Positions 1-64,000 of a stretch of 64,000 nucleotides of DNA are shown piece by piece (position 1 is the stretch's first letter; every line of letters starts with the position of its first letter). The notes under the pieces were generated by a model. The model saw only the letters and a list, made by a program, of their open reading frames with translations. It ran no database searches and was not told the DNA's origin. The translations under genes and the position numbers were made by a program. The stretch comes from Dastarcus helophoroides (lineage: Eukaryota > Arthropoda > Insecta > Coleoptera > Bothrideridae): assembly GCA_028583605.1 (NCBI GenBank), contig CM053326.1, positions 5,393,208 to 5,457,207 on the forward strand, given 5' to 3'.

Positions 1-1
1 T

Positions 2-6
<5 letters not shown>

Positions 7-46
<40 letters not shown>
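7..46. repeat. (CT)n microsatellite
   Basis: Uninterrupted CT dinucleotides at the left edge of the window. The tract may continue outside it. Confidence 0.95.
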
Positions 47-49
<3 letters not shown>

Positions 50-1240
50 ACCTACCTTATTGAGAGTGTTGCCGTCTATGTTTTAACCTTACAATTTAGA
101 CAGACAGAAAAATAATTCTTAGAACCAATAAAACAAAGTATTTCAAAGGCAGAATAAGTTCAGTGTATTGCACGCCCTTTTAAACATTAACAATACATGC
201 ACACAATGAGGTCAGTGTATGTCCCACAAAATTTCCTATTCCGATGTTAAGTTAAAAATTATTGACACTATTTATGGGAAGAAAAGTGCGCACTTTGTTC
301 CGGACAGTTTCTTATAAAAGTTGGAATACTTTACCCTTGAAATATGTTTCACATTTTAACGTTCTCGATTAATGAGTACAAATATTAAGTTCCTGTTTCT
401 AAATCAAGGTAACTAGGATTTAAGAATTGCACACAAAATTAACAGTGGCTGGACCTAAGCCCACCAGAACAAGCTAAGTAAGCAAACGAAAAAGGGTTGT
501 AGGTAATATTTCAAACCGTATTATAATTTAGGTTACAATCCAAATAACTGACACATCTATGGTTCCAACTACAATGAGACAATCCCCACGTAATAATATA
601 AAGAAGGGGTACTTAAGTGATCGTCGTGAAGGGTCCCAGGTCGAAGTGGATGCTTGTACTTTGTGCGGCTACTGAATAGATTTACACGAACTCCCTTCAC
701 CGAAGTCCACGAAGCCCACACTTGGAGGTTTCCACGAGACGATGACCACTCCTTTGGAACTCCTCGTGTCTCTTCACAGGTCCTGATTGACAGATCAGAG
801 ATGGATCCAAGATACAGATGATAAGGATTTAAAAATGAATCCGACAAGGATCCCAACCGAAAAAGAGCCTTGGTTATTAGTCGGCTTTGCCGCGTGCTTG
901 GGAAGCACCTCCCTGCTTATTCCGGAAAAACCGGAACCATCTGAGGCTTTCGTCCTAACCCAGTAACACCATGAAATACAATCGCCCCAGACGGTCCGAA
1001 GATGGGTTACAGTAAATCCCTCACAGGACAAACATCCAAGATCCACTTGGAAAATTCTGTAACATCACCTTGAGAAGGATGACTCCCAAGTGAACGACCA
1101 GAGAGAAGATGGTCGATTTGCCCCAGACCAAGACTGACAGAAGATATGCCAGCACTTACAAAACCAACAGATGTATGTTTGGTGGCCTAGCCACAAGCAC
1201 TATCTCTAACGGAAATTTAAACCGTAACACACGGGCCAGT
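47..1240. other. No recognisable gene
   Basis: Open frames here (for example minus strand 569-856 and 795-1046) show no recognisable domain. The part from about 600 to 1150 is less AT-rich than its surroundings and could be an old transposon or unrecognised exon material, but no terminal repeats or splice signals were found to support either. Confidence 0.4.
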
Positions 1241-2153
1241 CCCGGAAGTATATCCTGAAATATTGTTTTTTTGAAAACCATTTTTTTTACTTCCACTTTT
1301 GTTCAAATTTCTGATTATTTCCCGGAGTTTTAAGATTTTTGAAATTTTCGAATTTTTTTTGACAATTTTCATTTTTTTGAAAAATTGAGTTTTTCTCACA
1401 ATTTTGATTTTTAAATTTTGAAACTTTTTTTTAAGAATGTTTACTTTTTTTTGAAAATGTCAGAATTTTGTCATTAAATTTCGGCTCTTTTAGGATGATT
1501 TGTTCCAGAATTTAAACTTTTTTTAACATATTAATTCTTTGTGAGAGATTCGACTTTTTTCGTAGTTTCGACGTTTATGTAATAAATGGTATTTTTATTT
1601 AGATAATTAAAAAATTCGGCTATTTTTTGAAAACTTTCCCTTTTTCCAAAAATTGCATTTTTCTGAAAATTTCGATTTTTAAAATGTTCGAACTTTTTTC
1701 ACAATTTCCACTTTTCTAAAAATGGTAACTCTTTGCCATTAAATTTCGGCTTTTTGCTTAAGATATTATGACTTTCTTCAGAATTTAAACCTTTACAAGA
1801 TTTCAATTTTGTATAAAAATTTCAGCTTTTTTCAATAATTTCGACTTTTTCGTGGAGTTTCGACTGTTATGTAGTAAACTGGATTTTTATTTGAAAAATT
1901 TAAAATTCGACTCGTTTTGAAAATTTTTACTCCTTTGAAAAATTGGATTTTTCTAAAATTTCGATTTTTAAAATTTTCGATTTTTTCTCCGAATATTTAC
2001 CTTTTTTAAGAATTTTAACTTTTGTCATCAAATATTGACTTTTTTAAGTTATGACATGTCAAAATTTAAACGTTTTCAAAATTTCAATATTTTTGTAAAA
2101 ATTTCGACTTATTTTCAAAAATTTCTACTTTTTTCTCGAAGTTTCAACTTTCA
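1241..2153. repeat. T-rich degenerate quasi-tandem array
   Basis: The whole block is built from a loosely repeated word of about 20-30 bases: a T-run, then GAAAATTTCGA-like sequence, then another T-run, with TTTTGAAAAT and TTTCGACTTTTT variants recurring. The period is irregular, so this is a degenerate satellite-like sequence rather than a clean tandem array. The same type of sequence is seen at 38830-39290, 39560-39700 and 44395-46400. A DNA transposon begins exactly at its right edge. Confidence 0.7.
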
Positions 2154-2155
2154 TA

Positions 2156-3082
2156 CAGGGTGCCCCGTACCGTTATGTTCAAATTTTGCTAGCCTAAACT
2201 AGATTTAATTATAAGACTAAAAAACCTAAAAAGTTGTTGGTTGATCTTCTTTTTTCAAAGTTACGGGCCTATAAAATTATTCAGACAATAAGCATAAATA
2301 AGAGATAGTTTTTAAATTTATGTTACAAATTGTTAAGGAAACAGAAAATAAAAATCTAGGTAGTCATGCAAGAGCCAACAGGATCAAATTTAAATTTAAC
2401 TCAAAATTTAGCAGTGACTATCTTAATATTTAAATAGAGTAAACAAGACGACAATGGTAAATTCGCCAAATATTCGTTTCAGCTACTTCTATTCGTTTAA
2501 TAATTTACAAATCCTTATTGATGAATGTACAACCTCTTTTAGAAGTTCCACTTTATTAGGAAGGGATATGTGGTTTCAAAGGGACGGTGTACCACCACAT
2601 TTTGGAACACATGTTCGAAATGTTCTCAGTAACAATTATCCACAATGGATTGGTTGGGAGGATCCTGTTGCCAGCTAGATCCCCTGACCATTACTCTCTA
2701 GACATTTATTTAGTTAGTTAAAACTTAGTGTACAGTAAAGTTTTAAATACGAAAGAAGAATTAATTAAACGTATTCAGCAATCTGCTCAACAAATTGGGA
2801 TAAATAGACTTCAAATAAGAAGTGCCACTTTGTCCATTGGATTACGCGCGCAGGCCTGTATTCAGCTAGGAGAACGGCATTTGAAAACTTAATTCACTTT
2901 TTTAATAATAAATTAGGTTCCTATTTAGGTAACTTTTTCACTTACTTGATTTTGATGAAATTTCATAGCTCTGTAACTTTAAAACAAAAGAAGATCGACC
3001 TACAACTTTTATGTTTTTTAGTCTTGGACTTAAGTGTGGTTTATGCTCCCAAAATTTGAACATAACGATGCGGTACACCCCG
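2156..3082 (+). mobile_element. Degenerate Tc1/mariner-superfamily element, ~100-bp TIRs
   Basis: The left end (2156-2257) and the inverted right end (2984-3082) match over about 100 bp. Both begin CAGGGTGCCCCGTACCGTT or a close variant and share the inner motif TTGATCTTCTTTT or its near match. TA dinucleotides flank both ends (2154-2155 and 3083-3084), as expected for this superfamily. At 927 bp it is well short of the other DUF4817-type elements in the window (about 2.2 kb), so it has lost the transposase 5' half. Confidence 0.8.
2560..2900 (+). pseudogene. Remnant of DUF4817-type transposase, C-terminal part
   Basis: Translation gives MWFQRDGVPPHFGTHV, then a WIGW segment and a broken SPD...LDIYL segment. 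This is the region holding the second and third catalytic aspartates of a DDE transposase; compare MWFMHDGAPAHF and RSPDLNPLDFYLWG in the elements at 47.6 and 22.1 kb. The usual HDG is RDG here, and the downstream frame is broken by stops and shifts. The N-terminal HTH half and the first aspartate are absent. It lies inside the TIR-bounded element 2156-3082, so it is a dead copy of a cut-and-paste transposase. Confidence 0.75.
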
Positions 3083-3084
3083 TA

Positions 3085-4447
3085 TAGTAAGTTAGCTATC
3101 AGCTGGGAATTCGTCTGCAGATTTAACTGAATAATTAGAATTTAAAAGGAAAACAGTCCCAAATTAAAGGGAGTTTTTAAATTTCTTGAATTGGCGGATC
3201 AATCTATTTGTTTTAATTTGTCTCTGCAAGAGATGATGCTACTGATCAAATATGCTTTCTTATTTATGAAATTAATTTACATAAATGTAATAACATTAAT
3301 TTGATCAGTTAAGCACAGCTTTAAAGAGTTTTCGCAGATTGCAGTATCTTCTTTTAACTAAAGAATTTATTAAACCTTATAAATATCGTCAAATTTGAAA
3401 GAAAAGCTCTGTTCAAATAAACGAAATTTTTCTATAAGTAATATTTCAAATGATAACATTTTATTTCGTGAATTGTTTTAAAATTCAATACACCGAAAAT
3501 ATGACAAAAGAGCAAAACAAAATACCAAAATAGGGAAGAACCAGTCAAATACGGGAGATGTGGCAACTGTCAACAGAGAAAGCCAGAATAGGGGGAGTAC
3601 GCGCCCTATCGCGTTATGAGGCTGTCAAATGTTCGACCATTTCCTCTAAAAGAATCCTACGTGCAAGTTACATTAGGTTTGAACCCTCGTAGTTAGATGA
3701 CACCGTCGTTGTGTTGTAATTGCCAATTTTTGCATTTATTTACATAGAAAATGAGTCACTGCCATATACATGTGGGAGTAGAAAATCGAGATCTGGCAGA
3801 ACTGAAGCGGACAAACAGACCGACAAACACACTTTCGCATTTATGTATTAGGTAGGATAGCAGTAGCTCTTTATTTATATTAGAAATAGACGTTAGTGAG
3901 CTAGAACTCGATTATAGAGAATTTCAGTTGATATCAAATGAATTAGGAATTTCAAGAAGGTATTTGTGAGGTCGTTGTGAACGTTTATAAAAATGGTCGA
4001 AAAATGTTTTTAACATTTACTCAGTTTAATTAAAGCCAGAAGGAGATATCCTAAAGTTGCAAGGAGTAATAAGGGATATCAATACTTAATAACACCTTGA
4101 AAATTCTTTATTTTTTTATGACCCAAATTTAATATTTTCCTTTCATGATGCTGAGTGGCGTGGAAAGCTGCCTATGAAGACTTGTTGATAGATAAATAAC
4201 TGTAGAATTGTTTTAATAGACGAGGGTAAATCAACTATGAACTAATGCTATCATCATAAAAAGAAGGACAGGCGTGTTTGCAGCCAATGGAGAAGTTTCA
4301 TGATGTTGTTAATACTGTATTTAATGTAATGAGATTAAAATATATATTAACACTAATAAATCACTGGAAAAATTGTTGAAAATCCGTTAACAAATGACTG
4401 AGAAATAGGTTATTGAAATTTACATATTTTAGCGCGAAGGTCTGTAT
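3085..4447. other. No recognisable gene
   Basis: AT-rich sequence with no long open frame or RNA gene. A GC-richer patch near 3590-3720 could be exonic, but no supporting domain or splice pair was seen. Confidence 0.4.
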
Positions 4448-4645
4448 GTGTGATGTCATTTGACCCGTCAGAGATCGTCGCCTCATAAATCACTGAACAA
4501 GAGGAAAAGCTCGCAGATTTTGTTAATTGTTGGATATGTTTTAGAGGACCGAAATCTAAGAGACGCATTTTTTATTGACTGTTTTTGTTTTGAATGGTTT
4601 TATGGGTAGTTCTACTCCTGTGGATAAGGTCAAATGATGTCACAC
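4448..4645. repeat. Small inverted-repeat (MITE-like) unit
   Basis: A perfect 18-bp inverted repeat, GTGTGATGTCATTTGACC at 4448-4465 and its complement at 4628-4645, encloses 162 bp without coding potential. The size and clean terminal inversion suggest a MITE. A target duplication was not confirmed. Confidence 0.55.
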
Positions 4646-4869
4646 GCGTAATGAAATTTATTCTTACAAGCGCAACTTCAAAGGTCCATAACTTTTTCAT
4701 TTGTAAGAGATATCTTAATAATTATTTTTTATATTTGTATTATTTTACTTAGATATTTATAATTGGAGTAATAAGAAAAAATAAAAACTTCTCCATTGCG
4801 CACAAATGTTTTAATAAAACCATCATCATGGAATCGCAAGCATATAATAATCGCATGGTGATAAGCTGG

Positions 4870-5740
4870 GACTATAAGGAAGGTGTTCTAATGTTGCTCA
4901 ATGCATTTCCTTTAATTTTTTATGTGTTAGATTGGTTGAGTTGGAGCAAGCATTGCGGTGAAATAAAATCACATTTCTGATCGAAAATTCGCGCCTCTTC
5001 CACCGATCTGCACCTTTTGCTTCATCCAATAGCTGGCAGTAGTAGGTAGCATTAACTTTACGACGTTCATGCAGCAAATCAACGTGCATAACACCTTTAA
5101 AATCACAAAACACTGTTGCCAGATTCTTTCCAGCTGAGAGGCGAAGTTTTTGCCTTGACAGGTGTACTTTCTTCTCCACTTTATGCTTGCTTGTTTAGAT
5201 TTAGGTGTGTAATGGGGCATCAAGGCTCATCACTCATAACGATACGTTGCAAAAAATCATCACCTTCACGTTAAAAAGGTCCAAGATGGCGATGTCAAAT
5301 CTCCAGACATTGTTGTTGCTGTTCTTCAGTCAAAAGACGAGGTATCCACCAGGCGGAAATTTTTCGAAATCCTAGCTCATCTATAATGATGGACTCAGCA
5401 CTCCCAAAGCTTTCCCCTGAATGAACTGCAATTTTACCAACAGTTAAATGAAAGTCACCCTCCAAAAGACCGTTGAACAGCGTTAATGTTGTCCGCAGTC
5501 ACAATGGTCCGAAGACAACGGGCATGGGGTTAATTTTCAACTTGAAATTGTCCTTTCAAAATTTTTTTATACCATTCATACAATTGAGTTTTCTTCAAAC
5601 AAGTAACCCCAAACTGTGCTTCTAGTCTACGAAGAATTTCGGCGGACTTTACTCCTTCAACCTTCAAGAAATTTAATAATAATGCGCTGCGCAACGTGCG
5701 GATGAACCTCTTGCTCACTCATTGTATTTACAACTGACTA
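4870..5740 (-). pseudogene. mariner (DD34D-type) transposase fossil
   Basis: Overlapping broken minus-strand frames together follow the layout of a mariner/SETMAR-type transposase. The start near 5718-5740 reads MSKRFIRTLRSALLLNFLK, an HTH-like N terminus with the typical RRLEAQFG segment. The middle carries the WCPITH...SKQAS segment and VHLSRQKLRLSAGKNLATVF, the mariner KSAGKVMATVFWD region. The end reads VILFHRNACSNS where mariners have LLHDNAPAH, so the second catalytic aspartate is replaced by arginine. Frames 4898-5179, 4969-5223 and 5530-5718 are separated by shifts and stops, so no functional protein is possible. TIRs were not located. Confidence 0.8.
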
Positions 5741-7894
5741 ACGGCAAGAACGGAATTCGCTTGAGCGCAGGAATTCACTTAATATCTTCACCTAACATGT
5801 CTAAGAGCATGCGTACACTCCCAACGTTCTCATGGCGATATAATAGGAATTCCGGTTCATATTCCATTTACCCTCGTATTTAAAGACTGTAGTAACTCAT
5901 TATTTGCAGTATTGATATAATTAAAAGCAAAGTGTTTTCATAATCACGAAAAATTAGTACATTTAAAACATATTTTTTGAAATATCTCAACATTTGCTAT
6001 GCAAATATAAAATTTAGATAGTGTGACAGGTTTTTTAATATGCAATAACTGAAAATAGACAATATCAAAGACTAGATCATACGCAAATATAAAAGATATA
6101 AAACTAGAAATAACATTTTTAATTTACACATTTTTATTTTTGATATCACAATTTGAAAACTAAAAAAAAACTGTTATATTATAGTTTTAAGTTTTCACTT
6201 CTCTCAGCAGTCCTAATAATTGCCAAATTTTTTTTTTCAAAATCAATAGACATTTATTCTATTTTGATAGAAGCAAAAATCACAAAATAGACCAAAAAGT
6301 GCTCCGCACCGTACATACAGACCAAGGGATGGAACTGTTTGCAGGTATATAATGATGAATTTTGAGGTTAATGGCTTTTTTAAGATGTAGCAAATTGTAT
6401 CGTTCCTTAGAGAAAACGCTTCTCTATTTAAATCGCCATATTATAACTAATGTCCTGCAAAACTACCCGAACCGTTGTGAAAAAAAGTTAAGTCTTTACT
6501 GTTTGTCAATAATAGAGAAAACCACAAAGAATGTTTAAAAATATAAATGAGTTTTTATAATCTGCAAAGAACTACATGAGTTTATAAAATAATTTTGAAA
6601 AAAAGATAATTTTAAAATCACCGACATACTTTTATGTCGGTCTTATTGTACAGAATAGATTAATGTTCCTGCTTTTGTCAATTATACTAACAAAATCTAT
6701 ACCGCATAATTATTGCTGGTTTTATGGATGGGAAAAAGTGAAAAACCTTTTTTTATATGCTAAACATGATTCACTATACACGCCTGGGGCTGTATGAATT
6801 TGTAGTCTAGGTTGCATTCTACTTGCATACGACATTGTTGGCGACGGCCATAGTTTCTCTAGGGACCAATAGGTGGTAGTACTAAGAGTCACGCGCTCGA
6901 CGTTTGTGATTTCGTTAGTACTTACTTGTCGGAACATTTATTAGCATTCTAGTTGGATATACCAAACTGACGAGATCTAACAAGATCGAAACCGGTCTTT
7001 GGTTTCCCAACTTCGAATCTAATAAATGTTCAAACCTATTGGTCTGTGCATTAGAACTAAACATTCTTAACAATAGTACGCTAATAACAAGCATATTTCA
7101 ATAAAATATGAACTACTAGGGCTTTTTTTATCTATTTGCGGGTTGTTTTTATTATGCAAATACTCCTTTTATTCTGTTAAAGTTTTATTGACATGTCTGT
7201 ATCGTATATAACGTATATATCCGAAAGTTTCCTTTCTTTGCGGGAATTTAACTTTTTCATATGTAAGGAAGGCGAGAGCTTTTATCAAGTTGTCGACGTA
7301 CCCACTTCATTTTTCACGATTCACGTCATTTGTCAGTAAGTTGGGAAACACAGTAATGAGTTTGAAAACAACGGACGGGCGTGACATCTACGGCGTTCAG
7401 TCCAGTTCGGCGGTAGCACCGTTATGTCTTCTTTGGCCCATTTTTCTTTCCTACAATGCCAGGATTGGATTAAGTCTATTGGCCTGCGGCATTGAGTTTA
7501 CCAATAAAACGATCCCAACTTGGTGTGTTCTCGAGATTTTAGTTAATACAATGATACGGCAATGCGTCTGGAGACTTTTCTGGAAATTGTTTGTATTTTT
7601 TTTATTGCTTTGGTTTATTTTGGGGTTTGTTTTACAACTAGGATAAAAGTCGCTATTCGAAGATGTGCTATAAAACTACTGAAAAGTCTTTATAAAATTC
7701 GCTTTGCCTATGTTAATAGCGCGTTCGAAAGTATTTATCAAATTCAAAATTAATATGAATCAACTTGTTAATATTTGATTTGCTTTCTATATCTCTTTTT
7801 TGTGCATTTTTTTTAAATGAAATTTATTTTAGGGGCGTTGAGCAAATTTTTATGGCCGCCAATATACTAATATAGCGTTACCAACATGCTAATG
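5741..7894. other. No recognisable gene
   Basis: AT-rich DNA. A 118-codon frame at 7290-7646 (+) contains hydrophobic stretches but no recognisable family. No TIRs, tRNA or convincing splice-bounded exon was identified. Confidence 0.4.
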
Positions 7895-8025
7895 TTAATG
7901 GATATCTGTATCTGCTAGTGACGTGGAACAAAATTAAAAATGCATATTCATTACTAGCGACTGAACCCAGGTCCTACAACGCGAGAATCAAACGCCCTAA
8001 CATTTGCACCACTGCGTGCTGATAA
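7895..8025 (-). mobile_element. Probable tRNA-derived SINE remnant
   Basis: On the minus strand the sequence starts like a tRNA gene: CAGCACGCAGTGGTGCAAAT resembles an internal A box, and about 45 bases later GGGTTCAGTC resembles a B box (GGTTCRANYCC). It lacks a proper acceptor stem and continues into unrelated AT-rich sequence. A tRNA-derived SINE fits better than a tRNA gene. The call rests on box-like motifs only. Confidence 0.45.
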
Positions 8026-8384
8026 TTTTAAATTATAATTCGTATGGAAAGTTTAGTGTTTGTAGGTAATGAGTATTGTTTAATTTGTGTTCTAGTTTCT
8101 CTTAATTTTTTAATTGTAGAATTACTGAATAGTACAAAAGTAAGTACTAAATATGTTAATATTTTTATATAGAAAAACAAAGAACAGAAACAACAGTAGT
8201 TTTTACAACAAGAGGGGACATGATGTTCATATCGCACGAAAACCAGGTTGAGCACGACTCCTAGGTTTTGCCTTTTTAAGAATACATTATAAAGGGAACT
8301 AATTAAACGGTCCATATTTTATTTCCAATGCATGTCACATTTTCCAGTTAATTTATTTAAAAGCATGATAGGAAACTAAATATT

Positions 8385-8770
8385 CGATAAAAATAATAAA
8401 CGCCCGATAAAAGTAATGAATGCTCGATATAAAATTCAAGTGCTTATTAAAGTAATGAATGTTTGATAAAAATAATAGACGCTCGATAAATGTAATGAAT
8501 ACTCAATATAAAATTTGGGTATTTGCTAAAATAATAATGTTTCGATAAAAAATATAGAGACTCAATAAATAAAATAATTGCCTTGTATGAAATTCATATG
8601 GTTTTAAATATTAGTAAATATTCGTTTAAAAATTATAGAAGCTTTATTAATTTATAGAAATGCTTAGTGACAAATTCTAATGCTTTTTAAATTATTTAGT
8701 ATTCCGTAAAAATATTAACTGTTAGACAAAATGATGTTATATAATGAATGTTCAATTTTGCAAAGTGATC
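8385..8770. repeat. Degenerate ~76-bp tandem repeat
   Basis: Consecutive units share the order: CGCTCGATAAA-like word, GTAATGAATGCTCGATATAA-like word, AAATTCAAGTG-like word, then TTTGATAAA. The first two units (from about 8392 and 8468) align well; later units decay. No protein coding is evident. Confidence 0.6.
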
Positions 8771-8956
8771 GTGAAATAGTACATACGCTTCAATAAAAGT
8801 CATGATTTATACATAACGTTCAAATGTCCCACATGATTTTTCTAGTTTTTTTTAATAAAAAATCCAATGAGCACAAAATAAACATTTATTGGAAAAAAAA
8901 AGAAACAAAATATGTAACAATAATAAAACAATAAACTCGGTAAGAAGATGGAAAGA

Positions 8957-10330
8957 TTACCTAAAATAAAAAATGTAACACCGCGCTTGCACCCAAATTC
9001 GGATTAATTTTGCTGCAGGAGGTGGTGTGGTAAGTTTTAACCGTATGGCCAATCCCACAAGGTGTTTACAAATCAGCATTTTAAAATAATTCGGGCAATC
9101 GCATTCTCCATTAATCCAGTCATCTTGTCCGAAATTTAACCGTCCATACACTAAACGCAACTGTCTTATATTCATCAAAACTATGAAAGTCTAGATTTCT
9201 AAACTTTTCAAAATCGTCCAGGTGACACATCGGTCATACTATTTGAAGAGATAAGGTGGATCTTACCCCATGGACTCGCATTACAAATAATTTTTTTTGT
9301 GCTTTAACCTATTTATAAGATTTTGTCCACAAATCTACCTTGATAACCGGTTTTAACTACACTTCTTTTAGTTTAAATGTATAATTGCGTGACCAAGTAG
9401 TTACGTACATACTACTTTAGAATCATGGAGAATCGACATAGCAGACGCCGTTCTCTTAGAGAATTTTCGTCCTTCATTAATCTGTTGAAAGTCTCTAGAA
9501 CATTGTTAGTGCTAGGACTTTTCTTATCAACCCCTTCATACTAATTTCGATTCACCTGTAGCCATTCACTTTCAAAATAACGTAAAAATATTCTTTATGC
9601 TCTTTCTATTTTGAAAGAAACAGCACAAATGCTCTATCGAATATTGCTTGACTTTTACTTAATTGAAGACAATCAATATTTCCCAGGATTAGAGGTATGC
9701 TATCCTTTGATTGGACAAGTTGATCAGCTTTTTTTCTTACGTTTTACTTATGAGCCCAGCACATCTTTAATGTGACCGTACCACCAAATACCTATTTGAA
9801 GGCATTTTTTATTATATGCGCACCATCACATATTAGTACCGAAGGATTGATGGTTATACCAAAAATGTTTTCCACCCCAGTTCTCAGGCAAAAAGAATAT
9901 CTTCAGTTCACTTCATTTGCACAAAACGCCATTCCAAAGGTATGAAATGTTTTGACCTTGTCTGTTGTTCTGAACACTAATAACGGAAAACCTTGCCATA
10001 TGGCATCAGCATAGACATGGCAAAGATTCTGTGATTGTCTGATTAAGTTTTTGGTTGATAGAAAGAATCAAAAAGAAGGGAGATCGCCGTAATCTATTTG
10101 GTGAGATACAATAAAAGCTTCATCTTTATTTTCTGGAACTGGAAAGTAGTCGATGCAAAACTCCCCAAGACTTATCGGGTTATGACCAAATTTTAAAGTT
10201 TTTACAGAAGCCAAATAATTATTTAATCGATGCTTTTTAGGAACCGGTAAATACTCCTTTGTGAGAGGGTCCAAAACCTTTTTTGGTTTTATTTTTGAAT
10301 CCTTTTCAAATAGGGTATCGGTGATAAAAG
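8957..10330 (-). pseudogene. MULE-type transposase fossil with SWIM zinc finger
   Basis: Minus-strand pieces follow the order of a Mutator-like transposase. An N-terminal fragment lies at 10068-10274. Next is a broken segment around 9700-9850, readable as VCDGAH...IKNAF...CWAHK-like. Then, near 9440-9590, comes a segment with WYEG-like and PSTNNVLETFNRLMKDE words, typical of insect MULEs. The C-terminal SWIM finger at 8990-9140 has CDCPNYFK...CKHLVGLAIRL, giving the CxC...CxH ligand set. Frameshifts and stops separate the parts. The element to its right (10618-11693) has long TIRs and might be related, but that link is not shown. Confidence 0.7.
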
Positions 10331-10617
10331 TACATTTATATTTTTATAAAGTGCATTCGCATAAAAGGCAAAATATCATTTAATAGGGAACATAAATTTA
10401 TCGAACATTTATAAATTTATTCAAAGCGTATTTGATTAAAATACCAACAACAATTTAGCGTGCAACTTTTACATTTTATAATGTTTAATTTAAATAAATA
10501 TATAAAACAATTTCTAATATTTTATTCTGCGTTTTTAGAAATTTTATCGAGCATTTAGTATTTTTTTAATCTGAAAATTGCAATAAAATACTGAATTTTA
10601 ATTACGAATCCCATTTT

Positions 10618-11693
10618 AAACTGCTTGTGATCGCAGAACTGCCACCCTAATTTATTTGGTTTCTTACCAAAGTCGATGCGCAATTGAATGTTGGCATGCA
10701 TGCAAGCCGTTTAAGTTTTTACCGCGCTGTCATTATTGTAAATAACTTATTAAGGAAAACTGAACACAGGTCCATTGAAATAAAAAAAAACATATGTAAA
10801 CAATAGAAAAGTTATTTATATACTGTACTTATATAAAAGTCTCTGTGGAAATAAAATGTGACAGAAGATTTGAAAACAAAATGAATCAATGCGAACAATT
10901 ATCAAAAGATAACTACAAAGGCCTATATGCATAAGAAAGTAGAAGAAATGAAAACGAACATGGAGATTACAGAAAATGTCGACAATTTTTTTGAAAATTT
11001 GTCAATAGTTGAATATTGAAACGATTTAATTTTTTTGAAAAACTGATAAGTCAAAAAATTCTAAACAGCCCATATTAAAAAAATCACGAATTCATTAATT
11101 GCTGTGAAATTTATTCAAGGCAACTTTTTATTGCCCTCAAAATATCTTCAAGTAAATTTTTTTGTAGTAGATAGAAATGATTATGGGCACTGTGTAGGTT
11201 CTTCCTTACAATAGGGGCAGCTACTTGAACTTATTTTCAGCGCGAGGATTATTTTTATTACTAACCTAAATAGTTACCCAAACTTCAGAAGGGGCACATA
11301 TTTAAATAACAGTAAAGATGTCACTAAAAAGGTCTAGTTTTGTTTACAAGAAAAGGGCCTGCAGTAAGTTGTAAGGATGGAGAATATCACTACAAAGTGA
11401 AGATGCAAGATGAAGTAACTCTCTGCTGTGCTAAAATAAGTGGGTATCTATATTATCAAAGACAACTACTAATTATTGCTCTTTCGGCCTTTCCTGCAAA
11501 ACGTCTTTCCATTTGCGAGTCAAGTCAAGCACAGAATTTGGAGAAATAAAATGTTCTTGCAAAATTATGTCATTGTCATTACGGTTGACAACGCGCCTAA
11601 ACAGCTAGAATGCTTGCCAACATCCATTTGCGCAGATACTTCTGATAAGGAACCAAACAAATGAGGGTGGCAGTTCTGGATCACAGGCGGTTT
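10618..11693. mobile_element. Long-TIR DNA element, non-autonomous
   Basis: About 115 bp at 10618-10732 is repeated inverted at about 11580-11693. Shared words, in order from each end, are GTGATC, GAACTGCCACCC, TTTGGTT, GCGCAA, GGATGTTGGCA or a variant, and CCGTTTAAG or CTGTTTAGG. The roughly 850-bp interior has only short frames with no recognised domain. No clear target duplication was found, so the superfamily is open. Long TIRs next to a MULE remnant make a MULE derivative plausible. Confidence 0.65.
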
Positions 11694-12955
11694 ATATTGT
11701 AGTCTGCCTTTTTAGACTTCCTTTTGAAGAAAGTATCCTTTTTGAAATCATAGGATATTATTTTGCTGCGATCTCTTGTAAAAGTCATGCTATTGAGTTG
11801 GTACTCAGCGTTAAACAATCAAAAAGTGATGATTTGCTTGAATATGTTCACAATTTTTTTATTCTCCCTTGAGATTCTATACATACAAAGACTGTCTTGG
11901 AATATTTCGCACTCTAATCACACATTTAGGAATAAACGCTGTCAGTACAAAATTTCAAAAGATCAGTTACATTTTTTTTCGACCTATTAAGACTGGAAGA
12001 ATTCGTGAAAGCACCTTATAGATACAAGGTCTTGTTTTTTTTAAAATATAGTGGTTACTTTTTGCTTGTTAACTGCCAAATACAAGTTTATTGTTAGACA
12101 TTTTAAGGAACGGCAAAACAGTTTCAAAAATTTAAAACTTTAGGATAAATCATGTATTTAAAATGATTAACCTAGCAACCTAGTAACAATACGCATGAAT
12201 TATCCCCTTTATACATATTCCAATTTAACACATGTTCTAAACAATGTGTAACAAATTTCAATTGCAAATATTGTATCTGAGGTTATCCATTGGAATGTTT
12301 CTAGTTTTGAGCAGATTGTTATATCAAAGGGTTTTCATATAATATGCCGACGAATATGGAAATTTCTCCTTTTCCAGCACTGGACGGAAGGGCCCGGATC
12401 TGAATGGAGGTAGTTTAGTAGAGATGAAATGAAGGAGCAAGTGAAGCGCGCCAGGGCGGTCGCCGCCTCTCGCCTTTTGTCTCCCATGGATGATTCGTCT
12501 TTTTCTGCTCACTTGAACAAAAGAGAATCGGCAAAGTGGTTTGCGCGCCTTCATTACTGCTGTATAACGAATCTAGCTTCTGTTCGTTCTTAAAACACCC
12601 ACCCATCTTTGTCTCATAGCTTTCTGCGATCTTTATTGTTAATTAATTTGATTTATGTTTCTTACTTGGGCTATTGTTTTTGTGGGATTCTCTGCCCGCC
12701 ATAAGCAAAATGTTTGTCCTAATTTAGAGCAAATGCTGATACTACTCTAAATGGCAACTAATTTCATTAAATATATTTAGAAAGTCTTGTAGGTGATTTT
12801 CTCTTACTCGGTTCTATTATGCAAAATTCAAAACAATAGGAGATTAGAGACGAGACATTACAGTAGTAAAAAATACTGAATAATTAGTGCCTAATAAAGG
12901 TATTGGTGCTTCAACTAATATACACCATTTTTGTTGATATTGTCATATCTTTGCC
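11694..12955. other. No recognisable gene
   Basis: AT-rich except for a GC-richer patch at about 12370-12610 that gives overlapping short minus-strand frames without a recognised domain. No repeat ends were found. Confidence 0.4.
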
Positions 12956-12967
12956 ATTATTACAAAG

Positions 12968-13552
12968 TCTGCTGAGATAATAAGCCTTGTATATACGAAT
13001 ATATACAAGTTTATTACGATGCAATTGAAATCTAATTTCATTAGAATCTAATGAAAATTAGACTGCAATTGCAAAGGTCATTTGTCAAAACTAGATGAAA
13101 GTAAAGTCACGCCGAGGACGTTTGTATCTATGGATGTTGCGATGCAACCCGTGATACAAGCTTTGCCTCATCTACGTGAACTTTGCAATTGCAGTCTAAT
13201 TTTCATTAGATTCTAATGAAATTAGATTTCAATTGCATCGTAATAAACTTCTATATATTCGTATATACAAGGCTTATTATCTCAGCAGAGAGTAATGCTT
13301 CAATTAGCATGTAGCGAAAATGTTTGCGTAATAAACAGTTAAAAGTCAGTTACAAGTCACCCAATGGAGGTTTGCGCTCTTGGATACTTATACGACTGAC
13401 TAACGGCTTTAAATTGGAAGTGTGTACAACCACCGTACCATGCTGATGAGGCCAAGGAAGGCCGAAACTAGTCTATGGTTGCGGTTGTACATATTTTCAA
13501 TTTTAAGCACGTTTAACTGTTTAATTACAGAACATTTAATTGGTCATTTGTC
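12968..13552 (+). mobile_element. Hammerhead-ribozyme retroelement, copy A
   Basis: The element is flanked by a perfect 12-bp duplication, ATTATTACAAAG, at 12956-12967 and 13553-13564 (a shared C makes 13). It begins with about 105 bp (12968-13072) that is the inverted complement of its own later segment 13182-13285. A segment starting AAACTAGATGAAAG follows, then CAATTAGCATGTAGCG, then a complete hammerhead ribozyme (13423-13491), and about 60 bp to the end GGTCATTTGTC. No ORF is present. Target duplication plus an inverted 5' end fits target-primed retrotransposition as known for Penelope-like elements and other retroposons. A protein donor in trans is inferred. Confidence 0.85.
13423..13491 (+). 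ncRNA. Type I hammerhead ribozyme (copy 1)
   Basis: All conserved core bases are present. Order: distal helix I strand TGTACAACC, internal loop ACCGT, proximal strand ACCATG, core CTGATGA, helix II GGCC/GGCC capped by AAGGAA, core GAAAC, loop TA, GTC cleavage triplet, proximal strand TATGGT, loop TGC, distal strand GGTTGTACA. Helix I pairs 6+9 bp across an asymmetric loop. Helix III is only two pairs (A-U, C-G) with a two-base loop. This short helix III is known for type I hammerheads of animal retroelements, including Penelope-like ones. Cleavage would follow the C of GTC. Function is inferred from structure. Confidence 0.93.
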
Positions 13553-13884
13553 ATTATTACAAAGGATAACCTGAAATTCCACAAAATATTAAGATAGCTA
13601 GATACAGTGATCATTTATAATGTCCCCCCGTCTTAACTTTCTTTTCGCACTAGAGAAAAATGTGAAATACAGAAGTTGTACAAAATGATGTAAGCTATTT
13701 GTAGAATAAATTTATGTAAATACAGGTATTGTTGTCGTAGATGAGCGTTCAAAGTTATATTTTTTAAATAAAGCACCCTATATATTGTACATTTTTAAAA
13801 ATTTTTGGTAAATTCTGAATATTTTTTCCATAGCATATCCTATACCTAAATTTAATAGTTTTCGACATATGCGCAATGTAATAC

Positions 13885-14200
13885 TGTAACGAAGTGTAAA
13901 TTATAAAATTTTGTACGTAAGAAAATTTTCTAGAAAGATCTGATAAGGGAAAGCGGCCGCGATAATGAAGCAAACGGCAGATAAGCGTTCCAGAAATTTC
14001 GGCAAACGATAAGTCTTATCTGCTGTATTTTTTTAGAACCCGGAAGCGAAAACTATATAAGGCGGTCGTCTTTTCCTCGAGCCACTCAGTGTAGTTAATT
14101 AGTGAGTTAGTAGTTAGAAGTCATAAGTGAGTTAAGTTTGGAAATAAAGTGTTTTGCAATTCACGTGTTAATAATCATTTCGTACCGATAACGCGCAACA
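13885..14200 (+). repeat. Solo LTR of a Ty3/gypsy-like element (copy 1)
   Basis: Begins TGTAACGAAG and ends CGCGCAACA, flanked by the 4-bp duplication ATAC (13881-13884, 14201-14204). Inside are the family hallmarks AAGCGGCCGCGATAAT, two AGATAAG words, a TATATAAGGC promoter-like box, and a GAAATAAAG polyadenylation-like signal. Related copies are at 15560-15898, 27238-27588 and 53102-53460. No internal region is attached, so this is a recombination-derived solo LTR. Confidence 0.88.
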
Positions 14201-14265
14201 ATACTATTATTATTTTCAATAAATATTCACAAAATTAAATGTTCTTCCCTATGTGAATGAGGAAT

Positions 14266-14321
14266 TGTAGCGTACCTTCTAGGAATAATGTACAGGCGTA
14301 AACACTAGAAGGTACGCTACA
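14266..14321. repeat. 56-bp perfect-ended foldback
   Basis: TGTAGCGTACCTTCTAG at 14266-14282 and its exact complement at 14305-14321 enclose 22 bp. GAAT follows directly on the right and GGAAT precedes on the left, a possible 4-bp duplication. It could be a minimal transposon relic or a hairpin. Confidence 0.55.
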
Positions 14322-14326
14322 GAATT

Positions 14327-15559
14327 TTTATCGAACAATGTTTATTTACCAAATATATAAATATCAGTAAACTCTAATGATCAAAGTTTTTATTTCTTCC
14401 TGATCATCTGATTCAGAGCCACCTTAAATATGGAATCTGAAAAGATCTATTCTTGAATATTAAAATGCGAATATCTCAAAAACAATTACATATAGACTAT
14501 AGCACATATTAAAGAAAAAATATTCAGAATTTGTCAAAAATTCTGAGAAATAAACAATATAGAGAGTGTTCCATTTAAAAAGTATATCTTTCACTTATTA
14601 CTCATTTCTGCAACATCCTGTATATATATGTATTCTTAGTGATATTTAGCGTTTTTCCATTGAGCCGCTTTTTTAAAGTGTGTCCCTTGTTCAGTAGAAG
14701 TGACCCTAAGACAAATTTTCCAAATATTAAAATTTATGTTTGAAATTATTTTTTTTTTTTCGGTAAATGTTAAGGGTTAGCTCTATAATTTAACTATTTT
14801 TTCGAAGCAAATGTTCCGTAGAAAAATATTCTCTATTTATATTTAAGTGATAGCGGCCAAGAAGAAATATATAAATAAAACTTGTTATCAAATTTTTGCC
14901 TGTAATGCATTGCACACATTCACTAATTAAATACTAATTCAGTGACAGATCCAAACACATGAAAACGCATTTGAATATACGTGATGCCCGGCATAATTAC
15001 TTCAATTTGTTAAAATGCTTTTCACTGTTTATGTACAAAAGGTGAGTGTATTATGCAAGGCCTTTAATATTATCAGGCCAAATAAAAAGCGACAATATTA
15101 AATTTAACTACCTCTTTAAAACAACGAAAACTTTACGAGCGAGGTTAGTTTTATCATTCTCACTTTTTGGTATATATTACCAACGGGCTTCCCTAAATAC
15201 TTTCGTAGTTTATTTCCGACATCACAAGGTAAAAGGACAAACACAAATTTCACCAAAATGCTGAAAATGTCGACAGCAAAGCCACAGATATTTTCGTAAT
15301 AAAAGATTATATCTGCCTTGGACACAATTTTATATTTTCTCTTAGCAAGATGACGGAGATAGTTCTAAATTGTTATTATTGTGCTAATGGACGTACATGC
15401 AACATATTTTATTTTTGAATTTTGCTATAAATAAATTTTAGAGTTCTTCGAAATGATGGAAAAACTAATAAAATTGATTAGGTCAATGTAATTAAAATAT
15501 TGCAAGCACATTATTGTACCAAACCGATTTAGTATCAGTTTATGAAACATTTACCATAT
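14327..15559. other. No recognisable gene
   Basis: AT-rich sequence between two solo LTRs. A piece near 14560-14640 ending in CATCCTGTATATA resembles Tc1/mariner-type ends, but no partner end was found. Confidence 0.4.
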
Positions 15560-15898
15560 TGTAACAAAAAGAGTAATTATAAAGTTTAGTTGGGAATTTT
15601 CTAGAAAATTTGATAAGGGGAAGCGGCCGCGATAATAAATCTAAACGGCAGATAAGCGCTCCAGAAATTTCGGCAAGCGATAAGCCTTATCTGCCAAATT
15701 CTTCTAGAACCCGGACCGGGACCTATATAAGGCGATCACTTTTCCCTCAGTTAGTTAGGCAAGTTAGTAAGAAGTCAGTGAATAAGGTAGTTAATTATAC
15801 ACTGTTAGTGAACTTGCAATTGTAGTGTTCCTAGTTCAGTTTAGAAATAAAATGGTTATAATTCACGTGTTAATCTTTCGAACCGATAACGCGCAACA
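15560..15898 (+). repeat. Solo LTR (copy 2)
   Basis: Same family and orientation as 13885-14200: starts TGTAACAAAAAG, ends GCGCAACA, and is flanked by the 4-bp duplication ATAT (15556-15559, 15899-15902). It contains the GGAAGCGGCCGCGATAAT block, a CCTATATAAGGC box and GAAATAAAAT. Confidence 0.88.
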
Positions 15899-15902
15899 AT
15901 AT

Positions 15903-16531
15903 GTAAAATTATAGGGTAGAATTAATATTATCAAGGCAGTCTGATAATTAAATTTCCTAATTGAGCAGCAAAACTGGAACCATGATATCATTAAAACAAA
16001 AAGTGCCTCTATGTTATGCAGAATTATAGTCAATAATAGAGCTAGGTGAAGCCAAAGTATGTAAAACTGCTATAGATCCTTCGTAAAGATTGTTGAAGGC
16101 TAGGCTGCGTCTAGTGTCGTGTTGGGCGCCGCGTCCAGCTTTTCAAAATGGATCAAAAAGGGAGTCGCGTCGCACTGAGTTTTGCCCATACATCTGACTA
16201 GTAATATAGGATAATTAGTGTTGGAAAAGGAAATAAATATTGGGAAGCTAATTCCTTTTGAAATAGGTTCTTTAGGTTGCCCTAAAGCATTCCAGGAAAA
16301 TCCCAAATAACAAAGTTCTGGAACACCCCCAAATTTTGAAAAAACATGTCCTTCATCTTGAAAACTCCAAAAAGTTGATTAAAAGGTGGGATGTGCGCCA
16401 AATAATTTCTGTGTATTGTATTATACTGCAAAGCTACTATTTTTTTATCATTTTGATTCAGTTTTACAAAAAAATATATTTAATATACAGTGCGGTCCAG
16501 AAGTAACGTATAAATTTATAATCTACCTAAT
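15903..16531. other. No recognisable gene
   Basis: Intergenic or intronic AT-rich DNA. A word near 16490 (ACAGTGCGGTCCAGAAGT) resembles a Tc1/mariner end but has no inverted partner nearby. Confidence 0.4.
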
Positions 16532-16897
16532 TGTTTAGGATTCGAGTAATTGATACGACGATTCGATCAATACTAATTTTATTTAAAGTAAAAACCTAAG
16601 AACTATGACAATTTAAAATGTGATGTTAAACAAGTTTTAAGTAATTAATGTTATAATCATGTAACATGCATATGCGTACAAATGCATCGGTTGGCTGTCG
16701 CTGGTTTAACCGTTCTGTTGAGCCTTGCAATAATTTTCATAAACCTGATTAATGAGAATTTGTTAAATTTTAAACAATTATATGAAGAAATCAAACCAAT
16801 TGAGGAATTTGGAAAACAATTAAGTGTGTCAGGTTGAATGACACCTTACAAATAAAGATACAAATGATTTAAAATCTGTTTAATAGAAGATTAAACA
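16532..16897 (-). repeat. 3' LTR of the element 16532-18871
   Basis: 366 bp with TG...CA ends in minus orientation. It matches 18506-18871 almost throughout. Differences include T/C and C/A changes near the element-distal end and an ATGTT to TTTTT change. Confidence 0.92.
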
Positions 16898-17187
16898 TAT
16901 TGCCGCCTCGACAAGTTTAAAGATCTATTCAAACGCTCAGCTCAGCAGACATTTCTCATCCTAAGCCGTGGATTGTTGAGCTTCTGGTGTCCTGGGGCAT
17001 TATCACTATAACAAATGCTGACAACAGTATTGTGCTCCTTTACTTATTTATAATGTTAGTAAACATAACTGACCTATTTTACCTATTGTAAGTTAGTGGT
17101 TTTAATTGTTTAATCCCTTAATTATAAAACCCAATTACAAAAAACAAAAACCCTTTTAATTATATATTTAAATGAACTTAACTTATT

Positions 17188-18270
17188 TTAGTCAAGAGGA
17201 TCCTCCTGGAGAGTCTGCTTGAGTGTTCTCATCTTCAGCTTCCATGTCCCCTTGACCGGTGCTGGTTGCTTTTGGAAGTTTGATGTGGTTGACGGTTCCT
17301 TTGATTTAGTCAAATTTGCCGCCATCGACCCAACACATTCAGTCACTTGTAACTTTTCTTGCCTCGTGCCTTGTCGGTGTTGTTGCCTTTTCTTCCTCAT
17401 TAACTTTAAAGTAGATCTTTGTACGACCACCCCTCCTGATCTCTTTAGAGTGAGAATTCTAACCAACTCTTCTTTTTCATCAGGCGCGTCTTTTCTTCTT
17501 TTTGAAGGCCAATCTAACGTTGCAGTTATCTGTGTATCTTTCTCCTTCCTTCTTTCAGATTGCACTTTTTGATAAACGACTGCCTCTCTTGCATTTTGAG
17601 AAGCGTCGCAGAATGCAGGAACCTCTTCTCTCTTCACGGTTTGGATAGCTGTCCAATGATATATTAATGCTCCTAAAATTGAAGTTATACTTTTTCTTGA
17701 TTCTTCTCTCCTTTGCATTTCGGGAATGTGCTTTTCAATTTCACTTTTAATCCATCTTATTTCTTCCAGCTAGTAATGGTCTATTTGTAAATTAGCTTCC
17801 AGTTCCTCTGCTAATTTCATTTCCTTACTTTGGCCTTCACTCGTTTTCTTCATAATTTTCTTTATGCCATTTGCCAAAGTATGTACATAATTTTGGATCT
17901 CTTTATACGTGGGTCCTTCATCGTATAAGACTTGAGGACCTATCCGAGTTGTAATCGTTGGTGTTTCCGTGTTTCTAGCTGACTCGTCTTCAATTTTCTC
18001 ATTTAATTTAAACAAGATATCTCTTACTTGCAGCGATATCTTTTTGTGCCAGTGTTCCTTGAAATATTTTATTTCTTCGTTTGCCTCGGGATGCACCCTC
18101 AATTGTAGGTCTCCTTCATTTACTACTGCCCATAGTTCTTTTATATTTCCTTGAACATACTTCCATCCATGCGTCACATTTTTGGCAAAGTCCATTTCTT
18201 CTTGCAGTGCTTCAATGTTTACTGCTTGTTCGATTAGTTTTTCTGACATTTTCCTACTGATGACTGCCAT
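17188..18270 (-). pseudogene. Gag-like ORF of the LTR element, interrupted by one TAG
   Basis: The frame opens with ATG at 18270 (MAVISRKMSEKLIEQAV), 236 bases inside the 5' LTR. It runs 166 codons to a TAG at 17770-17772, then continues in the same frame to 17188, about 360 codons in all. The first part is acidic and helical-looking, with IGPQVLYDEGPTYKEIQNYV in the middle. The part after the stop is strongly basic (KRRKD, RKKRQQHR, KLKMRTLKQ), as expected for nucleic-acid binding, but there is no CCHC knuckle. No known Gag domain is recognised. The LTR setting and acidic-then-basic layout suggest a structural Gag. The TAG may be a nonsense mutation or a suppressible stop; one copy cannot tell. 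Confidence 0.65.
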
Positions 18271-18505
18271 AGTGGAATCTCCTTTGTTTCCTTTTTTGTA
18301 TTTATTTGTGTTTTTATTAGAGAGTTTTTCTTCAAGTTGTGTTTTTATGTCTTTATGAGGTTTAGTAATTCTCCCATAAGACGGGATTCATTTTGAGAAA
18401 AATAAACGATTACACTTCACTTTTCCCGGTCACTTATCCCTAACTTTTCTTTAGAATTCTTAGGTTTTTTTTTGTCCACGACTTAAATTTGTGCTCGAAG
18501 GACAT

Positions 18506-18871
18506 TGTTTAGGATTCGAGTAATTGATACGACGATTAGATCAACACTAATTTTATTAAAAGTAAAAACCTAAGAACTATGACAATTTAAAATGTGAGGT
18601 TAAACAAGTTTTAAGTAAATAATTTTATAATCATGTAACATGCATATGCGTACAAATGCATCGGTTGGCGGTCGCTGGTTTAACCGTTCTGTTGAGCCTT
18701 GCAATAATTTTCATAAACCTGATTAATGAGAATTTGTTAAATTTTAAACAATTACATGAAGAAATCAAAACAATTGAGGAATTTGGAAAACAATTAAGTG
18801 TGTCAGGTTGAATGACACCTTACAAATAAAGATACAAATGATTTAAAATCTGTTTAATAGAAGATTAAACA
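18506..18871 (-). repeat. 5' LTR of the element 16532-18871
   Basis: 366 bp, TG...CA in minus orientation, followed on the minus strand by one base and then the probable primer-binding site (18491-18504). Confidence 0.92.
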
Positions 18872-20054
18872 CTAATTAACAATTTATGAAGAAAATTCTG
18901 AAACAGGTCGATTTTTAATTCTAAAGTGACATTTTTGAGCATAATTTTATCCCCCCCCCTTTTCAATCCTCTTGGAGTGACAGCTACTCCTCTACATTTT
19001 TTAAATTGAATGAAGGTGCTTGCGAAAGCTCATTTAAAAAAGATGTTTAATTATACAGGGTGAATCACTAATGGTGTAAAGGTATGTAGCTCCTACAGAT
19101 TCTTCGCTAACAAAATTATGTCTGGTTTGAACGTACATTTGCACATTTTAAAATTATTTTTACTCTACAGGGTGAACACATACAGAGTGGTGGAGTAAAG
19201 TTGACTTTTTTAAATGGGACACCCTATATATTTGTACATATTTGAATTTCTCACAAAATGCTGATTAAAATGATATCAAACAATAGGAGTCTGTGGTTAA
19301 CCGTTTTTGAGATAATTAGAAAAATCATCAAAATTAAGCCTAAATTGCAAGATCGTTTAAATTTCGAGAAACACCTAAATGATTTCATTTCTGGTGTACA
19401 TTATTTCAGAACATTCTTTTCCTAAAAAAATGATGTAATATTATTTAAAAAAAGATTTGCAGTTATAGAAGGTAATTAGCAAACGCAAAATGACATTTTT
19501 CTCAAAAACTTAACTGGCATACCCTGTATATTTTTCGTTTCTGTTAATTAACAACTAAGCTTTGCTTTGATGCAAACATTTATGACTATTTTTTTAGTTC
19601 GGGAGATATTTAATTTCAAATTAAAAAAGTTCAAATTCTCTAGATTTATTTTAGTAAAATGCGTTTTTTCTCATATGTTTTGAACCTAAGCAAAAATAAT
19701 CTTTTTAAAATGCACTGTTCTAATTTTAATCATATAAGTTGCATATTTTCAAAAATATGAACTTTTAAATAGAAAACATATTGAGTTAGATGCTGCTTAT
19801 CATCTTTTCCTGAATTCTATGGATCTGTGCTCTATGTTCTTTGCTTAGTTTACATTATTTAAGAAAATAAGGATAAACCTAGTGCATAGTATAACATTCA
19901 TTCATTCTAGTCAATTTACCGTTTGTTTTAGTGAGAAAAATTAACAAAACAAACCCATTTCCCAAACGACAATCAAAAAATATTAATAATTATGACAAAT
20001 GACCAATGAAATGTTCTGTAATTAAATAGTTAAACGTGCTTAAAATTGAAAATA

Positions 20055-20123
20055 TGTACAACCGCAACCATAGACTAGTTTCGGCCTTCCTTGGCCTCAT
20101 CAGCATGGTACGGTGGTTGTATA
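20055..20123 (-). ncRNA. Type I hammerhead ribozyme (copy 2)
   Basis: Same 69-nt layout as copy 1, with all core bases intact: CTGATGA, GGCC/GGCC helix II with AAGGAA loop, GAAAC, TA, GTC. The only difference is one base in the distal helix I (TATACAACC instead of TGTACAACC), giving a single mismatch. Predicted cleavage lies between 20073 and 20072. Confidence 0.93.
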
Positions 20124-21109
20124 CAGATAAGGAAAAATTTTCATTGTCCATGTAAAACGCTAAGAATTGTCCCTTCCATAGTTTTCTACGGCCGCTGAAC
20201 GTATTCCCCTACTTTGACGCAGCATGCTCGTATCTTCCAGTTTAGATGTTAGAAAAAACTCGTCGAGAGTTTTAGAACAGTCTGAAATATTATTTAGCAC
20301 ACTCTGGCGGCCTATTTGAACTCCTTTTATTGTTATGTTTAAAGAGTTATTATGTTATATTCTTCATAAGAATTATTATTAATTTTGTTTAAGAAATCTC
20401 GTTTATTTATTTTGGTTATCAAAGAATATCAGTTTTATTTTACCTCAGACGTTGATTAAATCAACGGACTAAAATAACAAACAACATATGGTACGCAAAT
20501 GTTAATAAAATTGTTGCCTGCCAGTAGTAAACCCGTAACAAAACACCTTAGAAGCTGTGATGTACTACTGAAATCTCCACTAGCACTGATCGCTGCGCTC
20601 TGCATTGAATTGTTTACACCGGTGTAGGAGAATACAAGGCACCGCCCATCTATCCAACTATTAGCTCTCAATGTTAAATCTCTCATTAACATTCTCCCTA
20701 TGGACAGTGTTTGACTTTCCTGATGTGTATACTTCCAACTTAAAGCCGTTAGTCAGTCGTATTAGTATCCAAGAGAGTAAACTTCCATTGGGTGACTTGT
20801 AACTGACTTTTAACTGTTTATTACGCAAACATTTTCGCTACATGCTAATTGAAGCATTCTTCTCTGCTGAGGTAATAAGCCTTGTATATACGAATATATA
20901 CAAGTTTATTAAGATGCATTAGAATCTAATGAAAATCAGACTACAATTGCAAAGTTCACGTAGATGAGGCAAAGCTTGTATCACGGGTTGCCTCGCAACA
21001 TCCATAAATACAAACGTCCTCGGCGTGACTTTACTTTCATCTAGTTTTGACAAGTGACCAATGAAATGTTCTGTAATTAAATAGTTAAGCGTGCTTAAAA
21101 TTGAAAATA

Positions 21110-21178
21110 TGTACAACCGAAACCATAGACTAGTTTCGACCTTCCTTGGCCTCATCAGCATGGTACGGTGGTTGTATA
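21110..21178 (-). ncRNA. Type I hammerhead ribozyme (copy 3)
   Basis: Core intact. Helix II is GGCC/GGTC, which keeps four pairs through one G-U wobble. The 3-nt side of the helix I loop is TTC instead of TGC, and distal helix I carries the same A/C mismatch as copy 2. Predicted cleavage lies between 21128 and 21127. Confidence 0.92.
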
Positions 21179-22082
21179 CACTTCCAACTTAAAGCCGTTA
21201 GTCAGTCGTATAAGTATCCAATTAATAATTATATTTTATGCCGTATATTTTTAAAAAGAAAGTAACTTAAACCTAGACTATGGTCTAATCAAGCTAAAGT
21301 ACTCTAATAACAGTTGTGTATTTTATCTTAAATTGGTAAGATCGCAGTTGGAGCGAGATATGTCGAATTTGTGGTTTTGTAAACTTTTTTGGAAATTATG
21401 CTGTAAAAAATTTATTTATTAGTGTTTTTCATTATCTTTAAGAAATAAATTTTCAACAACTTCAATCAGAGGTGCATTTTAAACATTCAAATTTCGACAA
21501 TTTTTATTTTTCAAATTTAAAGTTAAATAACTCTCAAACGATAAGAGCTAGACCCACAAATTTTGACATTGAATCAACGCTTACTTGTTGCTTAACAAAA
21601 ATAAAAAATACTATTTAGGGTGTGCTATTTGAATTTTTTGAGAAAAATGTAATTTTGCGTTTGTTAACCACCCTGTATAATATCAAACACTATTTAAATA
21701 AAATTACAAAAATTTTTAAGAAAAGGATATATTGCAATTATTTGCACAAAGAATTTAATTGATTTAATAGTTTCTGGTCTTTCAAACGAGCTACAAAATT
21801 AGATTCAAATTTCTAAATATCTCAAATACTATTAATCGCAGATCGCTTATTGTTGATACCGTATTAATTAGCATTTTGTATAGCAATTAAATATGTAATA
21901 ATATATAGAGTATTCTATTTTAAAAAAGGAAACTCTAGTGCACTACCGGGTATATATTCACCCTGTATAGAATACAATAATTTTTGAATGTGCGCCTTCT
22001 GGTAACGTGCCTTTGGGCTAAAAAGATCTTTGTTACCAAAATATATGTAGGAGCTGCAGGGCTTTAACGTCTATTCACCCTA

Positions 22083-24319
22083 TACAGGGTGTTACAAAAG
22101 TCCGGGCCGCTACTTCAGGAGCATATTCTACACATTAAAATATGAAAAATGTTACAATACATTTTTTTCTTTAAATTGCCTCCTAACGGAGATATGACCA
22201 TTTAAAGATAGCGCCCCTAAAGTGGTTTTTTTACTACAAAAAGTTAACGGTTAGTAGCAAAGTCATGAAATTGGGCAAGCAGTAAAAGAATTGGATTAGG
22301 CATATTCTCATGTAACATATTTTTTAAATAAGCAGTAGCGTGGTGTGTAGGGGGTTGCCCGCGATTATTTTTTGCCGTAACTTTTTTGTATTGCAATATT
22401 TCGACACAAAAGTACCATAATCGTAAAAAACAACTTTTTTTATACAAAAAAGGTACTCCTTCTCAAAGTCGCTAAAAGTAACCGTTTCCGAGAAAATAGC
22501 GTTTAAACAAAATTGTTGCATTTATTAGAATTTGTTTTGCAAATTTCTAATTTATCCACTACTAACTGCATTGATATAAAAATAGTACAAAATTAAGGAA
22601 AAAAAATCAAAGCAAGTGTTCGAAATTACTGCCCCCTGCAGCAATACATTGCTCGGCTCGTCTTCTAAGGGAACTCCTTACTCTTTCGCAAATGCCTGGT
22701 GTATTGTGAATCTGGTTGAACCCATTTTCAATTCGTTCACGAAGATCATTGATATTGTCAACTGGTGTGGAGTAGACGATCTGCTTTAGATGTCCCCATA
22801 AGTAGAAATCGAGTGGGTTGAGGTCAGGAGACCTAGCTGGCCATGGTATCGGACCTCCTCGACCTATCCATCGTTGATGATAGTTGTTATTCAAAAATTC
22901 CCTAGCAACTGCACTAAAATGGGCAGGTGCCCCATCGTGCATTATCCACATTCGCTGTCTTGTTATGAGTGGAACATTTTCAAGTAACACGGGTAACTCT
23001 GTTTGCAAAAAATGTCTATATGATGCTCCTGTTAACCTATGAGGTAAAAAAAACGGTCCAATTATAGAGTCCCCTATTATTCCTCCCTAAATGTTAAGTG
23101 AAAAATGTTGCTGATGTCTCGACTGAATAACTGCATTGGGATTTTCAACTTGCCACTGATGCATGTTGTGAAAGTTAAGTATCCCGTTTCTGGTAAAACC
23201 CGCTTCGTCCGTAAATAATATGAGCGATGGAAAGTTCTCATTTTCAGCGATCTTATGCAATAGCCAGTTGCAAAATTCTATTCTTGGAGGATAATCAGCA
23301 GCAAGTAACCCTTGCACTCTTTGAAAATGATAGGGGTAAAATTGGTAAAATTTTAAAATTCGCCAGATAGTTACGTGATTTACTCCTTCGGCTAAAGCAA
23401 GTTGTCTAGTGCTGACACATGGATCTTCTTCAACTCGCTGAAGCACACGCTCCTCTAAATTAGCAACTTCTGCGTTTGGCCTTCCAACACGTTCGCCTTT
23501 GAAAACAAAATTTCCTGTTTCACATAAACGAGCATGAATTTTCTGGAACAATTTTTCTCCTGGTAGGTGTCTATTAGGAAAACGTTCAGCATAAAGCCGT
23601 CTTGCTTCAACACGATTACAATTTGCAAGCCCGTACATTAAATGCATATCGGCCATTTCTTGATTTGAATAGTCCATTTTATCAAAATAATGAAAAGTTA
23701 AAAAACTACTACACTTACTATTGACAACAAAAACTGCTAAAGTTTACAGCTTACGATCAAATTTTATCAGTGACACAACGTCAATCTCTGGCAGATATTG
23801 TCAAGTACAATTGTTTTCTTTACGATCAGTTTGCATGACCAACTTATTTTTTCTTATACAAATTAGTTAGAATTTCGAAGACGGGATAGGATTATTTAAA
23901 CGCCTTTTTCTCGGAAACGGTTACTTTTAGCGACTTTGAGAAGGAGTACCTTTTTTGTATAAAAAAAGTTGTTTTTTACGATTATGGTACTTTTGTGTCG
24001 AAATATTGCAATACAAAAAAGTTACGGCAAAAAATAATCGCGGGCAACCCCCTACACACCACGCTACTGCTTATTTAAAAAATATGTTACATGAGAATAT
24101 GCCTAATCCAATTCTTTAACTGCTGGCCCAATTTCATGACTTTGCTACTAACCGTTAACTTTTTGTAGTAAAAAAACCACTTTAGGGGCGCCATCTTTAA
24201 ATGGTCATATCTCCGTTAGGAGGCAATTTAAAGCAAAAAATGTATTTCAACATTTTTCATATTTTAATGTGTAGAATATGCTCCTGAAGTAGCGGCCCGG
24301 ACTTTTGTAACACCCTGTA
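22083..24319 (-). mobile_element. DUF4817/DD41D Tc1-mariner-like element, ~425-bp TIRs
   Basis: The ends read TACAGGGTGTTACAAAAGTC and are inverted over about 425 bp (22083-22507 and 23896-24319), with TA dinucleotides outside (22081-22082, 24320-24321). The arms are nearly identical, so the insertion is fairly young. The interior holds one transposase frame on the minus strand, broken by a single stop. The element is inserted at the TA next to the right end of the older element 19054-22082. Confidence 0.92.
22607..23677 (-). pseudogene. DDE transposase (DUF4817 N terminus), one in-frame nonsense codon
   Basis: The ATG at 23677 starts a frame of 356 codons if the TAG at 23087-23089 is passed; the flanking pieces 23677-23087 and 23086-22607 share one frame. 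At that codon the homologue at 48120-49190 has tryptophan (VNVWAGI), so this is a TGG to TAG change. N-terminal residues MHLMYGLANCNRVEARRLYA fit the DUF4817 HTH region. Catalytic residues are visible: D in ILFTDEAGF, D in MWIMHDGAPAHF, D in SPDLNPLDFYLW, with 41 residues between the last two, as in the DD41D class. Apart from the stop it looks functional. The protein would bind its TIRs and move the element by cut and paste. Confidence 0.92.
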
Positions 24320-24629
24320 TATGCAGCAGTATAATGTTTCTGAATTTTATTTTTATTTGTCAAGAAAATTTAATTTGGAAATTTTTAAATGTGTTTGAAA
24401 TCTATGCAATCAAATTAACCCTAAATTATGCTATGTCAAATCTAACGTTTCTAAATAATTTTTGTGTCATAACTATCCATAATTATTTCAGTTTAAAGGT
24501 ATTTCTTTTTTTTTTAGTAGGCAGATACCAAAATACCCAACAGAAAGAAATAAGTAAAAAGTATTTCTTTTTACAAATCAGAAAATATAAAATTTTTTTC
24601 TTTATTTGTTATATTTAAGCAAACTTATA

Positions 24630-25786
24630 CAGAATGGACCATAAGTAATGGTACACAGAGCAATGGTGGATTTTTCTAATAAAAATAATGTGATTTAGCT
24701 CCATTAATCTTATGCCAAAGGTTGATATTAACAGAGATACAGGGTGTCAAATTTGAAAAAAAAAATCGATATTTTCGTATAATTATGGAATGAATTGTAA
24801 GGTAGGCACGAAATTTGGCAGGTTTCTGAAGTCGATAAACTCTAATTTGCTAATATATTACCAATAGCCGATAGGGGGCGCTACCTGCGCTATCATGCAT
24901 AATTCTAAATGATCATAACTTTTTTGTGCACTCACGTATATTAATTTACAATGGGTTATTTTATTACGCCATATTTTTTACGTAAAAAAAGGTGTACTGT
25001 CTGAAAGTTGAAACAAGCAACCGTTTTCAAGATATTTGCCTTTAAAGTTTGACGTGCCTTGGCTTTAAATTAGTAAGATATTAAATTTTCAAAGTAGGCT
25101 TGAAAAAAAAGTAATCATAAGGCACCTTTGAAAGTAATTTATGTGAAATATTACTTTGTTGATAATATTATTACCTAAATTTTGAAAATCTTAATAAAGA
25201 AAATCCAAAAAATTAAGACGTAATTTATTTTCTAACATAAAGATGTGAGATATGATCTCTGAGTCCGCACCAAAAAATTTTAATAGTCTGAGTGGCCAAA
25301 GCAGATATTTGGGGATAGATTTTAATAAAAGACAGCCAGATTTTTAATTGCTTACCATCCCTTTACATGGAAAAGGTCATTTCCCACATACCTATTTTTG
25401 AAAATAAATTTTGTTTTGGTATTTTATTTATATTTGCTTTAGAAATTTAAAAAATATGTGGAATAATAATGTCAGTAGAGTAATATTTGATATAAACTAT
25501 TTTAGAGTCAGTTTTATTACTTTTATTTTGAAATCTACTGCGAAAAATTCACTTTACATAACTTGAAATAAACGTACGGCAAACTTTGAAGGCACATATC
25601 TTGAAAACGGTTGCTTGTATCAACATTTAGAAAGTGTGTCTTTTGTACGTAAAAAATGTAGGTAAATAAAAGTGTCTATTCAAAATAAATGTACATGGAG
25701 GCACAAAAAAATTATGATGCGTTAGAATAATACAGGGTAGTGCAGGTGGCGCCCCCTATGAGTTACTGACAATCTGTTAGCTCGGA
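24630..25786 (+). mobile_element. Foldback DNA element, right end missing (family of 62179-63529)
   Basis: The left end is CAGAATGGACCATAAGTAAT next to TA. The sequence follows the complete copy at 62179-63529 almost throughout at high similarity, in the same orientation. It stops after the GGTGGCGCCCCCTATGAGTT region, so the last 200-odd bases of the right arm are gone. There is no coding capacity. Confidence 0.85.
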
Positions 25787-26159
25787 AATATAAAAAAAAA
25801 GGGAATTTATTTTCTCTTAAATCACAAGAATATCTTCATCCTAATCCAAACCAATCCTTTTTCGTTCTTGTTCCACTTGTGGGTCAAAATACGAGGACGG
25901 ACAGAACATGGTTAGAAACATACATCAATCCCAAAATTCCTCATGTTGGCTGACAGCTCTGTTAATAGCTTATTCAAATGGTTGTTGCAGTACGTATCCT
26001 GATATGCATCAAATATCAATATAAATTAAAGACGATCCAAGAGCAAGGATTAGCATTAGTCGCTGCTGTCAAAAAAGTTGCCTGCGAGGCCATAAAATCA
26101 GATTTTGCGTCAACACTATATCTTTAAAAATAATTCCAGTACGGCCAAAAAATACCAAA
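25787..26159. other. No recognisable gene
   Basis: AT-rich sequence between the truncated foldback element and a dispersed repeat. No open frame or motif was recognised. Confidence 0.4.
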
Positions 26160-26490
26160 AATATGACCCTTGCTATATACATCCACTTAAAATTCATTTC
26201 AAAACACCGGAGTTTTAGACTTAACATGAAGTATATTCATGCTACATGCGTTTTACAAAGAAACATGATATTGCTTTTCCGATAGGACCAGTTACAGTAG
26301 TTAAAAATAAATATGTTTGTTCTGTAATAAGCATCTTATTCAGGGAACTTACTGTAAGGATTCAAAGACAAATTTGTTAGTTAAGAGTTAGTTGCAATTT
26401 ATTTAGCTTCTAATTCCATGACAATTATTGCAGTACATTTAATTTTGATATTTTATATTCATAATATTGTATAGTTTCTAGCGCTTCAGC
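26160..26490. repeat. Diverged dispersed repeat, copy 1
   Basis: Aligns by eye with 43540-43810 in the same orientation. Shared words include AAGGATTCAAAGACAAA/AAGGATTTAAAGACAAA, CATGACAATTATTGCAGT/CATGGCAATTATTGTAAT and ATTTAATTTTG/ATTCAATTTTG. The family is unknown. Confidence 0.5.
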
Positions 26491-26647
26491 TATCTCAGAT
26501 TATTAGTCCGCGTCGAGATCCTTATCACAATCTATATCTGTTTCCTCAAATTATTGATTATTATTATTTATCACGTAATAAAAAAACGAAATAGCTTTTT
26601 TTCTACGTGATCTGTTTTTTTAAAGACTAAAATGAGAAAAAAATAAT

Positions 26648-27096
26648 TTGTTCTTTAACTTCTTCTTTCATTTTTGCGACGTCTACTACCATTTTTTCAC
26701 TTATTGTCGTCTTTATTCTTCATCTTGTCGTCTTCGTTCTTCGCCTTGTTCTTTTTCTTGTCGCCTTCGTTCTTCATCTTGTTTTTTTTTGTTGTCTTCG
26801 TTCTTCGTCTTGTTCTTTTTCTTGTCGTCTTCGTTTTCATCTTATTCTTCTTCTTATCGCCTTCGTTCTTCATCTTTACGTCTTTGTTCTTCCTCCTGTT
26901 CATTTTCTTGTCGTCTACGTTCTTCCTCCTGTTCTTTTTCTTGTCGTCTTCGTTCTTCCTCCTGTTCTTTTTCTTGTGGTCCTCGTTCTTCGTCTTGTTC
27001 TTTGTTGTCTTTTATGATTGCTAGTATCGCTTGCAATTGTTGTTCCATTTTGACCGATTTAAATCTCGCTTCCACATAGCGTTCTAGAATGTTCAA
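26648..27096 (-). pseudogene. Gag remnant with Glu/Arg-rich coiled-coil minisatellite
   Basis: It lies just inside the LTR at 27238-27588 in the same minus orientation. The frame contains MEQQLQAILAIIKDNKEQDE, typical of the start of Ty3/gypsy-like Gag proteins. It then has several copies of a roughly 10-residue unit, EEERRRQEKEQ, encoded by a DNA minisatellite of about 30 bp; the unit decays toward 26700 into Lys/Asn-rich sequence with stops. A normal Gag would continue into capsid and CCHC regions and then Pol, and none of these is present. The element is truncated soon after its leader and first Gag segment. Confidence 0.65.
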
Positions 27097-27221
27097 GATA
27101 TTTCTTGAGGCGCCCCGTATAACTACTTAACAATTTATAGCGTCCGCAGATAAAGTCATCTGTGGGACACCTGGCACGAATTTCTCCTAGTAATAATAAA
27201 GCACAATCCACAAATAATCTC

Positions 27222-27236
27222 CACTTCTGACACCAG
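27222..27236 (-). promoter_or_regulatory. Primer-binding site next to LTR
   Basis: On the minus strand, one or two bases after the LTR, the sequence TGGTGTCAGAAGTGG appears. It begins with TGG, complementary to a tRNA CCA end, and looks like the 3' end of a tRNA-Leu. It fixes this LTR as the 5' LTR of a once longer element. Confidence 0.7.
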
Positions 27237-27237
27237 T

Positions 27238-27588
27238 TGTTGCGCGTTATCGGTTCGAAATAATTACTAACACGTGAATTGTAAAACACTTTATTTCCAA
27301 ACTAAACTCGGAACACTAAAACTGAATAATTAACTCACTTATTGACTTCCAACTACTAATTACTAATTACCTACACTGACTTACTGACTGATTCGAGGGA
27401 AAGCGTCCGTCTTATATAGTGTTCGCTTCCGTGTTCTAGAAAAATGCAGCAGATAAAGCTTATCGTTTTGACGAAATTTCTGGAATGCTTATCTGCCGTT
27501 TGCTTCATTATCGCGGCCTCTTTCCCTTACCATATCTTTCTAGAAAATGTTCTTACCTACTAAATTCTATAATTTACATTTCGTTACA
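27238..27588 (-). repeat. 5' LTR of a truncated Ty3/gypsy-like element (copy 3)
   Basis: On the + strand it starts TGTTGCGCGTTATCGG and ends TTCGTTACA, the complement of copies 1 and 2. It contains the same TTTATTTCC, TTATATAG and CTTATCTGCCG blocks. The 4-bp flanks differ (CAGT versus GTAT), as expected for an LTR with internal sequence on one side. Confidence 0.85.
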
Positions 27589-28850
27589 GTATTTTGCGTT
27601 TTCTTTCATTGTTTGATGATATCAAGTTCGTTGCTGACTGCTTAACATTTTTTTTTCTAATTTATGTAACTTGAATTAAACTTGTAAGAAGTGTTTTAAT
27701 GTCACATCCATGTAGGTAATGGATCTACGATTGTCGCCAATACTACCAAGTTGTTTTATTCGAATGCATTTAATAGTTATTGTCGATGCTTTAGCATAAA
27801 GAATGCCAAACATGTGTATTGGCGTGACTTGGTGCAATGCATACTACCGCAAGTCGGAAGGTGAATACTGGTTTATATGCATGTTGCAATAATATCTGGC
27901 AACAGCAAGCATATCTGGCCGACTTACCCGTCAACATACCCCTCAAAGCAATATTCAAACTCACCCTAACACTTCTGTTGTGATATGCATCCCTAAAATG
28001 GTCCGTTGCTCGACGTCGTCAAAGATTCAACTGCTGCAGCCATCACGCAATATCATAAAATTAGCCTTTGCCATTTCATCGACTTTCAGAAAATTAATAT
28101 TCATGAAAAATTTATTAGATATGATCCAAGTGTTTCGCTTTGTAAGATCTCCCCAAAGATTAAACTCTACTCGAGTGTAAAATTTGCTTGTTGAAATTAC
28201 AGCTGCATTGCATATCAAATCTCGAAGACGATTAAATGAAAAAATTGTACACATTCTACAAAATAGAAACAACTGTTGTTACAATTAGAACAGTATATTA
28301 TATGTAAAAATCAAATTATATTAAATTTATTTAACAATTAAAATAATATTTCTCGTATACATACAACATTTTATAATCACAGACTAAACGGCTTTGTTTT
28401 CAAGTTAAGGAAAATTTTTTGATTAAATAAGTCTATTGCATTTAAAGGACAAACTCGCTTTGAAGTCTATTCATTGTATATCTCGTTACTGTAACTCTAG
28501 TTCTTCTAGCTTCACAAGGACTCGATTTTCTGCTCCTTCATTCTTTTGGCTTTGTTCAAACTTTACCGAATTTACAAATGTCGACTTAATAAAACAAAGT
28601 TCTGGCTTTATTTCATCAAAAAACAAAGTTTATTGTATCTATTGTTGCAAGTTTATAATTGATAGCGGACGAAAAGAGGAATCCACATTTAATACCATTG
28701 AATCTAATTATTTTCTTTTGGTTTGTAAGCAAGTTGGATAATTCTGCTGCGGAGCTGGGCCCAGTTATTAAAAATAGAATTGTCTCAATGTAAAGAAATA
28801 TTAAAAGTTAAGTTTACATCAGAAGTGTAATTCGGTTTTGTTCCTTGCAG
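27589..28850. other. Probable intron sequence upstream of a host exon
   Basis: No repeat or frame with a recognised domain was found. It ends in a pyrimidine-rich acceptor, TTTTGTTCCTTGCAG, directly before the exon at 28851. The preceding exon was not identified in the window. Confidence 0.6.
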
Positions 28851-28987
28851 GTCCTGGTTATTGGGGTTTAATGAATCCTCAGTGGAATATGTGTTCAAAA
28901 GGCAGAAGACAATCACCTATAAACGTAGAGCCAGATAAGCTCTTATTCGATCCATATTTGAGGCATATTCACCTCGACAAACACAAA
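28851..28987 (+). CDS. Carbonic anhydrase-related protein (CA10/CA11-like), internal exon
   Basis: A 137-bp exon lies between acceptor TTCCTTGCAG and donor GTAAGT. It encodes GPGYWGLMNPQWNMCSKG followed by RRQSPINVEPDKLLFDPYL, the N-terminal part of the alpha-carbonic anhydrase fold as found in CA10/CA11-type related proteins (CARPA/CARPB in Drosophila). These are secreted or surface proteins usually thought to lack hydratase activity. The exon starts in phase 1 (the first G of the glycine codon is in the previous exon) and ends in phase 0, matching the phase-0 start of the exon at 44091. At least one 5' exon with the signal peptide lies outside what was identified. Confidence 0.92.
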
Positions 28988-29335
28988 GTAAGTGATTTTA
29001 AATGTCAAGAAGTAAATATTAAACAAAAAGTTACATTTTTGATCAATCTTATTGTCAAACCAAAGCATTTTTTATGGAATATTTAATTTTAGTTTTTATG
29101 TCTTTTTTTTAAATAACAAATGTTGCTAACCGGAAAACAAATTTAGTTAAATATTATTAGGAATCTTTCATATTTCGAACTTTCTTGTATAACATTTTTT
29201 ATAAAAATTATTTGGTCATTTTCTTTTGTTATTTTTAATAGTTTAGTTTAATAATTTTAAACTCACATTTACGCACAGAAAAATATTTCCTAATATGCGT
29301 GTATTTTTTACTTTGGGTGTACTTCTCGTGATGGG

Positions 29336-31027
<1,692 letters not shown>

Positions 31028-33735
31028 GTTCTGTCTGTCTTAGCGACGTTGTATTGCAGGTATCGGTCAATTGACAAGATACTGCTCATCTACTGCGAGT
31101 TTAGATTTAGAAACGCCCGGACTATTGCACAAGTATTGAGTATTACTGCCTTCTGAAGTTGGATATATATGCTGCCAGGTAGCTCAAGTTGTCTTAGACT
31201 GGCTAAGAGCTGCTTAGGTATTACTCCTGTGGTTGATATTATTATTGGTATTATATGAACCTCATTTTGCTTCCACATAGATTTAATCTCATTCGCTAGC
31301 TGTTGATATTTGGTTGCCTTCTCTGTATAGGTTTTCAGGAGGTTATGTGTGTTTGGAACTGCAATATCTACTAGGTACGTGATAGCTGTGGCCTTAGCTG
31401 TAAGAATGATATCAGGTCGATTACATGGTATGGTCTTATCCGTTAGTATGGTGCGGTTCCAATACATTTTATAATTTTCATTTTCCAGGACACTTTCTGG
31501 ATTATATTTATAGTAGGGTGAGCTATCTTTTTTCAGCTTGTACATGTTGGCTATTTTCTGATGGATAACTTTTGCCACTTGATCATGTCTTGTAAGATAT
31601 TCAATAGCAGTTAGAGTTTTACAACTTCCGGTAATATGCTGGATGGTTTCAGGTGCCTCTCTACACTTCCTACATTTGTCATCATTTAGGGGTTCTTTAA
31701 GGATGTATTTTCTGTAGTTTTTGGTGTTTATTACTTGATCCTGAATAGCGATCATAAATCCTTCAGTTTCAGCAAATATATCCGCGCGAGTTAACCAACT
31801 GTTCGACGCATTCATGTCTACATGATTCTGGGCCAAATCGCTCGGGTGCCGTCCGTGAAGTGTTTTCTGGATCCATTGTTCAATGACCATTTTGCTGTGG
31901 CTATCATCTTCTAGCGTGTCAGAGTGTACAAGTGCATTATTTTTCAGGTCTAGGGGCGTATAGGCTTCGTCAGCCTTTATCACCGCTTGGTGTAGGCCAG
32001 ATGTTTTTTTATGACAAAAATAGTGCTGCAGAGTCCTTATTTGTTTGTCACACAGTTGAAGAATGTCTATAAGACCACGTCCTCCTTGTTGACGTGGTAT
32101 AATTATTCGATCACTTGAAGCTGCTCTAGGATGATGAATTCGGTGCTTCGTTAAGAGAGTGCGAGTTTTGGTCTGAATACCTTGCAGGTCTGTTTGTGTC
32201 CAGTTAACTGTCCCAAATGTATATGTTAATACTGGTACTGCATATGTGTAAATAGCTTTAAAGGTGTTTTTATCAGTTAATTTTGATTGGAGTATTGCTC
32301 TGACTCTTTTTATGTATTCCGCTATAGTTCTTTCTTTAACTTCTTTATGTTTAATTCGTTGTGATTGCAGTAGACCTAGATATTTGTAAGTGTCTTGTTC
32401 ACTCATTGGGTCTATGTAAGTTTCTTCCGCAGTTTTATATCTTTTAGGTTCACACTTTCCCTGATTTATACTCAGCGTCTTGCATTTGTCAAGACTAAAT
32501 GACATCTGGATATCACTAAAGAAAGTTTCTGTTAGATGGAGCAGCTGTTGTATTTGCCTGTCTGTGGATCCATATAGTTTGATATCGTCCATGTACATTA
32601 GATGTGTTATGAGGTGTTTTATAATGTTGCCATTTTTGATTGGAAATCCATAATCACTTCTATTCAGCATGGACGACAGTGGATTTAAAGCAAGACAAAA
32701 CCATAGTGGGCTTAAGCCGTCGCCTTGAAATATACCTCTACGGATCTTTATGGGGTTACACTTGATATTGGTGCTGTGAAAATTTAAGTGTGGGGTAGTC
32801 TGCCATGCTTCCATTAAATGTTGCAATGTTTCAATTATGCTGGGATCAATTTTATAGATGCGGAGGACTTAAATAAGCCAGCTGTGAGGCACTGAGTCGA
32901 AAGTTTTTCTATAATCAATAAAGGCAGTGTATTTATTGCGATGTTTCCGGATGGCCTGCTGGGATACCACGCTGTCAAGTATGAGTTGTTCCTTGCATCC
33001 GTGTGACCCTTTAATACATCCTTTCTGCTCTTCAGCTAATATGAAATTCTTTTCCAAATACTGGTAAATCTTTGCTGAAATACATGATGTGAACATTTTA
33101 TAAATACTGCTCAGACATGTGATCGGGCGGTACTTTGACGGGTCGTGGGTGTTTTTGTCTTTTGGTAGCAAGTAAGTGATGCCTACAGACAGGTACGGTG
33201 GTATCTGGTCTGAGTTTTGAAGTTATTGAAATGAAATGCAAGGAGTTCATGTGTTGCTGTGAAGCGTTTAATCCAAAAATTGTGAATTTTGTCTAAGCCA
33301 GGAGCTTTCCTATTATGTGTTGAATTTATTGCTTTACCGAGCTGTTCTACGGTGATCACACAGTCGTCCATGGGAGTCAAGTTGGCCACATATTTTTGTT
33401 CACATTTTATCCATGCAGCCTTCTCATTGTGTTTGTTCTGACTCGACCATATACTAGACCAATAGGTTTCTATGGTCTTCGCATCGGGCACTTTGTTATC
33501 CTCGATTTTTTGTTTGCTAAGATTACGATAGTATAACTTTTCATTGGTGTTAAATAGTTTGTTTTGATGTTTTCTTTGCCTGGCCTCCCTGTATCTCCTT
33601 AGTCTTTAGGCCTTAACTAACAGCCGCTGTTTTAGTGTGTCGAGCATTTCCAAGGCTTCGGTGTTATCGGGATCGTATCGTGTGTGTTTCGTTGATGAGC
33701 TTTTTACTTTATTTATGTGTTTTAGTAACTTCTTC
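31028..33735 (-). mobile_element. Dong/R4-like non-LTR retrotransposon between TAA repeats
   Basis: The element is bounded by TAA repeats on both sides (30884-31027 and 33736-33757). The body encodes RT, a CCHC finger and a restriction-like endonuclease in that order, the single-ORF plan of the R4/Dong clade. Known Dong elements insert into TAA repeats. The 5' part upstream of the RT (about 33500-33700) still reads RLRRYREARQRKHQNKLF-like sequence, typical of the pre-RT region, so only the extreme 5' end is missing. Confidence 0.85.
31090..33491 (-). pseudogene. Dong/R4-like RT-endonuclease ORF, one stop and one frameshift
   Basis: Three pieces line up. 33491-33183 holds the pre-RT region (NSTHNRKAPGLDKIHNFW). 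33171-32869 holds PSKYRPITCLSSIYKM and FIDYRKTFDSVPHSWLI with the first RT aspartate. 32826-31090 is 578 codons with GDGLSPLWF, YMDD at residues 78-81, a C-x2-C-x8-H-x4-C finger at residues 385-402, and an endonuclease with RPD (470-472), D487 and K504. Pieces two and three share one frame and are separated only by a TAA at 32869-32871, probably an old lysine codon. A frameshift near 33225-33240 separates the first. YMDD rather than YADD is usual in this clade. Confidence 0.88.
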
Positions 33736-33757
33736 TTATTATTATTATTATTATTAT
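33736..33757. repeat. (TTA)n tract between two LINEs
   Basis: About 22 bp of TTA repeats, serving as the tail of the fragment to its right and the 5' boundary of the Dong/R4-like element to its left. Confidence 0.85.
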
Positions 33758-34157
33758 TTTCATTAACTCGGGAAACCTATTTCCCGGCAATCTCTCATCA
33801 GGAACCTACTTGGCTCCTCAGATCAGATGCTACTTTCATCCAAGAACTTTACGCAATATATTTGCAGTGCCGTATAATGCTGTTTCTTGAATTATGTTTC
33901 TATTGATGTTTCCAGGAATATCATTCACATTGTATATGAACCTTTTTGACACAGTACCCAAAGATCCTACAATTATGGGTATTATTTTTGTTCTTAATTT
34001 CCACATACGTTGGATTTCTATTTTCAGATCTCTATATTTTATTATTTTCTCTACTTCTTTACTATCTACATTGCTATCAGCAGGGATTGCCACATCGACT
34101 ATCAAACAAGTGCCACTTCAGGTCCTTGATGACTATGTCAGGTTTATTAGCATAAAT
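33758..34157 (-). mobile_element. 5'-truncated R4-type LINE 3' fragment
   Basis: The minus-strand frame 34105-33836 reads MIVDVAIPADSNVDSKEVEK, then IEIQRMWKLRTKIIPIIVGS and TALYGTANILRKVLG. This is the C-terminal endonuclease region, parallel to YLVDIAVP...EIKSMWK...IIPIIIS in the neighbouring element but clearly a different family. Just upstream the same strand gives NKPDIVIKDLKW, the PD part of the PD-(D/E)xK motif, one frame off. TTA tracts bound it on both sides. Confidence 0.75.
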
Positions 34158-34188
34158 TTTATTATTATTATTATTATTAATATTATTA
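34158..34188. repeat. (ATT)n tract, LINE 3' tail
   Basis: About 30 bp of ATT/TTA repeats directly after the 3' end of the minus-strand LINE 34190-37570. The + strand relative near 38640 has ATAATATTAATA at the same position, so the TAA-rich tail belongs to that LINE. Confidence 0.8.
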
Positions 34189-34189
34189 C

Positions 34190-37100
34190 TATGGGGTCGG
34201 TCATCTCTGCAGCACTAAAGCTGTCGCTTATTGTGCTTCCCCAAGATTATCTCATAATAGGCCCGTTCTTTTAAAAAATTTCAGAACCTCCTTTATGGGT
34301 GTCTCCACTATTGTCTTTGGTTCAGTCAGAGCATTCCCAAAGCTGGAATGTCTATCCCTTGCCATAGCCGGATATCTGCATAATATGTGTAAAGGAGTCT
34401 CTTCTTCCTCTCTACACATTCTACAAGTAGAATTTTGTTTTACGTCAATTGATGTAAGATGTTTCATTAGGGCACAGTGTCCCGGAAATAGTACAACTGT
34501 CCACCTGAGCTGATTTTTGCTTAACTGTAATAGTTCCCTGGCTCTCTTTTCTGATGGTCCGTCAATGAACTTTCGCGATTGCCTCAGACCGTTGACACCA
34601 CTTTAGTAAGTGCTGTGTTCTTTTCTTAGTAGTTCCTTTATTACATCTTTTGCCGCTTTTGTAGGCAAGCGGACAAGTAGGCTCCGGCCCTACTAGAGGA
34701 AACTCGGCTCCCCTTTTGGCTAGAAGGTTTGCTCTTTTATTTCCTTCAATTCCCCGATGGGCCTCAACCCATCGAAGTATAACCGTATTGCACTGCGCCA
34801 AGTTCTTTAGCTTATCAACACAATCTTTGATCGTACTAGCGCGCACTTAGCGCTTTTTGTGTTGCTTCGCTGTCGCTGTAGATCACGATTCTCTTATTTT
34901 TATAAGACCTCCTGATCATTGCTTCAGCACAGGCTGCAATTGCTGTAACTTCTGCCTGAAATACGTTGCCAAAGATCCCAGGTTTATGTAAAATTCATTT
35001 CCTGGTTCTTTGCTGGTTATTCCCGCACCAGTACTTATCTTTGTTTTGGATCCATCTGTGAACCAGATTGATTCATTCCCCCTTTTTGGTTCTACTAACT
35101 AGACCCACCTTTTCAGTATTACTACCCGGTAGGGTTTGTGACAGTTGGGGATGCTCTTTGTTCTGTCCGATGGCATACTTAGCGTATGGTTTGCTTAAAT
35201 ATTTTTGTATGGGATGTTGATCTAGGTGATTCCATCCCATACCCATTTGGGCTCTGCCTCTACCACCAGATCAAGTGGAGGCAGACCTAGCAGTGCTTCC
35301 ATGGCTGCAGTGGGCGTTGTTTGCATCGCCCCTGTTATCCCTAAGCAAGCTAACCTTTGTACCTTGCTTAGTCTGATAACACTTTCCTTTTTTTTTGCTT
35401 TATGCGACCAGGTTAAAGAACCATATGTTATTATGGGTACTACAACCTTGGAATATATCCAATGGACCATCGCTGGTCTGAGTCCCCATTGTTTTCCTAT
35501 CATGCCTCTATAGGCCCATAGAGTCTTAGTGACTTTGGCAGTAACTTTTTTCACGTGAGCACCGTAGCTGAGTTTGGCATCTAAGGTAAGTCCAAAATAT
35601 TTAACTTCCTTACTCAGCGGACTTACTTGTCCTCCTAAATTAGGACTCTTTAGGTCTCTAAGATTCCTTTTTTAATGAATGCGACTATCGTGGTTTTCGC
35701 AGGGTTCACTGTTAGTCCTCTGCTGAACACCACCTTTCTGTAATATTTAGTGCCCGTTGCATTAATGCTGATACGGGGCCTGGAAATTTACCTTCAATTA
35801 ATAAGGTTATGTCATCTGCGTATCCTTGCGCATGAAATCCTTCTAGTTCTAGTACCCTTAGCAGATCATCCACCACAAGGCCCACAGAAGTGGTGACAAT
35901 ACCCCACCCTGCGAACAGCCCACGCAGATACCGCTATCGATATGTTGCCTAGTAATGTTGCTATTCTTCTGTTTTGGAGCCTAAAGTCTATCCAGCGAGT
36001 TACCGCCGTATCGACTTCATGCCCTTCTAGAGCTTTTTTGATAGATGCCAATGACGTATTGTCAAACGCCCCTTCAATGCCTAAGGAGGCTCCCAAGGCA
36101 ATTTACTTGTTTATGAGGGCTTCCTCGATTCTGCGTGTAAGTTTATGCAGGCTTAGATCGCAAGATTTACCTGGTTGGTAGGCGTATTGATGTCAATGGA
36201 AGGGGCAACACCTCATCGCATCGTCTCTAATATGCCTATCGACAAGATTTTCCATTGTCTTGAGCATGAATGATGTCAAGCTGATTGGCCTAAAAGACTT
36301 TGCCTGGGCGTACAAATTTCGCCCTGGTTTGGGCAAAAAAAACCACTCTTGGCCTTCTCTAGGCCTAAGGCACGTATCCTGTGGCCACGCAGGTCCTTAA
36401 TATTGTGCACAAGTGTGACGCTAGCGCTTCAACTTCTTGTTGTAACATTATTGGTAATACTCCGTCTGGGCATGGTGATTTATATGGTTTGAAACTGTTT
36501 GTCGCCCATATAATGCTGGTTAGATCAAATAGTTTATTTGCCATTCTTCAGCTTTGATTTGATCCCCGATTTTGCAATACATCGGTGTCTTGGCTGTTTT
36601 GTTGTGCAGAAAGGGGTGAGCATCCCGAGAAGTGCGCCTGAAGTTAAACCCCTTAGGGTCCCCTCCCCGGAATGCGTGTGTTCTTCCTGTGGCGTTTGCA
36701 AAGATCCCAGTACATTCTGGTTGATCTTTTGCAATGCCTTCTGGAGTCTAGCACATTCTGGGGATTTTTCGATTCCCTCACAGTACTTCCTCCTGATACC
36801 GGAGCCGCGTAAATTTGGTAAAAAAAAATCGTAATAGTTTTTATAGTCTGAAAGTCTATAGCACTGCTGTTCACCGTCGGTTCAAAAAAAAAAATCACTA
36901 GGCAAAACTGTCGGGAAAGGCTAGGCCTTTTGTGTCTGACACGGGACTGCCTCTGGTTTTTCCACCGAGGCCTTTTATTGGGAAGCGATTGTCATTAAGA
37001 TTCAATTTACCACCCCAACGAATTCTAGAAGGAATGCAACTATCGGCTTTTGTCTATCTCAATTGCAGTTCCATTAAAATGAAACGCAATTAGGACAGTT

Positions 37101-37570
37101 GATGGTAAACGTCTACCAAACATCCGGGCTGTAATGGACCCAGGGACAAAAACTTTGATCAATTATCCCAGACTCGACATTACTCACCCTTTGTCCATCC
37201 TAATTGCATTTTTCATGATAAGGAAAAGCACTTAAGACGACAAACATCCTGTTATTCATTGGGGTGTAATTATCTTATCACTTTAGTGAATACTTCAATT
37301 TCTGCCTAGCGATTTTTTTTTTCTACCGTTAAGCGTCGTCAAAAAGATGAATATACGGTATAACTCCAGGAATTTTATTTTGCCTGTTTGGTGGCATTTA
37401 CATATTCTCGTTCGTCTTGAGGTTTTATTTTCCTCCCAACGTCCGGTCTTTTTGCCCGGTTAAATTTCTTACACGTTTCTGCCCTTAGACGAGAAAGTTC
37501 GGGATTCCATCGTACGGTCTCCCGCCTGCCCTTCCTCGTCTTCATTGAGCAATTTTCTTTGTATGTTGTT
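34190..37570 (-). pseudogene. I/R1-like LINE with RT, RNase H and zinc knuckle, multiply broken
   Basis: Order on the minus strand: a pre-RT segment near 37560-37390 (RWNPELSRLRAETCKKF); an N-terminal RT region near 36540-36760; LGIEGAFDNTSLASIKKALE at about 36090; GGVLSPLLWAL near 35900; EVKYFGLTLDAKLSYGAHVK, WGLRPAMVHWIYSKVVVPII and LSKVQRLACLGITGAM at 35222-35600; an RNase H with WFTDGSKT near 35060 and RWVEAHRGIEGNKRANLLAK near 34760; and CRMCREEEETPLHILCRYPA at 34400. Stops and frameshifts are frequent. RT plus RNase H plus knuckle fits the I/R1 group; the clade is not settled. The 36900-37370 stretch does not match and may be an insertion. Confidence 0.82.
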
Positions 37571-37689
37571 ACTTTGTATGATGTTAATTACATAGCACAT
37601 CATTTCAATGTCTACAGCTTACAGATTAAGAATTAACAGGTATGGAAGATCAACATGTTAACAGATATATCCAAACGGATATGTGTTAA

Positions 37690-38640
37690 TCATACACTAA
37701 ATATGCCTTCAGAGAAACCAAAGGGTATTGCTAACTTTTACAAACCCTACGAGGTAGAATTACTGGACAGGGGAGTGCAGTTGGCGAAGTCAAAAAGAAC
37801 AAGTGGATCAATTTGATTAAGAAATGAATCCAAAACAAGGACAAGTTCTGGTGTAAAAATAACCATCAAAGGACTAGAATTTTACATAATTCTGGAAACT
37901 TTGGCAACTATAGTTTAAAATTTATCAGGAGGTTTTATGAAAATAAGAGGATCCTGATTTGTATCGACATCCAAGCAAGACTAAATGCGCTGAAAATTTA
38001 CGAAATTAACTCCAGAACATTAATAAATATGTTGACAGGCTAAGAAAATTAGTGCAGCACAATACAGTTATACTTCAATGGGTTAAAGCCCATGGGGGAA
38101 CTGAAAGCAATGAAAGAGCAAACTTTCTAGTGCCGAGAACGGAGCAGAATTGTTTCTAATAGAACCGGACCTACTACTCCGCCTGCCTATAGGGCGGCAA
38201 ATGAGATTATAAAGAAACAAAAAGAACAAGCATCCACTGGGGCGGGGGGTATTAACGGCCTGAGGCAATGGCGGATCATGAATCATCAGAAAAGAGAATC
38301 AGGGAACTATTGAAGTTAAGCTAAAACCTAGGTAGACAGTTAGACTGTTTACGGCACACTGTGCCCTAATGAAACATTTTACAAAAATTGGCAAAAGAAA
38401 ACTCTGCTTGCAGAAAGTGGGAGGAGGAAGAAGAAACTTTTCTTTACATATTATGTGAATATCAATCTCTGGTGAAAGATAGACATTCCAGCCTTAGGAA
38501 CGCTTTGACTAAACCAAGAACAATAGTGCAAACACCCATAGAGGAGGTTCTGAAATTTTTTAAAGGAATGGGCCTTATATGAGTAAATCGTGGGGGACAA
38601 TATAAGTGAAAGTTTCAGTGATGAACTATAACCAACCTCA
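37690..38640 (+). pseudogene. I/R1-like LINE 3' fragment, opposite orientation
   Basis: The + strand has a degenerate RNase H region near 38070-38230 and a clear C terminus at 38388-38582: SACRKWEEEEETFLYILCEY, RHSSLRNALTKPRTIVQTPI and EEVLKFFKGMGLI. These closely match the C terminus of the minus-strand copy (34252-34467), including the 3' UTR. One knuckle cysteine is changed (CRKW for CRMC). The two copies lie tail-outward on opposite strands. Confidence 0.78.
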
Positions 38641-38829
38641 AATGAATAATATTAATACGTGTATTTATAGAGCATAAAAAGGTAAAAGGCAAAAACACGC
38701 AAAAAAAAACAAAAGCTATAGCCTTAGCCCCATGGTATTTATATATATGGTGGGCTATGCTAAAATTTGACTGGGCTGTCGCGAAGCAACTACCCTAAAT
38801 GTTCTACTTCTAAGTCCAATGTTTCAGTT

Positions 38830-39290
38830 TTAAATCCAAATCCTAAAAACTCTATCCAAGGTGAGGTTAAAATTTTATGTAAAGGTTGGTTTGAGAAAGA
38901 AATTCAAATTTTGATGTGAAACTAGAAAATCATAATTTGGATAAAAAAACTCGAATTTTTGTGGCAAAAACAGAGTTTTGTGAAAAAAAGTTGCGATTGA
39001 CTAAAATTGAAAATTGAACCTAACACATAAAAAAAAATCCAATTTTTTTTTTAAATAAAATTTTTACTTTTTTTGTCTTAAATTGGAGTTAACATTTTTA
39101 AATTTTGGCTGTAAACATTGACCTGAAGGTCTAATTTTTAAAGGTTAAACTCAAATTGTGAAAGGAAAATCGAAATTTCAGGATAAATATTTTCAAGGTT
39201 AAGTGAAAATTAAGGTACAGATGTTAAAATGTGAATAATATTTTTAAACAAATTTCGAAGGATTGTCGGAATTTCAACTTTTTTTTTTGA
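38830..39290. repeat. A/T-rich degenerate array, block 2
   Basis: Same type of sequence as 1241-2153: short words such as AAATCCAAAT, GAAATTCAAATTTTG and AAAATTGAAAATTG repeated loosely. It continues at 39560-39700 after the ribozyme-repeat fragment inserted between. Confidence 0.55.
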
Positions 39291-39321
39291 ATATTATAGT
39301 TTAAGCTTATGTTTTTTAATC

Positions 39322-39550
39322 AAACAGTTAACCGTGCTTAAAATTGAAAACTTTGTTGAACTAGATGAAAGTAAAGTCACGCCGAGGATATTTGTATCAA
39401 TATATGTTGCGATGCAACCCGTGATACAAGCTTTTCCCCATTTAGGTAAACTTTGCAATTGGAATCTGGTTTTCATTAGATTCTAATGAAATTAGATTTT
39501 AATTGCGTCGTCATAAACTTGTACATATTCGTATATACAAGGCTTATTAT
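39322..39550. mobile_element. Hammerhead-family retroelement fragment, copy C (no ribozyme)
   Basis: It begins with about 30 bp in inverted orientation (complement of TTTTCAATTTTAAGCACG) joined to the direct segment AACTAGATGAAAGTAAAG through GGCTTATTAT, exactly as in copies A and B. The ribozyme itself is not included. A weak duplication TTTAATC lies at 39315-39321 and 39550-39556. The inverted 5' junction resembles that of copy A. Confidence 0.75.
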
Positions 39551-40205
39551 TTAATCTTATCTAAAATTTTTTGTTGCATTCTTAAAACTTCGACTTTAAA
39601 AATTTAACTTTGCCTGCATTTAAAATACTTTCTTAATATAATGTAAAATTTTCGTTATTACGTTTAAAATTTGAAGAAAAAAATCGAAATTTTGGGGCAC
39701 GCACTATATTATACATCGTGCCCAAGATAACAAGGGCCACTATAGGCATCTCGGAAACGAAAGAAGATACGAATTAGTTTAAATGTGGATAAAGTTGCGC
39801 AATTAACAACTAATAAACTCGTAGAAACAATTTGCAGGGTTTTTAATTAAATAAAAAGACCTTATGGATTGTTAAACTTATTTTTTTCTTGCAGTTAATA
39901 TTCATGATAGAGCAAATCTGATTAAACGTTATTTTTGTAACCTTAAATAAGTTTAAATATTACGTCACCGATTATTCTATTCGACGTTTCATTTTTAAAC
40001 AACTCTTAAACAATATCTTGACCATTTTTTTCGAGGTTTTGTTATTCTAAAATTTACCGTGTATCATATATTATCTTGTAAATGCGTTTTTAAACTTATT
40101 TTAGCATTATGGAAAAATAATAGTAACAATAATATAAAATAACAATAAATAAAATAGAATAGTACGAAGCTGTATTGTTGACAATGTTTTCAAACCATTA
40201 ATGAA

Positions 40206-41690
40206 TATGATAACGAAGACTTCCACGGCCAAAGTCAGTACAGGATATACTTCTTTCGGGATTGGACCGTGTCAAATAAGTAGATGTGCCCCACATCCAC
40301 TTATTTTTCTTTCAATGGCAGCTTCTATAAACAAGTCTCCGGCACCCCAATGGGTTCCCCCTTATCCACAGCCGTAGCAAATATTTTCATGGAATCTTTT
40401 GAAAACACTGCGTTGGAAACTGCGGATTTTGAACCCAAGGTTTGGTTTCGTTATGTAGATGACATGTTTATTGTACGGCCAAATGGCAAGGATTCACTAA
40501 ATTTATTTTTGGAACGCCTAAACAGTTTACGTTCTTCCATTAGCTTCACTATGGAAATCGAAAGCAACGGTTCTCTTCCTTTTCTTGACGTACTGGTCAC
40601 CCGGTTACCAAACGGTTGCTTGCGTTCCTCATTCCGTCTGTCGAATACCCACCCATACTAATCGTTATTTGCATGCAGAGTCCCATCATCACCCTTCCTA
40701 AACACATTGTCATAAATTCACTGATTTCACGAGCTGTAGCAACTTTACAACCCATAAATCTTTTAAGCGAGTTGAACAAAATTCGTTTTAACCTCCGCAA
40801 CAATGGTTACAAATCGCACGACACTGAAGCTGTCATTAAACTACATCTTCACCCTACTCCTCGTCCTTTATAAAATTCAATAATTTCTTCTAAAGCCTTT
40901 CTTCCTCATGTTTACGAAGTAACAGATTAAATCGGAAAATTATTGAGAAAACACAACATTATACCCATTTTTTTTATCATCCTCAAAAATTTAACAGCTC
41001 CTTCCATCTCCCAAAGATAAAATGTCATCCTTTTGTTCTAATGGTGTGTGCAGGGTTCCTTGTTCTTGTGGTTCAGTGTAGATCGGAGAAACGGGGCGAT
41101 CATTTAAGCCGCGAATATCCGAGCACCAAAGATGTCTTAGGTCTGGTTTATTTTCGCAGTCAGCCATTGCGGAACATCAACATGAGACTGTTCATAAGAT
41201 TTTTTCTGATAATATTTTAATTATATCCAATATTTCCAATTACAATAATAGGAAGATATTTCCCAAAAACTTCAACAAAGACGACGGTTACATGCTTTCC
41301 TCCATCTGGAAACCAACCATTGGAAATCTTGGGCAGTGATCCCGCAGACGAATGGTATATAAAGCTTCCCTTTCCCTCTTTTCTCTTAGAAGAGTTTTCA
41401 CCACTGGTATGGTGGACATATTGAATTACCGTGCTTTTCTGTCTAAACTTTCTTATCCTTTGTACCAATTTTCAATTTAGAAGAGTTTCGCCTCTGGTAT
41501 GGTGGACATACTGAGTTACAGAGCTCTGATGTTTTGAAATTGGCCTTTTCATTTTTTCATTCTTATATTTCTCTTTTTATTGTTTCTTTTCTTTGTTCCT
41601 GAAGCCCCCTACGATGGTAGGGAAACGGTCGAACACTTTTAGTAGTCCTTGGACACGATCCAATCCCGGAAGAAGTATATCCTGTACATT
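40206..41690 (+). mobile_element. Penelope-like element, degenerate
   Basis: The left end (40206-40276) carries ACTTCCACGGCC and GGATTGGACCGTGTC. The right end (about 41600-41690) carries the inverted form GGACACGATCCAATCCCGGA. The same terminal sequence starts again at 63868. Between them are an RT core and a GIY-YIG region, the combination that defines Penelope-like elements. The inverted arrangement of terminal sequence is common for this class. The RT N terminus is missing, so the copy is 5'-truncated inside. Confidence 0.85.
40284..41230 (+). pseudogene. Penelope-like RT with GIY-YIG endonuclease, frameshifted
   Basis: The frame 40284-40661 gives FSFNGSFYKQVSGTPMGSPL, ANIFMESFE, VWFRYVDDMFIV (YVDD at residues 57-60) and SLPFLDVLVTRLPNG, which is the Penelope-type RT palm. 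A shift follows. The next frame (40616-40873) has VINSLISRAVATLQPIN and NLRNNGYKSHD, the thumb and linker. At 41049-41230 a third piece has VPCSCGSV, stop, IGETGRSFKPRISEH, the GIY-YIG catalytic region with a TAG at the expected tyrosine codon. In active elements this RT-endonuclease performs target-primed insertion. This copy cannot. Confidence 0.87.
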
Positions 41691-41691
41691 A

Positions 41692-43539
41692 ATGAATAAT
41701 TTCCAAATTTTACAAATAGGTCAAGGATGTCATATAAATTCATATCTGCCCTAAATAATAAAGTTATTAAAATTTTAAAACTATTGGCAAATAAATATAA
41801 GAAAATAGTAAACTTTACAGAAAAATTTAACTTAATTTGTATCTCTTGTCATTTACGATCCCACACTAGCTCTCCATGTCTTAGGCATGGTGTATAGGCA
41901 GTCGATGTTCTAAGTGAATTGTTATTCCGACCTTTCTAACTGTATCAGAATTTGTGTTATTGTGTAGGAGGTACTGATGAGTGTACTGTATGTGATGAGG
42001 AGAGTTATGTGCGGCTACAAGCAGGTAAAACTATCGCAAGTTGATTTCTGAGTGTACTTTAAAAAGCTTACATATTGTAAACAGTGCTCCCTCAGCAACT
42101 AGCAGAACTTGCGGCAAGTTGTTGCAATAATTTCTTGCACGTCTAAATAATTATGGAGAGTGCTCTGCTGGAAATTGTGTGCAAATAAGTTGAATAAATC
42201 GTACATTGCAGGTAGAAATACGCTACAATGTTTAAAATTAAGGCTAAGTTGCGTATTTTATTACTGCAAAATATACGAAAAAAAATCTGAAAAAAAGGTA
42301 ATAATTTTGAGAAAACTAAAAATAAATATTTTCATCTTTTGTGTTTTTATTGTAAACTATGCAAACATTTTTAATAGATACGTTACTAGAGCATTTCTTC
42401 ATAAAGAATTTAAAAATACTTCTTTTATTTTTACTGAACATTTTCACTACAAAAAGCTTCTTATGGTTCATTTCCTGGATTTTTAAAAGAAATTAAGTAT
42501 CAGCAAAACTTATTATCCAAGAGGAGTCAATTTTATTGAATGTGAACATAGAAAAAAACCAATCGCGAAGACTACATAGAAAATACATAAAAAGTTAATT
42601 GCGCAAGACGTTCGGAGAATAAAGCATCTCCAAAAATGGAAAACATATTTCACAGGAAAATGTTGGCGGTTTATTATTCATTGTCAAATTTTAGATGTGA
42701 CAAATTTCTGAACTATACGACATGCCTAAAGGGAAACTTCGTGATAAATTATGTTCAGCATAATTAATTGTTATAAACTACCCCGAATTTAGCATAATGC
42801 AAGATATCGAATAAAAACGACGTCGACGAAAAAGAAGTACGACGGAACGATGATTTCCAATTACGCCGTTCTCTTTTTAGAATGCTAAAAGATCGTATTT
42901 TATATTCATTATGTAGCCGGTAAACGAGAATATGAGATTTTGCGGTAGTAAAGTAAAAACAGGCAGTGATTCAAACTTGTGTATAATGGTCTAGATCATT
43001 AGTGGCGCCCCGCTATGTGCACTCCCTGATTGAATGATAGATGACCTCGCTCCAACCATTCTTGGGCCCCCATTCTTCCCGATATCATTTGTCATACAAA
43101 CGATATTTAAGGGTTTGTTAAGTTGAGAATAAAGTTGCAAGTTGCTTTTAGAGGTTCACCGGCAGCCTGTTCCATAAATAATTGCTGTTTACAATTTCAG
43201 AAGATACCGAGATCAAAGCTTTCAATGAAGAGTATAACAAATTTTCCCTACCACCGCCCATTATAATAAAAGCTAAAAAGATGATTGTCCGATTTGATAA
43301 AGAAATCTAATCATATACAGAAGTAAACATGGAACAAGTTTTATATCGACCAATTATTTTAAATAGATTAAAATAGTTGGTACATCCAAAAGGGCACATC
43401 CCTTTTTTTTGGTCAGGTTAACGTTAAATTCAAAATTTTTGCTCTAAACTTCAAACTTTCAGAAAAAAAAGCAGAAAGTTTATTTTCGAGCTCAACATAA
43501 AAATCTACTTTTATCTCCAAAACTATTCCTAACATAAAC
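41692..43539. other. Intron sequence, no further feature recognised
   Basis: Part of the 28988-44090 intron. AT-rich, with only short frames (for example 42160-42486) that lack a recognised domain. Confidence 0.5.
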
Positions 43540-43810
43540 ATACCTTATGCCACATGTACTTTACAAAATTATTTCTCATCATATTGCGTTTTCCCTGTAA
43601 CTAATTCCAATGGTTATAAATAAAAATGTTTTGTTGGTTATCAAATATCTTATTTAGTCCAGTTACTCCAAGGATTTAAAGACAAAATTATCAGCTAAAA
43701 ATAGGTGTTAAATTTGTGGAGCTTAAATTTTCATGGCAATTATTGTAATCTATTCAATTTTGGGATCTTACATTCACGGTATATTGTGTGTAATACAGTT
43801 TCTTGTGAAC
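43540..43810. repeat. Diverged dispersed repeat, copy 2
   Basis: Partner of 26160-26490, same orientation and about the same spacing of shared words. It ends about 280 bp before the host exon at 44091. Confidence 0.5.
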
Positions 43811-44090
43811 ACAGTATTGAATACCAGCCGAGATTCCTAAGCTTTTTTTAATATAATCTATGTTTTACTTTAATAAAAAAGACTATTTGACCAGTTATTT
43901 TCAAAATCAGTTGAGTTCTATTCTGAGAAATGGCGAAGCCATGAATTAGATAACATTTGTATTATTTGTCTTGCTCACGGAGGTTAGTTACCGAATTAGT
44001 ATTTATTTTCAACCTCAAAGAAATGTTGGATTTAAATTTTATATATTGCGTTTAAACTTTGATCCTTAAATATTTGTTTTTGTTTTCCAG

Positions 44091-44283
44091 GTCAGTGGAA
44101 TGTTATTTAATACGGGACAATCGTTAGTGTTTAGAGTGGATAAGGACACTAAACAACATGTAAATATTTCTGGTGGTCCATTAGCATATAGGTATCAATT
44201 TGAAGAAATTTACATACACTACGGTATAGAAAATCAACAGGGTTCTGAACACCACATCCATGGATACTCCTTTCCCAGCTGAG
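44091..44283 (+). CDS. Carbonic anhydrase-related protein, next exon, with +1 anomaly
   Basis: Acceptor TGTTTTCCAG and donor GTAAGT bound 193 bp encoding VSGMLFNTGQSLVFRVD, NISGGPLAYRYQFEEIYIHY and GSEHHIHGYSFP. This directly continues the exon at 28851-28987 with matching phase 0. Around the zinc site QFEEIYIHYG replaces the QFHFHWG of active enzymes, so one histidine ligand is tyrosine, as expected of a related protein without hydratase activity. The family exon is 64 codons (192 bp). Here TTTCCCAGCTGAG instead of TTTCCAGCTGAG adds one base, giving FPS and TGA at 44280-44282 where FPAE is expected. This may be an assembly error, a null allele or a pseudogene. Confidence 0.92.
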
Positions 44284-44394
44284 GTAAGTTTTACTAAACA
44301 TTCGTATTATCCTGTCTAATAAGAGAAAGTGGCGGCTAGTGCTAAGATTTGCAGGTTTGCGCAACCTCCAAAAAAACGCTGGGATAAAAAAGAA

Positions 44395-46400
44395 AGTAAA
44401 TTGTTTTTTACGTTGTTTATTTCATTTATTGTAAACAGATTTCGACTTATTTCTCAGAATTCGTCTTTTTTCATAAATTTCTTTCGAAATTTCAAATTTA
44501 TTCCTAAAATTCGATTTCTTATATCAGAATTTGACTTTAGTCAAAATTTGGAATTTTTACCTCAAAATTATTTTTCGAAATTCAACCATTTCTCAAAATT
44601 CGTTTTTCCGGAAACTTCGGCTTTTCTTTAAATTTTGATTTTCTGAAAATTTCTACTTCTTTATTAAAATTTACCCTTTTCCTCAAAATTTGATCGATTT
44701 TTTGATAAAAATATTTATCTGGAAATTATTATTTTTGTCGACAAAATTTTCTCTGGAATGGTTTATAACTAAAATACAACTTGTTTCTCAAAATGTAGAC
44801 GTTTATCTCAATAGTGGACATTTTTCTGAGGGAGGGCAGATCAGGGCGTGCATGCCTGCCTCTGATTGAAGCGGCCAAGAGAAAATTCTAGAAATTACAT
44901 TTTTCTCCAAATTTGTCCTTTTTCCAAAATTTTTACAAAATTTGACTCTTCTGAAGAATTTCGAGTGTTTACTAAATTTCGACTTTTCTTCTCAAAATTT
45001 CAATCTTTTTTTTTTGTTTTTCAAGGAAAAAAATCAAAATTTACAGTAAAATATGAATTTAAAAAAATCGAAACTTGGATACTTTTCTCAAAATCTGTCT
45101 TTTTTGCAAATTTGAACTTTATCCTTAAATCCTAATCTGAATATTTTCCTGGAAATTTGTATCTTTCTTAAAATTTTGACTTTTTTTCAAGATTCGTTCT
45201 TTTCATAAACATATTCTCAAAATTGTACTTTTTCTTAAAGTTTGAAATTTTTCTGGAAAATTTTGATCCTTGATGCTTCACTTAGTAGTTTTTCTAGAAA
45301 TGTCGATTGTCAGGTTTTTCTGAAGACTTTGATCTTTTGGAATTTGATTTTTCAAAAATTTTGACAGCTTTCTTAAAATTTGTCTTTTTCTCGAAACGAT
45401 CGATTTTTATAATAAAATTTGATATTCAACGTTGCTAAAAATGTTGAACTTTTCTCTTAAAATTAGTTTAAATTTTGACTTTTTTAAATTTGACTTCAGA
45501 AATTTCAACTTCATATTTCGCCTTATTTTCGAAATTTTGGCTTTTATTTCAAAATGCGATTATTAAAATTTAAATATTATGTCAAAATTAGAATAAAAAG
45601 GTAAAAATTTCGAAAGAGTGTTTTTGGAAATTGCGAATTTTTTCAGAATATTTGACCTTTGAAATTATTAAAATTTTCAGCATTCTTCGAGTTCTTCCAA
45701 AACGTTGGGATTTATTCAATTTTGATTTTCTAAAAAACCCTTTCCTAAAATGGGGTTTTTCTCAAAATTCGTCACTTTCGAAATTACGATTTTATTTTAC
45801 TTTTTTCTCCCAAAATTGAATTTTCTTTTTTAATATTCTGTTTTTTTCTGAATTTTTGTATAATTTAAATTTCCGAATATTTCATGCTTCTCAAAATTTG
45901 CCTTATTCTGGAAATTTTGGGTCGTATTTCAAATAGGGAGGTTTTATGCTTCTGGAAATCTCCACTTACGGTGAAAAATGTTTCTGAAAATTACGTATAT
46001 TTTTCACAAAACTGCACCTTTAAAAATATAATTTTTTCGAATTTCTGACATTTTTGGAGATTTTTCAAAAGATTGGGATTTTATTTTAAACACGATTTTC
46101 TAAACATTCCAACTTTTTCCCAAAATTCGTTTTTTTCTTGAAATTCGTCTCTCTCAAAATTAAACTTTCTTTTGAAAATGTTTACTTTTCTTCAAGAGAT
46201 TTCAACCTTTTTCTCGGCATTTCGACGATATTTTTGAAAAATCATTATTTTTCGAAATCTTCGAGATTTTGACAGCTTTTGAAATTTTCCAAAAGGTTAG
46301 ATTTTTATTTTAAATTCAATTTTCTGACTGTTTTCGTAAAGTTTGGCTCTATTTTCAAATTTCAAGGTTAATCTGAAAATTCGAATCATCAGTTCATGTA
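44395..46400. repeat. T-rich degenerate quasi-tandem array, largest block
   Basis: Two kilobases of repeated TTTCTCAAAATTCG-, TTTTTCTGAAAATTT- and GAAATTTCGAC-like words with irregular spacing. It begins about 110 bp after the host exon and is very similar in texture to 1241-2153. Short frames in it are by-products of the base composition. Confidence 0.7.
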
Positions 46401-47019
46401 GTTAAACGAAAATATGCACATACTCAATCGAAACCTTTTCATGTTTTTTTTTATCAATTTTTCAAAATAATTCTTGCCCCTTCCTGAACGAAATCCTGCC
46501 TGCGAGTGAGTTTTAATGATGTTGCTTGACGAGAAATAGAAAGTTATAATTAAATAAATTTAGACTTTTAAAATTGTTTATTGGAAACTAAGAAAAATTA
46601 ATAAATACCAAAATAACAAATTATTAATCATGATAAATTAAAGGTGCATTAATGTCTTAAAAGAATCAGGGATTCAGAAATGATGATGGCTGCGCTAATG
46701 TAAAAGCATAACCCAACAACAGTTGACAGGTGAAATGAAGACGGGAATTCCCCGAATTGTAAACACGAAGAAAATGGAGTACTATCAGGCTTTGTTTGGC
46801 CCTTGAAGTTGGCAGCACTTGTGGCACTGGTACGAAATTTTGTCCATGTGAAAGAGAAGGAAAGAAACATTCATTGGAGCGAAGGAGACAGATATCAGCG
46901 CGATTTCTACCACGCAAGAGAGCAGCGAGTCAAGTTTTATAATGCAAATAGAATTCCTACTATCGCACGAGTACGCGAGGCCCCCTGCAAGAGCGAGGCC
47001 CCGGGCGGTTGCCCTCCTC
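46401..47019. other. No recognisable gene; GC-rich edge at assembly gap
   Basis: The last 120 bases before the gap are GC-rich (for example GCGAGGCCCCGGGCGG), unlike the surroundings. They may be part of a repeat that broke the assembly. Confidence 0.4.
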
Positions 47020-47123
47020 NNNNNNNNNNNNNNNNNNNNNNNNNNNNNNNNNNNNNNNNNNNNNNNNNNNNNNNNNNNNNNNNNNNNNNNNNNNNNNNNN
47101 NNNNNNNNNNNNNNNNNNNNNNN
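47020..47123. other. Assembly gap (104 N)
   Basis: Unresolved bases. Frames spanning it are meaningless. Confidence 1.
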
Positions 47124-47626
47124 AGATTTTTTTCATGTTTGATTTATGTTAATAACGTGATAGCCAAGTAGTAAAGGCATCATATATCATAAAAATCAAG
47201 TCAAAATGTTAAAGCATTTCGAACCTACAGCAAAACATCCAATTTTTTTTAATTGTGGCCCAGGTCTCCCCTACTATTGAAGGTTATTCCCGAGACTCCG
47301 CATAATATCATGGTACTGTAGCCAATGGTTATCGCGTTCCATTTTTGATTCTGCGCATATCTGCTTTCCCAAGTAGATGGACTTATGTGAAATATGTATT
47401 ACACAAATTCTCTACATCTTTCTGTTAAATACACTTTCCGCTTATTGTGTAAATGGGTTAGGTGCGGTATATTCTTAATAAATATATGGTTTTACCCCTA
47501 ATTAGGTATGTTTGGGGATTATTTCCAAAAAGTGACATTGAGTATTGATTTGCCAATATTACACGATCGTTGGCAGTTGAAAATGTAGGAAAATATAAAA
47601 TAAAATATATTTTTTGCACAACCATA
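47124..47626. other. No recognisable gene
   Basis: AT-rich sequence between the gap and the next transposon. Confidence 0.4.
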
Positions 47627-49760
47627 TACAGGGTGTTTCATAATTGCATGCTGAACCGGCAGGGGGATATTCCTTGGGCAATTTTAAGACAAAATTTTCA
47701 TATTAACATAGGTCCGGAAACGCTTTATTTTCGATATACAGGGCAGTAAAAATTGAAGAAAAAATCGGTTTTTCTTCAATATTTCTGAGACTGGTTTAGA
47801 TATTTTTTTGATATTCAGTACACGATATCTGGGTATAAAAGCAAGTATTTTGACAAAAAACATTTGTTCTGATTTCACCAGTGGCGTTCCCACAAACAGG
47901 TCGATACACATTTTTGAAAAAAAAGAATGTGACGCCAATATTATTTTTCAAAATAAGAATTATTTTCCTAGTCTTTGTTGTGTTTCTATCAAAAATGAGC
48001 TCTTGATTTTTTGTCCTACGACGGCCGGTTTCCGAATTAAAAAATAAAAATCATTTACTTGCTATGCCGCTATGGTAGATTAATTTATTAATGAAATCTT
48101 AACAATGAAATTAATTAAATCATATCAGGTGTTGAAAATGTCCACCACCTGCAAGTATGCACGCCTCAACTCTTCTTCTCATAGATTCGCGTACTCGTTG
48201 AAAAATTCCTGGCGTATTTTTCATAGTGTTGCAGGAATATGTTATGCGATTTCTCAGTTCTTCTTCAGTTTGGATTGGGGTGCTATAAACTAAGGTTTTA
48301 AGATAGCCCCATAAAAAATATTTTAGACTGTTCAGGTCAGGGGATCTAGGCGGCCATAATTCTGTTCCTGCTCTGCCTATCCAGCGATTATTGTAATTTT
48401 GATCCAAATATGCACGTGCCAAAACACTAAAATGCGCAGGGGCACCATCGTGCATAAACCACATTCGATTTCGGATTAAAACGGGGACATCTTCTAACAG
48501 CACTGGTAAATCATTTTCAAGAAAGTGACGATAATTTTCTCCATTTAATCTTCTTGGCAGAAAAAAGGGTCCAATTAAATAGTCGTCAACAATTCCTGCC
48601 CACACATTTACCGAGAATTGTTCTTGGTGATTGACTTCGACCATGGCATGCGGGTGCTCTTCAGCCCAAAAGTGATTGTTGTGAAAGTTTCTAATTGCAT
48701 TTAGGGAAAAACTGGCTTCATCAGTAAATAATACTTCTCTGTCAAATAGTGGATTTTCAACAATTTTTTGAATAAACCATTGGCAGAAATTTATACGAAA
48801 TGGTAAATCCCGAGGCAGTAAGGCCTGAACCCGTTGAATATGGTAAGGGTATAACAAAAAATCGTGAAGTATCCTCCAGACTAAAATATGGGAGATATTT
48901 AAATTACTAGCAATTTTCCTTGTGCTTATTTCGGGATTTTGCTCAAATGAATTAAGAACAGCTATTTCAGTTTCTTCTGTTCTTGCGGTTCTTTGTGCCC
49001 CTTTTAAGTGATGATCGGGTTTAAAACATCCCTTCTCGCGTAGCCTTCTATGAACGCTTGAAAAAGTTCTTGCATCTGGCACAATTCTTTGCGGAAAACG
49101 CTCTGCATACAGTCGCCTGGCTTCAAATGCATTTCCATCCGCAAGACCGTACATGTAATGAATATCGGCAAACTCAGCATTCTCAAACATATTTTCTTAT
49201 ACTTATCAATCACTCACATTCAGATAAAGTATTGAAGTGAAAAATTTGACACTTGGTTGTAAACACAAAACTAAATCTCAGTGGCCTACTAAATTTTCAT
49301 TAATAAATTAATCTACCGCATAGCAAGTAAATGATTTTTATTTTTTAATTCGGAAACCGTCCGTCATAGGACAAAAAGTCAAGAGCTCATTTTTGATAGA
49401 AACACAACAAAGACTAGGAAAATAATTCTTATTTTGAAAAATAGCATTGGCGTCACATTTTTTTTTTTTCAAAAATGTGTATCGACCTGTTTGTGGGAAC
49501 GCCACTGGTGGAATCAGAACAAATGTTTTTTTGTCAAAATACTTGCTTTTATACGCAGATAACGTGTACTGAATATCAAAAAAATATCTAAACCAGTCTC
49601 AGAAATATTGAAGAAAAACCGACTTTTTCTTCAATTTTTACCGCCCTGTATATCGAAAATGAAGCGTTTCCGGACCTATGTTAATATGAAAATTTTATCT
49701 TAAAATTGCCCAAGGAATATCCCCCTGCCGGTTCAGCATGCAATTATGAAACACCCTGTA
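47627..49760 (-). mobile_element. DUF4817/DD41D Tc1-mariner-like element, ~470-bp TIRs
   Basis: Starts TACAGGGTGTTTCATAATTG and ends with the complement, with TA on both sides (47625-47626 and 49761-49762). The inverted arms extend about 470 bp each (47627-48095 and about 49290-49760) and are nearly identical, with scattered substitutions. The single frame inside, 48120-49190, is open throughout. Architecture matches the element at 22083-24319, but the arms differ in sequence, so this is a separate family. Confidence 0.93.
48120..49190 (-). CDS. DDE transposase, DUF4817 N terminus, 356 aa
   Basis: Uninterrupted ATG-to-stop frame filling the element between its TIRs. Residues 1-60 (FADIHYMYGLADGNAFEARR, LYAERFP) are the DUF4817 HTH region; a second HTH-like segment (ISTRKIASNLNISHILVWRI) spans about 88-108. 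The DDE domain has D157 in LFTDEASF and D248 in MWFMHDGAPAHF. The third acidic position, 42 residues after D248, is K290 in SPDLNSLKYFLWG, where the relative at 22607-23677 has D in SPDLNPLDFYLW. The codon at 48321-48323 reads AAA on the minus strand. The protein is the same length as its relative and could still bind DNA but is predicted catalytically dead. Confidence 0.92.
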   Translation of the reverse strand: MFENAEFADIHYMYGLADGNAFEARRLYAERFPQRIVPDARTFSSVHRRLREKGCFKPDHHLKGAQRTARTEETEIAVLNSFEQNPEISTRKIASNLNISHILVWRILHDFLLYPYHIQRVQALLPRDLPFRINFCQWFIQKIVENPLFDREVLFTDEASFSLNAIRNFHNNHFWAEEHPHAMVEVNHQEQFSVNVWAGIVDDYLIGPFFLPRRLNGENYRHFLENDLPVLLEDVPVLIRNRMWFMHDGAPAHFSVLARAYLDQNYNNRWIGRAGTELWPPRSPDLNSLKYFLWGYLKTLVYSTPIQTEEELRNRITYSCNTMKNTPGIFQRVRESMRRRVEACILAGGGHFQHLI

Positions 49761-49859
49761 TAATAAGCGAGTCTTTTATTCCCCAGGGCAAAAAAGAGGA
49801 ATCAACCTAATTCATGAATATTTTATCATATTTATTTAATATTAAGGCCACCACTACTA

Positions 49860-50215
49860 CTAAATAACAATGGCAATCCTGCATTCATCTATAATGAACC
49901 GTTACAAGTTCGCCGGCCAGGCAGCCAACCGTTAATGAAGCATTACAGGTTCGCCAGCATTTGGCAATACTGATAATCCCGCATTTAACCGGTAATGAAC
50001 CATTAGAAGTTTTTTAGTACTGGCAATGATGCATTCAACCAGTAATGAACCATTACAGGTTCGCCAGCTTTTGACAATACTGGCAATTCTGCATTTAAGC
50101 AGTAATAACCCATTACAGATTCGCCACCTTTTGTCGGTACTGGCAATTCTGCATTCAATCAGTAATGAACCGTTACAGGTTTGCCAGTACTGGCATTCGA
50201 CCAATACTGACCAAT
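49860..50215. repeat. Degenerate ~60-bp tandem repeat
   Basis: About six units, each with AGTAATGAACCATTACAGGT- or a variant, TTCGCCAGC, TTTTGACAATACTGGCAAT and CTGCATTCAACC. Frames through it on both strands are repeat artefacts. Confidence 0.75.
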
Positions 50216-50342
50216 GCTCGGCCGTTGTCCCATGATTGCTAGATTCACTTAATCTATTGCATAGTCTTATATGTGGCCATAATAACCTTAAATCAAACAG
50301 CTGCCTTGTTAAAAAGGTCAAAAAGGGGTGAATTTAGAGATA

Positions 50343-52101
50343 GGGTAAGGTGGTATAAGATTGCGCGAGCGACAAAATTGCGCATACGTCATAGCAGGAC
50401 AACGGAGTGAGCTTCGTAGCCAACTTCAATGTATTTTGTTAGCGATCCCAACTGACATGTGCTCCGCAAAAAAAAATTCGTATATGGGTGGAAAACAAAA
50501 GAGATATGTAAGTACAAAGTTTTTATTCACTTTTGATTTAATTTTTTGATGAAATGAATGCATTATTTTCCCAAAACTCTAAGTAATTTTAGTAATTTGT
50601 TATTGTTTCGTCGCGGCAGCATCACTCTTGCTTCGACTTCACAGGAAATAGTTCGAACATTTTCTAAGATATGGCAGTAATATCGCGATGTTTTGAGTGG
50701 TATTGCAATGTGTAAAATTGCGCACTTTGGGTGCGTGTAAGATTGCGGGCGCAATTTTACGTGTTCGAATTTTAATAGTTAAAAATAAATAATATTTTTA
50801 AATTGTTCAGCCTGGTTTTTATTTTTTTTATCAATTTCGCCCGATTAATTAATTATTTATTGGATTTTCTTAACTGGCAATACATAATTCTCTTTTTTCA
50901 GAATGTCTTGAAGAGAAAAGAAAACATATCGCCAGGTTTGTTCTGATCAGGCTATCAAAGATGCTCGTAGGCGAATTGATAATGGCGAAAGCAAAAGAGC
51001 TGTGGTTGCGTCTTTAGAGATGGTAAAGTCTACTTTACAACAACCACATTGTGCTACAAAGTTAGGCAGATATGACACAACATTTTCGAAAGAGGTAGAA
51101 GAAGAGTTTTGCAAGCACTTGACTATCTTAGACGATATGTTTTATGGTTTAACACCAAAAACATTGAGGAGTGGTGCGTTCGAGTGTGCAGAAAGGAATA
51201 AAATTCCTTATAGATTCAACAGAGAAACTAAAACGACAGAGAAGGAGTGGTTACGTGGCTTTCTGAAACGACACCCGGATATTTCTCTTAGACAGCCAAC
51301 TGATTTCATAGCACGCGATGTTACTCAACGGGAAGACCCAGAAGAGAATCAAAATACCCAGTCTGTTTATCAAGAGCAATCAATTTCTGGGGCAAGTGTT
51401 TCGTTTCGTCAGTACAAACAATAAGCGTGCTTAATGAGACTGTTGAAATTGATCCACCTGTATCTGAGAAGCCATCATCTGTTGTGAAAACGATGTCTAG
51501 TCTTCAAGTAAGTTCAGCACCGTTGGCTGACCTAATTTCATTGCCAAAATCTACACAAAAAAGGAGTTCTAATCGGAAGCACAAAAGATCAGAAGTGATT
51601 AGCAGTTCACCATATAAAACACAACTAGAGAAAGAAAATGAACAGAAAAATAAGACTAAATCTGAACCAAAGCCAAATAAGGTGAAAAAAGTATCTAAAC
51701 CAAAGACCAATAATAAGGAAGATTTGGAAGTGTGGTGGGTGTATCGAAGTAGAAGACTGGATCGCATGCAATACATGTAAGGAGTGGTGGCATAAAAACT
51801 GTTCAGACTACAATGGCTCCGGCGATTTTATTTGCGATGTGTGCAAATAATATAGTTGCGCAATCTTATCGATCTCAACGCGCAATTTTACACACTAGGG
51901 TGTACAAAATTGCGCAATTCCCAATTTGGGATTTTAGTTTAATTACTTAGAAGATTGTATGTTTTTGGTTACCATTCGTATAATAATTTGTTGTCATATT
52001 AATAAGGTTACATAAATAAATAATTGATTTCAGATAAGATTAATATTTTTTATTTTATGACCTATTGATTGCAAACTGCGCAATCTTATACCACCCTACC
52101 C
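50343..52101 (+). mobile_element. pogo-type element, internal deletion derivative
   Basis: The ends GGGTAAGGTGGTATAAGATT and the inverted GGGTAGGGTGGTATAAGATT lie next to TA dinucleotides (50341-50342 and 52102-52103), typical of pogo. The motif AAAATTGCGCA or its complement recurs several times near both ends and may be transposase-binding repeats. The coding part has the DNA-binding start and the PHD-finger end of a pogo/Tigger-like transposase but not the catalytic middle. Confidence 0.85.
50903..51850 (+). pseudogene. pogo-like transposase remnant: HTH plus PHD finger, DDE domain absent
   Basis: From ATG 50903 the frame has a TGA at codon 3, then KKTYRQ, IKDARRRIDNGESKRAVVAS and the CENP-B-like HTH with LGRYDTTFSKEVEEEF, KEWLRGFLKRHPDISLRQPT, ending at a TAA near 51422. 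A Ser/Lys-rich linker follows (PLADLISLPKSTQKRSSNRK). In the starting frame 51719-51850 then encodes CGGC, DWIACNTCKEWWHKNC and FICDVC, a C4HC3 PHD finger with spacing C-x2-C-x8-C-x2-C-x4-H-x2-C-x10-C-x2-C. Insect pogo-like transposases commonly end this way, but about 1 kb holding the DDE catalytic residues is missing near 51400-51430. Confidence 0.82.
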
Positions 52102-52103
52102 TA

Positions 52104-53101
52104 CGTTGCCAAAAAAGTTCCAAATTGACGATTTTCAGTCAACAATATTGCAGAAATTGTTGAGTTTAGAACTATGGTGTACGTATTATATAAAATATGT
52201 ATATGTAGAATTTTCTGGAGAATTCAAAAATGTAAAAATGATTGGGGTGTTCTATTTAAAAAACTAAAGTTGACTTTAATTCTGAAAAAACCAAAAACCC
52301 CGTATATGGCAAACATATATCACATAAAAATTCAAGCGGTTTCTAGAAACATTTGAATTTAGATTTTTTTTATCTCTATTAAATTTTGATAGTTAACTCG
52401 GGGAAGAATTTATAAGCAAATACCCTGTACTTTATTTTGGGTAATAAACGGAGGAATGTTAAGAAAAGTGTGGGAATAGTGCAAAAGATCAAGACATAAG
52501 ACAGCGTTTGCTTTGCAACATAAATAAATAAACTGATGTAAAGCATATTAGGGGGAAAAGGTCCAGCAAATCGAAACGCTATTTCACGTATGTTTTCAGA
52601 ATTTCAAGTAAGACATGTGAAGTTTGGACAGTTTGATGTAGTACTTCGGCGAGGTAAAATATCCTGTACGCGCTTACGTTTTGAATTTATATTTTTCTGG
52701 AGTATGCTTGACGTTGAAATTATATTAAAATACATGAATTTAGTAGGTCTACTAAATAAATGTATCACATCCTTAGCTTTTATGCTATATCGCGATGAGT
52801 GCGACACCTTTAAGAATACTCTTATTCACAATTATTTTTATGGTCATAAGCTAGTGAATAAATTTTATAGCTCCCTGGAGGAATAAAAATTTATATAAAT
52901 AAATTTGTCATGTAAAATTTTATTACCCTAAAAATCTTGTATTATAAGTAGTTCACGTTTCAACTGTCGTATGAATAGTTTAGGAGACCAGCAAAGAAAT
53001 AATGTTATGAGTGTTGTTAAAGTCTTCATAATATTTTTTTTTATTGTTGATCAGAATACTGGCGAAACGGTATTTAAAAACTACAAAATAATTCAAGTTA
53101 T
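52104..53101. other. No recognisable gene
   Basis: AT-rich, with short frames (for example 52590-52886) lacking recognised domains. Confidence 0.4.
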
Positions 53102-53460
53102 TGTTGCGCGTTATTGGTTCGGATGATTACCACTTGGTGTATTGTAACCACTTTATTTCCAAACTAATTCCGGAACACTGCAATTGTAATTTACTAACAC
53201 TGTTTGATTAACTAATTTATTCATTGACTTCTAACTTACTAACTCGTTGAGTTCTTCTAACTTGGCTAACTGCACTGAGGGAAAAGCAACCGCCTTACAA
53301 AGATCCCGGTTCGGGTTCTAGAAGAATCCAGCAGATAAGGCTTATCGTTTGCCGACATTTCTAGAGATTATCTGCTGTTTGATTTAGTATCGAGGCCGCT
53401 TCCCCTTATCAAATTTTCTAGATAATTGCCGACTAAACTTTATAATAACTCTTTGTTACA
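53102..53460 (-). repeat. Solo LTR (copy 4)
   Basis: Same family as 27238-27588 and in the same orientation: TGTTGCGCGTTATTGG at the left, TTTGTTACA at the right. Flanks TTAT and ATAT agree at three of four positions, a decayed duplication. No internal region is attached. Confidence 0.83.
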
Positions 53461-53764
53461 ATATTAATCTTAATAGATGACTAAAATTTACTAGCGGAAG
53501 CCCTAACATTGACAAAAAACCTAAGCACTATTATACTTTATTTCACCAAAATTAAATTCTACGTCAAATATATTTTCTGAATCAATCAGTGCAAGGTTAT
53601 ATTGAACACTTATCCATTGGCGTTTCGTTAAATAAGGGTTTTTCTAATTAGCCAAGTCAACAGATATGAAACCAAAGTCAGTCAAAGAAAAAGAGGAAGG
53701 ATGCAGATTAGATTAGGCTTTACCTTTTAAATGTGAAAAATTCTTCTTGTAGCATATTTTATTT

Positions 53765-54245
53765 TATACAGATCAGAAAAGTTGTACATTGTCCACAGGG
53801 AGATATTTAATGGGAGATTTATATTAAGAGTGTAACAATGTGTTCCCTTCACCGACTGAACCCAACTGAACGGAGAGCGGAAAGATATTTATAAGAGATA
53901 TTTCGCGGCGACAATCAATGCCAGAAAATTTTATTACTAAATTAAGACCCTTACATTAGATGTGTTCATACTGAAAGTAGCACACAACAATGTTATTACT
54001 ATTTGTATAATCTACATGTTCTTTTAATTCATTGATTAAATCATCGTTTTGTACCTTTTGAGGCTAAAAAATACCTGGTATTTATTGGTTAACAAATTAA
54101 ATAAAGAAACGAGCATGCTCCGGCAAAATAGGGGAGTACGTTCAGACAACCTGCTGACGAAACGAGAATTTAGAAAGGAATTTTTCTTAGCATTCTACTT
54201 GGAGAGTTAACCACTTTCCTTATCTGGATATTGCTACATGCTGTA
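53765..54245 (+). repeat. Relative of the 560-bp unique segment of the two-ribozyme element
   Basis: Shares with the minus strand of about 20740-20130 the words TATACA-ATCAG-AAAG, TGTCCACAGGGAGA/TGTCCATAGGGAGA, ATTGATTAAATCA/TTGATTTAATCAA, CGAGCATGCT, AGGGGAGTACGTTCAG/AGGGGAATACGTTCAG, TCTTAGC and TTTCCTTATCTG. It is strongly diverged. Where the ribozyme would start (about 54235) only ACATGCTGTATGA-like sequence remains. Confidence 0.6.
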
Positions 54246-54599
54246 TGAAGAAAAGATACTGTAAAAATTTATTATTGAATTTAGAAGTCAAAAAGGTGTG
54301 GATTTTGGTCGGTTTTATTTTTGAAAAAAAGAACTTGATAATGGTGTTATTGTAATTTTATTTGGGTAACAAAAAATAAAAATCCCAGTTTTATTTCTTT
54401 TATTATCACTTATACAAAACACATGTTACATTCTTATCCCATCCTGAGGGCCTTTTTCAGTAATGGTTCTTATATTATTTTCCAAAAGCTCAAGAAATGC
54501 TAAATTCTCTAATTCTGCTATTAAGAAAGTAATCCCTGTTCAAAGATATATTCAGGACTGCTTCTGAAAACTGCAAATTCTTAAATGTATACTATAGAA

Positions 54600-55960
54600 A
54601 TCAGCAATGTTAGCGGGAGGAAAATAGAATCATTTCCGACAGACAATACGGTTTTAGACAACAACGTTTCACTGGCGATCTACTGGCATATGTTACTCAT
54701 ATCTGTAACTCAGCTTTGCAAACACATGGTGAGGCTAGAATTGTGGCATTGGATATCTCAAAGGCTTTCGACAAAGTCTGGCATCGATCTCTTCTTGCCA
54801 AATTAACATCTTATGGTCTTCATTTAATATCCAATTTTCTCGCTGACAGGTCTCTTCAGGTCGTCGTCGATGGCATCTCATCCGAGACATTTTCGATTAA
54901 CGCAGGGGTGCCTCAGGGGTCTGTTCTGTCTCCTACTTTATTTCTGTTACACATAAACGTTCTCCTAGCTTCAACTTTCAATCCTATATACAGTTATGCA
55001 CATGATAATAACCTTGTGTCATCTTTTTTCTCCGACAAACCATTAGATATCTATCGCTGCTTCAGATCGACTAGAGGAACAGCAGATACAGACGACTAAT
55101 CAAGATCTCAAGATCATTATGGAATGAAGTAAGAACAATTTGGTCGACTTCAACGCTTCAAAAACTCAGACCGAGGTTTTCTCTAAGAAAACATAATAAT
55201 GCAACAAACATACTAATGAACGGTAAAATCATTCCGATGGGATCAAATCTATCTATCCTAGGAGTGAATGCGAGCACTAACTTCTCTTGGGACGATCGTG
55301 TGCGCGCCCTTGGCAAATTCTCCTCTCGGAAGCTGGGCTTTCTTTTTAGAGCTAAAAAGTACTTCACATTTCATCAGCTATTAACACTCTTCAAAGCTCA
55401 AGTTAGGCCAACACTAGAATACTGTTCTCATGTTTGGAGTTCAGCCCCAAAACACATTTTAGCTCTCTTGGATTCAATTTAAAGAAGAGCGATTCGCCTA
55501 ATTGATGACGAAAGTCTGACCGATTTTCTCGAAACACTAGAGCATAGGCGTATGGTTGGTGACTTGTCTCTTTTCTACAAGTACTATCACGGAAGATGAT
55601 CGCTGGAACTAATAGGATTGATTCCCCAAAGGGCAAGGTTCTTGAGGCATACTAGACAGTCGGAGACAGCAACTTCCTGTGGGGTCCAGCGTGACACAGT
55701 GAGGACTTCTGTCTACGGAGATTCTTTTTTTTATAGAACTTCCAAGTTATGGAACTTGTTACCGAAAGAAATTTTTCCCAAAAATTACAACCTATCCTCG
55801 TTTAAGAATGCGGTTCATCGCCATTTATCTATCCTTGTGTCCGCATCTTACTTGCAGTGCTTTGAAAGCATAATGGGTTTTCCCTTTGCAGGATTAAACT
55901 TTAAAAAAGGAAGTTTAGACAGTAACATGTAATGGCTTTTTTTTCAATAGGGAAAACGCT
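54600..55960 (+). pseudogene. CR1/Jockey-like RT fragment, 5'-truncated and broken
   Basis: Begins near ISDRQYGFR, then 54716-55099 encodes ALDISKAFDKVWHRSLLAKL (first RT motif) and VPQGSVLSPTLFLLHIN. The catalytic box reads YAHD in place of YADD. A shift leads to 55216-55482 (ILGVNASTNFSWDDRVRALG, VRPTLEYCSHVWSSAPKH). TAA at 55480-55482 and a later TGA interrupt RRAIRLIDD...HRRMVGDLSLFYKYYHGR, and 55618-55932 encodes RTSVYGDSFFYRTSKLWNLL. This thumb and C-terminal region is widespread in insect CR1/Jockey-like LINEs. No endonuclease region remains. Confidence 0.85.
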
Positions 55961-58429
55961 TTACATTTCCAAACTTTGTCAGAAAAGTATTTTCTTCTCT
56001 TACAACACTTACACAAAAGCGTTGCGCGTATAGAAAACGAACTATTTGCCTAAATATCTTGATAGGACTATTCATGGCCACCCTTCTGTCCCTATTTATA
56101 ATCTATACTATCGTCAGAGAGGTTTCTGATCTCTTTGAGGGACGAAATAATTTAATAAATTTGCTACAAAAACCCTAGAGTCTTCATTCATCCCATAGTC
56201 GAACATTTTTCGAAACTAGTTTTGTCACATTAGACGAACGGTGCAGCATCTTACCTATTAGGTCACATATCGCAATAATCAACACAGCTTAAATTCAAAT
56301 ACGAAAACAACTGCCTAGAAATCATTTTTTTTTTGTCCGAACCAAAATTTTTTATCGCCAAGGTACGTTGTATTTACACGGAACGCTCGAAAGACACACT
56401 TCACGTTAATGACATTTGATTCTAAAAACTAGCAAAGCCCTTGCACAGTAATTTGCACCTCATTGATAAGTGCAGGATGCCATGATGTAAAATTCAACTT
56501 TGGTGATAGGAACCATATGAATCATAATATTTACCTATGAATATTCTTAAATCCTGATATCATCTAAAAAGATTATAAATAGGTACTACCGTATCCATAC
56601 GACCCTATCAATATCCCAAAAACAGAACCACACAGATACTATTAGCCAATGTAAATAAACAAATCCATGAATCTTTCATATTGCCCACTTAAACATACTC
56701 CTGTGAGCAAACACTAAAAATTCCGAGAACAACTTAAATGCAAACAGTTGGTTCACTAATCAAAGCCTTTCCATCAAGAATCCAAATGCTTCTACTTAAA
56801 TAAACTGAAATGGTTTATCAATTTCGGAACTGTAAAATTTCAAAGTAAAATACTGAAAACATTTTTAAACTCATCATAAAGTTTTCTCACGATTACACAA
56901 TTTAAATTAGCAAAATAAAACATGAAGAAGGGAAATTACTGATAAAGTAACCTGGCGACATGATAATCCATATGGATCCATAAGATAGTTAATCAACGGC
57001 GAAATCATGATTGTTCCTGAAGGGGGATCCTTGGAAATAACCAATCCACGGAATACCAAACTTTCAGATCAGAAATACATTGGATGTCACAGATCATCAT
57101 GTTCATAGAAGAAAAGAAAAAAAGCAAGGAAAGAAGTAGGACATGTAAAAGTGTCATACCTTTAATGTTGTGCCGCTCTGTAGGGTTGCCATTGCATTAT
57201 CCATAAACATCCCTAATTATCTGGCTCATACATACGAGGACAACCGATAGCATCACCAAATATCTACAAACCACCCTAGATTTTGGACGGCCGCCACAAA
57301 CATTCTCGACACGCGATGATCATCTGACACAAGAACGGACAAAGCACGGTAATCCGCCAGAAGTGGCAGCTCGAACGACAAAAATCGCCAAAAACAGAAA
57401 CAATACACCCGAGGATGACCTGATCTTAAACTTTATAAATTAAATATCAACTTAATTATTCCTTAGTACTCTGATTTTAAATTTCAGGCCCAAAGATTGG
57501 AATATGTTGTGGAAAGATATAAGGATATGGATATATTTTTGTCGTGATTGTAAATTAAAAAAAAAATCCCAAAGAACATAACGTGGTTTTTTGTAATAAT
57601 ATTTAAACATTGATATGCAAATCTTGTCCTCTGGAATCAAGAAAGATTAAGAAACACAACAGTACTTGCTCTTACGCGTTTAGACAGCCAAGTTATCATC
57701 TTTAGAGAAAAAATGAGGGCTCATTACTTATTGGTTGAATGTTGCACTTTTTTGTAATGCCAATAAAATACGATACCTATCTAACAGTTCAGTTAGAAAA
57801 ATATAACTGTGGAGTCTTGAAAGTAAGAGCTTTTAGTCAGGCTCGCATTTTTAAGACACCAAATTGTGCTGCTTCGTGTGTAAAAGGGACAGCAATGATA
57901 AATGCATAGTGCAACAATGCCCCAAACACAAGTCTTATTTTCGGACCTAAAAATGTGTCAATATCCATTAGTCGTTTTTATAACGGTGTATTTATCTTCC
58001 ATGCACATAAAATAAGGGCTTATGAAAATGTTCACAAACGTTTCATACTGCATTTTTACATTTGAAATCCAAATTTACCAAATTAAGTGATGAAAGGGAA
58101 AAATATTTATAGGGCTGGCTGCAGTAATATCGGATGATTTAATTTTTAAGAAACTGTTATATTTTCTGGAAAAAGTAGTGTAGAAATCATTTTAATATGT
58201 TTGTTCTGGTGTTCTTATTAAAAACAATAAATAAAATATAGTGAAATCGTTAATACTCTCGTGAATTTGTACAAAAAAGTCAGGTATAACATTTCTTTAA
58301 AATTTTAAAAGAGAAACTCAAGATCGTTAAAATAAATCGGTAGTAATTGACATATTTCAGCATTCCTCTGATGAATTAAAAACAAAATGTTTTGATTTAT
58401 TTTATTTCAAACATTAAACCTTCTGGATT
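55961..58429. other. LINE 3' UTR then no recognisable gene
   Basis: The first 200 bases are probably the 3' UTR of the RT fragment. The rest has no recognised frame or terminal repeats. Around 57230-57400 there is a GC-richer stretch of unknown nature. Confidence 0.4.
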
Positions 58430-58790
58430 CTGGATTCGGGGTGAGTTGCCTAAAGTTTAGACCAGCACTTGGGCCCGCAATTAGGCCACCCTTTCCGGAC
58501 CCATTCTGCTATCCCCGTGATTGAGATGACCTTGGTCATTCATTCAACCACTCAACTTGTTGAGAAACTGAACAATGTCCCCTAGATGCGCCTCTCTCAA
58601 ACTGGCCACACTAGACCAGAAGTCCCCCAGCGTGGATCCTCTGATTATGCTAGTGCCGGGCATTGACATATCATGTGCTAGACACCCTCATCTTCTTCTA
58701 AACACATCCTACAACTCGGGCCGTTAATAATTCCAATTCTGTGAAGGCGTTTACACATTAATCCTTATGCTGATTGAATATTTTTTGTAA
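58430..58790 (-). pseudogene. I/R1-like LINE C terminus and 3' end
   Basis: The minus strand reads CKRLHRIGIINGPSCRMCLE, EDEGV, stop, HMICQCPALA. This is the C-x2-C...H-x4-C knuckle that follows RNase H in this LINE group, where the stop replaces the usual tryptophan. The sequence continues into GC-richer 3' UTR. It is a different family from the copies at 29-38 kb. Confidence 0.7.
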
Positions 58791-60879
58791 TATTTTATCA
58801 GATAGTTAAAAACGCAGTTGCATTGAATTGCATGCGGTCTTGTTAAGAATAACATATCGAGCGTAAGTGTAGGAGACATGCATTACTCCAATTAGCCCGT
58901 AATATTACATTTGTTATATGAATTTATGCGTTCATTGATAGACGCATAATATTACAGGGATTATTCTAATCTGCTATAAAAGTCGTTTTCGGTTTTTTTT
59001 TGCTTACAATGTTTATATTAGAGTTATTTCAGTTACTAATTTCTGTTAAGATATGCGTTTGCAATGGTTCAAAATTAAAATAAATAAACGAACATTAAAT
59101 CAAAACGATGATAAGAATGTGGTCAAAACATATTTTTCTTTGGATATTGCACCCACTTATCTGGTGAAATAAATAATAATATATTTACCCTCCAGAAAGG
59201 AGTTCAAACAGACGTAATATATAGACCTAGAACATTTTATCAATTTTCTCACGAACCTTTGGCAATAAATTCTCCTTGTCAGCATAGGAATATAAATTAG
59301 TTCTTTGCTCTTCTCTTGACCTCAGCTGCGTATGTCCTGAGGAAAATATAGGACAGTTCGATATTATCAGACGTTTCGGTCAAAAATTAAGCGAATTCTG
59401 TAAAATTCGATGAAAATTACAATTAAGTTGGCTTGCAGTCAATACACTTAAACAAAAATCAAACATAAATGGCAGTTTGATCTCAAGTTCGCCATTAACT
59501 GGGATATGTTTGATTATAAAAGCCGCGAGCTCGGTTACCCATTATAGTCCCTGTAAAGTATACAGTGTGTTCAGGAAGAAAAAGTGAGTTAAACAATGTA
59601 AAAGTATGGTTTTAGATTATACCATGGGAAGGGACATTTGCAGGTATGACAGGTTTCGTTCTGCATCGTTATGTGACATCAAAAATTAAAATTTTTGAAC
59701 CTATCTGTTGGAAATCACGTTCAAAACGTGAGAGCAAAAATCTATCGGCGCATATTTTAAAGTAAAATATTAGACACCTCAAAAGCTTTATGGGTTTCTG
59801 TGTATCTTTTACTAACTGAAATCTGATAAGGGTACTTCAACTTATTTGGAACACTCTTAGGTGGATGATTAATTGTAAGAACGCTGGTCAGTCCCTTTTC
59901 TGATATGTCCTCATGGTATAATTTAAAAACAAGTTTTTTATTTATTTAGTTTTGCCTAGTGCTTGGCATATTGCACTCGCCCTACTCCCCCCGCCGAACA
60001 CACCTTCAATCTTACGGGGCGTCTATAAATGGGCATCCAAGATATAGGGCGAAACCTTTAGAACCAAGCGGATTATATTCTGAAATAATTTTTACATTTG
60101 ATAATTAACTTTTTAAAAATCACTGAAAATACAACCATCGTAACTTTCGGACATGCGTTTGCATATATTTTATTTTTTTTATAATTATTTCCAAAAATGA
60201 AAATTGTTGAATAAATCGCTCTCAATTATTACATTTATCTTAAAGATCGTTTGGGGTCATGTATTATTTAAAAATTCATTTTACGTTCTCTACATCGCTG
60301 GGCAATGTAATAAAAAACATCATTATTTTCACATCATGAATACTAGCAATCAATATTCAAGTTATATTTAATGTTGTGGAAAAAGAACTATTTATTTACC
60401 TGGTAAGGATCCAATTTGATATTGGCCTTTATTTACAGAGTAATTGAATATGCTTCGTTCGCTTTTCGAGCCATTTATATATGAAATTTTTTCTACAAGG
60501 CCCTTCTTACTGTCTTTTCCGAGTCAAAAGAAAATTCCATCAGTCCTGTTCTACAAATGTATATAAACAACTATCATTTAAGTAAACACAAGTTCAAAGT
60601 TCTTTTAGAAATATACGGGATATTGAAATCAGCTACTGCACTCAAATGTAAGGAAATGGAGATTGAATTTTCTTCTATCATTGAAATACGCTTTGTCGTG
60701 TTCATGTCAATAAAACAGTTTGTGCGGATTTCCGACCAATGTATTCCGAAGTTTTATAGGCTTGCTCTACTTAGTAATTTCGTAATTCCTGTGCTAGAAA
60801 ATAAATATATAACAAGTTAATGTTTAAAATAAAAATATAAAACCATAAAAACAAGAGAAGAACTGGCATTCTGAAATGT
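58791..60879. other. No recognisable gene
   Basis: AT-rich. Near 59340-59380 a word pair CTGAGGA...GACGTTTCGG resembles Penelope-type end sequence. An 87-codon frame at 60557-60820 has no recognised domain. Confidence 0.4.
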
Positions 60880-61050
60880 ACTAGGAGAATTAATTTAACT
60901 TTCAGTATCTCTCTGAAGATGATAGCTTTGCTTTCGAAACGCGTTAGAGTAACCTCTGTTGTGCTTGTTCATCTTTTTTTGTTTTAGGGGACAAGATTTG
61001 TATTTCAATTTTTGAAGATAATTAGGGACCAGTCTGATTTACAAAAAAAA
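60880..61050 (+). mobile_element. Retroposon with hammerhead-like core (type 2, copy 2)
   Basis: Homologous to 29463-29646 through ACCAGTCTGATTTAC and ending in an A-run. At 60905-60960 it has CTCT, CTGAAGA, a partly paired helix II (GATAGC/GCTTTC), GAAAC, loop GC, GTT and AGAG. Since the seventh core position may vary, CTGAAGA is compatible with a hammerhead, GTT is an acceptable cleavage triplet, and helix III again has two pairs. Proximal helix I is four pairs (CTCT/AGAG). It is weaker than the three main ribozymes. Confidence 0.6.
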
Positions 61051-61055
61051 AAAAT

Positions 61056-62176
61056 AATCTTCAGCATCAACATCATCTCCCTTGATTAATAACGTTGGGT
61101 CATTAAGTTAACATTAATTAGTTGAGGTATTATTTTTTCCAATAAGCCGGCTTCGGTTTCGTTCAAGTACCAAGTGTCATATAAAGTGTTTTAAATGTTT
61201 CAGCACTTGTGACACAGAGACTAGTGTAAGATAGTGCCATTCAACACAATTTTACAGATCTCTAGATTTTGAGATCGGTAGGTGGTTGGAATTTTCGTAG
61301 AAACCTCCTCCCAATGCTGTAATGAATTAAAAGGCGAGCGGCTTTTAAACTCTTTTACGAGCATTGACACAAATTATTCTTATTTTTTCATGTTTTCTTA
61401 AAGTTAGGAAATGGTGAGATTATTCTATACAGTTGTTTTTTTTTTTAAATCTGTAATATTTATTTTACACAAACATTGCTTACTATTAGAACTAAAAATA
61501 GAAAGTTAAATTTTGCAGTTATTTTCTCTATTTTAAGATTCTGTCGGTGGTACAATATAATATCAATTTTTCAATCCACATTTGATGGGGCTTTAAACTA
61601 TCATCATTATGTATTGGATAATTTGATGCATTACATACATTACACTTTTAAGCCTCTGGTACTTCTTCGATTATATACGATTCGAACACTGAGTGTCTGT
61701 AAAAATGCGGTTGCATAAAGTGGGATCAGTGCTCATTTACGGTTGAAACTGCGACCAATACTTAATACTTAATTAGGGTTTAAATTGTAATAACTGAGGC
61801 TAATGACGTTACCTTGATGGATGAAAGTGCTGTCATTGGAAAGGGTTTTCGCTAATTGTTGACGATGTAATAAATATCTTAATTATTTGACTGCAATTTA
61901 GCCAAATATGTGCAGTTTCATGAAGTGTGTTAAATTTTCAACGTCTATGTGAAAAATCCAATATTTAACTGTACTAGAAGTAGCAAAATAACACATATAA
62001 CATATGAATAATAAAATGATGATGTATTTATTGCACTGCCAAATATGTTACCCTTCCAGGTATTAACAGTAGGATATATTATTTTACTCACGTTAAAAAA
62101 TAAACTTATACTTCATTGCAAATATTTTTAGAAAACACGAACACTTTGGAACTAGATTTACTAAAATCATTAGAAA
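61056..62176. other. No recognisable gene
   Basis: AT-rich, with short frames only (for example 61476-61718). Confidence 0.4.
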
Positions 62177-62178
62177 TA

Positions 62179-63529
62179 CAGGTGGGCCATAAGTAATGGT
62201 ACACAGAGCAATGGTAGGTGTATTTTTCGAATGAAAACAATGTGATTTAGCTACATTTACCTTATACCTAAAGTTGATATTAACAGAGATACAGGGGGTC
62301 AAAGTTGAAAAAAAATTTCGATTTCTTCGTATAATTATGGAATGAATTGGCACAAGATTTGGACAAGGGGGTTTCTTAAGTCGACAAACTCTAATTTGCT
62401 AACATATTACCAATAGCTGACAGGGGGCGCTACCTGCGCTATCCTGCATAATTCTAAATCATCATAACTTTTTTGTGCACCCACGTATATAAATTTTAAA
62501 TGGGTTATTTTATTTCACAATATTTTTTAGGTAAAAAAGGTGTACTTTATAAAAGTTGATACGAGCCACCGTTTCCAAGATATTTTTCTTTAAAGCTTGA
62601 CGTGCCTTGGTTTTAAATTACTAAGATATTAAATTTTCGAAGTAGACTATAAAAAGTAATCATAAGACAGCTTTAAAACTAACTTATGTCAAATATTACT
62701 TTGTTGATAATATTATTACCTAAATTTTGAAAACCTCAATAAAGAAAATCCAAAAAATTAAGACGTAATTTATTTTCTAACACAGAGAGGTGAGATATGA
62801 TCTCTGAGTCCGCACAAGAAAATTTTAATAGTCTGGGTGGTCAAAGCAGATATTTGGAGATGAATTTCAATAAAGGACAGCCAGATTTTTAATTGTTTAC
62901 AATCCCTTTACATGAAAAAGCTCATTTCCCACATACTTATTTTTGGAAATAAATTTTGTTTTGGTATTTTATTTAAATTTACTTTCGAAATTTAAAAAAT
63001 ATGTGTAATAATAATGTCAGTAAAGTAATATTTGATGTAAACTATTTTAGAGTCAGTTTTATTACTTTTATTTTGAAACCTACTGCAACAAATTCACATT
63101 TATATAACTTAAAAAAACGTACTGCAAATTTTGAAGGCAAATATCTTGAAAACGGTTGCTTGTATCAACATTTAGTAGGTATACCTTTTTTACGTAAAAA
63201 ATGTAGGTAAATAAAAGTATCTATTTAAAAAAGTTATTACGCTTTAGAATAATACAAGGTAGCGTAGGTGGCGCCCCCTATGAGTTACTGACAATCTGTT
63301 AGCAAATTAGAATTTTTTGACCAAAGAAACCTCCCAATGCCAAATTTCTTGCCTATAGTGAAATGTGTTCATCAGTTATGCGAAAAAATCACATTTTATT
63401 TTTCAACTTTGACACCCTGTATCTCTGTTAATATCAACTTTTGGTATAAGGGAAATGTGGCTAAATCACGTTATTTTTATACAAAAAATCTACTCTTGCT
63501 CTATGTACCATTACTTATGGTCCAGCCTG
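62179..63529 (+). mobile_element. Foldback DNA element, complete, no coding capacity
   Basis: Ends CAGGTGGGCCATAAGTAATG and the inverted CAGGCTGGACCATAAGTAAT, with TA dinucleotides on both sides (62177-62178, 63530-63531). Inverted similarity continues nearly to the centre, about 480 bp or more per arm, including AGTTGATATTAACAGAGATA, GGGGGCGC and CCGTTT(C/T)CAAGATATTT in both. The 1351-bp element is therefore almost one large imperfect palindrome. TIR termini resemble those of the DUF4817 elements, suggesting mobilisation by such a transposase (inference). Confidence 0.88.
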
Positions 63530-63532
63530 TAT

Positions 63533-63867
63533 ATAAATTAAAATTAAATTGGCTACCGCATCCAAAATGGTCAATTACGAATCTCTTAGCAAGAAATAAA
63601 CAAAGTGTTCGTAAATACAAAAAAGCTTTAAGCAAAATATAATGGAGTTAAAAATATGCAAATTCTAATTGAATTTGCTACAGGATATCGTGAACAGTTT
63701 GCTTATGAATTAGAGAGTACCAAAATTGTCTATAAATGTACAAGAAGGTTCAAACAAAATTTAATTATATTCTTAGAAATATATAAATCCAAATTAAAAA
63801 TGAATAAATTTAAAATGAGTACACTAGAAGCGAATCCCTGTATTTGCAAAATTTTCGAAAACTGAGT
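63533..63867. other. No recognisable gene
   Basis: Short frames between the foldback element and the Penelope-like end; no domain recognised. Confidence 0.4.
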
Positions 63868-64000
63868 GATAACGAAGGCTTCCACGGCCAGAGTCAGTAT
63901 AGGATATACTACTTTCGGGATTGGACCGTGTCAAGGAACTGCTAAAAGTTTTCGACGTTTCGCCCACTATCGTAAGAAGTTTCTTCAGGAACAAAGAAAA
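63868..64000 (+). mobile_element. Start of a second Penelope-like copy, cut by window end
   Basis: Repeats the left terminal sequence of 40206-40276 (CTTCCACGGCC, GGATTGGACCGTGTC) and continues through AACTGCTAAAAGTTTTCGAC. On the minus strand about 63944-63990 has CTGAAGA, a weak helix II around TTACGATAGT, and GAAACGTC, a hammerhead-like core with no loop in helix III. The RT region would lie beyond the window. Confidence 0.75.

Follow-up and report, generated by a model that had tools for sequence, protein, structure and literature searches.

The hammerhead at 13423–13491 of the 64,000-nt stretch of DNA analysed here (the window) probably serves to process the transcripts of a short, non-autonomous non-LTR retroelement that would belong with the metazoan retrozymes and be mobilized in trans, most likely by a Penelope-like element. 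The preliminary description of this DNA treated the surrounding repeat as one that could not be named; it can be, as its anatomy is that of a metazoan non-LTR retrozyme. According to the available parts of three papers, such retrozymes carry type I hammerheads in tandem repeats of 150–450 bp, with low G+C content and, where present, target-site duplications of more than 4 bp (PMC7229834, PMC4918200, PMC7761336). Their RNAs are more than 70% paired, and 15-bp duplications are reported in Nematostella in the part of PMC4918200 at hand. The present repeat is like them in having a type I hammerhead, tandem copies (with a 449-bp period in the element we call B+C), G+C content below 50% with no coding gene found, target-site duplications longer than 4 bp, and a highly self-paired RNA. 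It also differs from them, as far as those parts go. The period of 449–466 bp is at or above the reported top (repeats of 150–450 bp, RNAs of about 170–400 nt), and there is one dimer and one single lap instead of an array. The features are listed below by position in the window.

6943–7024, plus strand: hammerhead E, with helix III ACCGGT; its sequence differs from that of the A family and its architecture is the same; predicted cleavage after 6997
12957–12967: left target-site duplication of element A, TTATTACAAAG, 11 bp, or 13 bp counting a CA that also ends the element
12968–13553, plus strand: element A, an inverted 5' arm and then one lap of a 466-bp unit (13088–13553) plus 12 bp, with one hammerhead
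12968–13076, minus strand: inverted arm of A, matching the unit of A in reverse complement at 108/109 bases
13423–13491, plus strand: type I hammerhead A, 69 nt, predicted cleavage after C17 at 13473
13492–13553, plus strand: tail of A, which follows the hammerhead and runs to the 3' end GGTCATTTGTCA
13554–13564: right target-site duplication of element A, TTATTACAAAG, 11 bp
19982–19992: target-site duplication on the 3' side of element B+C, TAATTATTAAT on the minus strand, 11 bp
19993–21220, minus strand: element B+C, a 5'-truncated dimer with two hammerheads, 622 bp without its insert, or 1.39 laps of a 449-bp unit
20055–20123, minus strand: hammerhead C, second of the dimer, predicted cleavage after 20073 (minus), which leaves 80 nt to the 3' end
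20126–20731, minus strand: insert X, MITE-like, about 606 bp, with ends CACATCAG...CTTATCTG and bounds ambiguous by a few bases
21110–21178, minus strand: hammerhead B, first of the dimer, predicted cleavage after 21128 (minus)
21221–21231: target-site duplication on the 5' side of element B+C, TAATTATTAAT on the minus strand, 11 bp
39309–39550, minus strand: fragment D, an inverted arm (39359–39550) and the start of a tail (39309–39350)
40153–41336, plus strand: broken reverse-transcriptase gene with short pieces repeated at 63867–64000, located about 600 bp from fragment D

Ribozyme anatomy and search statistics

Hammerhead A has the core CTGATGA...GAAA...GTC, and the features that define type I were all found in it: a CTGANGA...GAAA...NUH core, three helices, and an open end on helix I. 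Helix I consists of 6 bp, a 5/3 internal loop, and 9 bp, and helix II has 4 bp. By reading, the outer part has 18 continuous pairs if three G-U pairs are allowed, and the 5/3 internal loop and a 6-nt loop II are both there. The core is intact in all three copies (A, B, and C); the outer helix I of hammerhead C is severed by insert X. The initial claim that a dispersed repeat here carries a complete type I hammerhead is borne out, and the match goes beyond chance. Helix III had been described as 2 bp with a 2-nt loop. It is indeed short, but two base pairs closed by two bases make a strained hairpin, and the helix is better described as a single A-U pair capped by a palindromic tetraloop. The palindrome is ACTAGT in A, B, and C, and ACCGGT, also a palindrome, in hammerhead E.

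Short forms of helix III were correctly said to be known from Penelope-like elements and some retrozymes. HHR_Amex1 of axolotl and newt, as presented in the available part of PMC7229834, has a helix III made of a single base pair and a palindromic tetraloop, and cleaves poorly alone and better as a dimer. The present ribozyme is likened to it by helix III only, and the hosts differ: the same part of that paper ascribes this type of helix III to amphibians and not to most invertebrates, whereas here it lies in arthropod DNA. Because helix III is the palindrome ACTAGT, cleavage as a dimer is probably favored, and by analogy with HHR_Amex1 the A-family ribozyme probably cleaves best in that form. 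Penelope-like hammerheads, in contrast to this repeat, are called minimal, without helix III or loop–loop contacts, in the available parts of PMC7761336 and PMC6155905.

Folding was compared with 200 shuffles for each hammerhead, which gave z scores of -5.55 for A, -3.25 for B, -2.43 for C, and -6.80 for E, where the stretch was longer. The minimum-energy structures of A and C keep helix II, with some core-side bases paired, and that of B is not a hammerhead.

A full descriptor (the core, with at least 5 bp in helix I, 4 bp in helix II, and 2 bp in helix III) found four sites in the 64,000-nt window and none in 200 dinucleotide shuffles. The core pattern alone matched six times, against 0.11 expected; two of these six, at 60913 and 63957, are absent from the full-descriptor list. 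The Rfam check that had been proposed gave a mixed answer, with zero matches in the window at the gathering score and matches to RF02275 (Hammerhead_HH9) below it. At a lax threshold, this model was the top covariance-model match for all four hammerheads, all of them under its gathering score of 52 bits. The three copies scored 25.5, 25.3, and 23.8 bits (E-values 0.052, 0.058, and 0.17), and hammerhead E, covered from 6949 to 7020 (plus), scored 42.9 bits (E-value 1.3e-7), the best Rfam match in the window and still below the gathering score. The helix III of RF02275 has 3 bp and a 5-nt loop, unlike the one found here. A covariance model built from the four hammerheads recovers those four by construction, and found no further site in the window up to an E-value of 5.

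Beyond the window, a pattern of 24 fixed bases, derived from the window's own hammerheads, matched no viral contig and a single site among the 257 billion bases of the GTDB genome contigs. The latter was rejected as a hammerhead and taken as a chance match because it falls on the antisense strand of a 662-aa bacterial reading frame and no Rfam model matches it. Exact scans of the viral contigs for the A/B+C family gave no match, and the repeat was not found in the literature listings and parts of papers searched.

Architecture and divergence of the insertions

By BLAST and junction reading, element B+C runs from a 42-bp unit end through hammerhead B, a 449-bp period, and hammerhead C to a tail ending in GGTCATTTGTCA. 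Hammerheads B and C had been described as two further copies on the minus strand. Both keep the core, but they lie in a single insertion: the same evidence rules out two separate ones, so that the three copies represent two insertions. In element A, the boundary between the inverted arm and the direct part is ambiguous by one G; at either end of B+C, BLAST against the window found no inverted arm. In fragment D, read on the minus strand, the outer end of the inverted arm lies 9 nt from A's arm end in the unit; the hammerhead is missing, and the 3' end at GGTCATTTGTCA is not clearly shared. Insert X is located at the TATA of GTATACA in helix I of hammerhead C; it has short imperfect inverted ends and a relative at about 53765–54230.

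Elements A and B+C share the 3' end GGTCATTTGTCA, which in both lies 80 nt past the predicted cleavage site (13473 to 13553; 20073 to 19993), and their 5' ends differ. Each is flanked by 11-bp target-site duplications, which are unclear for fragment D; the probability of an 11-base match at fixed ends by chance is about 7e-7. An internal 3' end past the hammerhead and an A+T-rich target were found at two of three insertion loci, the third being the unclear fragment D.

The unit of element A has 37% G+C, and as a 466-nt circle its RNA is predicted to be 73% paired (z of -9.4 against 60 shuffles, for unit A only). Its longest frame from an ATG has 80 codons. This frame starts at an ATG within the hammerhead and is open in A, where it is read round the circle, and in B. 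For B's 80-codon product, no relative was found among proteins of 0.55–1.75 times its length sharing five-residue words, a range that full-length Penelope proteins exceed. No enzyme gene was found in the hammerhead-to-hammerhead unit. The reverse transcriptase with GIY-YIG endonuclease that would mark a Penelope element in its own right is absent from unit A, whose ATG frames reach 80 codons at most.

Between A and B, differences number 3/69 in the hammerhead, 4/62 in the tail, and 14/316 aligned positions in the body, with 18 gap columns. Because these rates are alike, the hammerhead evolves no slower than its flanks, and the structural constraint that the preliminary description had seen in the pattern of changes is not supported for the A-family hammerhead. 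The changes had also been described as wobble-compatible or confined to the loop or the distal helix. Of the three variable sites, one does lie in the internal loop and one makes a G-U pair, but the third breaks a distal pair, leaving A-C, and no pair within the A/B/C family has changed on both sides. Hammerhead C differs from A at 1/69 positions (2/62 in the tail) and from B at 2/69 (2/62). Over the 131 bp of hammerhead and tail, three states that set B and C apart from A are common to both, as expected of one template, although the two also differ from each other at four sites. Since the arm of A is 108/109 identical to its unit while the A and B bodies differ at 14/316 positions, arm and body come from the same or a near-identical RNA.

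A second hammerhead locus and a recurrent box

Hammerhead E, which is absent from the preliminary description, is a separate locus outside the A/B+C family. The descriptor matched it at 6961–7003 (plus), and it sits within a hairpin of about 30 pairs. BLAST of 6400–7400 against the window found no second copy of the locus. Direct repeats around it reach 10 bases at most, and none adjoins it tellingly; at this search size, 8-mer repeats are expected by chance, by our own estimate. When the A family is compared with E, every position of the inner helix I and of helices II and III is paired, and both partners have changed in 3 of the 12 pairs; the outer helix is 79% paired, and E is poorly aligned there. 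The paired double changes therefore argue that both are hammerheads, and not that the family is under selection.

Sequence similarity between the two loci is limited. The 298 bp upstream of E gave no significant alignment with the A body (33 of 300 shuffles were as good), nor were the tails of A and E significantly similar (82/300). For narrow stretches picked afterwards, 1 of 300 shuffles was as good for E against A's first box, 72 for E against the sequence preceding A's hammerhead, and 1 for A's two boxes against each other.

The box, AGTCACGC-4 nt-GACGTTTGT, matches the window three times without mismatch and six times with up to two mismatches, against 0.08 expected; the significance of this excess is uncertain, since the sequences had already been seen when the pattern was drawn up. 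In the form AGTCACGC-4 nt-GACGTTTG it is common to both hammerhead loci (6887–6906, 13105–13124, and 21011–21030 on the minus strand), with weaker copies at 13355, 20778 (minus), and 39375. It may be a promoter or an enzyme-binding box. A scan of the viral contigs for it returned two contigs, neither with an Rfam match up to an E-value of 0.1.

Retrozyme cycle, enzyme, and rival readings

The cycle that we propose would begin with transcription of tandem units. The hammerheads would cut the transcript into units of about 449–466 nt, probably pairwise through the 6-nt palindrome in helix III, and a host RNA ligase would probably close the units into circles. Acting in trans, a reverse transcriptase most likely from a Penelope-like element would then begin copying at GGTCATTTGTCA, which lies within the unit and 80 nt beyond the cleavage scar; it would be primed from an A+T-rich cut and would pass through the scar for one lap or more. 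Second-strand priming at the cut would produce the inverted 5' arm. An internal start, a variable 5' end, and two-strand priming in A and D together form the signature of target-primed reverse transcription. The copies extend across the hammerhead scar, so their template was uninterrupted there, either as a religated circle or as uncut RNA. A circular RNA is the likely template on this analysis. However, for PAc, a Penelope-like element of Anolis, uncut RNA was used in vitro, cleavage was not needed, and the hammerhead was dispensable (PMC11167929, in the part available), so circles need not be the template.

Penelope-like elements are put forward as strong candidate movers of retrozymes by Cervera and de la Pena (2020) in the available part of PMC7229834. 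From the available part of PMC11167929, the PAc enzyme starts 111–118 nt into the ORF and the hammerhead cuts at +26, which by our own subtraction places the start 85–92 nt past the cut; targets are A+T-rich, and both DNA strands are extended from an equal start site. Our elements are like PAc in a start 80 nt past the cut, a parallel in distance that is one number from one element, in their A+T-rich targets, and in signs of both-strand priming. They are unlike it in that the unit carries neither reverse transcriptase nor endonuclease, and in that A's arm starts elsewhere in the unit than A's 3' end, whereas PAc has a single start on both strands. No AC-rich stem-loop was noticed in the element by eye. 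Since the footprint resembles that of PAc as studied in vitro, a Penelope-type enzyme probably moved A and B+C.

A broken, putatively Penelope-like gene lies about 600 bp from fragment D. Libraries name its fragment at 40284–40658 only as RVT_1; we take it to be Penelope-like, and the stretch at 41082–41336 is presumably GIY-YIG-like. For the endonuclease part, Pfam gave only a sub-cutoff match to AbiJ_NTD5. Among the 120 of 154 relatives listed for 40284–40658, the named ones include the beetles Aquatica leii (64% identity over 81%), Pyrocoelia, and Trypoxylus, as well as ticks, a moth, a mantis shrimp, tapeworms, and one bacterial record. The fragment is separate from the retrozyme unit.

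The window also holds other mobile-element remains. Further reverse-transcriptase pieces (RVT_1) lie at 31090–32868 (minus) and 54614–55099 (plus). An uninterrupted 358-aa transposase frame at 48120–49196 (minus) matches DUF4817 and, below cutoff, DDE_3. Its top-scoring entry in the protein collection shows 96% identity, and inspection by eye places a related copy, in two reading frames, at 22607–23743. A run of N at 47020–47123 is an assembly gap.

The hammerheads could instead belong to pseudo-LTRs of a full-length, autonomous Penelope-like element whose gene-bearing copies lie outside the window, with the tandem pseudo-LTRs as debris and uncut tandem RNA as the template. This would also account for the hammerhead, the tandem arrangement, the inverted arms, and the internal 3' end, and the 80-codon frame opens at the hammerhead ATG in A and B much as the PAc ORF begins in its hammerhead (PMC11167929, in the part available). 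We nevertheless consider it unlikely. The unit has no enzyme gene between its hammerheads, B's 80-codon product has no relative within the range searched (which full-length Penelope proteins exceed) and differs from A's at seven residues, and BLAST of 39000–42000 against the window found no repeat match inside the reverse-transcriptase fragment. A satellite repeat or MITE relic carrying a hammerhead by accident, with the inverted arms as terminal inverted repeats, is very improbable. It would suit the strong inverted repeat at 12968–13289, and hammerhead satellites are known. For example, pDo500 of Dolichopoda cave crickets is, like ours, a repeat from an insect that carries a hammerhead, with stem I possibly extended; unlike ours, its hammerhead is more conserved than the rest of the satellite (PMC2837043, in the part available). 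Against this, B+C has no inverted arm at either end, the elements have a common 3' end but unlike 5' ends, 11-bp duplications are present, and the window holds no more than two hammerheads in tandem. MITE ends are disfavored as an explanation of the arms. A chance resemblance without activity is hardly credible even though the Rfam gathering score was not reached, given that none of 200 shuffles matched the full descriptor, that the core is intact in three copies, and that a fourth hammerhead of the same architecture occurs in the window.

On the retrozyme reading, we suggest tentatively that the footprints, which come from only two insertions with clear ends, may be direct genomic evidence of a Penelope-type enzyme moving animal retrozymes. 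Such an enzyme would use a fixed start about 80 nt past the scar and a scar-continuous RNA, copy at least one lap, and prime on both strands, and the box AGTCACGC-4 nt-GACGTTTGT may form part of recognition. The A/B+C family is probably a retrozyme-class element, and its insertion ends are unusually readable. The available part of PMC7229834 leaves open what enzyme mobilizes animal retrozymes, and elements with readable ends make the question testable from genome sequence. If 3' ends were to fall 80–90 nt past the cut across many copies, the mechanism of Penelope-like elements described in vitro would be at work on a non-autonomous passenger; failing that, these elements would be one more case of a widespread class.
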